Positions 1 to 64,000 of a stretch of DNA of 64,000 nucleotides are shown piece after piece. Each line of letters begins with the position of its first letter. The stretch's first letter is position 1. The notes under the pieces are model-generated. The model did not search any database, was not told where the DNA came from, and saw only the letters and a list, made by a program, of their open reading frames with translations. Location: positions 682,001 to 746,000 of the forward strand of contig NZ_JAPWDU010000003.1 of assembly GCF_027257155.1 (NCBI RefSeq). The letters run 5' to 3'. The position numbers and the translations under genes are program-made. This DNA is from Cerasicoccus sp. TK19100. Its GTDB lineage: Bacteria > Verrucomicrobiota > Verrucomicrobiia > Opitutales > Cerasicoccaceae.

Positions 1-1
1 T

Positions 2-655
<654 letters not shown>

Positions 656-680
656 GTTGCGGCAACATCGTTTCACTTTC

Positions 681-712
681 AGCGGACGGCCATAGTGGTC
701 GTCCGCTTTTTG
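681..712 (+). terminator. Rho-independent terminator of katG
   Basis: An 11-bp stem (681-691 with 697-707, one G-T pair) has a 5-base loop (ATAGT) and runs into five T. It begins 25 bases after the katG stop. There is no matching A-run on the left, so it serves the + strand only. Confidence 0.85.
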
Positions 713-722
713 TTGGCGATTA

Positions 723-1799
723 TCAAACGGCGGCCTCGTTAAAATACTTTCGGCGAAACCAGAAGGCCAGGCTCACGAGACCGATCATCACGGGCACTTC
801 CACCAGTGGCCCAATGACGGCGGCAAACGCCGCGCCGGAGCCGATGCCAAACACCGCCACGGCTACCGCAATGGCGAGCTCGAAGTTGTTGCTGGCCGCG
901 GTGAAGCTGAGCGTCACGCTTTGGCGGTAATCCGCGCCAACCCATTTGCCCATCAGGAAGCTGACGATGAACATGATCAGGAAATAGATCGTCAGCGGAA
1001 TTGCGATGAGGAGGACGTCCATCGGCAGCTCCAAAATCTTGTCTCCCTTAAAGCTGAACATCAGCACGATCGTGAACAGCAGGGCAATGAGTGTCAGCGG
1101 GCTGATGCGCGGGATAAACTTTTTCTCATACCAATCGCGTCCCTTGAGTTTTACCCCGATGAGGCGCGTTAGCATGCCGCCAAAAAACGGGATGCCCAGA
1201 TAGATCAGCACGCTGATGGCGACCTCGCTCATCGTGATCGAGACTACGCTGCCTTCGAGCCCAAACACGCCGGGCAGCCACGTGATAAATACCCAGGCGT
1301 ATAGGCTGAAAAAGACGACTTGGAAAACACTGTTGAAGGCGACCAGGCCGGCAGCGTATTCGTTGTCACCCTCAGCGAGCTCGTTCCACACGATCACCAT
1401 GGCAATGCAGCGCGCCAAACCGATCAAGATGACGCCGGTCATGTATTCCGGATGACCGCGCAAAAAGATGATCGCGAGGACAAACATCAGTACCGGACCG
1501 ATGATCCAGTTTTGCACGAGCGATAGGGTGAGCACCTTTACATTGCGAAACACGCGGTGCATCTCCTCGTAGCGAACCTTCGCCAGCGGCGGATACATCA
1601 TGAGGATCAGGCCTATGGCAATGGGCACATTCGTCGTGCCCACTTGGAATTGGCTCAGAAATGCGTCCGCGCCATCCCAAAGGGCACCAATCGCCACGCC
1701 CAGCCCCATGGCGAGAAATATCCAAAGCGTTAAAAAGCGATCGAGAAACCCCAGCTCTTTTTTGCAAGGCGGGCAATTTGCGGTTTTTGCTTGGTTCAT
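723..1799 (-). CDS. acr3: ACR3 family arsenite efflux transporter
   Basis: A 358-residue inner-membrane carrier that exports arsenite, driven by the proton gradient. About ten hydrophobic helices are visible. The family marks are the helix [16 protein letters not shown], with the Cys needed for metalloid recognition, and [21 protein letters not shown] followed by a Glu in GPLVEVPVM. The N-terminus carries a CPPC motif. The length is normal for ACR3. The ATG at 1799 leads straight into the family's N-terminal pattern. It stands alone: no arsR, arsC or other ars gene is adjacent, so regulation by a local ArsR is not evident. It converges with katG. Confidence 0.93.
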
Positions 1800-2011
1800 T
1801 TTTTAATTACTTAGATCAGCATATTCAGAGGGATGCATATACTGTCAAATGAGAATTATATTCCTTTCATTGGCGGAGTCATTAAATTAGCTGCTATCAG
1901 TTGCTAAGCCAGTTTTGCTGCTCACGTGCTCGAGTGGGTCTTTCGGGGTAGTGTCTTTCCTTTATGAGGTGTCTACCAAAAGGCATGGGTGTTTGGTTAG
2001 CGGAACTCTGA

Positions 2012-2040
2012 TTGTGAACAAAATTCGCTTGGCATATTAG
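2012..2040 (+). promoter_or_regulatory. candidate sigma70-type promoter of the giant Rhs gene
   Basis: TTGTGA (2012-2017), a 17-base spacer and TATTAG (2035-2040) lie about 50 bases before the ATG at 2092. It is the best-spaced pair seen in this gap. It is a guess from sequence only. Confidence 0.3.
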
Positions 2041-2091
2041 GAAATATCCCTTTTGTGTGTGCTCACTAACTACGACCATCTGTACTGCTCT

Positions 2092-5000
2092 ATGCGCTTT
2101 TTTATCACATTATTCGTGTCCTTATTTGCACTGTCTTCACCTGTCTTGGCGAAGAGTAAACATCAATCTCGTGATGGCGGAGGCGACTTCTGGTTCTGGA
2201 ACAATGCGTTCAGTAAGGGCAATGGCCCGGATAATTGCGTGGAGTATTACTCATGGGGTTATTACGGAAAGAAGAAGAGGCATTCCTGTTGGAACTGGTG
2301 GTGTGACGACGACGATGAGCCTGTTGATGAAGCACCCGAGGCTGTCCTTTATGCCGATCCTTTAGAGGGGTATCAGCCGCTGAAGGTCTGGTTCTCCGCA
2401 AAATTATCCGAAGATGATTATGGCGTCACTAGTGTGTCTTGGGACTTTGGTGATGGCTCATATTCCACAGAAGATGCCCTTTGGTATGAATATACCCAGC
2501 CCGGTGATTATACCGTGACGCTGACCGTTTGGGATTGGGCAGGACAGTCGGATACCGAAACGCTCACGGTGACGGTGCTGCCTTTGCCAGCACAGCGTGT
2601 GGTCGAAGGTATCTTGGCTTACTACGATTTCTCCTCTGGTGCGGGTGACACCGTTTTTGACCGTTCGCAGACTGGCGAATCCATCAATCTGCTAATGGAT
2701 GATCCGAGAAAAACAGCTTGGCTGGAGTGTGGCGGATTGGCGCTGGAGGAGCCGACGATGGTCCAGAGCTATGGCTCAGCAGATAAGATAATCAATTCGG
2801 TTAAGCATTCCCATGAAATCACTGTTGAGCTCTGGGTCGACCCAGCTGAAACGCAACCGGGTGACGGTGGCATGCTCTTCCAGATCGCAACCGTTGGCCC
2901 GAATAATGCCAAGCTGGATGTGGTCCGCTGGAATAACTTGTACCGCGTGCGCTATCGCTCAAAAGAGCATGGCAAAGAAAATAAGATTTACAGCTCAGTG
3001 GGATGCGCGGGCTCCGGGCTGACGCATATTGTTTTCACTCGCGAACACCGTCACCATAAGGGGCGTCTCTATATCAACGGTGAAAGGGTTGCCACGGCGA
3101 AGATGACCGGCACGATTTTCAGCCGTAATGAACCTTATGCCGTCGGTTTGGGGGCAGATTTGGATAATGGCGCTTGGCCTTGGCTTGGTGATTACTTCTT
3201 GAGCGCCGTTTATGGGCGGGCACTGTCCGAAGATGAGGTCATGCAAAACTATCTCGCGGGCCTGCCGAGCGACAACAGCGTCCAGGCAGTTATCACCGCG
3301 GATCCAGTTTCTGGCGATGCGCCACTCACGGTGAACTTCAGTGCCGAAGATTCTTCGAGCTGCCATGGTGCTATCGTCGATTATGCTTGGGACTTTGGCG
3401 ACGGCGCGACTGGCTCTGGTTTAAGCGTTTCCCATGATTATTTGGAGGGTGGGCTATTTGAGGCCGTTCTGACAGTGACTGCCGGTGACGGTGCTATTGC
3501 CAGCTCGACGGTGCTTATCGATGTGGCTGTGCCCAATCTGCCGCCCGCTATCGCGATTCAATCACCCGTAAGCGGCCAGACCTACACCGACGCTGAGATA
3601 CCGACCTTTGCCGCCTTGGCCAGCGATAGTGATGGCTCTGTGGTCTCGGTGGAGTTTTTCATTGATGGCGCTTCTATTGGTGCCGGAATACTCAACGCTA
3701 CGACAGGCTACTACGAACTAAGCCTGGCTTCCCCATTGAGCGCTCAGGAAGACGTTTACCTCGTTGCCGCTATGGCGACCGATGATGATGGTGCAACGGG
3801 TTTGAGTCAGGATGTTGGTTTCCGGGTGGAGTCCGCCAATGCGGCACCGACAGTCGAAAATGTCACCTTTACGATGCTTGAAGATGGCATCCTAAGCTGG
3901 AGCCTGACCGGACAGGATGCTAACGGGGATGCGCTGACGCTAGCAATTGTTGATGCACCTGCCAGCGGCGAGCTCCTGGCCATTAATCAGGAGCCCGGCG
4001 AGAATGTCCTCACTGGTCAGTATGTGCCACCCGCGAATGCCTTTGGCGAAGTTACGTTTACTTACGAAGCCAGTGATGGGCAACTGAGCTCAAACATCGG
4101 AACCGTGATCGTGGATGTGCAAGCGGTCAACGATGCGCCAACTGGTTCATTGCCGCCGGTTACGGTCGCTGAAGACAGCGATCCCACAATCATTGATTTG
4201 CTGACGGCATTCTCCGATGTGGATGATGGAGTTGGTGCGCTAACTTTTTCGGTTCAGTCAAACTCCAATCCCGGCTTGGTGACGCCTTCGATCAGCAGTT
4301 CTTCGCTGTCGCTACTTTATGCTGCTGACGCCGAGGGATTATCAAGCATTGTTATCCGTGGAACAGACCCAGCCGGGGATTACGTGGACGTAGCGTTCGC
4401 GGTTACGGTCAGTGATGTGAACGATGCGCCGGTCATTACGAGCAGCCCGGTCACCAGCGTCGATGAAGGCACCCCTTATAGTTACACGATTACCGCAGAA
4501 GATATCGATGCTGGCGATGTGGTTACCATTACTACTGGTAGCTTGCCTGCTTGGTTAAGTTTTGACGGGGATACTTTAAGCGGCACGCCTGAAAACACTG
4601 ATGTCGGGGATTATAGCATTAACGTAGCGGCAACCGATGCCGATGGTGCCATGGATGCCCAAGTCTTCACGTTGGTAGTCAACAATGTCAATGATGCGCC
4701 AGTGGCCCTCGCGGCAAGCTTGGCAACGGATGAAGATACTGCCCTGAACGGAACCCTGAGCGGAAGCGATGATGACGGTGATGCGTTGGCTTTTGCTGCG
4801 GCGACACAACCTGTTCACGGCGCTCTCTTGATCAACCCGGATGGTTCGTTCACTTACACGCCGGTTGCCGATTATAATGGGCCGGACTCTTTTACTTTCA
4901 AGGTCTCAGATGCTTCGGAAACTTCTGATCCAGCACTGGTCTCTTTGACCATCCATCCGATCAATGACTTGCCAACCGCTGCCGTTGAACCGTTTACCGT

Positions 5001-8000
5001 CGATGAAGATACGCCTACGCCAGTCACGGTGAACGCCAGTGATGTGGATGGCGATACGCTTGCCGCGGCCATTAGTTCGGTCAGCGGTGGCACGCTGACT
5101 GGTGACCTACTGTCGGGGTATGTTTTCACGCCCGATGAGAATTACTTTGGTGCTGCCTCGTTTGAGATCGAGATCAGCGACGGCAACGGCGGAGTGGTTA
5201 CGCTGACAGAAGATTTCACCATCAACGCCATCAATGATGCGCCGGTAGCGGACGCGCTCTCTGTAGAAACCGACGAAGATTCGCCGATTGCCATCACGCT
5301 CACTGGTTCGGACATTGACGGCGATTCCTTGATTTACGCCATCGTCACAGCTCCGGCCAACGGAAGCCTCAGCGGCACTGCGCCAAACCTGACCTACACA
5401 CCTTCCGAGAATTACTTTGGCGAAGATAGCTTCACTTTTACTGTCGATGATGGTGCAGAAACGTCTGCCGTTGCTGCCGTGAGCATCACAGTTACGCCGG
5501 TCAATGACGCGCCCGCCTTCAGCTCGGCACCGATCACGGTTGTGGATGAAGATGCTGCTTATAGCTACTTGGTGTCAGTGGATGATGTGGATGCGGGGGA
5601 TACGGTCACGATAACTGCGTCCGTGTTACCGACTTGGTTGACCTTCGATGGAACGACGCTCAGCGGCACGCCAACCAACGACGAAGTGGGGGATCATGAT
5701 GTTGTCCTAACTGCCACGGATGTTGCTGGAGACTCGGTCACCCAAAGCTTCGTCATTGCAGTAATTAATGTCAATGACGCCCCCGTTGCTACTGCCGCGA
5801 CCTTCACTACGGCAGAGGATGTGGCGTTGAGCGACGCTCTCAGTGGCAGCGATGATGATGGAGATGAACTCACATTTGCCGTTGTTGATTCACCCGAACA
5901 CGGGCTGGTCGTGTTGAACGCTGACGGTTCCTTCACCTACACACCTTCCGAGAATTACTTTGGCGAAGACAGCTTTACCTTTACGGTAGACGATGGTGCG
6001 GAAACGTCTGGCGTTGCTGCCGTGAGCATCACAGTTACGCCGGTCAATGACGCGCCCGCCTTCAGCTCGTCACCGATCACGACTGTCAATGAAGATGCCG
6101 CATACAGTTATTTGGTGTCAGTGGACGATGTGGACGCGGGGGATACGGTCACGATAACTGCGTCCGTATTGCCGACTTGGTTGACCTTCGATGGAACGAC
6201 GCTCAGTGGCACGCCAACCAACGACGAAGTGGGGGATCATGATGTTGTCCTAACTGCCACGGATGTTGCTGGAGACTCGGTCACCCAAAGCTTCGTCATT
6301 GCAGTGATTAATGTCAATGACACCCCCGTTGCTACTGCCGCGACCTTCACTACGGCAGAGGATGTGGCGTTGAGCGATGCACTCAGTGGCAGCGATGATG
6401 ATGGAGATGAGCTCACGTTTGCCGTTGTTGATTCACCCGAACACGGGCTAGTCGTGTTGAACACTGACGGCTCCTTCACCTACACACCGGCTGAGAATTA
6501 CTTTGGCGAAGACAGCTTTACCTTTACGGTCGATGATGGCGCTGAAACGTCTGCCGTTGCTGCCGTCAGCATCACAGTTACTCCGGTCAATGATGCGCCA
6601 GTTGCCTTGGCTGATAGCTTTGAAGTGGATGAAGACACGAGCTTTGCGGGACAACTGGCCGGAACTGATGTGGAAGAAGATGTGCTCACCTATGCCATCG
6701 TGACACAGCCGAGTCACGGCAGTGTGGCGTTGGGCGCGGCAGGTGCCTACGAATACACTCCAGCGCCCAACTATGATGGGCCGGACAGTTTTCAGTTTAC
6801 GGTATCAGATGGGGCCATTACATCGCCTGCGGCAGAAGTGACCATCGAGGTGCGAGGCGTCAATGATGACCCCGTGGCTTCAGTCGATCCGTTTACGGTG
6901 ACCGAGGACACGCCAACTCCGATTGTTGTAGTGGCGTCGGACTTGGATGGAGACGTCCTGACGGCCACGATACTAAGTGCGGAAAATGGCGTGCTTACAG
7001 GCAACCTGACGGATGGTTTCCTCTTTACGCCGGATGCAGATTATTATGGCGCTGCTTCGTTTGCCATTGAGATCGATGACGGGAATGGCGGTCTGGTTAC
7101 GCTAAACGAGTCTTTCCTCATTCAGCCGGCCAATGATGGGCCGAGCATTGTGCTTAATGACTTCTCGACGAATGAAGATACGCTCTATGCAGGCTCCTTT
7201 AGCGTGGATGATATGGATGGGGATGCATTGACCGTTAGCGTGCAAGCGGAGCCGACTAATGGTGTCTTAACGCTAAATACGGATAACACTTTCTCATACC
7301 TCCCAAGCGAAAATTATTTTGGAACGGATTCCTTTACGCTCGCCGTGAATGATGGCGAGACCGAGGTGACTGCCACGGCGAATATCGCAGTGCTTCCGGT
7401 TAATGACGCTCCGGTGGCTTTGGATCAGACCGTGCAGACCGACGAAAACGTGGCGGCAAGCATTACTCTGGCTGGTACTGATGTCGAGGGATCACCCCTG
7501 ACTTTCCGTATTTCCAGCCTTCCGCTACAAGGGGTTATCACGAAAGCAAATGGCCAGGAAATAGCCTCTACGAGTGTGGAAATTACCGCAGCAGATTTGC
7601 CGCTAATTTACACACCGCCTTCTGGTTTCTTCCAGGTGGATCGCTTTTACTTTGTAGCCAACGATGGAGATTTAGACTCTGCCGAGGCAAAGGTGTTGGT
7701 CAGCGTTACGCCCGAACCGCGCACGAAGACATATACCGTTCAAGATGACTTTCGAGAAGGTTTTCTGGAAAATCTGACGACGCAGGAAGACCCGAACTAC
7801 CTGACGACTCAGGAAAATCTTGAGTCTTTCAACTACATGTGGATGCCGATCTACACTCGGGGAACCATTGCCCGGATTGACATCTATACGGGGCAAGTAA
7901 TTGGCGAGTATTGGACTGAGCCCAATCATGATTACTGGAGCATTCCGGAAAACCCTGGTGACCCATATCCTTCACGGGTGGCGCTTGATGCACAAGGCAG

Positions 8001-11000
8001 CGTCTGGGTGGCGAATTTCCGCACTGGTTCGATCGTTAAAATCGTAACTCCGGAAAGCGAGCAGTGGGTCGACCGCAATGGCAACGGCGAGCTTGATACT
8101 TCCTCTGGCTTGGGCGACTTGCGTTTCTGGGGCGCAAGCACGCTACCGGAAAACGCCGCTGACGTCGCCACCGATGAACTCGTCGTCATGCACATTGAGA
8201 CGGGTATTTCGCAACTGCGGTTCATCACCATTGACCAGTTCAACAACATATGGGCAGCAGGCACTGGAGGCAGCGGCTGGAAATATTTTGACGGGGAAAC
8301 GGGTGAACTGTTGCGAACCGAGCCAAACAATGGCTATGGCGGTTATGGCGGCTACATCTTCAACGATACGATCTTCTCCGCTGGCAGCAAGTTCCTGCAT
8401 TGGAACGTCAATGATCCAATCGGCAATACCAATGCGAATTGGGATGGCGTTGTCGGTGGCAACTGGTCTTCGGCCCGGGATAGCCAGGGCAATGTGTGGG
8501 TAACCAAAGACTGGCATGATTACATTTATAAGTATTCAGAGGACGGTGAGCTTATTGGTCGGTATAAGCATGGCTCCCGCTGGTCGATGGGTATCGCTAT
8601 AGATTCCAATGACCACGTCTGGGTATCGCATTCTCACTGTTCCAAATCGGTGGGCCATTTGCTGCCTGATGGCACATGGGTTGGGAATGTGACGGTTGCC
8701 AACCACGGGCCGGTTGACTTGGCCTTTGACCGTCGTGGATTCCTGTGGGTCAGCGGCACGCCGGGTATCGTGCAGCGTATCAATACCCAGGGTGGACCGA
8801 TCGGTGCCGATGGCGTAACGCCGGTTGGCGAGGTTGATTTGCAAACGCCCTGGCTTAAGGGCCCACTGTGGACCTATGGCAAATTTACCGGGCGTAGCAC
8901 GGAATTAACACCGGGCGCTGGCAGTTGGCGTGTGACTTATGATAGTGAAATTCCTTCTGCGCAGTGGGGTAGCGTGGTTTGGAACGCTTATCTATGCAAC
9001 GACTCGGACGTCGAAGTACGTGTGCGCTTGAGTGAGAATGGTGTTAATTTCGATGAGTGGCAGACCCTGACATTGGAAGAGCCAATTCCTGCCGGCATGG
9101 GGCGCTACATCCAAGTTGAAGCCTCCCTTACTTCCGCGAGCACGGGTCATCGGGCCATCTTAAACGACCTCACAGTCGGTACCCTTGGCTACGATGAGCC
9201 CGTGGCAGATCGCTTCTGGACGGTTGATCCGGGTGACGACATTGATGGGCTTTGGCCGGAGACCATTCAATTGCGTGGCGCACTTTGCCGCTCAGACCAT
9301 GAAATCGAAATCGATCCAACCTATAGCTGGACGCAGATCAGCGGTCCGGGTGTTATAACCTTTAATGATTCCTCCAGCATTGCGCCTGCGATTGTTTCGG
9401 TCACGCAGCCGGGAGATTATGTTGTGCGTTTCACTGGCGAGTTTGAAGGCGAGGTGCGCTCGCAAGATTTGAATATCCACCTGGTTCCTTTCAACAAGGC
9501 ACCTTATGTCAATGGTGGTGATAACTTCTTTGTGCGCGGGCCGAACGTTGCTGCACAACTGCAAGGCGTTGTTCGTGATGATGGTCTTCCGGAAGGAGAA
9601 GCGCTCAATGTTACCTGGCGCAAAGCTTTTGGTCCGGGAGGTGAGGAGACCGTTAACTTTAGTGACATCTCCGACCCTGAGGCCACCGTTACCTTTACCG
9701 AGGCTGGCATCTATCTATTGGAGCTTGTGGCCAACGATTCTGAGTTTGAGACGGTCAAATGCGTTGAAGTTCGCGTTGGTGCCAGCTGTGAGGCGAACAT
9801 ATCCGGTGGCCTCTACGCATGGTGGCAGGCCAACTGTGACCACATCGACCACATTCATGGTAATGTCGGCTTCCCTGAAAACTATCTCGACGAAAATGAT
9901 GAACCTGAGCCCGCGTTTGCGGATGGCGAAGTCGCCGCTGGGTTCCTATTTGATGGCGTAGATGATCGCATCACGGTATTTGAGTCGCCGAGCTTGGACA
10001 TCGGCGGTCTTCGGGGGCTGAGTTTTGAATTCTGGGTCAAGCCGGATCGCTCTCGCGATGACACTCTGCTGGAGTTCGCAGAGCTGGACGCGACCGGAGT
10101 TTCCATTCGCACCTATAGTGGTGACGGCATCATTTTTGATGTGGTGGGCGAGGATGGAACCAGCCACGCCATCTCCGTGGATTCCGGATTATCCATTGGC
10201 AATTGGAATCACGTTGCCGCCATTTGGAACCGTGGAACCGGCCTGGCTGAGATTTATATCAATGGAACTTGGCGGACCGGCGTGCGCTTTGCCGAAACGG
10301 ATTTTATCGCTAACACCAAGGGCGATCTGTTCTTTGGCAGTAATCGGGATAACAATGATGCATTTGATGGTGTGATGGATGAAATCACCATGTATAATCG
10401 CGCCATCAACCCCGATGAAGTATGGGCGATTTATTCGGCTGGCGAGATTGGCAAGTGCCCGCCCAATACCAATCTGGCTCCTGAAGTCGATGCCGGCGGC
10501 CTGTATGTCTTACAGGATATTTCGCAAAGCCTCCGCCTGAATGGATTCGTATCGGATGATGGTGTCCCGGCAGGGTTCCCGGTTGAGCATTTCTGGGAGG
10601 TTAGTAGCGGCCCTGGTGACATTGTTTACCTGGAGGGCGATGAGGCCTCGCTCGATCCATTGGTGCAATTCACCGCTGAGGGTTATTACTCGCTAAGCCT
10701 CTACGCGACCGATGGCGAATATGTGTTGGAGGATGTTGCGACCATCGTAGTCGGGCAGCCCTGTGAGGTTGACGCACCGGACAGCTTGGTCGCCTGGTTC
10801 AAGGGCGAAGGCACGACTCAGGACGCCACTGGTGCTAACAACGGTTATGCGATCAACGGCATCGCCTACGCGGATGGAAAAGTTGGTCAGGCAATGCAGT
10901 TTAATGGCTCACGCAGTATCCGCGTGTTTTCTTCGCCGGAGATTGATTTGAACAATTCGGCTGAGGGCTTCACCATTGAGTTCTGGGTTCAGCCCGGTCA

Positions 11001-14000
11001 AGACGCCTCCCGTAATATCTTCAGCTACAATGAACTTGGCGATACGGGCCTGAGCATGTGGTTCCGCCACCTTGATATGGGCGGAAATTTTGGCGATGAC
11101 ACTCGATATGAGTGGTATATCGAACAACCAGGCGGCGCGACGCGGATCGAATTATTCGACAGCCAAATTTTGCCGGTGGTCTTTAACCGCTATCACTTCG
11201 CCTTGGTCTATGACCGGACGTTGGGCGTGCTGCGCATGTTCCGCGACGCCCAACTCGTTGCCGAAACCACGGTCGGAGATATCGAGATTCCGACGCAAGG
11301 GGATCTCTATATCGGTGGTTATACCAGTTGGACAAAATTCAATGGCCTCTTGGATGAGTTTAGCATCTACAATCAGCCACTTGCTCCGGAAGAAATCGGC
11401 GCAATCTATGCCGCTGATACAGTGGGCAAGTGCCTGCCTTCGAACAATCAGGCTCCTGTTGTGTCTGCCGGGCAAGATTCTGGCCTGGTCACCTCCGCTG
11501 ACCGTTTGCGCCTACAGGGGGTCGTTACCGATGACGGACTCCCCGAGTCGCAAAGCCTTTCGATCAGTTGGCGTCAAATTGACGGCCCCGATGGCGTGGT
11601 ATTTGCCGATCCGTCCGAGCCACAAACCACGGCGACTTTCCCCGAGGAAGGTCTCTACGAACTCGAATTGGTGGCGAGCGATGGGCTGAAGCGTTCCAGC
11701 GATGTAGTGGTGGTTCAAGTGGGTGCCGGTTGCGGACTGGGTGCCTCGAGTTCGCTGGTTGGCTGGTGGCCGGGCAATCGAAACTTTGAAGACGTGATTA
11801 ATGGCAATCATGGTGGCCCGGTGCGCATGAGCTTCACCAATGGCCACGTGGGCAGTGCCATGAGTTTTGACGGGACGGGGCTGGTGCGTATTGCGCAAAG
11901 CGACGAAACGGACCTCGGCGCCTCGGCGGAAGGCTTCACGATCGACTTCTGGGTCAAGCCGGGCGTGGACGCCTCTCGCACGGTGTTTGAGTTTGTTGAT
12001 CCCGATGTCTCAGGGCCGCGCATGGGCTTCTGGCATGAAGACCGGGGAGGAAACTTCGGTGACGACACGCAAAATCATTGGTTTATTGAGCAGCCAGGCG
12101 GAACAACCTTGGAAGCAGTTGGCCCGGTATTGCCAGTCGTTTTCGATCTTTACCACATTGCGTTGGTTTATGATCGGCAGGCCGGATCGATGCGCATGTA
12201 TCGTAACGCCGTGCTGGATGCAGAGGTGATAGTCGGCGATATACCGATTCCCACTAAAAAGGATTTGTATTTAGGCGGCTACCCGGACCGGGGCAACAAA
12301 TTCTCCGGTTACCTGGATGAGTTCAGCATCTATGACCGGCCACTTCAACCTGAACAAATTGCCTCAACCTATGCTGCAGGGTCTACGGGCAAATGCCTGC
12401 CGACGGACAATGCGGCGCCCTCGGTCTACGCCGGGGAGGATACCGGAATCCTATCATCCACTGGTTCGCTCAATTTGTCAGGCGCAGTCAGCGACGATGG
12501 TAAGCCGGGCGAGAGCCCACTGACGATCAGGTGGACCCTTCTCAATGGCCCAGCGTCGGTCAGCTTTGCTGATCCATTCAACCCGACAACCTCGGTGAGT
12601 TTTACCTCCGATGGAACTTATGAATTACAACTCTCGGCCAGTGATGGTTTGGCGACGAGCGTCGATGTGGTTGTCGTTCAAGTGGGACAGTCCTGCACCT
12701 TGGGCGCCGATACCGACTTGGTGGCCTGGTGGCCAGGCAACCGCAACTATGACGATGTCATCGGTGGTCATCATGGCGGACCGGTGCGGATGAATTTTGC
12801 TAACGGCCATGTGGGCAGCGCGATGCACTTCGATGGCTCCGGCTATGTGCGCGTGAATGCCTCGCCGGATCTGGATGTGGGCCATTCGTCCGATGGCTTC
12901 ACGATTGAGTTCTGGAGCGATATCGATGCGGATCGTAGCGCTAGCTTCTTTGGTTGGCTGGGTGTGGACGGCTACATGAACATTTTCCACCGCGACATGA
13001 ACGGGGGCTTTGGCGACGACACCCGGTATGAGCTGAATATTGACCAGGCCGATGGCTCGCGAGTTAGCCTGGTGGGTGCCACCTTGGAAGACTTTAACGG
13101 GTGGCGACATCTGGCCATTGTCTATGACCCGGAAACCGATCTGCTGCGACTGTATCTAAATGCTGAAATCTATGCCGAAACCATTGTAGCTGACTTGACC
13201 GCGCCAACTGACGGCGAGCTCTATTTAGGGGGCTACATCACTTGGTCTAAAACAATTGGCAAGCTAGATGAATTCAGTGTCTATCGTCGTGCGCTCATGC
13301 CCGAGGAGGTCAGCGCGATCTATGAGGCAGGCGTCGTCGGCAAATGCCTGCCGACCGCGAACGATGCTCCGGTGGTCTACGCGGGCGAAGATACGGGCGT
13401 GACGGGTATTGGCGTAAACCTGACCTTGCAAGGCAATGTGGTGGATGACGGACTTCCCGGCACATCCGAATTGGAGATCGCATGGACTCAACTTAACGGC
13501 CCGGGGACCGCGATTTTTGCCGATTCAAGCTCGCCGGTGAGCTCTGTTAACTTCAGCTCCGAAGGCATCTATGAGTTGCAGCTATCGGCTCACGATGGTC
13601 TGGACCTTGCCACGGATGTTGTGGTCGTCCAGGTTGGTCCTGGTTGCGGGTTGGGCTTATCGGATTCACTGGTCGGCTGGTGGCCCGGCAATCGTAGCTA
13701 CGAGGATATCATCTTTGATAATGATGGCCGGCCGGTTCGGATGAGCTTTACCGATGGCCACGTTGGTAGCGCCATGAACTTCGACGGCTCGGGCTATGTG
13801 CGCATCGCGCAAAGCGCTGAAACCGATTTGGGCGCTTCGTTAGATGGCTTTACCATTGATTTCTGGGTCAAGCCAGCTGCGGACGCTTCCAAGAATGTAT
13901 TTGGCTTCGTGGGCCCGGATAATTCCGGACCTCGCATGTGGTTCTGGCACGAAGACCGTGGAGGGAATTTTGGCGACGATACGCAATACCATTGGCGAAT

Positions 14001-17000
14001 CGAACAACCGGACGGCTCCCTGATTTCAGTTGATGGCCCCGTTTTGCCGGTGGTTTACGACCTTTACCACATTGCCCTGGTTTATGATCGTGCAGCGGGC
14101 GTATTGCGGATGTACCGCAACGCTCAGTTGGATACAGAGCTTATAGTCGGAGATATTCCGATTCCGACACAGCATGATCTTTATTTAGGTGGCTACGCTG
14201 ATTGGGGCAACAAGTTCGATGGCTATCTGGATGAATTCAGCATCTATAATCGTCCACTACTTCCAGAAGAAATTGCGGCGACTTTTGCCGCGGGCACCAC
14301 AGGCAAATGCCTACCGACCGAGAACGAAGCGCCGCAAGTTTACGCGGGTGAAGATATTGGCATCCTGACCTCGGCTGGACCGCTTACGCTGACAGGGTCG
14401 GTGACCGACGATGGCTTACCCGGCGAAGGAGCGTTGAGTATCGTCTGGTCGCTACTCAATGGTCCGGCTCCCGTTGTCTTCGGCGACGTGAGCGATCCTG
14501 CGACAACGGCCAGCTTCAGCGCCGATGGAACCTATGAGTTGCAGCTTTCTGCCAGCGATGGCCTGGCGACGAGCGTTGATGTGCTGGTCGTGCAGGTAGG
14601 GCAGTCCTGCACGCTGGGCGCGGATACCGATCTGGTGGCCTGGTGGCCGGGCAATCGCAATTATGATGACGTCATTGGCGGTCATCATGGCGGACCAGTG
14701 CGGATGAGCTTTGCCGATGGCCATGTCGCCAGCGCTATGCGCTTCGATGGCACGGGCTATGTGCGGGTGGACGCTTCCTCTGACCTTGATGTCGGCCATT
14801 CTTCCGATGGCTTTACCATTGAATTCTGGGGCGATATTGATGCCGACCGCAGCGCCAGCTTCTTCGGCTGGTTGGGCGCGGATGGTTATATCAATATCTT
14901 CCACCGCGACATGAATGGAAGCTTTGGCAACGACACCCGGTATGAGCTCAATATCGATCAAGCCAATGGTTCGCGGGTTAGCTTGGTTGGTGCTACTCTG
15001 GATGAATATGACGGCTGGCGTCACTTTGCCGTGGTCTATGATCCGGAAACCGACCTGTTGCGCCTTTACTTAAATGCGGAGGTTTACGCAGAGGCCATCG
15101 TGGCAGACCTCACCGCGCCGACCGATGGCGAGCTTTACTTAGGCGGCTATATTACTTGGTCGAAATTCAACGGAAAATTAGATGAATTTAGCGTCTATCG
15201 CCGTGCGCTCATGCCCGAAGAAGTCGGCGGTCTTTATGCTGCTGGTGAGGTGGGCAAGTGCCTGCCGGGAGCCAATGAAGCGCCCGTAGTCTTTGCGGGC
15301 AATGACATCGCAGTCAGTGCGGTTGGAGAATCAGTCGAGCTGGGCGGACATGTCGTGGATGATGGTCTTCCTGGAGCTTCGATTCTCGACACTGCCTGGA
15401 CTCAATTGAATGGTCCCGGTGTGGCAACCTTGGTGGACCCTGCCTCGCCCACCTCATCGGTCAGTTTCAGCGCCGAAGGCGTCTATGAACTGGAACTCTC
15501 CGCTCACGATGGCCAAGCCCAGTCCAGTGACGTCGTGGTTGTTCAGGTTGGTCCCGGTTGCGGTTTAGGCGCATCGGATGCGCTGGTCGGCTGGTGGCCC
15601 GGTAACCGCAGCTATGAAGACGTGGCAAGTGGCAATGACGGTGGCCCAGTGCGTATGAGCTTTTCCGATGGCCACGTTGGTAGCGCCATGAACTTCGACG
15701 GCTCGGGCTATGTGCGCATCGCGCAAAGCGCTGAAACCGATTTAGGCGCTTCGTTAGATGGCTTTGCCATTGATTTCTGGGTCAAACCGGCTGCGGACGC
15801 TTCCAAAAATGTATTTGGCTTCGTGGGCCCGGATAATTCCGGACCTCGCATGTGGTTCTGGCACGAAGACCGTGGGGGTCATTTCGGCGACGATACGCAA
15901 TACCATTGGCGAATCGAGCAACCGGATGGCTCCCTGATTTCAATTGATGGCCCCGTTTTGCCGGTGGTCTACGACCTTTTCCACATTGCCCTGGTTTATG
16001 ATCGTGCAGCGGGCGCATTGCGGATGTACCGCAACGCTCAGTTGGATACAGAGCTTATAGTCGGAGATATTCCGATTCCGACACAGCATGATCTTTATCT
16101 AGGTGGCTACGCAGATTGGGGCAACAAGTTCGATGGCTATCTGGATGAATTTAGCATCTATGACCGTCCGCTGACTCAGGCTGAAGTCACCGCCACCTAT
16201 AGCATGGGTGCCAGCGGTAAATGCCTGACAGATCCGGTCAACCGTGCGCCGCAGCTTCAGTTGGGGCAGGATATCACGCTGCGTCGTCCCACCACCCAAG
16301 TGACCGTGACCGCCTCCGCCTTTGACGACGGCTTGCCGACTGGTACACTATCGGGCACTTGGGCGCAACTGTCCGGTCCCGCAGGTGTGAGCTTTAGTGA
16401 CGCGAATCCGGTCTTTGATGTGAGTGGCAAGGACACACTCCTAAACTTCCCCGCCGAAGGCGTCTATGAACTCCAACTCAGCGTTACTGACGGCGAGTTT
16501 TCAGTGACCGATTCGCTGATCGTTTCAGTGCTGCCACCGATCAATCAAGCGCCAACCGTCGAGCTGGGCGATCCGTTTGAAGTATCCATACTTGATGGTG
16601 CGGCATTGGCTGGCATCGTGACTGATGATGGCTTTAACGAAGGTGCCCAACTTACCGGTCGTTGGCTTAAACAGTCAGGTCCTGGTAGCGTTACATTTAA
16701 CCAGCCGATCAATGACTTTGGGACTCTGGTTGGCACTCCTCGCAACGAACCGCTTTCAACGAATGCGAGCTTCAGCGAAGCGGGGGCCTATGTTTTGGCA
16801 TATCAGCTCACCGATGGCGAATTTACGGTCCGCGACACGCAAGTCGTCACGGTGATCGAACCGGAGAATTTGCCTCCAATGATCACCGTTTCGGGGGGCG
16901 CTACGATTCATCTGGCGAACTCCACGCCATTGATCGCCACCGCTACCGACGACGGCTTGCCGGTATCGGGAAGCCTGACCTACCAATGGCGCAAGATAAG

Positions 17001-20000
17001 TGGGCCGGGCGCCGCGGTATTTGAAAACGCCTTGGCGTTGGAAACGAATGTCAGCTTTACGCAGCGTGGCATTTATCAAATTGAGTTCTCCGCCAGTGAT
17101 GGTGCTAAGACAGGCTCAGAATCCGTTACGATTTCGGTCATCGATCCTCCCTACGTGGAGCTAGATCTGACGAATAATGGCGTGGTGATTGCGGCTGATC
17201 AGGTCTTCCCCTTTAGCGCCTTTACCTACGATATCCAAGACGGTGTCAGCTCAGTTGAGTTCTTCGCGAACGGTGACTCCATCGGCTTCGGTAACCGGGT
17301 TCCGAATTCCGACACCTATCGTCTGTCTTTGGCAGGCTCCAGTCTGCCGCTGAATACGCCGCTGGACATCACCGTTACGTCAACGGACTCACTGGGTGAT
17401 AGCGCCACCGATGGCGGTCTGCGCATCACGGTGCTTGATGGTAACGTGCCAAACCCGGACGCGTTGATTACCTCTCCCACCGAAGGTCAGGAAATCACCG
17501 CTCCTACCGACGTCATTGGCTCGGTCACCAGCGATATCCTGGATAACTACGTTCTGGAAACGCGGCTTAAAAACACCAGCGATTGGACGGTCATTGGTTC
17601 CGGTACGGAAGCAATCGAAGATGGAACCATAGGTTCCTTTGATCCAACGCTGCTGCGCAATGGTATCTATGATATTCGTTTGACGGCCACGGATTTACTT
17701 GGGCGATCGGTCAGCGACACGATCAGTGTGGTCGTTGATACTGGCATGAAGATTGGTCACTTCACGCTGGCCTTTGAAGACCTGAGTATCCCGGTCAGCG
17801 GCATTCCTGTGCAGCTCTTGCGGGCCTATGACAGCCGAGGCGCCCTGCAAGGCGACTTTGGTCTCGGCTGGGATCTGGGCATCCGCACCGTGCAGGTCTA
17901 TGAAAACCGCACGATTGGCGCTCGCTGGGTGCAGGATTCACGTGGTAGCGGCTTGGGGCAACGCCTTTTCTACAGCCCGGCCGAGCCAATCGTGGTTTCG
18001 GTGGTACTGGGTGATGATCAGGTAGAGCAGTTTGAGGCTTACTCTCCGACTGAGAATGCTGCGATTATTGGTCAGTGGCCCTTCGCTGCCCAAATCAGCT
18101 TCCGCCCGATTAATGGTTCCGTAGGCCAGCTCAGTCATGAGGAGGCGGGCATCAACTTCTCGATCATCGATAGCGGAGACGGCACATTCCAGTTCGACGA
18201 CTTTGAAGGCGTCTATGACCCGGATGAGTATGTTTACACTTCACCCGATGGCACGAAGTTGGAAATTCAGGAAATCGTGGGTCTGCGCAAGGTCACTGAT
18301 CGCAATCAAAACATTCTGACGATCACCGAAAGCAGCATCACGCACAGTAGTGGCAAAAGCATCACCTTCACTCGCGACGCGGCTGGACGCATTACCGAAA
18401 TCACCGACCCCGATGGTGGCGTGTTGCGTTATACTTACGATGCGCAAGGTCGCCTGAGCCGGTTCACGGACCGGACTGGCACGGATACACAGTCGCCGCT
18501 CTATGGGCTTTATACGGAATTCCGCTACCAAAACGCCAACTTCCCGAATCACCTGACGTCGATCATCGATCCGCGCGGCATTGAAGCCATCGCGAGTGAA
18601 TACGACGGCGACGGGCGTCTCATCGTGCAGAAGGACGCCGATGGAAACGAGATCGGCTTCGTGCACGACATCCCCAATCGCAAGGAAACCATCACGGACC
18701 GCCTGGGCAATGTCACCGTTCACGAATATGACCTGCAAGGCAACGTAGTGGCGACGACGACGGTTGACCCGAACAATCCTGATGGCCCTGGCCTGACGAC
18801 CACTTACGAATACGACGCCAATCGCAACGAGACACGCATTGTCGATCCGCTGGGTAATGTAACCGAGATGGCGTATGACTTGGCGACGAACAATCTCCTC
18901 ACCGAGACGCAGTATGTCAAAGGCGGCGACGGCAATCCGGTGGCGATGACCACCACCTACACCTACGACAACTTCAGCAACCCGCTGACGATTACCGACG
19001 CCGAGGGCAAGGTTACCGATTTCGATTACGATCCAGCCACCGGTGATCTGCTCACGATGACTGACGCCGAGGACAACCCAACCAGCTTCACCTACGACGG
19101 CGCGGGCAACCTCAAGACGATGACCGACGCCGACGGAAACGTCACCACCAACACCTACAACGGCTCCGGTTACGTGACACTCACGCAGGTGCGTGACGCT
19201 GATGGCGTGCTACTTTCTTCCAGCACCTTCACCTACGATGGTCGCGGCAACCAGACTTCGCAGTCGCAGCGCCGCACGCTCTATGACCAGCAGGGTAACG
19301 TGCTGGGCACGGAAAACGTGACGACGCAGTTTGCTTATGATCGTGAAGACCGCGTCATTCGCACGACCTTCCACGATGGCACGTTTACTACCACGACTTA
19401 TAACGACTTCGGGCAGGTAGCGACTCAGACCGATCAAGAGAACGAGACGACGTTCATGTTCTACGATGATCGGGGCAACCTAACGCGCACCGCCTACCCG
19501 GACAATACCGAGGAGCGTACCTACTACGACTTGGAAAACCGGCGTGTGGCCATGACCGACCGCCGGGGCTACACCACATATTTCGTCTATGACGAGTTGG
19601 GTCGCATGATCGCCACAATCTTCCCGGACGCGACCACGCCCGACCCGGCAACGCTCGACCTGAGCGATTCGCTCGACATACTGGGGAACGCCGACCTCGC
19701 CGACAATCCGATGAGCGAGACGCTCTACGACGAGATTGGCCGGGTGGCGTTCAGCTTCGACGAGCGGGGCAATCCGACGACGTATGAGTATGATCCCAAC
19801 TGCGGCTGCTCTGGTCGCCGGGGCACGGTCACCAATGCGCTCAACCAGACTACAAGCTTTGCCTACAGTCTTAATGGTAATCAGCTCAGCGTCACCGACG
19901 CGAACCTGCACACGACGCAGTTCGAATATGATGACCTGAATCGTCCAACCAAGACTATCTTCCACGACAACACCATCACCGAAACCGTCTACGACGAGCT

Positions 20001-22311
20001 TGGACGTCGTTCGGCGACCATTGACCAAGAAGGCAAGCGCACAGAATACGTTTACGACGGCCTGGGCCGCTTGGTCACCGTCCTGCAGCCGGACCCGGAT
20101 GCCGCAGCTGCCTTTATCGAAACGCATTACGGCTACGATGAGCTTGGCAATCAGATTAGCCAGACCGATGCCGAAGGCCGCACCACATATTACCAATACG
20201 ACTCGCTCGGCCGCCGTGTGGCGCGAACTCTCCCCGAGGGCCAGACCGAGACTTACACGTATTACAACGACGGTGCGCTCAAGACCCGGACGGACTTCAA
20301 CGGCTACACGACCACCTACGAATACGACAAGCTCAACCGGATGACGGCCAGCATCGCGGACCCGACCCACCCATCGCTGGAGCTGCCGCATGCCGCCGCG
20401 CGCATCGACTTCGTTTACACGGATTCCGGGCAGCGCCGCAGTGCGACGGTCACCAATGCCGATGGCGTGGTGCTGGATTATCAAGAGTGGCTCTACGACG
20501 AGCGTGATCGCTTGACCGATCACCTGACGCCGCGTGGCGACCTGAGCTACACTTACGACGCTTCGGGGAACCTCAAAAGCGTCGACTCGGGCAATGTCAA
20601 TGGGGTCGAGCTGGCGTATGATTACGATGTGCTCAACCGTCTCGAAACCGTCTACGACGCCGGGGCCGCCCAGCCCGCGCTGGAGCACGACTATGGTTAC
20701 GACGACGTGGGCAACCTCCAATCGCTGGCCTACGCTAACGGCGTCACCCACACGTGGACGTATAACAGTCTCAACCGTCTGACGAATCTGGTGCAGTCGA
20801 GTGGCTCGGGCACGCTCTATGGCTACACCTATGAGCTGCGTGATTCCGGTCACCGTAGCCGCCAGACTGAAACTTCAGGCCGCGTGGTCGACTACACCTA
20901 CGACAATCTCTATCGCCTCACCTCGGAGACGATCACGAACGACCCATTCGCGGTCAATGGCGTGTCGTCTTGGACCTATGACGATGTCGGCAACCGCCTG
21001 ACGCAAACTTCCACGCTGCCCGACATCGCTGCGCAAAATGAGACCTACTCCGACAACGACTGGCTCGACGGCGCCATTTACGACGACAACGGCAACACTA
21101 CCCTGGAAGATGGCAACGCCGACGTCTATGACTTCATGAACCGCCTCGTGCGCCGCACGACATCAGGCGGCTCGGTGATTGACATCACCTACGATGCGGA
21201 CGGCAACCGCATCACCAAGTCAGCGCCGGCGGGCGTCACCCACTACCTAGTGGACATGAACAACCTCACCGGCTACGCGCAGGTCTTGGAAGAGCTCGAC
21301 AGCACGCTCACCACGGAGCGCGTCTATACTTACGGCCTCGACCTCATTGCCCAGCATCAGCTCATGCCGGTCGACGCCCCCACGGGCTGGGAAACCAGCT
21401 ACTACCTCTATGACGGCCTCGGCACCGTCCGCGCCCTGGCCGACGAAAATGGTTCGATCTCAGACGCCTACACCTACGACGCCTGGGGCAACTTGATTAA
21501 TACTCAGGGACTGACACCCAACAGCTACCTCTTCACTGGTGAGCAGTGGGACCACGACCTGGGCATGTATTTCCTCAGAGCGCGATACATGAACCCCGAG
21601 ACGGGCAGGTTCCATACACTGGATACGTTCGAGGGGCGGAATGCTGATCCGCTGACGCTACATAAGTATCTTTATGCGCATGCGAATCCGGTGATGTTTG
21701 TGGATCCAAGTGGCAATGAAACAATTGCAGGGCTAATGATTGGTTTTTCTGTTAAGCAAGTTTTAGCCGCATCTGTTGCGCTAACGTTTGCATATATGTG
21801 GGCTGTTAGTCCACAATTTCGATTGCAAGTTTTAAATGCCAGTGGTCAAGCCGTTGCTCTTTTAAAAAGCAATTTGAACAAAATGAGGACGGCTATTAGA
21901 GATGTAGCGAAGAAAATTGGCGAAACGGTTAAGAAGGTCTTGAGAATGCCAAAGTTCTTCGTCATCAAATCAATTATGCCTCAAATTTACAGCTTCAATG
22001 TTGGGGCCTTAGCCACGAATCCATCTTGGCATGTTCTCAGATATAATGGGATTCGAAGCCCAAGAACCAAGTCCAATCGGAGATGGATTATGAGGACTTA
22101 CCGACATCTCAGAGCAGCGGCTCCTAAGGGGTATCAGTTAGATGAGTTTCCATTTGCTTCCACTCATCGAGGGGGACCATTCGGTCCTGCCCTAGGGCGC
22201 ATGGTTCAAGCTAGTGATAATAGAAAGCAGGGGGGATACTTAGGAGCATTTTATCTCTTACGCTTGAAAGGAAAGTCTCAACCGTTTTTAGTTGTTCCTG
22301 TAGGTATATAA
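2092..22311 (+). CDS. giant Sec-exported PKD/LamG/cadherin-like/RHS polymorphic toxin
   Basis: A single uninterrupted frame of about 6,739 residues. The ATG at 2092 is chosen because it starts a clean signal peptide (MRFFITLFVSLFALSSPVLA, cut before K21); an in-frame TTG at 2053 adds 13 non-signal residues. Domains in order, approximate residues: PKD 84-163; LamG 172-393; PKD 398-478; Ig-like 482-582; cadherin/VCBS-like repeats 583-1873, with thirteen VNDAP-type junctions; a beta-propeller-like section 1880-2250 (SVWVANF, NVWVTKD, HVWVSHS repeats); alternating PKD-like and seven LamG domains 2464-4717; Ig-like domains to 5217; RHS/YD repeats 5218-6480; the RHS core ending in KYLYAHANPVMFVDPSG at 6542; toxin tip 6543-6739. 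The tip holds a hydrophobic segment, then DEFPFASTHRGG, SDNRKQGG and LGAFY, which match NucA/NucB-type DNases. By analogy with WapA/Rhs proteins it should be exported and deliver the tip to neighbouring cells. The next ORF begins at the base after the stop. Confidence 0.93.
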   Translation: MRFFITLFVSLFALSSPVLAKSKHQSRDGGGDFWFWNNAFSKGNGPDNCVEYYSWGYYGKKKRHSCWNWWCDDDDEPVDEAPEAVLYADPLEGYQPLKVWFSAKLSEDDYGVTSVSWDFGDGSYSTEDALWYEYTQPGDYTVTLTVWDWAGQSDTETLTVTVLPLPAQRVVEGILAYYDFSSGAGDTVFDRSQTGESINLLMDDPRKTAWLECGGLALEEPTMVQSYGSADKIINSVKHSHEITVELWVDPAETQPGDGGMLFQIATVGPNNAKLDVVRWNNLYRVRYRSKEHGKENKIYSSVGCAGSGLTHIVFTREHRHHKGRLYINGERVATAKMTGTIFSRNEPYAVGLGADLDNGAWPWLGDYFLSAVYGRALSEDEVMQNYLAGLPSDNSVQAVITADPVSGDAPLTVNFSAEDSSSCHGAIVDYAWDFGDGATGSGLSVSHDYLEGGLFEAVLTVTAGDGAIASSTVLIDVAVPNLPPAIAIQSPVSGQTYTDAEIPTFAALASDSDGSVVSVEFFIDGASIGAGILNATTGYYELSLASPLSAQEDVYLVAAMATDDDGATGLSQDVGFRVESANAAPTVENVTFTMLEDGILSWSLTGQDANGDALTLAIVDAPASGELLAINQEPGENVLTGQYVPPANAFGEVTFTYEASDGQLSSNIGTVIVDVQAVNDAPTGSLPPVTVAEDSDPTIIDLLTAFSDVDDGVGALTFSVQSNSNPGLVTPSISSSSLSLLYAADAEGLSSIVIRGTDPAGDYVDVAFAVTVSDVNDAPVITSSPVTSVDEGTPYSYTITAEDIDAGDVVTITTGSLPAWLSFDGDTLSGTPENTDVGDYSINVAATDADGAMDAQVFTLVVNNVNDAPVALAASLATDEDTALNGTLSGSDDDGDALAFAAATQPVHGALLINPDGSFTYTPVADYNGPDSFTFKVSDASETSDPALVSLTIHPINDLPTAAVEPFTVDEDTPTPVTVNASDVDGDTLAAAISSVSGGTLTGDLLSGYVFTPDENYFGAASFEIEISDGNGGVVTLTEDFTINAINDAPVADALSVETDEDSPIAITLTGSDIDGDSLIYAIVTAPANGSLSGTAPNLTYTPSENYFGEDSFTFTVDDGAETSAVAAVSITVTPVNDAPAFSSAPITVVDEDAAYSYLVSVDDVDAGDTVTITASVLPTWLTFDGTTLSGTPTNDEVGDHDVVLTATDVAGDSVTQSFVIAVINVNDAPVATAATFTTAEDVALSDALSGSDDDGDELTFAVVDSPEHGLVVLNADGSFTYTPSENYFGEDSFTFTVDDGAETSGVAAVSITVTPVNDAPAFSSSPITTVNEDAAYSYLVSVDDVDAGDTVTITASVLPTWLTFDGTTLSGTPTNDEVGDHDVVLTATDVAGDSVTQSFVIAVINVNDTPVATAATFTTAEDVALSDALSGSDDDGDELTFAVVDSPEHGLVVLNTDGSFTYTPAENYFGEDSFTFTVDDGAETSAVAAVSITVTPVNDAPVALADSFEVDEDTSFAGQLAGTDVEEDVLTYAIVTQPSHGSVALGAAGAYEYTPAPNYDGPDSFQFTVSDGAITSPAAEVTIEVRGVNDDPVASVDPFTVTEDTPTPIVVVASDLDGDVLTATILSAENGVLTGNLTDGFLFTPDADYYGAASFAIEIDDGNGGLVTLNESFLIQPANDGPSIVLNDFSTNEDTLYAGSFSVDDMDGDALTVSVQAEPTNGVLTLNTDNTFSYLPSENYFGTDSFTLAVNDGETEVTATANIAVLPVNDAPVALDQTVQTDENVAASITLAGTDVEGSPLTFRISSLPLQGVITKANGQEIASTSVEITAADLPLIYTPPSGFFQVDRFYFVANDGDLDSAEAKVLVSVTPEPRTKTYTVQDDFREGFLENLTTQEDPNYLTTQENLESFNYMWMPIYTRGTIARIDIYTGQVIGEYWTEPNHDYWSIPENPGDPYPSRVALDAQGSVWVANFRTGSIVKIVTPESEQWVDRNGNGELDTSSGLGDLRFWGASTLPENAADVATDELVVMHIETGISQLRFITIDQFNNIWAAGTGGSGWKYFDGETGELLRTEPNNGYGGYGGYIFNDTIFSAGSKFLHWNVNDPIGNTNANWDGVVGGNWSSARDSQGNVWVTKDWHDYIYKYSEDGELIGRYKHGSRWSMGIAIDSNDHVWVSHSHCSKSVGHLLPDGTWVGNVTVANHGPVDLAFDRRGFLWVSGTPGIVQRINTQGGPIGADGVTPVGEVDLQTPWLKGPLWTYGKFTGRSTELTPGAGSWRVTYDSEIPSAQWGSVVWNAYLCNDSDVEVRVRLSENGVNFDEWQTLTLEEPIPAGMGRYIQVEASLTSASTGHRAILNDLTVGTLGYDEPVADRFWTVDPGDDIDGLWPETIQLRGALCRSDHEIEIDPTYSWTQISGPGVITFNDSSSIAPAIVSVTQPGDYVVRFTGEFEGEVRSQDLNIHLVPFNKAPYVNGGDNFFVRGPNVAAQLQGVVRDDGLPEGEALNVTWRKAFGPGGEETVNFSDISDPEATVTFTEAGIYLLELVANDSEFETVKCVEVRVGASCEANISGGLYAWWQANCDHIDHIHGNVGFPENYLDENDEPEPAFADGEVAAGFLFDGVDDRITVFESPSLDIGGLRGLSFEFWVKPDRSRDDTLLEFAELDATGVSIRTYSGDGIIFDVVGEDGTSHAISVDSGLSIGNWNHVAAIWNRGTGLAEIYINGTWRTGVRFAETDFIANTKGDLFFGSNRDNNDAFDGVMDEITMYNRAINPDEVWAIYSAGEIGKCPPNTNLAPEVDAGGLYVLQDISQSLRLNGFVSDDGVPAGFPVEHFWEVSSGPGDIVYLEGDEASLDPLVQFTAEGYYSLSLYATDGEYVLEDVATIVVGQPCEVDAPDSLVAWFKGEGTTQDATGANNGYAINGIAYADGKVGQAMQFNGSRSIRVFSSPEIDLNNSAEGFTIEFWVQPGQDASRNIFSYNELGDTGLSMWFRHLDMGGNFGDDTRYEWYIEQPGGATRIELFDSQILPVVFNRYHFALVYDRTLGVLRMFRDAQLVAETTVGDIEIPTQGDLYIGGYTSWTKFNGLLDEFSIYNQPLAPEEIGAIYAADTVGKCLPSNNQAPVVSAGQDSGLVTSADRLRLQGVVTDDGLPESQSLSISWRQIDGPDGVVFADPSEPQTTATFPEEGLYELELVASDGLKRSSDVVVVQVGAGCGLGASSSLVGWWPGNRNFEDVINGNHGGPVRMSFTNGHVGSAMSFDGTGLVRIAQSDETDLGASAEGFTIDFWVKPGVDASRTVFEFVDPDVSGPRMGFWHEDRGGNFGDDTQNHWFIEQPGGTTLEAVGPVLPVVFDLYHIALVYDRQAGSMRMYRNAVLDAEVIVGDIPIPTKKDLYLGGYPDRGNKFSGYLDEFSIYDRPLQPEQIASTYAAGSTGKCLPTDNAAPSVYAGEDTGILSSTGSLNLSGAVSDDGKPGESPLTIRWTLLNGPASVSFADPFNPTTSVSFTSDGTYELQLSASDGLATSVDVVVVQVGQSCTLGADTDLVAWWPGNRNYDDVIGGHHGGPVRMNFANGHVGSAMHFDGSGYVRVNASPDLDVGHSSDGFTIEFWSDIDADRSASFFGWLGVDGYMNIFHRDMNGGFGDDTRYELNIDQADGSRVSLVGATLEDFNGWRHLAIVYDPETDLLRLYLNAEIYAETIVADLTAPTDGELYLGGYITWSKTIGKLDEFSVYRRALMPEEVSAIYEAGVVGKCLPTANDAPVVYAGEDTGVTGIGVNLTLQGNVVDDGLPGTSELEIAWTQLNGPGTAIFADSSSPVSSVNFSSEGIYELQLSAHDGLDLATDVVVVQVGPGCGLGLSDSLVGWWPGNRSYEDIIFDNDGRPVRMSFTDGHVGSAMNFDGSGYVRIAQSAETDLGASLDGFTIDFWVKPAADASKNVFGFVGPDNSGPRMWFWHEDRGGNFGDDTQYHWRIEQPDGSLISVDGPVLPVVYDLYHIALVYDRAAGVLRMYRNAQLDTELIVGDIPIPTQHDLYLGGYADWGNKFDGYLDEFSIYNRPLLPEEIAATFAAGTTGKCLPTENEAPQVYAGEDIGILTSAGPLTLTGSVTDDGLPGEGALSIVWSLLNGPAPVVFGDVSDPATTASFSADGTYELQLSASDGLATSVDVLVVQVGQSCTLGADTDLVAWWPGNRNYDDVIGGHHGGPVRMSFADGHVASAMRFDGTGYVRVDASSDLDVGHSSDGFTIEFWGDIDADRSASFFGWLGADGYINIFHRDMNGSFGNDTRYELNIDQANGSRVSLVGATLDEYDGWRHFAVVYDPETDLLRLYLNAEVYAEAIVADLTAPTDGELYLGGYITWSKFNGKLDEFSVYRRALMPEEVGGLYAAGEVGKCLPGANEAPVVFAGNDIAVSAVGESVELGGHVVDDGLPGASILDTAWTQLNGPGVATLVDPASPTSSVSFSAEGVYELELSAHDGQAQSSDVVVVQVGPGCGLGASDALVGWWPGNRSYEDVASGNDGGPVRMSFSDGHVGSAMNFDGSGYVRIAQSAETDLGASLDGFAIDFWVKPAADASKNVFGFVGPDNSGPRMWFWHEDRGGHFGDDTQYHWRIEQPDGSLISIDGPVLPVVYDLFHIALVYDRAAGALRMYRNAQLDTELIVGDIPIPTQHDLYLGGYADWGNKFDGYLDEFSIYDRPLTQAEVTATYSMGASGKCLTDPVNRAPQLQLGQDITLRRPTTQVTVTASAFDDGLPTGTLSGTWAQLSGPAGVSFSDANPVFDVSGKDTLLNFPAEGVYELQLSVTDGEFSVTDSLIVSVLPPINQAPTVELGDPFEVSILDGAALAGIVTDDGFNEGAQLTGRWLKQSGPGSVTFNQPINDFGTLVGTPRNEPLSTNASFSEAGAYVLAYQLTDGEFTVRDTQVVTVIEPENLPPMITVSGGATIHLANSTPLIATATDDGLPVSGSLTYQWRKISGPGAAVFENALALETNVSFTQRGIYQIEFSASDGAKTGSESVTISVIDPPYVELDLTNNGVVIAADQVFPFSAFTYDIQDGVSSVEFFANGDSIGFGNRVPNSDTYRLSLAGSSLPLNTPLDITVTSTDSLGDSATDGGLRITVLDGNVPNPDALITSPTEGQEITAPTDVIGSVTSDILDNYVLETRLKNTSDWTVIGSGTEAIEDGTIGSFDPTLLRNGIYDIRLTATDLLGRSVSDTISVVVDTGMKIGHFTLAFEDLSIPVSGIPVQLLRAYDSRGALQGDFGLGWDLGIRTVQVYENRTIGARWVQDSRGSGLGQRLFYSPAEPIVVSVVLGDDQVEQFEAYSPTENAAIIGQWPFAAQISFRPINGSVGQLSHEEAGINFSIIDSGDGTFQFDDFEGVYDPDEYVYTSPDGTKLEIQEIVGLRKVTDRNQNILTITESSITHSSGKSITFTRDAAGRITEITDPDGGVLRYTYDAQGRLSRFTDRTGTDTQSPLYGLYTEFRYQNANFPNHLTSIIDPRGIEAIASEYDGDGRLIVQKDADGNEIGFVHDIPNRKETITDRLGNVTVHEYDLQGNVVATTTVDPNNPDGPGLTTTYEYDANRNETRIVDPLGNVTEMAYDLATNNLLTETQYVKGGDGNPVAMTTTYTYDNFSNPLTITDAEGKVTDFDYDPATGDLLTMTDAEDNPTSFTYDGAGNLKTMTDADGNVTTNTYNGSGYVTLTQVRDADGVLLSSSTFTYDGRGNQTSQSQRRTLYDQQGNVLGTENVTTQFAYDREDRVIRTTFHDGTFTTTTYNDFGQVATQTDQENETTFMFYDDRGNLTRTAYPDNTEERTYYDLENRRVAMTDRRGYTTYFVYDELGRMIATIFPDATTPDPATLDLSDSLDILGNADLADNPMSETLYDEIGRVAFSFDERGNPTTYEYDPNCGCSGRRGTVTNALNQTTSFAYSLNGNQLSVTDANLHTTQFEYDDLNRPTKTIFHDNTITETVYDELGRRSATIDQEGKRTEYVYDGLGRLVTVLQPDPDAAAAFIETHYGYDELGNQISQTDAEGRTTYYQYDSLGRRVARTLPEGQTETYTYYNDGALKTRTDFNGYTTTYEYDKLNRMTASIADPTHPSLELPHAAARIDFVYTDSGQRRSATVTNADGVVLDYQEWLYDERDRLTDHLTPRGDLSYTYDASGNLKSVDSGNVNGVELAYDYDVLNRLETVYDAGAAQPALEHDYGYDDVGNLQSLAYANGVTHTWTYNSLNRLTNLVQSSGSGTLYGYTYELRDSGHRSRQTETSGRVVDYTYDNLYRLTSETITNDPFAVNGVSSWTYDDVGNRLTQTSTLPDIAAQNETYSDNDWLDGAIYDDNGNTTLEDGNADVYDFMNRLVRRTTSGGSVIDITYDADGNRITKSAPAGVTHYLVDMNNLTGYAQVLEELDSTLTTERVYTYGLDLIAQHQLMPVDAPTGWETSYYLYDGLGTVRALADENGSISDAYTYDAWGNLINTQGLTPNSYLFTGEQWDHDLGMYFLRARYMNPETGRFHTLDTFEGRNADPLTLHKYLYAHANPVMFVDPSGNETIAGLMIGFSVKQVLAASVALTFAYMWAVSPQFRLQVLNASGQAVALLKSNLNKMRTAIRDVAKKIGETVKKVLRMPKFFVIKSIMPQIYSFNVGALATNPSWHVLRYNGIRSPRTKSNRRWIMRTYRHLRAAAPKGYQLDEFPFASTHRGGPFGPALGRMVQASDNRKQGGYLGAFYLLRLKGKSQPFLVVPVGI
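5395..6597 (+). repeat. 543-bp tandem duplication in the cadherin-like region
   Basis: Two nearly identical 543-bp (181-codon) units lie at 5395-5937 and 5938-6480, followed by a partial third start to about 6597. Each unit holds two cadherin-like repeats. Only scattered substitutions separate them, so the duplication is recent or kept uniform by recombination. Confidence 0.85.
11730..16230 (+). repeat. higher-order LamG repeat array (A-B-A-B-A)
   Basis: Five consecutive PKD-like plus LamG modules of about 960 bp alternate between two sequence types. Type A reads LVGWWPGNR and starts near 11750, 13663 and 15580. Type B reads LVAWWPGNRNYDDVIGG and starts near 12713 and 14630. A copies are closest to A copies and B to B, so the array grew by duplicating an A-B unit of about 1.9 kb. 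Confidence 0.85.
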
Positions 22312-22737
22312 ATGATGAAAAAAATATCTTTCAGAGGAATTGAATTTATTCTGCCACCTGGGCTGTCTGTAAAAAGTAAGCTCCCAAATTTTTATGCTGA
22401 GAACAAAAGTGGTAGTGTAACTTTTGTGTTCGATCTCAAATTTGACAATGAATCCTATTTTGAATCTTTAAGCATGCTTCGTGAGAATTTTGGAGTTAAT
22501 GAAATGCTTAAAAGTACGATTATTCGCGAAGGTGAGGTCTCATCTCCTGTGATCGGATATGAAAAAATTATTCACCATAGGATAGTTAATAATTTAAACG
22601 ATCCTGGAAATCACAGTTGGGCTTTAGCTCTTTCGCATAATAATTTTTCTATTTTTATTGAGCTAAATGCAGAGGGCAGTTATGAGTCTATGCGGGATTA
22701 TTGGGAAAAAATAGTTGACTCCATAAAAATCAGCTAG
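22312..22737 (+). CDS. putative immunity protein for the NucA/NucB-like tip
   Basis: A 141-residue soluble protein starting with two ATG codons at the base after the giant gene's stop, so the two are almost certainly co-translated. I do not recognise the family; the C-terminal YWEKIVDSIKIS faintly recalls DcrB/PsbP-like folds, which is weak. The position directly after an Rhs toxin tip, small size, lack of a signal peptide and A+T-rich composition shared with the tip are the standard signs of a cognate immunity protein. It would bind and block the nuclease tip in the producing cell. The role is inferred from context. Confidence 0.75.
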   Translation: MMKKISFRGIEFILPPGLSVKSKLPNFYAENKSGSVTFVFDLKFDNESYFESLSMLRENFGVNEMLKSTIIREGEVSSPVIGYEKIIHHRIVNNLNDPGNHSWALALSHNNFSIFIELNAEGSYESMRDYWEKIVDSIKIS

Positions 22738-23063
22738 GGTCAGCGTAATTAAATGAAAAGTCAAACTACAGGCCAACCATAGCCGAGGATATGCCAAATG
22801 ACTTTCGTGCTTAAACGTTTTTGCGCAATGAACAGGTTCTCAGCTACCAACCCTCCTTGTTTTCAGGAGCTAATATCACCTACATCTGACTGAACGACCA
22901 AAAAACCTAGCCTTCCGCGTGGTGCTGTCCCGGTTAAACAGTCATGCTCCTGCGTTTTTCAGCTAGCAGGCTCTCGGCTCAAATTCGGTAATGGCGCGAC
23001 TGTTCATGCTATTTAGGCGTTAAATTGCCCCGTTCTTGGCAGCAGTCAATTGTTCTTTGACTT
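22738..23063. other. intergenic gap between toxin module 1 and orphan cassette 2
   Basis: I see no gene, terminator or transposon end here. It starts with a short motif shared with the 3' flanks of the other two immunity genes (22736-22754). RHS-core homology begins abruptly at about 23064. Confidence 0.5.
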
Positions 23064-24415
23064 CCTCCTACGACCTCGTCGGCAACCGTCTAACGCAAAC
23101 TTCCACGCTGCCCGACATCGCAGCGCAAAATGAGACCTACTCTGACAACGATTGGCTCGACGGCACCATTTACGACGACAATGGCAATACCACCTTGGAA
23201 GATGGCAACACCGACGTCTATGACTTCATGAACCGTCTCGTGCGCCGCACGACATCAGGCGGCTCGGTGATCGACATCACCTACGATGCCGATGGCAACC
23301 GGATCACCAAGTCAGCGTCGGCGGGCGTCACCCACTACCTGGTGGACATGAACAACCTCACCGGCTATGCACAGGTTTTGGAAGAGCTCGATAGCACGCT
23401 CACCACCGAGCGAGTCTACACCTACGGCCTCGACCTTATCGCCCAGCATCAACTCATGCCGGTCGATGCGCCCACTGGCTGGGAAACGAGCTACTACCTC
23501 TATGACGGCCTCGGCACCGTCCGCGCCCTGGCCGACGAAAACGGCCTAATCAGCGACGCCTATACCTACGACGCCTGGGGCAACCTGATTAATACTCAGG
23601 GACTGACACCCAATAGCTACCTCTTCACCGGTGAGCAGTGGGACCACGACTTGGGGATGTATTTCCTAAGGGCCAGATATATGAACACGGAGACAGGAAG
23701 GTTCCATACACTAGATACCTTCGAGGGCCGAAATGTCGACCCGCAGACGCTGCATAAATACCTGTATGCCCATGGGAACCCTGTATTTGGTTTTGATCCA
23801 AGTGGCTATCAGGCCGTTTCGATTAACGATATGGCGATTGGTGTGGCAATTGCAGGCTCTTTGGCACTATTGGCAGTTCCAAGCTTCCTCGATTCCTTAC
23901 ATCATGTTGGAGAAAGTCTCATTACGTGGGCCGTTGGTGCTGCCGTAGATGGTGTTACTTCAGCTATAACTACAGCGGTCCTTCTTGCACACGCTTTTGT
24001 CCATTCTACTTCTCAGGCTATAAAAAATGCTGCAGAAAAACTTAAAAAACAATTGAGAAGGATTCGATGCAAAGGGCGTTTATTGTTCCATTATACAGAC
24101 CCTGCTTCTGCTGTAGCAATTGGAGCTTCGCGTGTGCTTCGCCCAAGTCGTGGTTTTGGAGCTGGTTTTCCTGCGGGTGCATACGCCTCGGATATTTGGC
24201 CAATAGATTTTACTTATACTCAGCGTACGTTGTCTATGGGCTTCTACGGCCATCCAGGCCGCGATGTAAGTGCGTTTGTTGCATTTTGTTCTAGACGCTT
24301 CACTCCAGCACCTGGCGGTGGGATTGGAAGGGTTACGCACTACGTTGCTCGATCAAAAACATTAGTTCCTATTGACGTAAAGCTCGCTGGCCCTAACCTA
24401 ATGCCTCCAAGATGA
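23036..24415 (+). CDS. orphan RHS core fragment with HYD1-type ADP-ribosyltransferase tip
   Basis: RHS homology starts at about 23064, matching the giant gene from about 20970. It continues through the core end (HKYLYAHGNPVFGFDPSG, near 23811). A new tip of about 200 residues follows. The tip opens with hydrophobic stretches, then carries LLFHYTDPASAVAIGAS, LRPS and AGAYASDIWP. These match the HYD1-signature ADP-ribosyltransferase toxins (Tox-ART-HYD1), which use NAD to modify a target. There is no ATG or export signal: the frame opens with a TTG at 23036 in non-homologous DNA, so as it stands it is probably not translated. It is best read as a stored cassette that could replace the tip of the giant gene by recombination in the shared core. 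A small ORF follows nine bases later. Confidence 0.8.
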   Translation: MAAVNCSLTSSYDLVGNRLTQTSTLPDIAAQNETYSDNDWLDGTIYDDNGNTTLEDGNTDVYDFMNRLVRRTTSGGSVIDITYDADGNRITKSASAGVTHYLVDMNNLTGYAQVLEELDSTLTTERVYTYGLDLIAQHQLMPVDAPTGWETSYYLYDGLGTVRALADENGLISDAYTYDAWGNLINTQGLTPNSYLFTGEQWDHDLGMYFLRARYMNTETGRFHTLDTFEGRNVDPQTLHKYLYAHGNPVFGFDPSGYQAVSINDMAIGVAIAGSLALLAVPSFLDSLHHVGESLITWAVGAAVDGVTSAITTAVLLAHAFVHSTSQAIKNAAEKLKKQLRRIRCKGRLLFHYTDPASAVAIGASRVLRPSRGFGAGFPAGAYASDIWPIDFTYTQRTLSMGFYGHPGRDVSAFVAFCSRRFTPAPGGGIGRVTHYVARSKTLVPIDVKLAGPNLMPPR

Positions 24416-24424
24416 TTTTTAGAG

Positions 24425-24763
24425 ATGAAACTAATAGTTGATGTTGATAAAATTAATGACGGTAGAGAAGAGTCTCTACTGCATAGAGAAATTGAAGCGA
24501 AGAATGATCCAGTTGAATCGATCTTCGATTTTTCAATTGGCGACTATCCAGTCGGGTTGATGGTAACTTGCGATCCGTTAACAGGTGGGATTGTTGGCCT
24601 TTTGGGAGATGGTGATATACTAAAAAAAGAAACTGCAGCTTACGAAAATACTTATTTAAACGTATCTTGTAATGTTGAGGATGAAACGCCTTTAAGTATT
24701 TGTTTCCGCTATAAAGAATTTGAGCTGCAACTTAACTTCTCAACGGTTGGTCTTAGATTTTAA
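24425..24763 (+). CDS. putative immunity protein for the HYD1-like tip
   Basis: A 112-residue acidic soluble protein, ATG at 24425, nine bases after the cassette 2 toxin stop. No family recognised; it is not similar to the other two putative immunity proteins here. The toxin-then-small-ORF order, the tight spacing and A+T-rich composition support an immunity role. It may be translated from an internal promoter even if the truncated toxin is silent, which is the usual reason orphan immunity genes persist. That last point is inference. Confidence 0.7.
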   Translation: MKLIVDVDKINDGREESLLHREIEAKNDPVESIFDFSIGDYPVGLMVTCDPLTGGIVGLLGDGDILKKETAAYENTYLNVSCNVEDETPLSICFRYKEFELQLNFSTVGLRF

Positions 24764-25138
24764 ATTCACGAACTAGGGCGAAGGGGGCGAACGTTAAATT
24801 CTAGGTAAGTTAAAGGGTCGAACGTAGAAAGTAGAATCCCACTCCTTATTCCTCTTTGGATTTCCTGATCAGTTCTTGAGAATGCATGACAGGGAGAGGG
24901 TCGCTCGGCTCCGTGGTGGAAAACACCCGAGCAGAAAAGAACTCCAGCGGGACTTTAGCACTGTGACAAAAAGGCATTAGGATCGTTTTGGGCAAACGAT
25001 GGTAATCATTTTTGAAAAGAGATTAGGATGTGTTGGAGCAATAGATGGTAATGTGTTACTCCAGCAGATGGTAATGTGATGCCCCAAGACATTAGGTTAT
25101 GTTGGTCCAGCAGATGGGGATGTGTTGCTCCGGTCTAG
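24764..25138. other. gap with short degenerate direct repeats before orphan cassette 3
   Basis: No gene. The 5' end carries two copies of a GGGTCGAACGTAGAA-like motif (24782-24800 and 24812-24829). The 3' end (about 24974-25131) holds degenerate repeats: ATTAGG followed by a TGTTGG-like block, and the AGATGGTAATGTG block at about 25044, 25074 and 25111. RHS homology starts at about 25139, directly after them. They may be remnants of a mobile-element end, but no transposase is visible. Confidence 0.5.
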
Positions 25139-25168
25139 ACCACGACGCTATACGAGGAGCTTGGCCGG

Positions 25169-27193
25169 GTGGCGTTCAGCTTCGACGAGCGGGGCAATCC
25201 GACGACGTATGAGTATGGTCCTAGCAGCGGCTGCTCGGGTCGCCGTGGCACGGTCACCAATGCCGATGGCGTGGTGCTGGATTATCAAGAGTGGCTCTAC
25301 GACGAGCGCGACCGCTTGACCGATCACCTGACGCCGCGTGGCGACTTGAGCTACACTTACGATGCTTCGGGGAACCTCAAGAGCGTTGACTCGGGCAATG
25401 TCAACGGGGTCGAGCTGGCCTATGATTACGACGTGCTCAACCGCCTGGAAACGGTCTACGACGCCGGGGCCGCCCAGCCCGCGCTGGAGCACGACTATGG
25501 TTACGACGACGTGGGCAACCTCCAATCGCTGGCCTACGCTAACGGCGTTACCCACACGTGGACGTATAACAGTCTCAACCGCCTGACGAATCTGGTGCAG
25601 TCGAGTGGCTCTGGCACGCTCTACGGCTACACCTATGAGCTGCGCGATTCCGGTCACCGTAGCCGTCAGACTGAAACTTCAGGTCGCGTGGTCGACTACA
25701 CATATGACAATCTCTATCGCCTCACCTCGGAGGCGATCACGAACGACCCGTTCGCGGTCAACGGCGTGTCGTCCTGGACGTATGACGATGTCGGCAACCG
25801 CCTGACGCAAACTTCCACGCTGCCCGATATCGCAGCGCAAAATGAGACCTACTCTGACAACGATTGGCTCGACGGCACAATATACGACGACAACGGCAAC
25901 ACCACCCTGGAAGATGGCGACGCCGACGTCTATGACTTCATGAACCGCCTCGTGCGCCGCACGACTTCAGGCGGCGCGGTGATCGACATCACCTACGATG
26001 CCGATGGCAACCGGATCACCAAGTCAGCGCCGGCGGGCGTCACCCACTACCTGGTGGACATGAACAACCTCACCGGCTACGCGCAGGTCTTGGAAGAGCT
26101 CGACAGCACGCTCACCACGGAGCGCGTCTATACTTACGGCCTCGACCTTATCGCCCAGCACCAGCTCATGCCGGTCGATGCGCCCACTGGCTGGGAAACG
26201 AGCTACTACCTCTATGACGGCCTCGGCACCGTCCGCGCCCTAGCCGACGAGAATGGCCTAATCAGCGACGCCTACACCTACGACGCCTGGGGCAACTTGA
26301 TCAACGTTCAGGGACTAACACCCAACAGCTACCTCTACACCGGTGAGCAGTGGGACCACGACCTAGGCATGTATTTTCTCAGAGCCAGATATATGAACCC
26401 CGAGACGGGCAGGTTCCACACGCTGGATACCTACGAGGGCCGGAGCACGGATCCGCATACATTGCATAAATACCTCTATGGAAATGCAAACCCGATGAGT
26501 TACATAGACCCGAGTGGCAATTTTAGTCTGCCATCTTTATCTGCCGCAATGGGTGTTCTTTCAAAAGTTATGTCAATGGCTGTCCCAGCGATTAATGTAG
26601 CTTGGCGTGTTGCTGGATTCATCGATACCTTTATTTTGATTAAAGACATAGTCTCAGCGTTGCAGAATGGTGCTATAAAGACTTATGTAAATAATTTTTC
26701 AAATACTGTGAATAATTCTACAGGCGGTAGTTACGATTTGAAAAAGTTGAGAGCAATGAACAGTGATCATATACTTGATATTATGGGAGCAATTGCGCCA
26801 AGAATACCCGACATTGTTAAGTTGATAAATAAGCATCATACATCTTTGATAAGAAGAGCAGTGAAGAATGCTAACCGTTCTAGATTTGTAATATACTTAC
26901 CTTCATTGCCTGGGAATTTTAGCAAAGGCCCTTCTGATAGTTCTCTGCCTTTGAAAGTCCCTCTTCGCGTATGGAAATTTAAAGTTCAAGCAGTTGCTGG
27001 TTCGGAAGGTGGCAGGCTTTTGGGCTTTGGAATTAAATCAGGGGGCAAACCTACACAACAAATTTTCCGTGTGGATTATCATGGTAGAAGAAAGGGTAAT
27101 CATCCTGCGCCATATACACATTATTTTCAGGCAGGACCAAAAATTCTGAATGAAACCTTTTCTCCTTGGTTCCATTATCATGTAGTTAAGTAG
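25169..27193 (+). CDS. orphan RHS core fragment with unrecognised toxin tip
   Basis: RHS homology begins near 25139; the first usable start is GTG at 25169, in the middle of an RHS repeat and without a signal peptide. The 674-residue product copies two separated parts of the giant gene's core. Sequence matching 19742-19838 is joined in frame to sequence matching from 20446, at a shared 14-base string (25250-25263). The core ends in KYLYGNANPMSYIDPSG near 26518. The tip of about 224 residues begins with hydrophobic segments and ends with RVDYHGRRKGNH, THYF and WFHYHV. These spaced His residues suggest a metal- or acid-base-dependent nuclease, but I do not recognise the family. A putative immunity gene starts two bases after the stop. 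Confidence 0.8.
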   Translation: MAFSFDERGNPTTYEYGPSSGCSGRRGTVTNADGVVLDYQEWLYDERDRLTDHLTPRGDLSYTYDASGNLKSVDSGNVNGVELAYDYDVLNRLETVYDAGAAQPALEHDYGYDDVGNLQSLAYANGVTHTWTYNSLNRLTNLVQSSGSGTLYGYTYELRDSGHRSRQTETSGRVVDYTYDNLYRLTSEAITNDPFAVNGVSSWTYDDVGNRLTQTSTLPDIAAQNETYSDNDWLDGTIYDDNGNTTLEDGDADVYDFMNRLVRRTTSGGAVIDITYDADGNRITKSAPAGVTHYLVDMNNLTGYAQVLEELDSTLTTERVYTYGLDLIAQHQLMPVDAPTGWETSYYLYDGLGTVRALADENGLISDAYTYDAWGNLINVQGLTPNSYLYTGEQWDHDLGMYFLRARYMNPETGRFHTLDTYEGRSTDPHTLHKYLYGNANPMSYIDPSGNFSLPSLSAAMGVLSKVMSMAVPAINVAWRVAGFIDTFILIKDIVSALQNGAIKTYVNNFSNTVNNSTGGSYDLKKLRAMNSDHILDIMGAIAPRIPDIVKLINKHHTSLIRRAVKNANRSRFVIYLPSLPGNFSKGPSDSSLPLKVPLRVWKFKVQAVAGSEGGRLLGFGIKSGGKPTQQIFRVDYHGRRKGNHPAPYTHYFQAGPKILNETFSPWFHYHVVK

Positions 27194-27195
27194 CT

Positions 27196-27594
27196 ATGGA
27201 CAAAGACACGCTATGGATTGCTTGCGATGTTCCTAAGATGTTATCATCAGAGCTTGGGATCGTATTTTCATCAGTTTATTATCTTATTACAGAGATAAAC
27301 GTTCCTATGATAGTCGATTCCAATTTCGAGCGGTATTACAAGTCGCTCGAGAGTTTTCGTGAGGAGATGACACGGAAGTATAATTCTGAAGTTGAAAGCT
27401 TCATTGAATCATTTCGTAGTGGTAACTCTCGTGAGAACCTAAAAACTCTAGTGCTTGGTAGTAAATTCTATTTTACTTGGGATATTGATGCGCTCTCTGA
27501 ATGTATGAGTGAGAAAAATAGTAAATATTGCGAAATGGATTACTATGAATATACGACTGGAACCGACCTCTTGCTTCATCTGCAATATAAGTGA
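27196..27594 (+). CDS. putative immunity protein for orphan tip 3
   Basis: A 132-residue protein whose ATG lies two bases after the cassette 3 stop, so translation is probably coupled. It is rich in acidic and aromatic residues, has no signal peptide or membrane helix, and is unlike the other immunity candidates. I do not recognise a family. Its role as the partner of the adjacent tip is inferred from position, size and shared low G+C. Confidence 0.7.
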   Translation: MDKDTLWIACDVPKMLSSELGIVFSSVYYLITEINVPMIVDSNFERYYKSLESFREEMTRKYNSEVESFIESFRSGNSRENLKTLVLGSKFYFTWDIDALSECMSEKNSKYCEMDYYEYTTGTDLLLHLQYK

Positions 27595-28001
27595 AAGAAG
27601 GAAACAGGAAAGGGATCGAACGTAGAATTTAAATATTGAGCGAAATCTATGTCAGACCAGTCATAGTCCATGCGTTAGGGTTAAACCTGCAAGACCAACC
27701 ACTTGGCAAGTGTGCCGCCGTTGCTGCATAGTCGGTGCCTTCTCTGGCGATAGCAGCGCACTGATGGTGTCGCTGCCCCCGCATACCCCGCTTGGTCGAC
27801 CCGCTCCAATGTGAACCCACAAAAGTTGACGCCAGTGGACCTTCCACCGGAGAATTGTTCACCCTGTCACCACCTTCGAGTTATTTCCCATTCTCGGTGA
27901 CGCCCCGAATAACCTGTCAAGCATGGGTCATAGTCGCTTTGCGTTGGGCTTACGTTGAATTTTACCGATGTAGAGTCCGGTGCTTGGTCTTTCGTCGGTT
28001 T
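27595..28001. other. intergenic gap after toxin cassette 3
   Basis: No gene is supported. The first 60 bases hold the third copy of the immunity 3'-flank motif (27608-27634). It continues into a stretch that recurs at about 28645-28682. The rest shows no clear hairpin or coding pattern. Confidence 0.5.
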
Positions 28002-28690
28002 TTACGAACTCGGCGTTAGTTTGGATCGCTTGTTGCGAGTTCTACAGTAAATTAATCCGATAGAGAGCAGTAATATTGTAACCGCAGCTAGTATAAGGCT
28101 TTGCTTATCTTTCGCGGCACCGCGTTTTGAGTCGCTTTCCTTCTCAGTCCTTTGCGTTGGCGCATCCTTTAGTCCTTGGGTTACTAAGATCCTATTAGCA
28201 GCAGCGGAGATATCTTCATCATCTGAGGATTCCAGTTGTTGGGCTAATTGAGCTACTTGTGGATTTTCAATACGGGCTACTGTGTGTGTAACAAAAGATG
28301 ACTTCATGAGGCTTGGATCTGTTTCGATCCGGGAAGTAATGACTGCAACCATAGCATCAACCTCGCCCTCGCTTAATTCCCCTCGAAACTGCTTAAGCTT
28401 TCTTGAGAGAATATAAATGGCCTGCCGCGAACGATAGTAGTCCTCCTGCCTGATCTGTTCTAAGATATATGGAAGGGATTCGATGCTTAACGAATCAATC
28501 TCCGAGTCAAAGTTTGGAGCCCCGCACTGTCCGGCGAGCCGATACACGACCATTTCTTCATCCTCAGCCCCATGCAGAGATATACTAAGTGCGAGAAACG
28601 CAAATAAACTACATAGGGTTTTTACGTAGCAGACAGCAAAGTGGGAAACATAGAATTTATACATTGAGCGGAATCAATGATAGGCGAGTT
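27611..28690. repeat. degenerate direct repeats bracketing the 28.0-28.7 kb gene
   Basis: Sequence at 27611-27648 (AGGGATCGAACGTAGAATTT, then AAATATTGAGCGAAATC) recurs imperfectly at 28644-28679 (GGGAAACATAGAATTT, then ATACATTGAGCGGAATC) in the same orientation. The copies enclose the minus-strand hypothetical gene and could mark a module boundary. Confidence 0.45.
28002..28664 (-). CDS. hypothetical exported membrane-anchored protein, HEAT-like
   Basis: A 220-residue protein with an N-terminal signal-like segment (CSLFAFLALSISLHGA), an alpha-helical central region and a C-terminal membrane helix (LILAAVTILLLSIGLIYC) followed by basic residues. The middle part, with helices such as LPYILEQI, RQAIYILSRKL and VAQLAQQL, resembles HEAT/armadillo-type helical repeats. 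That is only an impression. ATG at 28664 is the only start that keeps the signal segment. It lies on the opposite strand to the toxin cassettes and between degenerate direct repeats, so it may belong to the same accessory island. No function can be assigned. Confidence 0.6.
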   Translation of the reverse strand: MYKFYVSHFAVCYVKTLCSLFAFLALSISLHGAEDEEMVVYRLAGQCGAPNFDSEIDSLSIESLPYILEQIRQEDYYRSRQAIYILSRKLKQFRGELSEGEVDAMVAVITSRIETDPSLMKSSFVTHTVARIENPQVAQLAQQLESSDDEDISAAANRILVTQGLKDAPTQRTEKESDSKRGAAKDKQSLILAAVTILLLSIGLIYCRTRNKRSKLTPSS

Positions 28691-29440
28691 GTAGTCGCGC
28701 ATGGTGCGATTGAATGTTCGAGATCCACTAATAGCAAGTAGGCCCACTTTGGCGAAGATAAAAGAAGAAGGAAAGTTTCTGGTAACTTATGAACATGGCC
28801 TTCAATTGCCGTAGCCATTATCTGGTCCGATAGGTCATGCTGTCTTGTCGATTAAATCGTCAGGCTATCTTGGGTCGGTTGTCGTGCTTGTTGAGGTAGT
28901 CGACTTTTTGCTTCCACAATGGGATTGTATCGCTCCCTTTTCCGTCATTTGACGAGCCTTGCTTGCTCAATGCATTGGTTGGGCAAAAAGCAATGGAGCT
29001 TTCTAAGGTATCGTGTGCGATGCGTGCTTTGCGTCCATCGAAGGCTCGCAACTTGTTTTTACAGAAACCGGAGCCGCTATCCGAAAGCTGGCAGCCCAAG
29101 GGGCGAGCACCTAAAACAGAAGTCTTGAGCGCCGGATACCCGCTACTTCTCTTTTGAGTGCTCAAGGTTTGGCCTTTTACTCACGCACTTCGACATGGCT
29201 GATCTCGGCCCAGGTCAGAGCGCGTTGCTCAATCCATCTAGCACTGAATGACTGTTTTGTGACTTCATCAGCAAATTATCTTGAAACACATCACCGTCCT
29301 CGACAATAGCGTCGGCACATGAGAGGTTCTTCGAGAATCGACATTTGGATTCGTTCAAAAATAACATGGCTGGAGCCATCTACTTTTTCACCTCCCATGA
29401 TTCTCTACATGAACTTACGTAAAACTAGGGCTGCCTTCGC
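28665..29440. other. intergenic gap without a supported gene
   Basis: Short open frames exist on both strands between 28860 and 29165 and overlap each other. None has a recognisable motif or start signal, so none is called. No strong terminator or palindrome seen. Confidence 0.4.
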
Positions 29441-30760
29441 ATGAACCTCCGTGTAAATTATATTCCATCTGAGGGGACGAATCAAAGTTCACTTGGGGGT
29501 ATTGAATGGAAGCAGGTATTGCCGGGGCTAGTTTTTGAGATCGATGATCCGAAGCCAGGTTGGCTTAGCTTAATGGTTGCTTGTGATTTACGGGCAGATT
29601 GCGTTGTCAGCCTGGAGGATGATTGTGGGAATGTTCATCAGATCGATGCGAGTTTTGCATCTCATGGTCAGCGATTGCGCGTAGCCTGGCCCGCCGGGAG
29701 CAAGCGTTTATGCGTGACTAGCATCGAGGGAGAGGGAGCATTGTGGATCGCATCGGCCGCCGGTTTTGCGCCTTGCTTTGTCGAGGATAATGCGTCGATC
29801 GAGCAGAGGAGGGAGGCCGCACTAGAACGACTTAGGCAGGATGCGCTTTGTCAATTCAGTTGGATGGGCGGTTGTGTTTTGGATGGCATGCAGCAATTGA
29901 GCCAAACAGCCAATCGCCAGGTATGGCAAAAAGCGATTCACGACTGGCTGTCTTACTTCGTCAAGGCGGATGAGCTGCGCTACCAATCGCCCCGCGGCGA
30001 ACTCGTGCTCAACCTGTTTAATAATATCGAAGGGACGTTGCCCGTTGCGGTTATCGCACGCGAGGATCCCTGGCATCCGGTGTGTGACTTGGCACTAGAG
30101 ATGTTTAATCGACTCGCACAAAATAATGATGGACGAATCCTAAACGTCGAAATAACGGCGGAAGGTTGCTATACGGTGGCTTATCCGCTGGCTGTTTTGT
30201 CCAAAGGTCGTGGTGACGAGGCGCTTCAATTGCTTGCGTTACATCAACTGGAATTACGCCGCGAGCAGCTTTTTTACGCAGGCGATATCTATCTCCGCTC
30301 CGGTGAGCATGGGCGGAGTTTCCGAAATTGGACGCGGGGTATTTGCTGGTATCTGCTTGGGATTGCGCGCTGTCTCTCTGTGCTGGGCGTGGATAAGAGC
30401 GCTTCACTATGTGCTCATTTTGTGGAGAGAGCCGCGTGGATTATTGCGCGGCAACGTGAAGATGGCTTGTGGGATAACTTTCTCGATGAGCCGGGTTTTC
30501 CGCCGGATAGTTCTGGCTCTTGTGGCATCGCGGCGGCATTGATGACGGGGCATTCGCTTGGCTTGCTGGGCGATGAGGCCAGGCAGTGCGCGCAGCGAAC
30601 ATGGGAAGGTGTTGGCCGCTATTTGGAGCCAGATGGCTGGCTGGGCTGTGTCGCGCCAAATAATAAGCGGGGTGAAGCCTCACAGCATACGCGCCGCCGA
30701 ACGATCGAACCATTTGCTCTCGGATTGTATGCTCAGCTTGCGGCTTCTCTTCGACAGTAG
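29441..30760 (+). CDS. GH88/GH105-like unsaturated glucuronyl/rhamnogalacturonyl hydrolase
   Basis: A 439-residue protein without a signal peptide. The first 120 or so residues are beta-rich and not recognised. The rest shows the helical-barrel pattern of GH88/GH105: FYAGDIYLRSGEHGRSFRNW, then TRGICWYLLGIARCL, which corresponds to the family's W-x-RG-x-x-W segment, and later DGLWDNFLDEPG and SSGSCGIAAALM. These enzymes remove the unsaturated sugar left on oligosaccharides after a polysaccharide lyase has cut. A cytoplasmic location fits that use of short imported oligosaccharides. It stands alone, with long gaps on both sides. The heparinase-like lyase of this window is 24 kb away, so a joint pathway is only possible. 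Confidence 0.75.
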   Translation: MNLRVNYIPSEGTNQSSLGGIEWKQVLPGLVFEIDDPKPGWLSLMVACDLRADCVVSLEDDCGNVHQIDASFASHGQRLRVAWPAGSKRLCVTSIEGEGALWIASAAGFAPCFVEDNASIEQRREAALERLRQDALCQFSWMGGCVLDGMQQLSQTANRQVWQKAIHDWLSYFVKADELRYQSPRGELVLNLFNNIEGTLPVAVIAREDPWHPVCDLALEMFNRLAQNNDGRILNVEITAEGCYTVAYPLAVLSKGRGDEALQLLALHQLELRREQLFYAGDIYLRSGEHGRSFRNWTRGICWYLLGIARCLSVLGVDKSASLCAHFVERAAWIIARQREDGLWDNFLDEPGFPPDSSGSCGIAAALMTGHSLGLLGDEARQCAQRTWEGVGRYLEPDGWLGCVAPNNKRGEASQHTRRRTIEPFALGLYAQLAASLRQ

Positions 30761-31054
30761 TGGCAAGGTATAACCAACGGTAGGTGTGCCAATTTTGCTG
30801 AAAGAGAAATGGCAATGAAATGCTTCCTTTTTGGAGTATGACAAAGCTCTGCGATAAAGGTCGATCTACTCCATGCCACGGAGGGCAATGGCTGGAGGCC
30901 CGGGATTGCTTTGAGCTACAAGGCCGTTTTCCGCCATCCTATCACGCAGCTTGCGCGTGAGACTCTTCGGTGTAGATTGGCTAGTCCGAAGTGGCAACAG
31001 GAGCAAGCACTGCCCTATGCGTGATGTGCAACCCGGCTTATTTTCGGTCAAACC

Positions 31055-31156
31055 CTTACCTTGTTCTGGTTGAAGCGTCGGCGACGCTTATTGGGAGTGT
31101 CGTCGACACTTCGGGCAACAGTCGGCGACGCTCGGTTTGACAGTCGCCGATACTTA
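31055..31156 (+). repeat. dispersed 102-bp repeat, copy A
   Basis: It aligns without gaps to 49700-49801, with 78 of 102 positions identical by hand count. It contains four spaced units built on GTCGGCGACGCTT-like cores, each itself partly palindromic (GTCG/CGAC). Both copies lie in long gaps between genes. Confidence 0.8.
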
Positions 31157-31163
31157 GCAGGCG

Positions 31164-31191
31164 CTTGAGGTCACGTTGACCTCAGGTTTTT
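31164..31191 (+). terminator. terminator-like hairpin
   Basis: TGAGGTCA (31166-31173) pairs perfectly with TGACCTCA (31177-31184) over a 3-base loop, two further pairs extend the stem, and five T follow. It is about 400 bases from the nearest upstream gene, so it may end an unseen RNA or be part of the adjoining repeat. Confidence 0.5.
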
Positions 31192-31413
31192 ACCATTTCA
31201 TCTTTCCATACACGATACTCCACATGCCACCAGAGGGCGAGCCTAATCATTGTCCGCGAGCATTATTGGACATTCTTCGGGGCTAGCGATAAATGTTCTG
31301 TAGTGGCTATACATTTGGCAACGGCCGATGCACCGCTTTGAATAATGCCGTGTAGAGATTCATTCGTAAGTTTTTACGCCGAGCTCGTAAAAAGAGAGGT
31401 CCATACGAAGAAA

Positions 31414-31439
31414 CAAAAATAGCCGTTTTGTAAACGGCT
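31414..31439 (-). terminator. Rho-independent terminator of tRNA-Met
   Basis: AGCCGTTT (31421-31428) and AAACGGCT (31432-31439) form an 8-bp stem with a 3-base loop. Read on the minus strand, it is followed by a T-run (31415-31419). It lies 30 bases beyond the tRNA 3' end, with a smaller hairpin between. Confidence 0.75.
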
Positions 31440-31468
31440 CTAAATCAGCGCTTTTCGCGCTTTAAAAA

Positions 31469-31543
<75 letters not shown>

Positions 31544-32225
31544 ATTATAGAAATTCTTCGACTTATACACGTGTTTAAAAGGTATTTTGACGCTTTTGCC
31601 TGAACTATTCGGTGTTCATCAATGAATTTTAATGAACTCGCGAATTGGCCAATGGCAGCCGGTCAAAACCTTTGAAAACCTGTAATAAGAACGAGGAAAG
31701 CGGTTTAAACTACGTTTGACGGCACTCCAGTCAAGGAGGAAAGTCGAAATTTGCTGTTTAACGCTTGCGGGTGAGATCGGCCGAATTGACCGGTGTAAAA
31801 TCGCCATTTGCGTAATTCTACTGGATGGCCAAGGACGTTCGCTAGTTGGGTTCAACTGAAGCGCTGAGCTTACCGCTGATCGCGGCAGGTGCGTTCTGAT
31901 GGCTCAACGATTCAGGAGTTTCGGGTTATTACACCTATAGACGCGGTTAGCTACTACGGCCCCTTAATCTATTGCTGAGGCTGGAGAAGCACTCCGTTTT
32001 TGTTACAGTCACTCGAAAATTTGGCACTCCGTTGGGCAATCGTGAGATTTTCAGGGCAAGGACGTTACACCAAGGTGACAGTATGCCCTCTGCGGCAGGG
32101 GTAGTCGGGTAAAAGGCCGGTATGCCCTGTGGCGGTGATAAATAGTCTTGATTCTGAACTGATGTAACCGTTTGTTGGTCACATAAATTCTAAGTATCAA
32201 CTAACTTACTAACCCCCGTACCACT
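31544..32225. other. intergenic region between tRNA-Met and the STAS gene
   Basis: No gene is supported; the short frames present lack start context and family marks. A TATGCCCT block with similar following sequence occurs twice near 32083 and 32119. The tRNA promoter must lie in the first 60 bases but no clear pair is visible. Confidence 0.4.
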
Positions 32226-32561
32226 GTGGAAATCAACCAGGAAAAACAAGACAGCATCAACATTGTTAGCCTGAAAGGCCGCCTCGACGCCGGCACTTCA
32301 GGACAGCTGGAAGAAACGCTTAACGCACTGGTGGAAGCCGGTGAGCAGAAGGTGCTCGTGGATTGCCGTGAGTTGGACTACATCAGCAGCGCCGGTCTAC
32401 GTGTCCTCTTGGCTGCTGCCAAGCAGTTCAAGAAGTTGAATGGCTCTATTGCCCTGTCTTCTCTGAACCCGAACGTAAAGCAAGTCTTCGAAATCTCGGG
32501 CTTCACCTCGATCTTCCCGATCTACGGTACCCGCGAAGAAGCCATCGACGGTCTTTCCTAA
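32226..32561 (+). CDS. STAS-domain anti-sigma factor antagonist
   Basis: A 111-residue single STAS domain of the SpoIIAA/RsbV type. Such proteins are switched by phosphorylation of a Ser and, when unphosphorylated, bind an anti-sigma kinase or another partner. The marks are KGRLDAGTSGQLEE near residue 18, the central beta strand KVLVDCRELDYISSAGLRVLL with the expected phospho-acceptor at Ser54/Ser55, and QVFEISGF near residue 86. The start is GTG at 32226; no earlier ATG fits. No anti-sigma factor or sigma factor gene is adjacent, so the partner is unknown. A terminator follows at once, so it is monocistronic. Confidence 0.9.
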   Translation: MEINQEKQDSINIVSLKGRLDAGTSGQLEETLNALVEAGEQKVLVDCRELDYISSAGLRVLLAAAKQFKKLNGSIALSSLNPNVKQVFEISGFTSIFPIYGTREEAIDGLS

Positions 32562-32584
32562 GACTTCGATTCGATCAATTTTGC

Positions 32585-32622
32585 AACCCCGCTTTCCTCG
32601 GAGAGTGGGGTTTTGTTTTGCA
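32585..32622 (+). terminator. Rho-independent terminator of the STAS gene
   Basis: A 12-bp stem (32585-32596 with 32601-32612, including G-T pairs) around a 4-base loop, ending in a T-rich tail, begins 24 bases after the stop codon. Confidence 0.8.
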
Positions 32623-32704
32623 CCATGCCGACACTGCGGCAGCTACGGACGCTCCAGGGCCAACGGACAATCAATCTGAGCGCCAATGGCGCGGGCACAT
32701 ATTA

Positions 32705-32892
32705 GCCTAGGGTTTGCAAGGAGCGTAGCGACGAAGCGCAGCCCTGGGATAATGATCCACTGATTATTGGAGTGCTGAAAGCACGGCTTCATCATGCTTC
32801 TTGCAGCCGCCCCTTCAGGGCTCAGGCGACTGATTTGCGCTTAATACCTAGGGCTGCACTCCGGTCGGCCTGCGACTTACGCTGACCCTAGG
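32705..32892. repeat. compound CCTAGGG/CCCTAGG palindromic intergenic repeats
   Basis: Two imperfect palindromes (32705-32748 and 32847-32892) have CCTAGGG-type and CCC(T/A)GG-type ends, with shorter inverted pairs between and after them (GTGCTGAAAGCAC, GCACCTTTGGTGC). The arrangement resembles dispersed extragenic palindromes. No coding potential seen between 32622 and 32990. Confidence 0.55.
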
Positions 32893-32990
32893 CTTGTATG
32901 TGATCGCACCTTTGGTGCTCATCTTCATGGACTTATGGCAATCCAGGTTAGGGGCGATCCACTCTTTTGAATGTCCGTTCGCCTGCACGA

Positions 32991-35063
32991 TCAGGGTTGG
33001 GTGAAGCGGTGTTCGAGGCGGTTGCGGGCCTTTTGGAGCATTTGGTAAAACTCCTCGTTGACCATGGGCTTGTTCATGTATTCGTCGGCACCGGCCTTCA
33101 TCGCGTCCTGCCGGGTTGCGTTGACGGCGTCTGCGGTAATGATGATAATGAACGCCGGTATGAACCCCGTGCGATCGGCGGCAGACTCACGTTTGCGAAT
33201 CTTGGCAACCGCGGTCAGCCCGTCCATATCCGGCATGTGAACGTCGGCCACGACCACATCGAAATCGCCCGGCACGTAGGCGCGAAGCAATTCTTCGCCC
33301 GAGTCGACAACTTGGCACTGATGGCCGCGGCGATGGAGCAGGGCGGAGAGTAATTTCTGGCTGACCGGGCTATCCTCGGCAACGAGCACGCGGAGCTGGC
33401 GGCCGTCGAGGGTAACGGGTGCTTCCAGAACCTTCTCCTTGGGCGGTGCGGCGGCGCGGACCGGGATATTGATGAAAAATGTGGCACCTTGGCCCAGCTT
33501 GCTGCGAACGCCGATCTCGCCGCCCAGCATCTCGGTGAGTCGCTTGGAAATGGCCAGCCCAAGCCCGGCACCGCCGAAACGCTTCGTGGCGCTGGCGTCG
33601 ACTTGGGTAAACGAATTGAAGATACGCGATTGGTTGCCCTCGGCGATGCCGATACCGCTGTCGCGCACTTCGATGTTGAGGGAGTATTCGGTGAGCACCT
33701 CTTTGCTGCTAACGGGGATGGCGTCGACGTGGATTTCGACCGAGCCTTCGTCGGTAAACTTGATGGCGTTGCCGGCCAGGTTGAAGAGGATTTGTCTCAG
33801 CCGGCTGGCGTCGGTGACGATGGTGTGCGGCGTGCGCTTGCTGATGTGAATAGACAGGTCCAGGTCCTTGCGGGCGATCTCGTGCTGAAAGATGGACTCG
33901 GTTTCGTGCAGCAGGGACTCGAGGTCAAACGGGGAGAAGTCCAGTTCGATGCGGCCGGCCTCGATCTTGGAAAAGTCGAGCAGGTCGTTGAGCAAGGTGA
34001 GCAAATTGTTGGCGCTGGAGTGGATGATATCGGCCAGTTCGGTTTGCTCTTCATCCAGATCGGTTTCGCGCAGGAGCGAGGCGAAGCCCATGATGCCGTT
34101 CATCGGCGTGCGAATCTCGTGGCTCATCGAGGCAAGAAACTCGGATTTGGCGCTGCTGGAGGTCTCGGCCTGTTCCTTGGCGTTGCGCAGGTTTTGTGAT
34201 TCCAGGCGCTGGGCGATCACCAGACGCTGCTGCAGGCGGCGTTCACGGATTTGGGCTTTGCTGAGTTGCTCCTGCTCGCGGTTGAGCTGCTTAACCTTGC
34301 TTTCGAGCTCCCGGCTGGCCTGCTCCAGCTCGGCCTCGCGTGCCTCGATATGGGCGAGCATGTGGTTGAAGGCATCGGTTAGTTGGCCTAGCTCGTCGTT
34401 GGAGTTTTTAATCGCGCGCAGGGAGAAGTTGTTCGAGCGGGTGATGCGCCCGGCGGTTTCTGCCAGTTGACGAACCGGGATCAAAATAAAGTCCAGCAGC
34501 CTTGAGGACAGGCGATGGGCGACAAACAGGCAAACGATGAGAATGGATGAGGTGGCCAGCAGGCCATAGCCAATGGACTGCCAGAGCGGCGTCAGGCTGG
34601 AGGCCAGTGCGAGCACTCCGTAGGTTTTGCCATTGTGCTCTACCTGATGGTAATAGACGGCTTCGCCACCCTGTATGGTCATGGCGTCGAAGTTTGCCTT
34701 GTCCCCGACGGGCATTGGCTGATGCCCGGATGCTGCGTCGCTGAAGACTTGAGCGTTGGTGGCAGTGGTGAAGCTAATCCAGTTTAGATGGTCCTGGGTC
34801 AGGGGGAGCGTCATCACGGCCTTGGCCTCGGAGGGCTCGCCTCGATCAATGGCAAGCGCCACCTGGTAGCCGAGCAGATCTGCATTGCTCTTTAGCTCGT
34901 GCTCCAGAGTGCGCAGGCCGTCATAAGTCTGGTAAATGACCATGCCCATGCCTGAGAGGGCGAGCAATACTATGCCGGTCAGCCCAATAATCAGGGTGAT
35001 CTTTTCCCGTAGAGAGCGGGATTGCAGCTGCAGTTTGAAATCCAAAACAGAGTAGTCAACCAT
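32991..35063 (-). CDS. hybrid sensor histidine kinase with receiver domain
   Basis: A 690-residue inner-membrane sensor. Helices at about 22-45 and 165-183 flank a periplasmic sensing region that I do not recognise. A HAMP linker (about 184-240) and a coiled-coil (240-300) follow. The kinase core has the H-box [10 protein letters not shown] with His315, the N-box around N432 (GNAIKFTD), DSGIGI at 468 and GGAGLGLAI at 497. A receiver domain (about 557-685) has its acceptor Asp607 in [13 protein letters not shown] and Lys665 in YMNKPM. All catalytic residues are present. It has no Hpt domain and no partner regulator next to it, so phosphate must pass to a distant protein. The ATG at 35063 precedes the first helix. 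Confidence 0.93.
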
Positions 35064-35148
35064 GGCCGTCGCCTAACTGACCTGCGCCAAGGAAACTAGT
35101 TGCAGGTTATTGGGGCGGAGGGGAGTCGTCAAAGCAATTAAGCCCGCC

Positions 35149-35556
35149 TTAAAGTAGGGCGGCGCGTAATTCCTTTTCCAGCTCCTTCTCATCCGGGCTT
35201 TCCACGCCATCGCTGAGAAACAGCTGGTTGCTGAGCTGGAAGGCTTTTTCGCGGGTGGCGGCGTCTCCGAGGTTCTCCGAAATACGGTCGAGAAAGCTTT
35301 GGCGTGCCTCCGGAAGATTAGGGATGTCGCGCACGCGGGTCACGGCACGGTCGTAGTAGTTATCCATCGTCTCCACGGCCTGCCAGTCCATGGCTTCGAG
35401 CCGACGTTGGATTAGCTGGTCTTCAGCCAGTGATACAGTGCGGTCGGAATACATGCAGAAGACCAGCAGATCGACGATGGCTTCGCGTTGGGTCTGGCTG
35501 AGGCCATCGGCAGACGCGCCTCCGGCTTTAAACAGGTTTTTCAGGAAATCGAGCAT
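35149..35556 (-). CDS. TerB-like protein
   Basis: A 135-residue all-helical soluble protein with the TerB pattern: LSQTQREAIVDLLVFCMYSD near residue 17, then TVSLAEDQLI and, in the C-terminal half, LSDGVESPDEKELEKEL. The repeated acidic helices are where the family binds divalent metal. The ATG at 35556 (MLDFLKNLFK) is preferred; the frame continues upstream to 35649, but the extra 31 residues look non-coding. The exact role of stand-alone TerB proteins is not known. It lies just upstream of the histidine kinase on the same strand, about 85 bases away. Confidence 0.75.
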   Translation of the reverse strand: MLDFLKNLFKAGGASADGLSQTQREAIVDLLVFCMYSDRTVSLAEDQLIQRRLEAMDWQAVETMDNYYDRAVTRVRDIPNLPEARQSFLDRISENLGDAATREKAFQLSNQLFLSDGVESPDEKELEKELRAALL

Positions 35557-35765
35557 GGCAGATGACAGGATATGGTTGGCCGGTAAGTAGCGATAGGTTA
35601 GGAAGATGCTGTTGGTAATGCCAGTGCTAAATTGACCGGCGACTGCCATTTATTTTACTGCCCGTTTGCAGGGCGATGTGGATTCTCAGCGGAGCGCTGT
35701 TTAGCTAGAATTCCTCATTCCAAATGCTTGCCAGTGGGAGTGGGCTCTCGCAGAATGTAGTTGTC

Positions 35766-36263
35766 ATGAAATCTCACGAGGTGGTCAAAGCGTGCTTTGC
35801 GGACCAAAGCCCCAAGCAAATTGCGGATGAAATCGGCGTTTCGGTTTCGCTGCTGTATAAGTGGTCGCAGGCGGTGGGCGATGGCCAGAGCGGCGCGATC
35901 AACCCGCTAGATCGCGCGGTGCAGCTTAACTCCGTTGCGCCGGATAACGACGTGCTCCACTGGCTTTGCCAGCAGGCCGACGGCGTCTTTATCCGCGACC
36001 CCGAAAGTGCCGCGCGCGCCTATCGCTACATGCCGGCGACGAATGAGATCGTCCGTCAGTTTGCCGCCATGCTGTCGGAGATCACCCAGGCCGCGCTCGA
36101 CAACAAAATTACCGACCAGGAAGCCGTTGCGATCCGCGAGTTGTGGGATCGGCTAAAGGCCTACACTGAAGGCTTTGTGACCGCCTGTGAGGAGGGCAAC
36201 TTCGCGCAGATTCGCGGCATTCCGCCGCCCGAGCCCCCGCCCAGCGGAATCGACTCGCGTTAG
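35766..36263 (+). CDS. CII-like helix-turn-helix regulator
   Basis: A 165-residue protein. Its N-terminal half holds a helix-turn-helix (KQIADEIGVSVSLLYKWSQ, near residue 16) in the arrangement of the phage CII-like family. The remainder is helical and ends in a Pro-rich tail (IPPPEPPPSG). The ATG at 35766 starts at the conserved MKSHEVVKACF, so the extra in-frame upstream codons are left out. There are no phage structural or integrase genes around it, so it looks like a chromosomal member of the family and not part of a prophage. Target genes are unknown. Confidence 0.7.
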   Translation: MKSHEVVKACFADQSPKQIADEIGVSVSLLYKWSQAVGDGQSGAINPLDRAVQLNSVAPDNDVLHWLCQQADGVFIRDPESAARAYRYMPATNEIVRQFAAMLSEITQAALDNKITDQEAVAIRELWDRLKAYTEGFVTACEEGNFAQIRGIPPPEPPPSGIDSR

Positions 36264-36269
36264 GTGGTG

Positions 36270-36797
36270 CTACTGGTTCCAGGGGAGCTTGGTCAGCACA
36301 ATGGCCAAGCCGCATTGGCCGCTGAGACCGGCGAAGGTCAGGCCGATGCCGAACATGCCGGGGATCAGGAGGAACCATGGGTTGATGAATGCGCCGAGTA
36401 GGGTGCCTACGAGCACGTTGAGCCCGGCGACCACCTTTACCTGTCGATCCAGGCTGAGTGAGAATCCCTGAGAGCCCTCAATACCGGCTTCGCCCGGCCA
36501 CTGGTTCATCCCGCCCGAGAGCTCGACGACGTTGTCCAGACCGGAGGAATGCCAGATGCCAAGCGCCTTCTGCGAGCGAACGCCGGACTGGCAAATCAGG
36601 CATACGGTGCGCCCGTTGGCGGCTTGGTGAAGCTGCTCTGCGGTCTCTGCGGTGAATTTGTTGATCGGATAATTCGAGGCACCGGGGATGTGGCCGCTCC
36701 GGAATTCTCCGGGGCTCCGAACATCGATAAGAAACCAATTCTCCGGACTATGGCGCAGCGAATCAGACAGTTTCTGGGGTGAGATACTAGTCTTCAT
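36270..36797 (-). CDS. rhodanese-like membrane protein, YgaP type
   Basis: A 175-residue protein: an N-terminal rhodanese domain (about 5-105) and a C-terminal pair of membrane helices of the DUF2892 type (about 120-165). The active-site loop is CQSGVRS with Cys69, preceded by another Cys at 66; ID at 24-25 and GHIPGASNYP are the usual rhodanese marks. YgaP-type proteins transfer sulfane sulfur at the inner membrane. The ATG at 36797 is only eight bases after a good -10 box, so the mRNA may be leaderless. It converges with the CII-like gene with a six-base gap. Confidence 0.88.
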   Translation of the reverse strand: MKTSISPQKLSDSLRHSPENWFLIDVRSPGEFRSGHIPGASNYPINKFTAETAEQLHQAANGRTVCLICQSGVRSQKALGIWHSSGLDNVVELSGGMNQWPGEAGIEGSQGFSLSLDRQVKVVAGLNVLVGTLLGAFINPWFLLIPGMFGIGLTFAGLSGQCGLAIVLTKLPWNQ

Positions 36798-36805
36798 ATT
36801 TTAGG

Positions 36806-36833
36806 TTTATAAAGACCTTGCGTGCGCAATCAA
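36806..36833 (-). promoter_or_regulatory. candidate promoter of the rhodanese gene
   Basis: Read on the minus strand: TTGATT (36828-36833), a 16-base spacer and TATAAA (36806-36811). The start codon follows eight bases later, so transcription would begin at or just before the ATG. Confidence 0.45.
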
Positions 36834-36954
36834 GTCTATAAGTGTATGGTTTTCAGTGATTTATAATTACGGTAGTTGACTGAACTTATCAAGATGCTCC
36901 TAATGGCGAATGCGCTAACTAGTCGCCGCTTGGTGACTCAGCAAGGGGGTGGCT

Positions 36955-38265
36955 TTACTTTATCTGACCGTTTCCGAAGACCAGGTACTTGTAAGAGCAG
37001 AGCTCGCGCAGGCCCATCGGTCCGCGGGCATGCAGGCGGTCGGTGGAAATGCCGATTTCCGCGCCGAGGCCAAACTCATAGCCGTCGGTGAAGCGGGTGC
37101 TGGCGTTCCAGTAAACCGTCGCGGAGTCCACGCCTTGCAGGAACTTGCGTGCGGTGGTCTCGTTGGTCGTCACGATGCCGTCGGAGTGTGCGCTGCCATA
37201 CTTGTTGATGCAGGCCACGGCTTCGGCGACGTCGTCCACGAGCTTGATCGCGATTTTGTAGTCCAGGTATTCGGCGTAGAAATCGTCTTCGGTTGCGTAG
37301 TGGAACTCCAGGCTGGGCACACCGTGGGAGATGCCACCGGCATTAATTTTTTCCAGCATGCGGCCAGCATCCTGGTCAACGCGGAGCTCGACGTTCTTCG
37401 ACTCCAGGGCGCGGGCAAGGCGGGGCAGGAGGTCTGGTGCGGCTTCGCGGTGGATGAACAGATTCTCAATCGTGTTGCAGACGCTCACACGCTGGGTCTT
37501 GGCGTTGATGACGATGGACTCCGCCATGTCGGCATCGGCGTCGACATCCACGTAAATCGCGCACACGCCGGTGTAGTGCTTGATGACGGGGATGCGGCTG
37601 TTTTCCGCGACAAAGCGGATCAGGCTCTCGCCGCCACGGGGGATGATGCAGTGGACGTATTGGTCGAGCTTGAGCAGCTCGGTCAACGCCCAGCGGTCCA
37701 CCGTCGGCACAAGCTGGACGGCATGCGGATTAATGCCCGCCTCGGCCAACGCGCCTTCGAGGATGCTGGCAAGGGCCATGTTGGTGTGGAAGGCTTCCTT
37801 GCCGCCCCGCAGGATGGCGGCATTGCCGCTTTTGAGGCAAAGCACGGCGCAGTCGATGGTCACGTTGGGGCGCGATTCGTAAATGATACCCACGACGCCG
37901 ATCGGCACACGGACCTTACGGATGTCCAGGCCGTTGGGGCGCTCGATTTTTTCCAACTCCTCGCCAACGGGGTCGGGCAGCGCGGCGACTTCTTTCACGC
38001 CGTCGGCCATCTTTTGGATTCGCTCGGGGGTAAAAGTCAGTCGTTCGACCATGGGCTTGGCCAGCTCCAGCGCCTCGGCGGCGGCCAAGTCTTTCTTGTT
38101 GGCCTCCAGAAGCTCGTCAGTGGCCGCGACAATGCGCTCGGCAAGGATGTCGAGTGCGCGGTTTTTGGCATCGGCGTCCAGCACGGCCAGCTCCAGGGAT
38201 GCGGCGCGCGCTTGCTTGGCGATGCCGGTGATCAGCTGCTTCAAGTCTTGGGTTTCTTCGGGCAT
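36955..38265 (-). CDS. proA: glutamate-5-semialdehyde dehydrogenase (gamma-glutamyl phosphate reductase)
   Basis: A 436-residue cytoplasmic enzyme that reduces gamma-glutamyl phosphate with NADPH to glutamate semialdehyde, the second step of proline synthesis. The family pattern runs throughout: [18 protein letters not shown] near 123, [11 protein letters not shown] near 152, the catalytic Cys263 in [14 protein letters not shown], and the end [24 protein letters not shown]. Length is normal. The ATG at 38265 is preferred to a TTG two codons earlier. ProB is not in the window, so the pathway genes are dispersed. Confidence 0.96.
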
Positions 38266-38447
38266 GGGCAAAGTGGAATGTATTTTGCCTCTTTAGGGAA
38301 GCCGTTTTTGACCCGCTGTCAACGGATGGGCAGTAAGAGGCTGACGGCGTGCGCGGTTGGCTTCAGCCATCCGCATGTTGGCTATGCTTAGCCTTTCGGC
38401 CTGAAATACATGTCGGCCTCTAAAGAGACCGACCTACGCTACGCCGC

Positions 38448-39734
38448 TTACTTAAAGCGCGCCATCAGCGGCACGAGCACTTCGGTCACGATGCCGGCTC
38501 CGTTGTCCCGGGCGTGGCCACGGGCGACGGCGGATACGGTGCGCGCGGAGGCGCTGTCTTCCCGGCCATCGGGGAAGGCCCGCTGGGCAAGGGAAAGGTA
38601 GGCCGTGCCGTAGTCGAGCGCGCAGGCGGCGAGGGCGGGATCGTTGGTGATTTCGGCGGCCAACCCAATGAAGATCGGATTATGCTGGCGCATTTGGCCG
38701 TCTTCCTTCCAGTGGGGCTGGTCGGAGTATTTGCCAATGCCGAGGATGTCGTCATCGAAAATGGGGGCCATGTCGAGATCGACCACCTCCACGCCGGTAG
38801 GGATCAGGTGGGCAAGCTCGCTCAGGACTGCTTGGTCGTAGCGATCGCTCTTGGTAATGCGGCGATAAAAACGAATGGCGGCGGCAAGGGCCCCGGCGTC
38901 GGGGTCCATGAGCTCGGGCAGGAGGGCGTCGATGATCGCCTCGGCCGCTTGCCGGTAGTATTGCTCGCCGGAGATGTTGGAGAGCTTGAGAAGGCTTTCG
39001 ACGGCTCCCGCGCTCAACAGGGCTTCGGCGCGGTGGAGGTTCTCGCGCGGGTCGTTGGCAATGGCGGGCTCGTAAACGGGGCCCTTTGCGTCGAGGCCGA
39101 CGGGCAGCTTGTTGCCAGCCAGAATGGCGTCTGCCCAGCGGCCGCCATAGGCGAGGGCCCACTTGGCGTAGCGATCAGAGCGATTGGTCCGATAGGCCGA
39201 GAGCGCCAGGGAAATGCAGTGAAAGAGCTCCGGCGTATTAAATGCCGGGGACTGGTCTTTCTGGAAACCTTCGGCACCAAAGGTATGGCTCGGGAAGACG
39301 CCATGGGCCGCATCGAACCACGGGTCGACCTGGTCGCTCCAGTTGCCGAGGTGCTCGGCCGCATCGAGGAGCTGCCCAATGGTGGCCACATCGTCATCGA
39401 GGCGGGCCAGTTGAGCCAGGAAAATTTCAAAATGCGCCATGCCACGGGTGACGTCGGCCATGCGCCAGTAGCCGTGGCGCCAGGCGTCGGAGCTCTGGAA
39501 GTGCTTGGCGGTCTTGTCGCGTAGCTGGTGGAGGAAGCGCAGGCCGGGGTAGGCGGGCTCAAAATACATGAGCGGCATCCAGCCGGTGGCGTAGATGGCT
39601 TGGTCTGGCGTGTCTAGCGGGTCTTCGTCCGCGTAGCGATTGATGCATTCATCAGCCCAACTGCGTAGCTCGCGCAAGAGGCATTTACCGGCCTCGCGGG
39701 GGTCGGTGTGTCGGGCAAGTTTGAAATGATACAT
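38448..39734 (-). CDS. uncharacterised protein with helical-toroid-like pattern
   Basis: A 428-residue soluble protein that I cannot place in a family. It is mostly helical, with repeated aromatic helix pairs (RHGYWRMADVTRGMAHFEIF, YAKWALAYGGRWADAIL, AIRFYRRITKSDRYD) of the kind found in alpha/alpha-barrel carbohydrate enzymes. Conserved-looking patches include GVFPSHTFGAEG and DMAPIFDDDILGIGKYSD. No signal peptide. It ends about 180 bases upstream of proA on the same strand, and the dUTPase-like gene ends 28 bases before its start, so they may share a transcript. A sugar-related role is a guess from the fold pattern. Confidence 0.65.
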   Translation of the reverse strand: MYHFKLARHTDPREAGKCLLRELRSWADECINRYADEDPLDTPDQAIYATGWMPLMYFEPAYPGLRFLHQLRDKTAKHFQSSDAWRHGYWRMADVTRGMAHFEIFLAQLARLDDDVATIGQLLDAAEHLGNWSDQVDPWFDAAHGVFPSHTFGAEGFQKDQSPAFNTPELFHCISLALSAYRTNRSDRYAKWALAYGGRWADAILAGNKLPVGLDAKGPVYEPAIANDPRENLHRAEALLSAGAVESLLKLSNISGEQYYRQAAEAIIDALLPELMDPDAGALAAAIRFYRRITKSDRYDQAVLSELAHLIPTGVEVVDLDMAPIFDDDILGIGKYSDQPHWKEDGQMRQHNPIFIGLAAEITNDPALAACALDYGTAYLSLAQRAFPDGREDSASARTVSAVARGHARDNGAGIVTEVLVPLMARFK

Positions 39735-39761
39735 CGGGGATATTAGCCGGCGATGCGGCGA

Positions 39762-40133
39762 CTAAATATGCTTGGAGTCAGCCTCGTCTTTGACGGTATA
39801 ACCGCTGTCCTGACGGGCGTGGTTTACTTTGTTTTTCTTGGTGTAGGCTTCGTAAACGTCGTCCGCGGACATGCCTAACACCTGGGCGGCGGAAATGAGG
39901 AAATGAAACAGATCGACGATTTCCACGCGGGCGTTTTGCTCATCGAATTCCTGGTATTTGGCCCACCATTTCCACGGGACGGAGTCGATCAGCTCAGCGG
40001 TTTCCTGCTGCATAGCGCGGGTGTAGTTGAGCACCCACTTGATTTTCTCTTCCTGGGTCAGGGTACTGGTATCGACCCCGATGCGCTTGTTGAGCGCTTC
40101 CTGCTGCTGAAAGATTTCGTCGAGCTTATCCAT
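39762..40133 (-). CDS. dUTP diphosphatase, all-alpha NTP-pyrophosphatase type
   Basis: A 123-residue helical protein of the dimeric dUTPase/MazG superfamily. It would hydrolyse dUTP, or a similar nucleotide, to the monophosphate and keep uracil out of DNA. The metal-binding pattern is seen in QQETAELIDSVPWKWW (residues 41-56) and ARVEIVDLFHFLISAAQVLG, with the acidic residues of the E-x-x-E and E-x-x-D helices. KKNKVNHARQDSGY is the usual nucleotide-gripping C-terminal segment. The ATG at 40133 is well placed. It is followed closely by the uncharacterised 428-residue gene on the same strand. Confidence 0.8.
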   Translation of the reverse strand: MDKLDEIFQQQEALNKRIGVDTSTLTQEEKIKWVLNYTRAMQQETAELIDSVPWKWWAKYQEFDEQNARVEIVDLFHFLISAAQVLGMSADDVYEAYTKKNKVNHARQDSGYTVKDEADSKHI

Positions 40134-40207
40134 GCCGTCACGTAAGCCTCCGGCGGCGAGCGGGGCAAGACATTAGTCACCAACTTGCACCCTATTTGCG
40201 CATAAAA

Positions 40208-40879
40208 ATGCGTTTACTCGGCCAACGAATGTCTCAAGCTGATTCGTTTATGGGACGCCACGCCATCAAACGCGAAATGGACCAGCAAATCCTACTCGAA
40301 TGGATTGCGGAGGGCGCTCGTGTGCTCGATTTGGGCTGTGGGCGCGGAATTCTCCTCGAAGAGCTGATGAACCGCAAGCAGTGCTACGCGGTGGGAATCG
40401 ACAACGATTTGGCCAAAATCACCTCTTGCGTGAAGCGCGGCGTGCCCGCCTATCAGGGGGATTTGATGGATCTGCTGCCGAATTTTGACGACCAGTCCTT
40501 CGATTGGGTGGTTTGCTCGCGCACCTTGCAGGAGCTCAGCAACTCACACGAAATTCTTCAGCAGGCGCTGCGCATCGGCAAACGGCTGGCAGTGGGTTTT
40601 GTGAACCACGGTTTCTGGCTGAACCGCTGGTCCATGCTGCGCGACGGCTCCCGCGTGCAGAACGAGGTTTACCCCGATCCCTGGTGGAAAAGCCGCGTGA
40701 TGAATCCGGTCAGTGTGCCCAGCTTTGAGGCCTATTGCAGCGAGGAAAACGCCGTAATCAATCGGCGCGTTTACCTGGCAGGCGACTGGCGCACGCCATG
40801 TAACATCCTCCCGGGGCTGTTCGCTGGCTATGCGGTGTATGAGGTCTGCCGGGGTGCCGAGGCGCGGCGGAGCGTGTAA
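40208..40879 (+). CDS. metW: MetW family methyltransferase-like protein
   Basis: A class I SAM-binding fold protein of the MetW family, about 223 residues from the ATG at 40208 (or 216 from the ATG at 40229, MSQADSF). MetW supports homoserine O-acetyltransferase in methionine synthesis. The SAM loop is VLDLGCGRGILLEEL; later family marks are VGIDND, DWVVCSRTLQELSN and VGFVNHGFWLNRW. In many bacteria metW sits next to metX, but no metX is visible here. It converges with the next minus-strand gene, with a gap of five bases. Confidence 0.88.
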   Translation: MRLLGQRMSQADSFMGRHAIKREMDQQILLEWIAEGARVLDLGCGRGILLEELMNRKQCYAVGIDNDLAKITSCVKRGVPAYQGDLMDLLPNFDDQSFDWVVCSRTLQELSNSHEILQQALRIGKRLAVGFVNHGFWLNRWSMLRDGSRVQNEVYPDPWWKSRVMNPVSVPSFEAYCSEENAVINRRVYLAGDWRTPCNILPGLFAGYAVYEVCRGAEARRSV

Positions 40880-40884
40880 GTGCT

Positions 40885-41430
40885 CTACTCGGCTTCGGTT
40901 TCGGTTACACGCTTTTGGGCCAAGGTGTATTCTGATTCACTGAGCTTTCGCCAGCCGGAATTTTCATCTTTGGGGATCTTCTGGCCCAGGCTTAGTTGCT
41001 GAAATTGTCTCTCCGGGAGCTCGTAGTAGTAGGTGAGCTTCGTGACGCTACTTTGAACGATGATGATGTGGCGTGGGCTCACCCACTCACTGAATTCTTT
41101 GCTGGCCTGTCTCTCCTCGCGCGGCTTATCAATGGTGTAGCCGGGGATGGTTTCCTTGTGCTTGATGACGAGATCTCCGGCCGGGATGATGTTGTCGAGG
41201 GTGAGGTTGTCCTTGTTCTGCCAGAGATAATAAAGCCCGTATAGCGCACTCACCAAAATTGCCAGGCCAAGGACGGTCATGAGGGTGCTCCAGACACCGC
41301 CGACGGCGTGCTTTACCTTGGTTTTCGCCCGTTTTTTCTTGTGAGCCTGGATTCGGCTTTTGCCAGTGCCGACCTGTGGCGGGGGCTTGTTGTTATCGTT
41401 GGGTGGTGGTGTCAGATTCAGCTTGGCCAT
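40885..41430 (-). CDS. hypothetical single-pass membrane protein, paralogue 2
   Basis: A 181-residue protein with a basic, Pro-rich N-terminus, one membrane helix (VLGLAILVSALYGLYYLW, near 53-70) and a C-terminal domain outside the cytoplasm if orientation follows the positive-inside rule. The segment IPGYTIDKPREERQASKEF followed by SEWVSP aligns with the neighbouring protein at 41510-42082 (IPGSLVDKSKDRTQKSKEY, ADWVDP), so the two arose by duplication. No known family is recognised and no function can be given. Confidence 0.65.
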   Translation of the reverse strand: MAKLNLTPPPNDNNKPPPQVGTGKSRIQAHKKKRAKTKVKHAVGGVWSTLMTVLGLAILVSALYGLYYLWQNKDNLTLDNIIPAGDLVIKHKETIPGYTIDKPREERQASKEFSEWVSPRHIIIVQSSVTKLTYYYELPERQFQQLSLGQKIPKDENSGWRKLSESEYTLAQKRVTETEAE

Positions 41431-41509
41431 GGGTGAAAGCGCTTGGTGGTTGGTTTAATTTCTGGGCTTTTCGTTGCCGGTTAAAGTGCGAGCAAAATGA
41501 GGGTGTTGC

Positions 41510-42082
41510 CTAGGGACTGCGACTGCCACGAGTTAATCTCAAGTATTTTTCGTAGGTCAGTTTGGTCCAATGGTCTACGTAGCTGTGCTGTGCATTTGCG
41601 CCGACAAAAGCCTTGTCGAAGTCTTCCTCGTTGGTCTGGAAGTAGACCGTGTTCTGGGTGGTATTGCCACGGCAGATTAAAATATAGGTCGGGTCGACCC
41701 AATCCGCGTACTCCTTGCTCTTTTGGGTTCGGTCTTTGGATTTATCGACCAGGCTGCCGGGGATGAGCACTTTCTCCGTCACGGTGTAGCTGTCGTCTCT
41801 GGGAGCTTGCTGCGTGACGGTATCCGTAACCTTCTCGACGATAGTTTCTACGCTGATACTGTTCTCGGTAGACGCATCCTCGCTCTGTTCGGCCTCGGCC
41901 CTGACCATTGGATACACATAGTAGCCCAGGCCAGCGAGCAGTCCCAACAGCAAGACGATGATGACGAGTTTTTTAATCGCAGATTGCCACCTGTAAGCGC
42001 TCTGGGCGCGTTGAGCTTTAGACTCTCGCTCGGCGCGGGCTTCTTCGGTGCGGCGGGATGGTTTTGGTGTATAATCACCCAT
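41510..42082 (-). CDS. hypothetical single-pass membrane protein, paralogue 1
   Basis: A 190-residue protein with a charged N-terminus, one membrane helix (KKLVIIVLLLGLLAGLGYYV, near 37-56), an acidic linker and a C-terminal domain. That domain shares the IPG-x(3)-DK-x(8)-SKE-x(3)-WV-x-P pattern with the following gene. The same order of parts in both, about 80 bases apart on the same strand, indicates a tandem duplication. The shared segment probably forms the functional domain. No family recognised. Confidence 0.65.
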   Translation of the reverse strand: MGDYTPKPSRRTEEARAERESKAQRAQSAYRWQSAIKKLVIIVLLLGLLAGLGYYVYPMVRAEAEQSEDASTENSISVETIVEKVTDTVTQQAPRDDSYTVTEKVLIPGSLVDKSKDRTQKSKEYADWVDPTYILICRGNTTQNTVYFQTNEEDFDKAFVGANAQHSYVDHWTKLTYEKYLRLTRGSRSP

Positions 42083-42230
42083 TAGGAAATATCATTATTG
42101 ATGTTTGGCCTTCGTCAATGATGGATATTGGTTTAAGCGAAAGTACTCATACGGCGCAGCCGGGGGAATTGTTGACGATCCGTTACAGTCCCGGTTTGCC
42201 TTGCGGCGGATTACCGCTTTGCATGGGCGG

Positions 42231-43691
42231 GTGACGAATAAATCCCAGCTTACCCGGCTACGCCGGCGTTTAGGCGATGCCGTGAGCACCGCCGAGGAAG
42301 ACCTTGCCCGCTGCTCGCTCGACAGCGCGCGCCTGCGGTTTCGGCCCGATGCGGTGGTCCGCCCCCAAACGGATGACGCGCTGCAGCAATTGCTCGTCCT
42401 GGCCAACGAGCTGCGTGTGCCGATCACCCCGCGTGGTGCGGGCTCGGCGACGACGGGCGCGGCCTCGCCGGTAAAGGGCGGCTGGGTGCTCGATCTTTCC
42501 GGATGGACGAAGATTCGCATCGACGCCACCGCGGGCATGGCGCACGTGGAGGCCGGTGCCGTGACCAAGAATATTAACGATGCCGCCGAGCGCAAAGGCT
42601 GGTTCTACCCGCCTGACCCGTCCTCGCTCAAACACTGCACGATTGGTGGAAATATCGCCACCAACGCCGGTGGCCTCCGTGGTGCCAAGTATGGCGTAAC
42701 GCGTGACTACGTTTACGAGCTGGAGGGCTTCCTGCCGACCGGCGAACCCGTCCGCTGGGGCGCACCGCTGAAGAAATTTGCCTCTGGCTTGAATCTGCGC
42801 GACCTGTGGATCGGCTCTGAGGGCATGCTGGGTGTCGTCACCCGCGCCACCCTGAAGCTGATCCCCAAGCCTGCCGCGCGCTGGACCTGCCTCGCCGCTT
42901 TTCAAAATGAAACCCAGGCCCTGCGTGCGGTTAAAAAGCTGCTCGGCTTACGCGTCGTCCCGAGCATATTGGAGTTCCTCGACCGGCAAAGCGTGGACTG
43001 CGCGCAGCGTCGCCGTGGCGGCCCGTTTTTCCCCAAGCTGCCGCATTGCTCGCTGCTGTTGCTGGAGTTGGATGGCCACCCTGCCGCCGTTCGGGAAACG
43101 AAAAAAGTCGTCCAAACGCTCTTTACCGAGCGCGCCCTGGCCAGCCGCCACACCAGTGATCCGGAAAAGGCTGAATCTCTCTGGGAGGCGCGGCGCACCT
43201 GCTCGCAGGCGATGTTCCAGATGGGCGACACCAAGCTCAACGAAGACATCGTTGTGCCGGTGCAGTCCTACGAGGCGCTGATCCGCTATACCCTGGAGCT
43301 GAAGAAGCAGACCGGGCTCGCGACGCCGACCTTTGGCCACGTGGCCGATGGCAACTTCCACGTCCACCTGATGTATGACCACGGCGACCCCGACCAGTGC
43401 GCCCAGGCCGAGCGCGGCCTGCAACTGCTCATGGAGAAAGTGGTGGAGCTCGGCGGCGCGATCACCGGTGAGCATGGCATCGGCTTGGCGAAAAGCCCCT
43501 TCATGCACCTGCAACACAGCAAGGCGGAGATTGCCGCGATGAAGCGCATCAAGGACGCGCTCGACCCCAATGGCATTCTGAACCCGGGCAAGATGTTCGA
43601 AGAGTTCACCATGTGGCGACACGAGCGCGACTACTCCTGGACCTTCCCCTGGGATCACCAGCGTCCGGGCAGCGTCCCATTGCATCGATAG
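42231..43691 (+). CDS. FAD-linked oxidase, glycolate/D-lactate oxidase subunit GlcD type
   Basis: A flavoprotein of about 486 residues that oxidises a 2-hydroxy acid such as glycolate or D-lactate. The FAD-binding half shows ITPRGAGSATTG, PPDPSSLKHCTIGGNIATNA with GGLRGAKYG after it, and WIGSEGMLGVVT. The C-terminal half shows TFGHVADGNFHVH, ITGEHGIGLAKS and LDPNGILNPGKMF. The start is unclear: no ATG exists near the N-terminus. GTG at 42231 gives a normal family length; TTG at 42105 would add 42 residues that look non-coding. The final codons and the stop lie in a repeat element also found after dnaE. GlcE/GlcF subunits are not adjacent. Confidence 0.88.
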   Translation: MTNKSQLTRLRRRLGDAVSTAEEDLARCSLDSARLRFRPDAVVRPQTDDALQQLLVLANELRVPITPRGAGSATTGAASPVKGGWVLDLSGWTKIRIDATAGMAHVEAGAVTKNINDAAERKGWFYPPDPSSLKHCTIGGNIATNAGGLRGAKYGVTRDYVYELEGFLPTGEPVRWGAPLKKFASGLNLRDLWIGSEGMLGVVTRATLKLIPKPAARWTCLAAFQNETQALRAVKKLLGLRVVPSILEFLDRQSVDCAQRRRGGPFFPKLPHCSLLLLELDGHPAAVRETKKVVQTLFTERALASRHTSDPEKAESLWEARRTCSQAMFQMGDTKLNEDIVVPVQSYEALIRYTLELKKQTGLATPTFGHVADGNFHVHLMYDHGDPDQCAQAERGLQLLMEKVVELGGAITGEHGIGLAKSPFMHLQHSKAEIAAMKRIKDALDPNGILNPGKMFEEFTMWRHERDYSWTFPWDHQRPGSVPLHR

Positions 43692-43803
43692 TTTCGCGCA
43701 TTGCGCGAAAAGGGTAGGGCGCAGTCCCGCTGAGCGGGACAAGCCGCCTCAGCGGAGTGGCATGTGCACAATGTGCAAATTTATCGGTCCAGCCGGAGGC
43801 TGG
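43680..43803. repeat. mosaic 3'-end repeat
   Basis: It begins inside the last codons of the oxidase gene. 43680-43712 matches the sequence after dnaE (63525-63556), including the hairpin TTTCGCGC-ATT-GCGCGAAA. From 43712 the sequence matches one arm and part of the spacer of the inverted repeat at 52318-52462 (GGTAGGGCGCAGTC, ACAAGCCGC, GGAGTGG). It also contains the hairpin GTCCCGC-TGA-GCGGGAC. Confidence 0.7.
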
Positions 43804-44592
43804 CTAAGACTCCGAGTTGCTGAAGCGGTGCTCCATGGCGCGGCAGGGCTCGTCTTCGCTGGCGACACCAATTACGCGCGCGGGCACGCCAACGGCGGTG
43901 CTATGCGCGGGTATATCGGTCAGCACGACCGAGCCGGCACCGATCTTGGCGCATTGGCCGATCTCGATGTTGCCCAGTAATTTAGCACCCGCGCCGATGA
44001 GCACGCCATGGCGCACTTTCGGGTGGCGGTCGCCCTTTTCCTTACCGGTCCCGCCGAGAGTGACTTCGTGCAGGATGGAGACGTCGTCTTCGATCACGGC
44101 GGTTTCGCCCGCCACAAAGCTCGTAGCGTGGTCGAGGAGAATGCCAGAGCCGATCTTAGCGGCCGGGTGGATATCTACCGCAAAAACTTCACTGATAAGG
44201 CTTTGCAGATAGAAGGCGAGGTCCTCTCGCTCATGTATGAGCAAGTGATGCGCGATGCGATAGCAGGTCAGCGCCTGAAATCCCTTAAAATACAGCACCG
44301 GATAGAGCGCATTGGGGCAGGCCGGGTCGCGCTCGTTGACGGCCTGGATGTCGTTAATGACGCGCTTGGAGAGGTTGGGGTCCTGGTCGAAGGCCTCCAT
44401 GAATATCTCTTTCAGGTAGCCCTCGGGCGTGGCGTGGTAGGCCAGCTTGCGCGACAGGCGCACACTGAGGGCCTCTTGCAGGCTGTGACGTTGCAGGATG
44501 ACTTCGTTCATGAGACCGGACAGCGCGGGCTCACGCCGAGCCACGTTTTCCGCCTCACGTTTCAATTCCTGCCAAATCTCATCTGCCTGCAT
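43804..44592 (-). CDS. cysE: serine O-acetyltransferase
   Basis: A 262-residue cytoplasmic enzyme making O-acetylserine from serine and acetyl-CoA, the entry step to cysteine. The N-terminal helical domain (about 1-140) contains the typical YPVLYFKGFQALTCYRIAH. The left-handed beta-helix of hexapeptide repeats follows (about 140-245), with DIHPAAKIGSGILLDHATSF near 141, GETAVIEDDVSILHEVTLGG and AGSVVLTDIPAHSTAVGVPA. The catalytic His lies in LDHATS and the second conserved His in LHEVTLGG. ATG at 44592. No other cysteine gene is adjacent. Confidence 0.95.
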   Translation of the reverse strand: MQADEIWQELKREAENVARREPALSGLMNEVILQRHSLQEALSVRLSRKLAYHATPEGYLKEIFMEAFDQDPNLSKRVINDIQAVNERDPACPNALYPVLYFKGFQALTCYRIAHHLLIHEREDLAFYLQSLISEVFAVDIHPAAKIGSGILLDHATSFVAGETAVIEDDVSILHEVTLGGTGKEKGDRHPKVRHGVLIGAGAKLLGNIEIGQCAKIGAGSVVLTDIPAHSTAVGVPARVIGVASEDEPCRAMEHRFSNSES

Positions 44593-44720
44593 GGGCTGAA
44601 CTTTGCCTCATTGGGAAATCGGCGCAAGTAATTTGACGAAATTCATCTGTCGGCGATTAATATTATTTGAACAAATTCGAACAACTCGGGTCATTCTCTA
44701 AACACAACTCCTCCACAGCT

Positions 44721-45329
44721 ATGAAAACCATTAGAAATCTTCTTCTCGCCGCATCAATTTTTTCCCTCGCGCTGACCGCTTCCGCCAAGGTGGACGTGGG
44801 CCAGACCGCGCCTGACTTCACCCTCCCGGCCGCCGATGGCAAGGAATACAGCCTCGACCAATATAAGGGCAAGTGGGTCGTCCTCGAATGGACGAACTAC
44901 GGTTGCCCGTTCGTCAAAAAGTTCTACGACCAGTCCGGCAAAATGCCCGAACTGCAAAAGGAGTGGACGGGCAAAGATGTCGTTTGGCTGTCGATCTGTT
45001 CTTCCGCCCCCGACAAGCAAGGCCACATGGATGTCGCTGACGCACAGGCCACCAACGACGAAAAGGGCTGGTCCGGCACGGCTTACCTCGTGGACGAAAC
45101 CGGCAAAGTCGGCAAGGAATATGGTGCCACCAACACGCCGCAGATGTATGTGATCAACCCGGACGGTAAGATTGTCTACATGGGCGCGATCGACAGCAAG
45201 CGCTCCGCCAACCCGGACGACATCGCCAAGTCCGACAACTACGTGGACCTGGCCCTGACTGCCGCCATGGAGGGCAAGAACATCACCACGCCAAAGAGCA
45301 AGCCTTACGGTTGCGGCGTCAAATACTAG
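44721..45329 (+). CDS. secreted redoxin (thioredoxin-like, AhpC/TSA) protein
   Basis: A 202-residue exported thiol protein. The ATG at 44721 is chosen because it opens a signal peptide (MKTIRNLLLAASIFSLALTA, cut after ASA at residue 22); the frame extends to 44667 without such a signal. The mature part is a thioredoxin fold with APDFTLPAADGKEY and the active site NYGCPFVKKFY (Cys62), a further Cys at 93 in SICSS, and TPQMYVINPDGKIVYMG. The C-terminal PYGCGVKY is typical of this subgroup. It probably acts in periplasmic thiol or peroxide chemistry. A strong terminator follows, so it is monocistronic. Confidence 0.88.
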   Translation: MKTIRNLLLAASIFSLALTASAKVDVGQTAPDFTLPAADGKEYSLDQYKGKWVVLEWTNYGCPFVKKFYDQSGKMPELQKEWTGKDVVWLSICSSAPDKQGHMDVADAQATNDEKGWSGTAYLVDETGKVGKEYGATNTPQMYVINPDGKIVYMGAIDSKRSANPDDIAKSDNYVDLALTAAMEGKNITTPKSKPYGCGVKY

Positions 45330-45403
45330 GTGATATATAAAAGAATAATTTCCAGTTGTTCGGGGTGTGAGGCATCCCGATCAAACTAGGGGTAGATGAG
45401 AGG

Positions 45404-45441
45404 TCCCCGTCCGGTTAATTACCGGGCGGGGAAATTTTTTT
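45404..45441 (+). terminator. Rho-independent terminator of the redoxin gene
   Basis: CCCCGTCCGG (45405-45414) and CCGGGCGGGG (45422-45431) form a 10-bp stem with one G-T pair and a 7-base loop, followed by AAA and seven T. Confidence 0.85.
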
Positions 45442-45490
45442 GCCAAGTTCGTGGCTGGCTGATTAATTCCGACTCAATGCAAATACCGCG

Positions 45491-45520
45491 TTTCATCCGT
45501 GTCCATCCGCGGCTAAAAAT
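45491..45520. repeat. CATCCGTGTCCATCCGCGG-type intergenic element
   Basis: This 30-base stretch, ending in GGCTAAAAAT, resembles a short element of unknown role that I recall from intergenic DNA of many environmental bacteria, including planctomycetes and verrucomicrobia. It sits 12 bases before the ABA4-like gene. Confidence 0.4.
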
Positions 45521-45531
45521 CCACGCCCAAC

Positions 45532-45987
45532 ATGCCTAGCTGGATGATCGAATTCTTTGCCGGGGAGACGCTCACGCGGCTGTTCTGGATCATCACCTTG
45601 GCCGGCGCGCCGTTTTGGGCGTTAATGATTTTCTTGCCTGGCAAGCCGATGACGCGTCACCTGTGCTCGCCGTTTTTGGCCCCGCCGTTGTTCGCGATCG
45701 GGCTGCTGTATTTGTATTATCAACTGTGGACACTTGGCCTGCCCGATGCGCCGACGGGGCTGGACTACAGTGACCAGGCGGCCGTCGCCGCGCACCCGAT
45801 CGTCTTTCTCATTCTCTGGCTGCACGCACAGATTCTAAACCTGTTTTTGGGCGAATCCTTGTTCGTCGAAGCGCGCAAGCGCAAGATGAGGATCCCGGTC
45901 GAGCTACTGCTCTGCTGGCTCTTTGGGCCGGTGGGTTTGCTCGTATTTGGGATAAGATTATTATTAATAAAAATCACCGGAAAATAG
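45532..45987 (+). CDS. ABA4-like (DUF4281) membrane protein
   Basis: A 151-residue integral membrane protein with four hydrophobic segments. LAGAPFWALMIFLPGKPMT near residue 22, PPLFAIGLLYLYYQLW near 50 and CWLFGPVGLLVFGIRL near the end follow the ABA4 family pattern. The plant member is needed for neoxanthin formation; the bacterial role is not established, though a carotenoid or lipid-related role is often assumed. ATG at 45532. The glycosyltransferase gene begins 47 bases later on the same strand, so the two may be cotranscribed. Confidence 0.75.
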   Translation: MPSWMIEFFAGETLTRLFWIITLAGAPFWALMIFLPGKPMTRHLCSPFLAPPLFAIGLLYLYYQLWTLGLPDAPTGLDYSDQAAVAAHPIVFLILWLHAQILNLFLGESLFVEARKRKMRIPVELLLCWLFGPVGLLVFGIRLLLIKITGK

Positions 45988-46034
45988 GAACCTTGGCGCT
46001 TGCGCTGCACAACTCCGGTCGTAGCATTCCGGAT

Positions 46035-47048
46035 ATGCCACCTCAAGTATCGGTCTTGCTGCCGGTGAGGAATGCCGAGGATACGCTCGAGCTCGCCGTG
46101 CGGTCGATTATGGCCCAGTCGCTTTACGCCTGGGAGTTGTTGTTGGTGGATGACCACTCGACCGACTCCACCGGTGCCATCGCGCGAAAACTATCGCAGG
46201 CCGATCCACGTATTCGCTGCCAGATGAACCCCGGGCGAGGCATTGTTGATGCGCTTAACTTTGCGATACAAAGTTCCGAAGGGCGTTACCTCGTTCGTAT
46301 GGACGCCGATGACATTGCGACCTTTCACCGGCTCGAAACACAGATTCGTTTTCTGGAAGAAAACCCGGATATCGGTATTGTCGGCAGTTGTGTAACCTAC
46401 ATCGGTGACCGCGAGAAGTTCCTCGGCTATGCGAACTATGTGGACTGGATTAATAGCCTGATCACGCCTGCTGACATCGAGCGCTATCGTTTTGTGGAGT
46501 CACCCTTTGCGCACCCCAGCGTCGCGTTTCGCCGCAGTGTGGTGGAGGAGTTTGGCGGCTATAAAAACGGGGATTTCCCCGAGGACTATGAACTATGGCT
46601 GCGCTGGGCGGACGCCGGGGTCCGCATGGGCAAGTGTCCGGAGTTTCTCCTGCATTGGCGCGACTCGGAAACGCGTCTCTCGCGCACCGATCCGCGCTAC
46701 GACGTGGATGTGTTTTACCAACTGAAGGCCTACTACTTGCACCGCTGGCTCAAGCGTACCTTTGCCCGCCGCGAGCTCTATGTTTGGGGTGCAGGCCGGA
46801 CCACACGCAAGCGCTTGCAGCATCTGCGAAGACTCGGCGTAAAAGTCGCCGCCTTCATCGACATCGACCCGAATAAGATTGGCCAGGAGATCGAGGGCAT
46901 CAGCGTCCGCTCACCCGACGAGCTTCCCGAGCCAGGCCCGGCCGGAGTTATTATCTACGTCGGCTCGCGCGGCGCGCGCGAACTCATCGAGCAGGGCTTG
47001 CAAACGCGCGGCTACCGCCTTGGCGTGGATTACATTCCGGCGGCGTAA
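46035..47048 (+). CDS. family 2 glycosyltransferase
   Basis: A 337-residue cytoplasmic GT-A fold enzyme transferring a sugar from a nucleotide donor. The marks are VSVLLPVRNAEDTLELAVRS at the start, LLVDDHSTDST near 37 and the metal-binding VRMDADDIA near 90. The acceptor-side segment EDYELWLRWADAG is near 185. After the GT domain, about 80 C-terminal residues beginning LYVWGAGRTTRKRLQHLRR form a Rossmann-like extension, which is less common. ATG at 46035 is used; a TTG at 45993 adds 14 unlikely residues. The acceptor is unknown; cell-envelope polysaccharide is likely. Confidence 0.88.
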   Translation: MPPQVSVLLPVRNAEDTLELAVRSIMAQSLYAWELLLVDDHSTDSTGAIARKLSQADPRIRCQMNPGRGIVDALNFAIQSSEGRYLVRMDADDIATFHRLETQIRFLEENPDIGIVGSCVTYIGDREKFLGYANYVDWINSLITPADIERYRFVESPFAHPSVAFRRSVVEEFGGYKNGDFPEDYELWLRWADAGVRMGKCPEFLLHWRDSETRLSRTDPRYDVDVFYQLKAYYLHRWLKRTFARRELYVWGAGRTTRKRLQHLRRLGVKVAAFIDIDPNKIGQEIEGISVRSPDELPEPGPAGVIIYVGSRGARELIEQGLQTRGYRLGVDYIPAA

Positions 47049-47079
47049 TGCTGCCTCGCCTTGTGCCCCACATGCCGCC

Positions 47080-48063
47080 TCATTGAACCAAGGAATCTTT
47101 TCTACCATTCTCCTGTGCTTGGTTCATTTTCTCAAGTGCCTCATCTTTGTATGTGAGCAACCGTTTGGAGGCTGGGATAAATGAGCTTTTTCGGAATTCG
47201 CCATCATACCAAAGCTCAAGATAGGTGACGAATTCACCGTCGGTTGTAGCAAGGATGGAATCGACCTCGGCGATAACCGATTCGTATTGTCCATTGGCCA
47301 GCAATGCTCGAACGTAGGTTATTTTATTGTCCAGAGGCAGTTCGGACGGCTCTAAATCGTAATGAGCGGCTGCTTCTGTGATAAGATTGATGGCTTTTTC
47401 GGGTTCGTTGGCAGCGAGAAAGAACTGTGCATACTTATCGACGGTAATGAGGGTTCGCTTTTCGGAACTGAATGCAAATTGATCCACGGCATAATTGATC
47501 TCACTGGAGAGGTTCACGGTGTCCTTTCGGCGGTGCAGCCACCCCATAAAATCATTGTGCACATGACCAGGGGCATGCTCTCGGTAATGTTGGCGAATGA
47601 TGGCCTGAACTTCCGGTGAAAACTTTACAAACGATAGCCCGTATTTGGATGCGATGTAATAAAACTTGGAAGCCTTTTTATCCAGCATCTGGTCGTTTAG
47701 TACCCTCGCCTCCATCGCGGCTCTGAGGCGCGCATAGCTGTTTTCCGCATACTTGGGATTGTAGCGATAGGCATCGTATCTCATTTGATTATAGAGCACT
47801 GACCACGAATGCCCGGATTCAATCATATCGATTGTTACCTGCAGCAGCGTTTCATTGGCCGTACGAAGCAGGTCCTCATTACCACTTTTACTGACACTGT
47901 GTCTTAGTGCGTTGGCCTTGACGAGTAGCAGGGGGTTCTTGGGCGATTGGGCATAGAGTTCGAGAAACTGCTCAAGGAACTCCGGGCTCTTTGCATCGAT
48001 CTTCTTTAGTTTGAGCATTATCTCGGCATCAAGCGCATAGTCGGAAGTGGATTCGGTGGACAT
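47080..48063 (-). CDS. TPR-like hypothetical protein, downstream part of a split gene
   Basis: A 327-residue helical protein without a signal peptide, beginning at ATG 48063. Helix pairs such as FLEQFLELYAQSPKNPLLLV, FFLAANEPEKAINLITEAA and YVRALLANGQYESVIAEVDS have the TPR rhythm. The reading frame is open beyond the ATG up to 48216, where it meets the TAA of the upstream gene in the same frame. The extra 51 codons read as normal protein (RIEETLRFYAGQID, SIQVLCDREGNFYLKEKFP). So this is most likely the C-terminal half of one protein of about 784 residues whose gene has an in-frame stop at 48217-48219. It may or may not be translated alone. Confidence 0.6.
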   Translation of the reverse strand: MSTESTSDYALDAEIMLKLKKIDAKSPEFLEQFLELYAQSPKNPLLLVKANALRHSVSKSGNEDLLRTANETLLQVTIDMIESGHSWSVLYNQMRYDAYRYNPKYAENSYARLRAAMEARVLNDQMLDKKASKFYYIASKYGLSFVKFSPEVQAIIRQHYREHAPGHVHNDFMGWLHRRKDTVNLSSEINYAVDQFAFSSEKRTLITVDKYAQFFLAANEPEKAINLITEAAAHYDLEPSELPLDNKITYVRALLANGQYESVIAEVDSILATTDGEFVTYLELWYDGEFRKSSFIPASKRLLTYKDEALEKMNQAQENGRKDSLVQ

Positions 48064-48216
48064 GTCTTCCAGTAGTTTGGGTTCTCGAGGGAACTTCTCT
48101 TTCAGGTAGAAGTTTCCTTCCCGATCACACAGAACCTGGATGCTGTTAAAAAGAAGCGGACGTTTTGTTGGTGCATCGATTTGGCCTGCGTAGAAGCGTA
48201 GCGTCTCTTCTATGCG

Positions 48217-49434
48217 TTACTTTTTCGCGATTAGAGTGGCGTTATCCGTTGGGGTAAGGTGCGGTTGCAGGGCACTGAGTAGTGTCAGCATCTGTTGACT
48301 GGTTTCATGTCGATTTGCCCAGTCCAACTCACCCCCAAGCCGAGTTAAGCGCACTGCCATACCGACCTCATGCCCCGGGTAGTCTCGAATGATTTCGTTT
48401 CTGATCTCATCCACTCGGTCGTGGTCGTAGAGTCCGTAGGTGCGGTTGTAGTCCTGCACGATGCCGAGTAGCCAGGGGCGCTGCGGGTGGTCCACCGGTA
48501 GCTGGTGCGCTAGCCAATCGGGGTAGCCAAAGCAGACGGGATAATACCCCCAGTCGTGCAGGTCGTCATAGCCAAACTTGTGCGCTATGGCGAGGAAGTC
48601 ATCGGGATTGGGTGCACTCACGGCAGCCTTGGAAATGATGTCCCAAGGCTTATCCAGAGCGGCGACGGATCCCATGGCCGCAGTTTCTTCATCGACGATA
48701 AATGGCATGATCACTGGCTTAAGTTCACCATCAATCATTTCTCGTATGTCTTGCTGCAACTCTGGCGTTGTGGCCAGCTCGGTGATGTTGGCTTTGTTGA
48801 TCTGGAGGATCCATTTCTTGTGCTTTAGCTGCCATTGGGCGGCACCTTCGATCTCCACGTCCAGGGCTTGGCTGTCGGCAATGTTGAACTGGCCCATTAG
48901 GTGCAGGCTGATAGTAATGCTGTCGTCGCTGTCACCGGGATAAGCTAAGGCGATGGCGTTAAACTGGCCGGGGGTTATTTTCCCTCGCTCGTCCCATGCT
49001 TGAGAGGTGGGGCTGAGCTTGGTTACCGGCAGCCCGGCGCTTTGTTCCAGTAGTTGGTAGACTGCTTCCTCAAGTGGTGCGGAATTTTCCAAGTGTAGTG
49101 CGGCGTCGTGGTAGAGGCCCCAAAAGGCGAGTATTGGTTCGTAGCTGATCTTAGTTTTTACCCGGCGGCGCGTCTTGACGGTGAGAGCCTGCGCGATTTC
49201 TGGCATACGCATACGCAGCAAGCTGGCCTGCATGGCTTCCCGCGCAGGGTAGAACTCGGGGTCCTGGTTGTTGGCGCGGGCAAAGGCGCGCAAGGCTGAC
49301 GCGTAGGCGCCGTCGTCGTAATCCACCCAGCCATTGATGAATTCCTCGAAGACTTCGGGGTAGGTCACGTTGGGCTTCGCCAACAGGCTGAGAGTGGGTA
49401 AAAGGAGGAGGGCGAAATAAATTGGTGTTCTCAT
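48217..49434 (-). CDS. exported TPR-like hypothetical protein, upstream part of a split gene
   Basis: A 405-residue protein with a signal peptide (MRTPIYFALLLLPTLSLLA) and a TPR-like opening (EEFINGWVDYDDGAYASALR, AFARANNQDPEFYPAREA). A central domain follows that I do not recognise, with a SISLHLMGQFNI-like stretch. It ends abruptly at TAA 48217-48219 after LIAKK, and the same frame continues at once into the next ORF. The stop therefore appears to cut one protein in two, by mutation or possibly a sequencing error. If translation ends here the product lacks its C-terminal half. It is probably periplasmic. Confidence 0.65.
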   Translation of the reverse strand: MRTPIYFALLLLPTLSLLAKPNVTYPEVFEEFINGWVDYDDGAYASALRAFARANNQDPEFYPAREAMQASLLRMRMPEIAQALTVKTRRRVKTKISYEPILAFWGLYHDAALHLENSAPLEEAVYQLLEQSAGLPVTKLSPTSQAWDERGKITPGQFNAIALAYPGDSDDSITISLHLMGQFNIADSQALDVEIEGAAQWQLKHKKWILQINKANITELATTPELQQDIREMIDGELKPVIMPFIVDEETAAMGSVAALDKPWDIISKAAVSAPNPDDFLAIAHKFGYDDLHDWGYYPVCFGYPDWLAHQLPVDHPQRPWLLGIVQDYNRTYGLYDHDRVDEIRNEIIRDYPGHEVGMAVRLTRLGGELDWANRHETSQQMLTLLSALQPHLTPTDNATLIAKK

Positions 49435-49851
49435 TAGATATTGAGGACGGTTTTAATGGTAAAAGCGATTTAATGCGCTTTGTTCATTAAAAATAATCAG
49501 TAAAACCAAGTTTGGTGCAAGCCCTTATGCTGTCTCAGTCTGCATCGTTGCTCAGAGTGCAGTCTTAGCATATGTTGGCCCTCTGTTTTGCGGAACGGCA
49601 TTCAACGCAAGTAGCTTCAGCGTTGCAGGCAACACTCAGCCCTCATGCAAGCATGCAGGCTTTGTTAGGGGTATACAGCCCGGTAGTGACGACCAACACC
49701 TTACCCTGCTTTGGCAGAAGCATCGCCGACGCTTCAATTATGTGTCGCCGACACTTCGATCTACAGTCGGCGACGCTTGGTCGCGCAGTCGGCGATACTT
49801 ATTGAGCTTCTTAGGATGCTCGTGGACCGACTTTTCATGGTGATGATGATG
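49435..49851. other. intergenic region containing a dispersed repeat copy
   Basis: No gene is supported. It holds dispersed repeat copy B (49700-49801); the rest has no coding pattern. Confidence 0.5.
49700..49801 (+). repeat. dispersed 102-bp repeat, copy B
   Basis: Gapless partner of 31055-31156 (78 of 102 positions identical). It has the same four units with GTCG/CGAC palindromic cores, here TCGCCGACGCTT, TGTCGCCGACACTT, AGTCGGCGACGCTT and AGTCGGCGATACTT. Confidence 0.8.
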
Positions 49852-49886
49852 TCAAAAAGTCGGTGCCTAAGCAAGCTTTGGCACCG
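49852..49886 (-). terminator. Rho-independent terminator of tex
   Basis: Read on the minus strand, CGGTGCC (49880-49886) pairs with GGCACCG (49861-49867) over a 12-base loop. ACTTTTT follows (49854-49860). It lies 30 bases past the tex stop. Confidence 0.7.
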
Positions 49887-49915
49887 GATGTTTTCAGAAA
49901 ATGATCCGCGGGAAG

Positions 49916-52240
49916 CTAGAATAAATCACCCAGCGAGTTGCCGAAGGATTGGTTGCGCTGACGTCCGCGATCATTGCCGCGCTGGCCGCCGCCGAAGTTG
50001 CCGCGATTATGGCCGCCTCGCTGATGGCCACGGTCGTTGCGCTGGCCGCGCTGATCGCCGCCACGACCGGCGTGTTTGTGCGGTTGGGCACCGTCGCGTT
50101 GGGTCTTCATGGAGAGCGAGATGCGCTTGCGGGGGATGTCCACTTCGAGCACCGTTACCTGCACGCGTTGGTGGACTTTGACCACCTCTGCCGGGTCGTT
50201 GACGAAGTCGTCGCTCAGCTCGCTGATGTGGACGAGGCCGTCCTGGTGCACGCCCACATCGACAAACGCGCCGAAGGCCGCGACGTTGGTCACGATCCCA
50301 GGCAGCTTGAGGCCGGGCGAAAGGTCGTCCATGTTGTTGACGCCCTCGGCGAAGCTGAACGCCTCAAACTTTTCGCGCGGGTCGCGACCAGGCTTGGCAA
50401 GCTCGGACTGGATGTCCTTCAGCGTCGGCAGGCCGACTTCGTCGCTCACGTATTTTTCCAATTGGATCCGCGCGCGGTGCTCGCCGCTGTGGACCAAATC
50501 CTTGACCGAGCAGCCGGCGTCCGCGGCCATTTTTTCCACGAGCGCGTAGCGTTCCGGGTGGACCGCGGAGCCGTCGAGCGGGTGCTCGCCATCGCGGATG
50601 CGGAGGAAGCCTGCGCACTGTTCGTAGCTCTTCGGGCCCATGCCGGAAACCTTGAGCAGCTCTTTACGGGAGCGGAAGGGGCCGTTGGCATTGCGCGTGG
50701 CGACGATGCTTTCGGCGAGGCGCGTGTTGAGGCCGGAAACGTATTTCAGCAGCTGCTTCGAGGCGGTGTTGACTTCCACGCCGACGGCATTCACGCAGCT
50801 GATGACGACGTCGTCGAGGCTGTCCTTGAGCTTCATTTGGTCGACGTCGTGCTGGTATTGCCCTACGCCGATGCTCTTCGGGTCTAGCTTCACGAGCTCG
50901 GCCAGCGGGTCCATCAAACGGCGGCCAATCGACACCGCGCCGCGCACGGTGAGGTCTTGGTCGGGAAACTCTTCACGGGCGACTTCGGAGGCCGAGTAGA
51001 TCGACGCACCGCTCTCGTTGACCATGACGACTGTGATTGATTTGGGCAGGCCGCACTTGTTGATAAACGCCTCGGTCTCGCGGCTTGCGGTGCCGTTGCC
51101 AATCGCGATGGCTTCGATGTTAAACTGGTGGCAGGTCGCGAGGACAACGTTCTTCGCCTCCTCGTCCTTATAGCCGCCCATGCCCGGGTAGATCACGGTG
51201 TTGTGCAGCAGCGCGCCCTGGGCGTCGAGGCAGACGACTTTGCAGCCGGTGCGGAAGCCGGGGTCGACCGCCATGACGCGCTTTTGGCCGAGCGGGGAGG
51301 CCAGCAGCAGCTCGCGCAGGTTTTCGGCAAAGACCTTCGTGGCTTGCTCCTCGGCGCGCTTTTTGGAGGAGAGGCGCGAGTCGGTCTCCATCGACGGTCC
51401 GAGCAGGCGCTTGAAGGAGTCTTCAATGGCGAGCTCGACTTGCTTGCCGGCCTCGCCATTGCCCGTCAGGAAGCGGCGTTTCATGAGGCCAGTCGCCTGC
51501 TCTTCGTCCACGACGATGCGGAAAAACAGGAAGCCTTCGTTCGCGCCGCGGCGGATGGCCAGCATGCGGTGCGAGGGCACGGTTTTGAGCGATTCGCTGA
51601 AGTCGAAATAGTCCTGATATTTCGCGCCTTCCTCCTCTTTGCCAAACATGACCTTGGATTCGAGGATGGCGTCGTTCTCATAAACCTTACGCATCTCGAC
51701 GCGCATCTCGGTGTCGTCGCTGAAGCGCTCGGCGAGAATGTCGCGCGCGCCTTTGAGCGCCTCTTCGGCGTCGGGCACGGATTTGTCTTCTTCCTCACTC
51801 TCGACGATGAACTTCGCGGCCTCGGCGTCGACTGCGGCGCCCTGGTTTTCGAAGAGGAAATCCGCCAGCGGGGCGAGGCCCTTCTCCTGCGCGATCATGG
51901 CGCGCGTGCGGCGCTTGGGGCGGTAGGGCTGGTAAACGTCTTCGAGGCGGGCGACGGACTCGGCGGCGTCGATCTTGGCCTTGAGGTCGTCGGTCATCAG
52001 GTTGCGCTCTTCGAGGGACTTCACGATCGATGCGCGGCGGTCGTCGAGGGCCTTCATCTCGCCCAAGCGGTCGCGGATCGCGGTGATCTGCACTTCGTCC
52101 AACTGGCCCGTCATTTCCTTACGGTAGCGGGCGATGAAGGGCACGGTGGCGCCTTCGTCGAGCAGCTTGGCCGTCGCCGCCACTTGCATGACGGGGACGT
52201 TTATTTCCTGGGCGATGGAGATCACATGGGTTTCGTTCAT
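49916..52240 (-). CDS. tex: Tex family S1 RNA-binding transcription accessory protein
   Basis: A 774-residue cytoplasmic nucleic-acid-binding protein. The order is normal for Tex: an N-terminal helical part (VPFIARYRKEMTGQLDEVQ near 33, then LEDVYQPYRPKRRTRA), the YqgF-like RNase H fold (VMAVDPGFRTGCKVVCLD), helix-hairpin-helix motifs (KELLKVSGMGPKSYEQCAGF) and an S1 domain (GIVTNVAAFGAFVDVGVHQD, DGLVHISELSDDFV). After the S1 domain it carries an unusual tail of about 60 residues rich in Arg, Gly, His and Asn (RGG/RGN repeats), which should add RNA binding. ATG at 52240. It may share a transcript with the methyltransferase upstream, though a long inverted repeat separates them. Confidence 0.95.
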   Translation of the reverse strand: MNETHVISIAQEINVPVMQVAATAKLLDEGATVPFIARYRKEMTGQLDEVQITAIRDRLGEMKALDDRRASIVKSLEERNLMTDDLKAKIDAAESVARLEDVYQPYRPKRRTRAMIAQEKGLAPLADFLFENQGAAVDAEAAKFIVESEEEDKSVPDAEEALKGARDILAERFSDDTEMRVEMRKVYENDAILESKVMFGKEEEGAKYQDYFDFSESLKTVPSHRMLAIRRGANEGFLFFRIVVDEEQATGLMKRRFLTGNGEAGKQVELAIEDSFKRLLGPSMETDSRLSSKKRAEEQATKVFAENLRELLLASPLGQKRVMAVDPGFRTGCKVVCLDAQGALLHNTVIYPGMGGYKDEEAKNVVLATCHQFNIEAIAIGNGTASRETEAFINKCGLPKSITVVMVNESGASIYSASEVAREEFPDQDLTVRGAVSIGRRLMDPLAELVKLDPKSIGVGQYQHDVDQMKLKDSLDDVVISCVNAVGVEVNTASKQLLKYVSGLNTRLAESIVATRNANGPFRSRKELLKVSGMGPKSYEQCAGFLRIRDGEHPLDGSAVHPERYALVEKMAADAGCSVKDLVHSGEHRARIQLEKYVSDEVGLPTLKDIQSELAKPGRDPREKFEAFSFAEGVNNMDDLSPGLKLPGIVTNVAAFGAFVDVGVHQDGLVHISELSDDFVNDPAEVVKVHQRVQVTVLEVDIPRKRISLSMKTQRDGAQPHKHAGRGGDQRGQRNDRGHQRGGHNRGNFGGGQRGNDRGRQRNQSFGNSLGDLF

Positions 52241-52317
52241 AGCGCGAGAAAAAGTGGGGAAATAGACAGATAGCGTTCGGTTTTGGCAAAGGAAATTCGT
52301 TGCCGAAGTGGCTTTTT

Positions 52318-52462
52318 ACAAAAGGTAGGGCGCAGTCTCCAGACAAGCCGCTCAGTGGAGTGGTATTTGCCCAATGGGCAAATCAATCGATCCAAGCTTC
52401 GACATGCTCAGCCCAAGACAGGATGCTGGCGGCTTGTCTGGAGACTGCGCCCTACCTTTTGT
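52318..52462. repeat. perfect 34-bp inverted repeat with 77-bp spacer
   Basis: The arm 52318-52351 is the exact reverse complement of 52429-52462. The arms contain GGTAGGGCGCAGTC and ACAAGCCGC, also found once after the oxidase gene (43712-43748). The spacer holds the palindrome TTTGCCC-AAT-GGGCAAA. It fills the gap between the methyltransferase stop and the tex start. It may be a folding RNA element or a MITE-like unit; no transposase is present. Confidence 0.85.
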
Positions 52463-52472
52463 TATTTGAAAC

Positions 52473-53222
52473 TTAACTCTTCCGCCGCCAGCGCGTTCCT
52501 TGGACCACCGTCCACTGGTATTTGCGGGCGTGCTCCTTGATCAGCATGGGCATGTCCTGGGTCAGCTCTAGCTTGAAGTCGCCGCTGAGGGCGCTGCGCA
52601 GGCCGAGGAAGGAATCCGACTTGTCGGGCAGACCGCCGAGCCAGTTTTCCTTGGGCGTGTATTCTTCGAGCCAGCTGAAAGGCGTGGTAATGACCAACTG
52701 TCCGCCGGGCTTGACGAGCTGCTTTGCGCGGTCGAGGAATTTCATTGGGTCGGGGAGGCGGCAGATCAAATTACACGCCATGACGACATCGAACACTCCC
52801 AGGTCGGCGGGCAGGTTCATGGCGTCACCCTGGCGGAAGTCCACACGGTCACGCTCCACGCGGTCGGGGGCCACGGCGGTAGTGCGCAGGGTGATGTCGC
52901 CCTCGTGCGGGCGTTCGTAGTCGAGTTGCGCTTTGTCCCGCAAAGTTATGGCGGCATCGATGAAGCTCTTGGAGAAATCCACGCCGATGACTTCCTCGCA
53001 CACGCGGGCGAGCTCGAAGCTGGCGCGGCCAACCGAGCAGCCGACGTCGAGGGCGCGGGCACCGGGTGGCACATCAATGCGGGCCACGAGGTCTTCCACG
53101 CAGCGTCGGGGGAAATCCAGCGCGCCTTGCGGGCCGAAGGCGTAGGGTAAAATCTCGGCCGGGGAGCCGTAGTGGAGTAACAAATATTGGGCGAGGAGGG
53201 GTTCTGTCTCGTAGACACTCAT
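52473..53222 (-). CDS. putative 4-mercaptohistidine N1-methyltransferase (OvoA C-terminal-like)
   Basis: A 249-residue SAM-dependent methyltransferase. It resembles the C-terminal domain of the ovothiol enzyme OvoA: YETEPLLAQYLLLHYGS at the N-terminus, FGPQGALDFPRRCVEDLV, the SAM loop ALDVGCSVGRASFELA, VIGVDFSKSFIDAA, NLICRLPDP and the end MLIKEHARKYQW. It would methylate the imidazole nitrogen of mercaptohistidine in ovothiol synthesis. The ATG at 53222 is used; the longer frame to 53348 overlaps the divergent PfkB gene region and lacks family sequence. The sulfoxide synthase half of OvoA is not in the window. Confidence 0.82.
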   Translation of the reverse strand: MSVYETEPLLAQYLLLHYGSPAEILPYAFGPQGALDFPRRCVEDLVARIDVPPGARALDVGCSVGRASFELARVCEEVIGVDFSKSFIDAAITLRDKAQLDYERPHEGDITLRTTAVAPDRVERDRVDFRQGDAMNLPADLGVFDVVMACNLICRLPDPMKFLDRAKQLVKPGGQLVITTPFSWLEEYTPKENWLGGLPDKSDSFLGLRSALSGDFKLELTQDMPMLIKEHARKYQWTVVQGTRWRRKS

Positions 53223-53352
53223 ACGGTTACAGTAGGCAAATTTTGCTGCTCGCCAAGTGCGTTGTGTCAGATTCTTTTGCCGTTGCGGCAGGCGTAGGCT
53301 TCTGGCAGGGTAGGTATGTTTTCCCTGAATTAACCTCCAATCTCTCATATTT

Positions 53353-54204
53353 GTGTCTCAATCAACGATCCTCTGCTTTGGTGAAATCCTGTGGGACTGC
53401 CTGCCGCGCGGTCTTTTTCTCGGCGGTGCTCCGCTGAATGTGGCCAGCCATCTCGCACTGCTTGGCGTAGATGCGCGTATGGTTTCGACGGTGGGCCGTG
53501 ATTTCTTGGGAGAGGAGGCCCTGCGCCGAGCGAAGGAGCGCGGCGTGGACCTGCAATACGTGCTGCAGGACAACGAACTGCCGACGGGAACGGTGCTCGC
53601 CACCCTCGACGACGGCGGTAACGCCAGCTATGAATTTCCCATTCCGGTGGCGTGGGATGAAATCCACGTCGGCCAGTCAGTGTTGTCTGTAGCCCCGCAA
53701 GCTGCCGCCATTGTATACGGCACGCTGGCCTTGCGACTGCACACCAACCGCGAGCGACTGGAGTCCCTGCTTGGGCCGAAGGGGCCAATGCGGTGCCTGG
53801 ACGTCAACCTCCGAGAGCCATACGACGACATCGAGCTGGCGCTTAAGCTCGCGGCGAAATCCGACTTGGTGAAGCTGAATGAAAATGAGCTTTCCCGCCT
53901 GACCGACTACCCTGAGGCCGATACCGCTGAAGGTGTCGCCGACCAATGTGCAAAGCTCAACGTGATCGCCGGGTCGAAACGAATCTGTGTGACCCGGGGT
54001 GCCGAGGGCGGCGTTTTTTGGGACAATGGTGAGGTCCACATCGCCAAGTCACCGCCGGTCGAAGTGAAGGACACTGTGGGCGCGGGTGACGCCTTTATGG
54101 CGGCTTTAGTTTACGGCCTTACCTCGGGGCAATCCGTCCCCGATGCGCTGAATGCTGCCTGCGAGCGGGGCGCGACGGTTGCCGGGCAGGATGGTGCGGT
54201 ATAG
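53353..54204 (+). CDS. PfkB family carbohydrate kinase, fructokinase-like
   Basis: A 283-residue ribokinase-fold sugar kinase. The N-terminal ILCFGEILWDCLP and GGAPLNVASHLALLG and the C-terminal DTVGAGDAFMAALVYG, with the catalytic Asp, are intact; NENELSRL lies in the middle. The motif order is closest to fructokinases, but substrate cannot be fixed from sequence. The start is GTG at 53353; no ATG is nearby. It is divergent from the ovothiol-type methyltransferase and is followed at once by a small palindrome. No sugar transporter or hydrolase is directly adjacent. Confidence 0.88.
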   Translation: MSQSTILCFGEILWDCLPRGLFLGGAPLNVASHLALLGVDARMVSTVGRDFLGEEALRRAKERGVDLQYVLQDNELPTGTVLATLDDGGNASYEFPIPVAWDEIHVGQSVLSVAPQAAAIVYGTLALRLHTNRERLESLLGPKGPMRCLDVNLREPYDDIELALKLAAKSDLVKLNENELSRLTDYPEADTAEGVADQCAKLNVIAGSKRICVTRGAEGGVFWDNGEVHIAKSPPVEVKDTVGAGDAFMAALVYGLTSGQSVPDALNAACERGATVAGQDGAV

Positions 54205-54205
54205 C

Positions 54206-54224
54206 AACTTTGTAATGCAAAGTT
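54206..54224. repeat. palindrome AACTTTGTAATGCAAAGTT after the PfkB gene
   Basis: A hairpin directly after the pfkB stop with a CTTTG-type stem and AAT loop. It is the same class as the CTTTGC-NNN-GCAAAG palindromes inside hrpB. No T-run follows, so it is not a classic terminator. Confidence 0.65.
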
Positions 54225-54235
54225 AGCCAGGTGCA

Positions 54236-54445
54236 TTAATAGTGCGGCGGGCGCTCGTTGGGGATGTCTTTGGCATCGGCCATGTCTTCCATGCGCTCGC
54301 GGAGCTTCTCGGACTGTTGCACAACGCGCTTGAGTAACTCGCCCTGTCGATAAATTTCGCGGTCCTGCTGTTCAACATGCCGTTGCAGGTGTGCCAACTG
54401 GCTTTCCAGTCGGATGATGGCTTGCTGCTGCTCGTCGGGTTCCAT
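54236..54445 (-). CDS. slyX: SlyX family protein
   Basis: A 69-residue coiled-coil protein: IIRLESQLAHLQRHVEQQD, RQGELLKRVVQQSEKLRER and the typical NERPPHY end. SlyX proteins are widespread but their job is not established. The ATG at 54445 gives the family length; a longer frame upstream is not coding-like. Convergent with the PfkB gene. Confidence 0.85.
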   Translation of the reverse strand: MEPDEQQQAIIRLESQLAHLQRHVEQQDREIYRQGELLKRVVQQSEKLRERMEDMADAKDIPNERPPHY

Positions 54446-54618
54446 GGCGTTGATTTGAAGGAAAAAAGGGAAAGGTTAAAGGAAAAAGGCGTGGGATGCG
54501 TCACTGCTCTTTGGGCTGAATCAGCAAAGTGCGCCCGGCAATTATCTCTCTTTTGCCGCGATAAACTTTGATCTTTTTCCTTTTTCCTTTTTCGTCCGCC
54601 CACTATGGTGGGCGCTAA

Positions 54619-54861
54619 ATGAACTCCACCACCGCATACGCGATCCTCGGCGTGCGCCTTTGTGCGTTGTTTTTTCTGGTGCTGGGCTTGTGGCTACTGG
54701 TGGCCAACCTGATCGAAGGCGCGAGCGATTTTAACCCCAGCTATCTAGGCTACTTTTTGCTGACCCAGGTCGTGCGCCCGGTATTGGCAATTTTGCTTGG
54801 CCTGGTGCTCTGGGTGCTGAGCAAACCGATGGGCCGACTGCTGGCGCGCGGGCTTTCCTGA
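54619..54861 (+). CDS. small two-helix membrane protein
   Basis: An 80-residue protein with two hydrophobic segments (AILGVRLCALFFLVLGLWLL and VLAILLGLVLWVLSKPMG). No family is recognised. It ends three bases before the ATG of the heparinase-like gene on the same strand, so the two are likely to be co-translated and possibly to work at the same membrane. The ATG at 54619 is the only sensible start. Confidence 0.65.
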   Translation: MNSTTAYAILGVRLCALFFLVLGLWLLVANLIEGASDFNPSYLGYFLLTQVVRPVLAILLGLVLWVLSKPMGRLLARGLS

Positions 54862-54864
54862 GCG

Positions 54865-56910
54865 ATGCGCAAAGGACTGCGCAGTGTTTTTTGGGGGCTC
54901 GTGTGGTCTGGGTTGGCGAGTTGCGCGGCGTTCGCAGATGCGCCGGAAGAGGTCGAGGCCATCGTTGAGCAGGTCCGCCTTGAGGCGGGTCAATGGCAAC
55001 GCCCGGAGGTGGTTGATTGGAGCGAAGCCAAGCTGTCGCCCGGTGAAGTGTTCCCCAACTCCATTGAGACGCTGCCGCTCAGCCCGGAGCGTTTGTCTGG
55101 TCTGCTCAACGCCATAGACTTGAACTATCCGGGTTTGGAAAAAGTGCGTGAGCTTTTCAATGCGGGCAATCTGCCGGCGGCAGGGTTTGCCTTAGTTGAG
55201 TATTATCGTACGCGACCCTGGTCGGAGAACTTGGCCGATGACGTGACCGGCATTGGGCCAAACTACGAAGTTGCGGAGTTAGCCTTGCGCGACATCCATG
55301 AGCAAGGCGGGCATCATGGGCGGCAACCGCGCACTGCCGAGGGCCAACTGGACTGGGAGGACCGCGGCCCGCGCGACAGCCCGGAGTGGTCGTGGTGGGT
55401 GAATCGCATGGGCTATCTGGTACCCGTGACTGCGATGTGGGAGGCCTCAGGTGACCGGCGTTATGCGCAGTTTGCCAACGCGGTGATCGCGGACTGGGTG
55501 CGGGCGAATCCCTATCCCGGCGGGCGTTCGTTTTCCGCGGCGTGGCGCCCGTTGGAGGTCGCGCGCCGCATCGACCGCGCTTGGCTGTATGCATTTTTTC
55601 GACTGAGTGAGTCCACTGATTTCTCGCCGGAAACGCGGCTGCTCATGCTGTCGAGTATCCCCGATCATGCGGACGCGTTGATGAATTACCCTTCGCTTTG
55701 GGGCAACCACTTGCTCACCGAAAAGGTCATGCTCGGGCTGCTCGCGGTGGCGTTTCCGGAGTTTAAAGATGCGGACGCCTGGCTTAGTAATTCCGTGGAA
55801 TCGGTGGCCGGGCTGATTGAAAAACAAGTTTATCCGGATGGCGCTTACGAAGAGCTGACGAATCATTACCAGCTAGTCGCGTTGCTGAGTTTTCAGCGGT
55901 ATCTGGAGATACTTGAAGTATCCGGTAAGCAGGAATCAATCGACCGCGTGAAGCCCACGATTGAGCGCATGTGGGATTATTTTGCTTACGTGATGCGGCC
56001 CGATGGCAACGGGCCGATGAACAACGATTCAGACCTGAAAAATAATCGCGCTGAGCTGCAGCGGGCGCTGAGGATTTTTGATCGGCCGGACTGGGAATTT
56101 TTGGCGAGCAATGGGCAGGTGGGCGAAAGCCCGGGCCGTGAGTTGACCCGATACTACCCGTGGGCGGGCCACGCGATCATGCGCGACGGCTGGACGGGCG
56201 ATGCGCAGTGGGCATTCTTCGATATTGGCCCTTATGGCAGCGATCACCACCACAATGATCGCCTGCACTTGTCGCTGTCGTTTGGCGGTAAGGACTTTCT
56301 TGTCGATAGTGGTCGTTACGACTATACGCCGGGCGCGATGCGGGATTACTTCACCGGCCCCATGGGGCACAATACCGTGATGCTTGATGGCCAGGCACCG
56401 CTGCCGGGGCCGGGCAAAGTGGGTGCGCCAATGGAGGTGATTGCCAAGATGGATGGAGTCGGCGGGCTGTTTCAGGCAGAGGTTAAATTCCCTGCAAGTC
56501 CAACGAAAGGTAAAGGCCCGAAAACACACCGCCGCACGGTGCAGTATTTGCAAGGCGTTAAGTGGACGGTGATTGATGAAGTGATCGCCTTTGGCCCGAC
56601 CGATGTTGAAGTCCGCTGGCTGTTTCACCCGGGCCGAGTCGTCGAGAAGACAGAGCATGGGCTGATCACGACCGATGCGGAAGGCGCTAACTTCCGCATG
56701 GAGCTGATTAGTGACGACCAGTGGGAGGTGGAGCTATTGCGTGGGCAAGAAGAGCCGTTTCCCGCCGGTTGGTATAGCCCGGTGTTTAACAATCGCTACC
56801 CGGCTACGCAGGCTATTTTTAAAACGAAGGTTGCCAGCCCTACGCGATTCGTCTGGCTTATCGCGCCCGCAGACGCCGATTGGGACGCGCTGCTTTTACC
56901 ATACCAATGA
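54865..56910 (+). CDS. heparinase II/III family polysaccharide lyase
   Basis: A 681-residue exported protein with a signal peptide (RSVFWGLVWSGLASCAAFA). An N-terminal alpha/alpha toroid domain (about 80-400) is followed by a C-terminal beta-sandwich domain (about 430-680). Marks include WSWWVNRMGYLVPVTAMWEA, NYPSLWGNHLLTEKVM and the catalytic-domain stretch FDIGPYGSDHHHNDRLHLSL, then FLVDSGRYDYTPG and GHNTVMLDGQ. The family cleaves uronic-acid-containing polysaccharides by beta-elimination; the exact substrate (heparin-like, alginate or another) cannot be read from sequence. Its last bases overlap the hrpB start (ATGA), an unexpected pairing. Confidence 0.87.
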   Translation: MRKGLRSVFWGLVWSGLASCAAFADAPEEVEAIVEQVRLEAGQWQRPEVVDWSEAKLSPGEVFPNSIETLPLSPERLSGLLNAIDLNYPGLEKVRELFNAGNLPAAGFALVEYYRTRPWSENLADDVTGIGPNYEVAELALRDIHEQGGHHGRQPRTAEGQLDWEDRGPRDSPEWSWWVNRMGYLVPVTAMWEASGDRRYAQFANAVIADWVRANPYPGGRSFSAAWRPLEVARRIDRAWLYAFFRLSESTDFSPETRLLMLSSIPDHADALMNYPSLWGNHLLTEKVMLGLLAVAFPEFKDADAWLSNSVESVAGLIEKQVYPDGAYEELTNHYQLVALLSFQRYLEILEVSGKQESIDRVKPTIERMWDYFAYVMRPDGNGPMNNDSDLKNNRAELQRALRIFDRPDWEFLASNGQVGESPGRELTRYYPWAGHAIMRDGWTGDAQWAFFDIGPYGSDHHHNDRLHLSLSFGGKDFLVDSGRYDYTPGAMRDYFTGPMGHNTVMLDGQAPLPGPGKVGAPMEVIAKMDGVGGLFQAEVKFPASPTKGKGPKTHRRTVQYLQGVKWTVIDEVIAFGPTDVEVRWLFHPGRVVEKTEHGLITTDAEGANFRMELISDDQWEVELLRGQEEPFPAGWYSPVFNNRYPATQAIFKTKVASPTRFVWLIAPADADWDALLLPYQ

Positions 56911-59501
56911 GCCAGGATCGATTCAGTTTGCCGATACATCAGATTAGCTCTGCGTTGCAAAGTGCTTTGCAGTGCAAAGTTCCCCGCGCGATCTTGCAGG
57001 CCCCGACCGGCTCGGGTAAGTCGACGCAGGCACCGCAGATCATCCTTGATGCTGGGCTCGTGCCCGAGGGGCAACAAATCGTGGTGCTGCAACCACGCCG
57101 CTTGGCGGCGCGGCTCTTGGCTAAGCGAATTGCCCACGAGCGTGGCGGACGGTTGGGCGACGAGGTGGGCTACCACATCCGCTTCGACCGGCAGTTCGGC
57201 GCTGACACCCGCATCAAGCTCGTGACCGAAGGTATCCTGCTACGGCAGATGTTGACTGACCCGCAGTTGTCCAATGTCGGCGCAGTCGTATTTGACGAAT
57301 TCCACGAGCGGCATTTGTACAGCGATCTCGGGATTGCGATGGTTCGGCAACTGCAGGAAACCACGCGGCCGGACCTGAAAATTATCGTCATGTCGGCGAC
57401 GCTCGACACGGAGTCGTTGTCCGATTACCTGGCCCCCGCCGAGGTGCTGACGGTCGAGACGCGCACCTTCCCGCTGACCATTGAATATTCCGCTGGTGCA
57501 CAAAAAGTGGCCGGTGCGCCGGTCTGGGATCAAGCCGCTCATCACTTTGATCGACTGGCCCGCGAGCACGATGGCGATTGCCTGATCTTCATGCCGGGGG
57601 CCTATGAGATTAAGCGCACAGTGGAGTCGATTCAGTGCACCAAGACCGGGCGCGAGTCGTTGGTCTTTCCGCTTTATGGCGAGCTGCGACCTGAGGAACA
57701 GGACGCCGCCGTCGCTCAATACGATAAGCGCAAAGTGGTGGTCGCGACGAACGTTGCGGAAACGTCCATCACCATCGATGGCGTGCGCTTGGTGATCGAT
57801 AGCGGTCTCGTTCGTGTGGCGCGCTACGACCCGCATCGCGGCGTGAACACCTTGCTCATCGAAAAGACCAGCCGTGCTTCCGCTGATCAGCGCGCGGGCC
57901 GCGCGGGGCGCACGGCGCCGGGCCACGCGCTGCGCCTATGGAGCGAGAAAGAGCACGAGCATCGTGACGAACGCGAACTGGCGGAGATCAAGCGCATCGA
58001 CCTCAGTGAAACACTGCTCTCGCTGGGCAAGGCCGGGGTGACCGATTTTCGTGCATTTCCGTGGTTTGAAAAACCCGAGCCAGCATCGCTGGATCGCGGT
58101 ATCGAACTGCTGATGGACCTTGGTGCTTTGCGTCGCAAAGTTGATTTGCCACGCAAAGTAAAAGGCGAGCATTACGAGCTGACGGAGATTGGCCGTAAGT
58201 TGGCGGACTTCCCGCTGCACCCGCGCTGGGCTCGCCTCCTGCTCGCCGCGCACGAGGAAGGCTGCGTCTGGCATGCGGCGCTGCTGGCCGCCTTTGCCCA
58301 GGGGCGTGATCTGCTGCTGCCGCTGAACGACCGCCGTAAACGCGAAGAACGCGAGGCCGTGCTTGGCGATTCGCCTTCAGACTTTTTTCAATGGCTCTCG
58401 GCATGGGGCATGGCACGTAAGCAAAACTTCAACCACGGCTTCTGCCGGCAATGGGGCATCCACGCGAACGCCAGTCGTGACGCGGATCGCGCGGCCGAGC
58501 AGTTCCGCCGCATTGCCGAAGCTCAGGGGTTGAACGCTGGCCCGGGCCCGTTGGATGAGGATGCGCTGCGCCGCTGTCTGCTCTTGGCGTTTTCCGATCA
58601 CCTGGCCAAGCGCGATGGCCGCGGCACGCTGCGCTGTTCGATTGTCCATGGTCGCCGCGGCGAGCTGAAGCGCGACAGCGCAGCTCGCGATGCCGAGCTA
58701 TTCGTGGCTGCCGAGATCGACGAGATCGAAATGCGTGGCGACGTGAATACTATCCTCTCGTTGGCAACCGAGATTGAGGAAGCGTGGCTGGAGGAATTTT
58801 TTCCGGATGACTTTGCGGTGCAAAGTGAAGTCGTTTACGACAAGGACATGCGCCGCGTCGTGCTGCGTGAAGAGCGTAAGTTTCGTGACCTCGTGCTTTC
58901 TTCCACCGATCGCGGCGAGCCAACCAGTGACCAAGCCGCCGCACTACTGGCCGACGAAATTATGGCCGGCAAGCTGGAGCTGAAAAAGTGGACTGGCCAG
59001 CGGGATGAATGGATCAAGCGTGTTAACTTTGCGGCGCAAAGTTTCCCGGAGCTGGAGATCGAAGTCATCGACGACGAGGCCCGCAAAATGATCTTGGAGC
59101 AATTCTGCTACGGCTGCGTGAGCTATAAGGAAATTCGCGACAAGGACCCTTGGCCGTTTTTAAAAGACTGGCTAACGGGCGAGCAGCTGGCCGCACTGGA
59201 CTACTTGGCCCCGGAGAGCTTCACGCTGCCCAACCGCCGCAAGCCGGGCTCGATCCGATATGAGCCTGATGCACCCGGTGGCCCGCGTGCGGTGATCTCC
59301 AGCAAGCTGCAGGATTTTTACGATGTCGACGCCAAAGACCTGATGATTGGCAATGGCCGCATACCGCTGGTCGTTGAAATGCTCGCCCCCAATGGCCGCC
59401 CCTGCCAAATCACCGAGGACTTGGCGAATTTCTGGAAGACGTCTTATGAAGGCGTGAAAAAGGAGCTCAAGGGCCGCTACCCCAAGCACGAATGGCGCTA
59501 A
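56907..59501 (+). CDS. hrpB: ATP-dependent RNA helicase HrpB
   Basis: An 864-residue DEAH-type helicase. The ATG at 56907 overlaps the TGA of the upstream gene in ATGA. Walker A is APTGSGKST near residue 33, and the DEAH-equivalent box is DEFHERHLYSD near 129, as usual in HrpB. Motif III is VMSATLDTESL, and the helicase C domain contains TNVAETSITIDGVR and SADQRAGRAGRTAPG. HrpB_C features occupy the last 350 residues (LPNRRKPGSIRYE, KLQDFYDVDAKD). Cellular role: RNA remodelling, mostly non-essential. At least four CTTTGC-NNN-GCAAAG palindromes or variants interrupt the frame, one of which coincides with about 15 extra residues (RRKVDLPRKVKG near 407). Confidence 0.94.
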   Translation: MSQDRFSLPIHQISSALQSALQCKVPRAILQAPTGSGKSTQAPQIILDAGLVPEGQQIVVLQPRRLAARLLAKRIAHERGGRLGDEVGYHIRFDRQFGADTRIKLVTEGILLRQMLTDPQLSNVGAVVFDEFHERHLYSDLGIAMVRQLQETTRPDLKIIVMSATLDTESLSDYLAPAEVLTVETRTFPLTIEYSAGAQKVAGAPVWDQAAHHFDRLAREHDGDCLIFMPGAYEIKRTVESIQCTKTGRESLVFPLYGELRPEEQDAAVAQYDKRKVVVATNVAETSITIDGVRLVIDSGLVRVARYDPHRGVNTLLIEKTSRASADQRAGRAGRTAPGHALRLWSEKEHEHRDERELAEIKRIDLSETLLSLGKAGVTDFRAFPWFEKPEPASLDRGIELLMDLGALRRKVDLPRKVKGEHYELTEIGRKLADFPLHPRWARLLLAAHEEGCVWHAALLAAFAQGRDLLLPLNDRRKREEREAVLGDSPSDFFQWLSAWGMARKQNFNHGFCRQWGIHANASRDADRAAEQFRRIAEAQGLNAGPGPLDEDALRRCLLLAFSDHLAKRDGRGTLRCSIVHGRRGELKRDSAARDAELFVAAEIDEIEMRGDVNTILSLATEIEEAWLEEFFPDDFAVQSEVVYDKDMRRVVLREERKFRDLVLSSTDRGEPTSDQAAALLADEIMAGKLELKKWTGQRDEWIKRVNFAAQSFPELEIEVIDDEARKMILEQFCYGCVSYKEIRDKDPWPFLKDWLTGEQLAALDYLAPESFTLPNRRKPGSIRYEPDAPGGPRAVISSKLQDFYDVDAKDLMIGNGRIPLVVEMLAPNGRPCQITEDLANFWKTSYEGVKKELKGRYPKHEWR
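56953..59043. repeat. CTTTGC-NNN-GCAAAG palindromes inside hrpB
   Basis: Copies lie at 56955-56980 (overlapping GCAAAG-TG-CTTTGC and CTTTGC-AGT-GCAAAG), 58126-58140 (loop GTC), 58145-58157 (TTTGC-CAC-GCAAA), 58810-58826 (ACTTTGC-GGT-GCAAAGT) and 59025-59043 (AACTTTGC-GGC-GCAAAGTT). A related one follows pfkB at 54206-54224. All keep the frame open. Confidence 0.75.
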
Positions 59502-59523
59502 GCAACGTGCCGTTGCATCCAGA
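59502..59523 (+). repeat. post-stop hairpin repeat after hrpB
   Basis: Beginning at the base after the hrpB stop: GCAAC-GTGCC-GTTGC, then ATCCAGA. The same 22-base string with two changes begins at the base after the dnaE stop (63513-63534). Confidence 0.7.
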
Positions 59524-59577
59524 TTTTTGTAATGTTTGCGAATGGGGTCAGGGCCGGAGTGCTGTGATCAATGGTTG

Positions 59578-59662
59578 TTATTCACAATGGAATTGGCCGT
59601 CTAGTGTCTTTCTGGCGGCAAGGCGGGAAGTTATTCACTAATGTGAATAACATGGTGAATAA
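59578..59662. promoter_or_regulatory. cluster of DnaA-box-like sites upstream of dnaE
   Basis: TTATTCACA (59578-59586, +) and TGTGAATAA (59642-59650, the same box on -) both fit TTATNCACA exactly. TTATTCACT (59631-59639, +) and GGTGAATAA (59654-59662, -) differ at one position. Three of the four lie within 32 bases, 60-95 bases before the dnaE start. Confidence 0.5.
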
Positions 59663-59723
59663 GCCGTGAAGTTGTTCCGCTTGCGTTGGGAAAAATTGGC
59701 GGGCACAGTTGAGCGTTTCGCCG

Positions 59724-62700
59724 ATGTCCAAAGACCCTGAATTTGTCCACTTGCACGTTCACACGGATTACAGCCTGCTCGATGGCTGTAGCCGCACCGA
59801 TCGCCTGTGCCAGAAGGCGGCGGAGCTGGGCCAAAAGGCGATCGCGATAACCGACCACGGGGTGCTGTTCGGCTTGGCGGATTTTTATAAAAAGGCCGAC
59901 AAGGCCGGCGTAAAGCCGCTGCTGGGCTGCGAAATTTACCTGATTTTTGAGGACGAGCTCGGCGCGACCAACGACGTCAAAGCCAAGCAAAAGAGCCACC
60001 ACATGGGTCTTTTGGCGCGCAACTTCAAGGGCTACCAGAACCTGACCAAGCTCGTGAGCCTCGGCCATACCGAGGGCTTTTACCGCAACCCGCGCGTGTC
60101 GCGGCGGCAGCTGGCCGAGCATAGCGAGGGCCTGATCGGCTTTAGCGGATGCCTGGCGGCGGTGATTCCGCAGCGGCTGATGGACGGCGACTATGCGGGC
60201 GCCAAGGAGGCCTGCGGGTGGTTCGTTGATTTGTTTGGCAAAGAGTTTTTCTTCATCGAGCTGATGGACCACGGCATCGAGGAGCAACAGCGCATCATTC
60301 CGGATTTGCTCAAGCTGGCCAAGGAGTTCGACCTGAAAATCGTCGCCACCAACGACGTTCACTACGTCAACGACCAAGACTGGAAGCCGCACGATTCGCT
60401 GATCTGCATCCAGACCGGCGCGAAGCTGGCCGACGAAAAACGGCTACGCTACGACAGCAATCAGTTCTACCTGAAGAGCCGCCAGGAGATGGCGCAGGTG
60501 TTCGACCGCTACGATCCGAACTGCCTCATCAACACCAACGCCGTCGCCGAAATGTGCGAGGTGAAGCTGCCCTTTGGCGAGGACCATTACCCCGTTTACG
60601 AGAAGCCCATCGAGATCACGCACGCGGAAGATGTCGACAACTTCGACCGCATTCTCGACATCTACGAGCAGAAGAAAAACGAGATCAACGCCCGCGATGG
60701 CAAGGACCTGATCTCGCTTTCCGACCAGGAGCGTCTCGATTTTCGCAAAAACGGCCTCTACCTGTTTGAGCTTTGCAAAGAGGGGGTCAAGGAACGCTAC
60801 GATGTCGATTACGACACCTTCCGCGCGGCGGCCAAACCGGACGATGAAACCCACGAGTATCAATACCAGCTCAAGGTCTGCGATCAGCTGGACTACGAGC
60901 TGGCGATCATCATCGGCACGGGTTTCATCGACTACTTCCTGATCGTTTGGGACTTCATTAAGTGGGCGCGTGACCGGGGGATTCCGGTCGGCCCGGGTCG
61001 TGGTTCGGGTGCGGGTTGCGTGGTCGCCTACGTGTTGAAAATTACCGACATCGACCCGTTCCGCTTTGGCCTGCTCTTCGAGCGAATGCTCAACCTTGAG
61101 CGCGTCAGCCCGCCGGATTTCGACGTGGACTTCTGCATGCGCCGCCGTGATGACGTCGTCAATTATGTGCGCGAGAAATACGGCAAAGACCGCGTGGCGA
61201 ACATCATCACCTTCGGCACCTTTGGCGCAAAGATGATCGTGCGTGACCTGGCGCGCGTGAACGACATTCCTTTCGGTGAGGCGGACAAAATCGCGAAGAT
61301 GATCCCGGACGAGCTGAACATCTCGCTGGATGATTCCGTGGAAAAGTCGGCCGAGCTCCGCGCCGAGATCAAGACCAACCCGATTGCGAAGAAGATCATC
61401 GAGCAGGGCAAGGTCATCGAGGGCATGGTGCGCAATACGGGCAAGCACGCGTGCGGTGTGATCATTGCGGACCAGCCGATCACGAATCTGATCCCGGTGA
61501 CGCTGCAGGAAGGCGACCTGACCACGCAGTATCCAAAAGGGCCGAGCGAAGACCTCGGCTTGCTCAAGTGTGACTTTCTCGGCCTGAAAACGCTGACCGT
61601 TATTTCCGACGCACAAGAGAACGTGCGCCGTTTGCCGGGCATGGCCGACTTCGACATTGAAAAGGTCAGCCTCGAAGACGGCCCGACTTTTCAACTGCTC
61701 AAGGAGGCGAAAACGGTCGGCGTGTTTCAGCTGGAATCCGGTGGCATGCAGGGGCTGTGCCGTCAGCTGGAAGTGTCGAGCATGGATGAGATTGTGGCGC
61801 TCATCGCGCTGTATCGTCCGGGGCCGATGCAGTTTATTCCGCAATACATCCGGGGTAAAAAAGACCGCTCGACGATTCAGGTGCCGCACCCGCTTTTGAA
61901 AGAGCTGGTGGAGGAAACTTACGGTGTGCTCGTTTACCAGGAGCAGGTCATGCAGAGCGCGCAGATCATCGCCGGCTACACACTGGGCGGCGCGGATATT
62001 CTCCGCCGCGCGATGGGCAAGAAGATCAAGTCCGTCATGGATCAGCAGAAGGAGATCTTCATTAAGGGTGCCAAGGAACACCATGACATCTCCGCCAAGC
62101 AGGCCACGGAAATCTTCGGCATCCTGGAGAAGTTCGCGGAGTATGGTTTTAACAAATCCCACTCGGCGGCCTATGCGATGCTCTCGTATCGCACGGCCTT
62201 TTTGAAGGCGAACTTCCCGACCGAGTTCATGGCGGCAGTGCTGTCATCGGAGCTCGGTAACGCGGACAAGGTTTCGCACTTCGTCGAGGAAGCCGAGTCG
62301 ATGAAGATCGAGGTGCTCGGCCCGGACATCAACGAATCGCGGGAGATGTTTACGCCCGTCGTTCAATTGCAGAATGCGGATTGCGGATTGCGGAATGGTG
62401 ATGAGAGTGCTCAGAAATCTGAAATCGAAAATCCGCAATCTGAAATGGGTCGCATTCGTTTCGGCATGTCTGCGATTAAGGGCGTGGGCGATGCGGCGGC
62501 AAAGGTGATCATTGCCGAGCGCGAGGCAAATGGTCCTTACGAGGGCTTTCACGATTTCGCGCAGCGCGTCGATATGAAGGCCGTCAACAAGCGCGTGCTC
62601 GAGTGTTTGATCAAGACCGGCGCGTTTGATTTTGAGGGCGTGGACCGCCAGCATTTGCTCGACTCGATGGAGGGCATTCTCGCGGAAGTCGCCGACTTGC

Positions 62701-63512
62701 AGAAGGACAAGGAGACCGGCCAATCGAACTTGTTTGACCTCTTGGCCGAGCCTGAGCCCGCTGCGGGCAGCAAGTCCAGTGACAACCAATACGACACGCG
62801 CGGGCCCAAGATGACGCAGACCGATAAGCTTCAATTTGAGAAGGAGCTGCTCGGTTTTTACGTCTCCGGCCACCCGATGAACGCCTACGCCGGGCTTGAT
62901 GACATCATTAACAGCTTTGGCCCGGATGAGGACCTCAAGCGCTGGGATCGCGAGAGCTTCCGCTTGTGCGGGGTGATCAATAACATCGTTAAAAAACTCA
63001 CGCGTAAGGACAACCGGCCGTGGGCGTTTTTCACGCTTTCGACGCGTCGGCAAGCTTACCAAATCAACGTCTTCCCCGACGCCTTCGAGCAGAATATGCA
63101 GAACCTCGAGAACGCGTTCGTCGTGTGTGTCGAGGGCGAGATCCGCTACGACAGCGAGCGCGAGGAAGTGCGGCTCAACGCCAACCGCGTGGCCAAGCTC
63201 GACTCGTCGCTGTCGGCCTTTATCGATTCGGTGACCTTCTACGTGGACAACGATGCGACGCGCCTCGATGACTTCGCGCACGAGCTGTCGGACTACCTGC
63301 AAAGCAACGAAGGCCCGACTTCGGTTCGGTTGGCGATCATGACCGCACCCGACCGCGCGCTGCATGCCGATCTTGGGGTTTCGCTGAACTGCCAACTGCG
63401 CCCGGAGTCGTTTAAAAAGCTTCGCAGCCAACCCTGCGTCCGCGGGGTGCTCGGCCAGGCACGCTCCTTGCCCGAACCCCCCAAGCCCGCCTGGATGCGC
63501 GGCAAGAAGTGA
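59724..63512 (+). CDS. dnaE: DNA polymerase III alpha subunit
   Basis: A 1,262-residue replicative polymerase. ATG at 59724 leads directly to the PHP domain ([28 protein letters not shown]). The palm follows with [17 protein letters not shown] near 424 and catalytic Asp residues in [15 protein letters not shown] near 463. Further marks are [45 protein letters not shown] and the HhH segment [12 protein letters not shown]. The OB fold and C-terminal part complete the protein. Near residues 880-908 an extra segment ([16 protein letters not shown], then [10 protein letters not shown]) breaks the normal spacing. Its DNA looks like an intergenic repeat inserted in frame. Possible DnaA boxes lie upstream. 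Confidence 0.96.
62361..62447. repeat. intergenic-type repeat inserted in frame in dnaE
   Basis: GCGGATTGCGGATTGCGGAA lies at 62376-62395. GATTGCGGATT (62379-62389) is inversely repeated as AATCCGCAATC (62430-62440). The right half also has two CTGAAAT strings (CAGAAATCTGAAATC and ATCTGAAATGG). About 29 codons are added between FTPVV and [12 protein letters not shown]. Confidence 0.75.
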
Positions 63513-63556
63513 GCAACGTGAGGTTGCATCCAGAGTTTCGCACATTGTGCGAAAAG
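63513..63556 (+). repeat. post-stop hairpin repeats after dnaE
   Basis: GCAAC-GTGAG-GTTGC then ATCCAGA (63513-63534, as after hrpB) is followed by TTTCGCAC-ATT-GTGCGAAA and AAG, the unit also found at the end of the oxidase gene (43680-43712). The second hairpin could help end transcription. Confidence 0.7.
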
Positions 63557-63593
63557 CGGTGGGGCAGGCGGTGATGCTGACGGAATTGTAGCT

Positions 63594-63723
63594 GGCGGAA
63601 CGCGAACCTCTGTGTTCGCATATAAGCCATCACTTTTGCAGTGTAATATAGCGTTCCCTGCGCGCAGTGATGTCGCGTATTTATAGAAGGATAGGAGGCG
63701 AACACAGAGGTTCGCGTTCCGCC
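63594..63723. repeat. perfect 26-bp inverted repeat with 78-bp spacer
   Basis: The arm 63594-63619 (GGCGGAACGCGAACC and on) is the exact reverse complement of 63698-63723. It lies between the convergent dnaE and lpxA. The spacer length nearly equals that of the inverted repeat at 52318-52462, though the arm sequences differ. Confidence 0.85.
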
Positions 63724-63742
63724 TGCTAGCGATTGGCGCGGG

Positions 63743-64000
63743 TTAAGCCCATCCACGGTCGCCGGCGGCGGCGAAATCGAGGATCATTTGGGCGATGCGG
63801 GAATCGGCCTGCGGGTGCTCGCGGAGCTTTTCAAGGGCCTGGGTCTTGTTAAGATTCTCGCGGTAGAAGATCTTGTAGATAGCACGGGCAAGGGAAATTT
63901 CTTCCGCCGTGAAGCCGTCGCGTTCGAGGCCGACTTTGTTGATCGTACGGACCTCGGCGGGGTTGCCGTCGGCAATCATGAAAGGGGGGATATCCTGCAC
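63743..64000 (-). CDS. lpxA: acyl-ACP--UDP-N-acetylglucosamine O-acyltransferase, 3' part
   Basis: The last 85 residues of LpxA, the first enzyme of lipid A synthesis; the 5' part lies beyond the window. QDIPPFMIADGNPAEVRTIN and KVGLERDGFTAEEISLARA are the typical end of the beta-helix and start of the C-terminal helical domain. The frame is open to the window edge. Its presence shows a lipopolysaccharide-type outer membrane. It converges with dnaE across the 26-bp inverted repeat. Confidence 0.92.
   Translation of the reverse strand: MQDIPPFMIADGNPAEVRTINKVGLERDGFTAEEISLARAIYKIFYRENLNKTQALEKLREHPQADSRIAQMILDFAAAGDRGWA

Follow-up and report, generated by a model that had tools for sequence, protein, structure and literature searches.

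In-frame heptad repeats of an intergenic kind in a DnaE loop of Cerasicoccus and other Opitutales

Short-word and palindromic repeats in bacterial genomes

Tandem arrays of 7-bp words are found near gene ends in several groups of bacteria. According to the accessible portion of one study (PMC4692102), the arrays of GGGAATC in Xanthomonas and of GGGGA(C/T)T in Nostoc preferentially comprise four units, which is explained there by G-quadruplexes; the G-rich strand is found after stop codons and its antisense before starts, 70 and 75 facing pairs are present in two Xanthomonas, and the arrays are mostly intergenic, with 7-11% in or overlapping ORFs in Xanthomonas. TAACTGA heptamers form gene-end arrays in Beggiatoaceae, Cyanobacteria and Bacteroidetes, with between-strain indels in 7-nt steps (PMC4679880, accessible part). 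Palindromic repeats may also be translated: the Rickettsia palindromic elements are read in frame (Ogata et al. 2000, 2002, as covered by the accessible part of a review, PMC10969869), and the GTAG/CGTC REPs include palindromes inside replication and repair genes, one of them in dnaE of R. conorii, Opitutus terrae having the most intragenic GTAG copies (PMC3733652, likewise in part).

The locus described here, in a stretch of 64,000 nucleotides from Cerasicoccus sp. TK19100 (the window), is an insert of facing heptad arms in dnaE. Tandem 7-bp words, a preference for four units, a location at gene ends with strand polarity and facing pairs are shared with the Xanthomonas and Nostoc arrays, but the words found here lack GGG, pure CTTTCAA/CTCTCAA arrays even lack GG, and a recurrent polymerase site was not found in the description of those arrays, so far as the accessible portion of PMC4692102 extends. 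The TAACTGA heptamers are likewise 7-bp repeats close before start codons, some of them in ORFs; they differ in consisting of one fixed word that is nearly always direct, and their in-ORF copies mostly sit at the ends of proteins or in hypothetical proteins of small size (accessible part of PMC4679880). Like the Rickettsia elements, the dnaE insert is an in-frame palindrome in an unrelated gene and is predicted to be tolerated; those elements, however, form families of ~150 bp with a conserved peptide, as far as the review's accessible part describes them, whereas here words and peptide vary by species and interiors are not shared. No conserved element with a peptide shared across copies was found, the interiors of the CTTTTTC family of this genome being unrelated. 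A GTAG or CGTC tetranucleotide is absent at the ends of the window's arms; an insert in the same loop of another genome, G085, looks like a member of the GTAG/CGTC REPs as portrayed in the accessible part of PMC3733652, and the untagged insert of the window, built of heptads, differs from it. REP and RPE insertions in genes are known; heptad arrays recurring at one polymerase loop were not found in print, and a literature search, with most subscription journals outside its coverage, yielded no report of heptad arrays from Verrucomicrobia and none that dealt with this polymerase loop.

The in-frame insert of dnaE

The gene dnaE, encoding the DNA polymerase III alpha subunit, spans 59709-63512 on the forward strand, its start possibly being the ATG at 59724. 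Its product matches PHP, DNA_pol3_alpha, DNA_pol3_finger and HHH_6 above the Pfam cut-off, and the OB fold at 26.9 bits versus a cut-off of 27. An in-frame insert of 28 codons (62364-62447, forward strand), delimited by sequence and loop-length comparison, lies between FTPVV and GRIRFG; the codons 62361-62447 encode V plus 28 residues, followed by GRIRFG, and the frame stays open across the segment. The left arm (62366-62397, forward strand) comprises four heptads of the GATTGCG type and reads, as reverse complement, CATTCCG, CAATCCG, CAATCCG, CATTCTG, CAAT; after a spacer (62398-62414, forward strand), the right arm (62415-62446, forward strand) consists of AAATCTG, AAATCGA, AAATCCG and CAATCTG (62415-62442), with AAAT trailing up to 62446. 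The word splits and the coordinates of both arms were set by eye. A search for inverted repeats gives a perfect 11-nt pair, GATTGCGGATT at 62379-62389 and AATCCGCAATC at 62430-62440 (positions on the forward strand); the longer arms of 36 nt are 72% complementary. Tandem Repeats Finder reports two period-7 tracts that face each other (62366-62394, 4.1 copies; 62414-62446, 4.7 copies). The initial annotation had described an inverted repeat with CTGAAAT strings inside the dnaE frame; both are confirmed, CTGAAAT occurring twice (62419-62425 and 62440-62446), and the statement that residues are added to DnaE without a frame break is borne out as well. The figure of about 29 added residues is right for the size of the segment and too high for the net gain: the loop of the window measures 34 aa versus 11-15 aa in the six relatives from other genera of the family, an excess of 19-23 residues, since part of the segment replaces the normal turn.

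None of 100 codon shuffles of the loop matched its inverted repeat, and none of 1000 its period 7 (p=0.001), by which a chance origin of the repeat was rejected. When the 64 kb were scanned for periods 4-15 with a high cut-off, period 7 alone scored, at two places: the insert and 54573-54593. Other candidates were also discarded, namely a conserved DnaE element, by the comparison of loops among relatives; a known RNA family, the sole Rfam match in the window being a tRNA; and an internal translation start at the ATG at 62445 after the right arm, as the relatives' loops share no ATG there.

An AlphaFold2 model of 430 residues (32-sequence alignment, mean pLDDT 83.9), which matches DNA polymerase III alpha structures, assigns the insert a pLDDT of ~48-49 between the confident strands 212-214 and 244-247. 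The insert is modelled as disordered, between two strands that precede the helix-hairpin-helix domain, and to the question raised with the initial annotation, whether it maps to a surface loop of the polymerase, the model answers in the affirmative. Thermus DnaE has a short turn at the corresponding place, between 880 and 886. Pfam HHH_6 spans the insert, and the domain that follows is presumably the helix-hairpin-helix/clamp-binding part.

Heptad families in the genome and in the DnaE loop of relatives

In the window's own genome (G000; 5.07 Mb, 13 contigs), BLAST with the insert segment finds five further places, and the word pair GATTGCGGATTGCGG, allowing one mismatch, has 21 matches, overlapping ones and the window's own included, versus 1 for the reversed control. 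Merged, these matches define nine other places of the GATTGCG type. Judged by ORF context and Pfam, six are in intergenic gaps (L003, L005, L006, L041, L046, L052), which supports the original view that the repeat is of an intergenic kind. At L004, the left arm covers the closing codons of a ferrochelatase gene together with its stop, and the right arm is intergenic. At L002 (1503-1530, contig C6), a four-word array probably falls within the opening codons of a gene for a ProB-like kinase (Pfam AA_kinase and PUA); since an in-frame ATG is found upstream of it, the array is probably translated at the kinase N terminus, and it is the only other GATTGCG array that looks translated, at a protein start. 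L047 is assignable neither to a gap nor to a gene. The notion that all other copies were intergenic was dropped after this reading of L004, L002 and L047.

A second heptad inverted repeat of the window (54460-54593), detected by pattern and tandem-repeat searches in a gap between ORFs, has an arm of the GGAAAAAGG type at ~54460-54489 and an arm of the CTTTTTC type (x3) at ~54564-54593. It belongs to a larger heptad family of G000, CTTTTTC, the same family as the matches G000:C3:736474 and 736573. The CTTTTTC/CTTTAAT family has 91 pattern matches in G000 versus 8 control matches; the 18 places read from the 91 include 11 facing pairs, six right arms alone and one left arm alone, and the interiors of the facing pairs (30-250 bp) have just one 12-nt match in common. 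Among the CTTTTTC arms of three or more words (n=28), 12 stand before an ATG, ending 6-19 nt upstream of that of an ORF >=100 aa, 10 stand at a stop, 1-21 nt from the end of the neighbouring ORF, and six at neither; for random positions, a control that covered ATGs and not stops, 889 of 8000 were <=40 nt from the ATG of an ORF >=100 aa. In the congener G002, 11 of 15 arms are located before an ATG, 2/15 at a stop and 2/15 at neither. The window also contains a 23-bp tandem repeat at 25026-25131 (4.6 copies, 62% matches).

Arms of four words account for 23/29 (CTTTTTC) and 10/14 (GATTGCG type) in G000 and for 11/17 in G002; the preference is weaker among the CTTTCAA/CTCTCAA arms of five relatives, where four-word and two-word arms each number 14 of 31, all these counts depending on our word lists. 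GATTGCG, GAAAAAG and GTTAAAG arrays have no GGG and have GG at most junctions; pure CTTTCAA/CTCTCAA arrays have neither GG nor CC. The argument that four units rule out quadruplexes was dropped, because the families with the clearest four-unit preference keep GG junctions; with GG at most junctions in these three families, a weak two-layer quadruplex may form.

All three congeners found (G001, G002, G003) have an insert at the same point of DnaE, of 50-54 residues and with other words. Two findings that the initial annotation had set against itself, conservation of the segment in relatives and absence of the repeat elsewhere, are not what is seen: the position recurs while the sequence differs in every congener, and the repeat is present at other places of the genome. 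In the order search, 337 of 372 genomes had a DnaE match, and loci were fetched from among the matches listed; 94 Opitutales loci were read (30 + 22 + 2 + 40 from successive searches), the order name being our reading from the two nearest named loci, and L212 gave no readable loop. The 93 extracted loops, mostly best hits and not a random sample, measure 6-66 residues. A scan with over-conserved query peptides returned mainly other phyla; of its 80 DnaE loci, two are named Opitutae and the other 78 were taken as a control. No loop was readable in 29 of the 78; the 49 readable ones, not named Opitutae, have loops of 6-13 aa and no insert.

A period-7 array (p<0.01) is present in 23 of the 57 Opitutales loops of >=15 residues (23/93 of all loops read), with 18 unit consensuses, or fewer if one-letter neighbours such as AATGACC/AATGACT/AATGACG are merged. 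Of the periods tested (4-14), none but 7 and 14, the latter twice the former, reached significance in more than two loops. Seventeen of the 23 heptad loops form an inverted repeat with arms >=12 nt, six missing this cut-off, and in all 17 the left arm is more than half purine, the same polarity as in the intergenic pairs; the purine content of the window's arms is nearly equal (0.59 left, 0.53 right, for the part scored). The G003 loop has no significant inverted repeat (10/100 shuffles reach its score), and the heptad loop of L067 is GC-rich and borderline. Other palindromes occur in long loops, namely the GTAG-type REP pair of G085 (L187) and inverted repeats in L184, L189, L058 and L069. 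The insert of the window is one instance of a recurrent event at this DnaE loop across the order. A second heptad array, of CAAAATC, was noticed in another DnaE linker of L012 (G032; period-7 score 24), where it encodes IQNPKSKIQN.

On a tree of 93 DnaE fragments, from which the loop was excluded, the heptad label changes 17 times, and well-supported branches force at least 13 changes. Shuffled labels require a mean of 20.6 changes, and only 6 of 500 shuffles were as low as observed, which indicates some clustering of the label. Simple inheritance accounts for some copies (those of the congeners; those of G275 and G299). Near sisters with and without insert are L181/L196, L078/L214 and L067/L206, and loop lengths are 45 vs 6 residues in the first of these pairs and 29 vs 6 in the second.

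The loop DNA of G000 and the loops of G002, G085 and G346 match repeats of their own genomes, the latter three having each been searched in 12 genomes. The G002 loop has 23 matches in G002, comprising the self-match, the matches of its two arms to each other and 15 other arms (five on both strands), and none in the 11 other genomes, G000, G001 and G003 included; 14 of the 15 loci are without an ORF >=60 aa that spans the arm by >60 nt, and the fifteenth overlaps an antisense ORF of 147 aa. The G085 loop matches its own genome at least 50 times, with both strands counted, compared with at least 14 matches across the 11 others (6, 5, 2 and 1, those for G348 and G135 being lower bounds, and 0 in seven). 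The G346 loop has 9 matches at home (four other places), 10 in G275, at least 6 in G348, at least 5 in G135, at least 1 in G085 and 0 in seven; with at least 22 matches in four other genomes, its repeat family is common to several genera.

Origin of the insert and its meaning

The insert most likely represents an intergenic repeat that resides in this genome and has lodged in frame in a presumably unconstrained surface turn of DnaE, its arms presumably having been written or exchanged in place. The turn, a connection between two beta strands immediately ahead of the helix-hairpin-helix domain, would tolerate highly varied in-frame peptides and would thereby look like an intergenic gap to the repeat-generating process. 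Arms would appear in the turn, carry the words current in that genome and vanish again; they would be written or exchanged one arm at a time, perhaps by template switching from one facing arm to the other during replication, and would not enter as a single transposing unit. The loop most likely does nothing for DnaE, for which a function of the insert is unsupported.

Writing in place is suggested by three orthologous gaps, which were read by eye (metK and ahcY assigned by Pfam). The metK-ahcY gap (L303-L305; L082 7019-7107) has facing heptads with different words in G000, G001 and G003 and, by eye, no heptads in G002, G005 and G006. Upstream of aroQ, two arms are present in G000, the right arm only in G001 and G003, a trace in G002 and none in G005 and G006. 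Upstream of rpsS, heptads occur in G000 only, among six genomes; the gap is ~49 nt there vs 40-44 nt in the congeners, which would fit overwriting better than the arrival of a whole unit, three gaps being few.

It is unlikely that a miniature transposon (REP/RPE or MITE type, with a Y1/RAYT transposase) jumped whole into dnaE, the peptide being tolerated. Such events have their precedent in the published REPs in genes, R. conorii dnaE among them (accessible part of PMC3733652), and in the GTAG-tagged REP pair that G085, with its at least 50 home matches, carries in the very same loop. Of 14 further REP copies examined in G085, six are contained in ORFs of 552-1017 aa that have Pfam matches (MnmA, FAD oxidase, SMC, RecD2, PurL and, weakly, UxaE), three overlap shorter or doubtful ORFs, and five overlap none. 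The pairs inside the long ORFs are located near position 1500 of the loci L282, L291, L297, L299 and L300, and near 1217 of L293. G000 itself has 8 Y1_Tnp matches, RAYTs and other Y1_Tnp proteins counted together. Transposition suits the G085 REP but not the heptads: the interiors between arms are unrelated, the window's arms have no GTAG/CGTC tag, words are shuffled between arms, single arms stand at 7 of 18 places, and G002, a carrier of heptads whose genome is 97% complete, lacks any Y1_Tnp match at E 0.001.

We give still less credence to a selected hairpin in dnaE DNA or mRNA, for instance one that slows translation between the fingers and the helix-hairpin-helix/clamp-binding part or binds S1, Csp or another factor. 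A significant inverted repeat is present in three of four congeners, with different words, and the RNA folding z versus codon shuffles is -2.9 in G000, -5.5 in G001, -1.5 in G003 and -12.0 in G002; yet z is near 0 in L216 (-0.4), L067 (-0.6), L078 (-0.6) and L181 (-0.9), some loops have one array only, the near sisters of L181, L078 and L067 do without any insert, and so do the 49 control loci. An ordinary low-complexity or lineage-specific protein loop with a repeat by chance is scarcely credible, for although the DnaE loop is hydrophilic and variable and the long loops L068, L071, L073, L015 and L075 show no repeat signal in codon-shuffle tests, the codon shuffles, the genome-specific DNA matches and the specificity for period 7 contradict it.

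Beyond the resident repeat written in place, we tentatively raise a wider idea that is itself rather doubtful: arms about four heptads long and of nearly any sequence could represent a single widespread class of DNA tract, so far unrecognised and fixed in size at 4 x 7 bp, which a dedicated or replication-linked process writes in place at unconstrained DNA and whose words turn over in the genome concerned. The loop in dnaE of Opitutales would then record this process naturally within a gene, and the quadruplexes of the known examples would be by-products. The many two-word arms in the family without GG (CTTTCAA/CTCTCAA) make this idea less probable.

One loop in an enzyme that is both essential and universal has taken up, again and again, non-coding repeats that are unrelated in sequence and in kind, and thus records the evolution of gap DNA. 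As its flanks are alignable in every genome, repeat gains, losses and word changes are datable at this loop, which is hard between genes. The loop also offers a test of why heptad arrays exist, for here they recur at a site without a part in gene control and without start codons.
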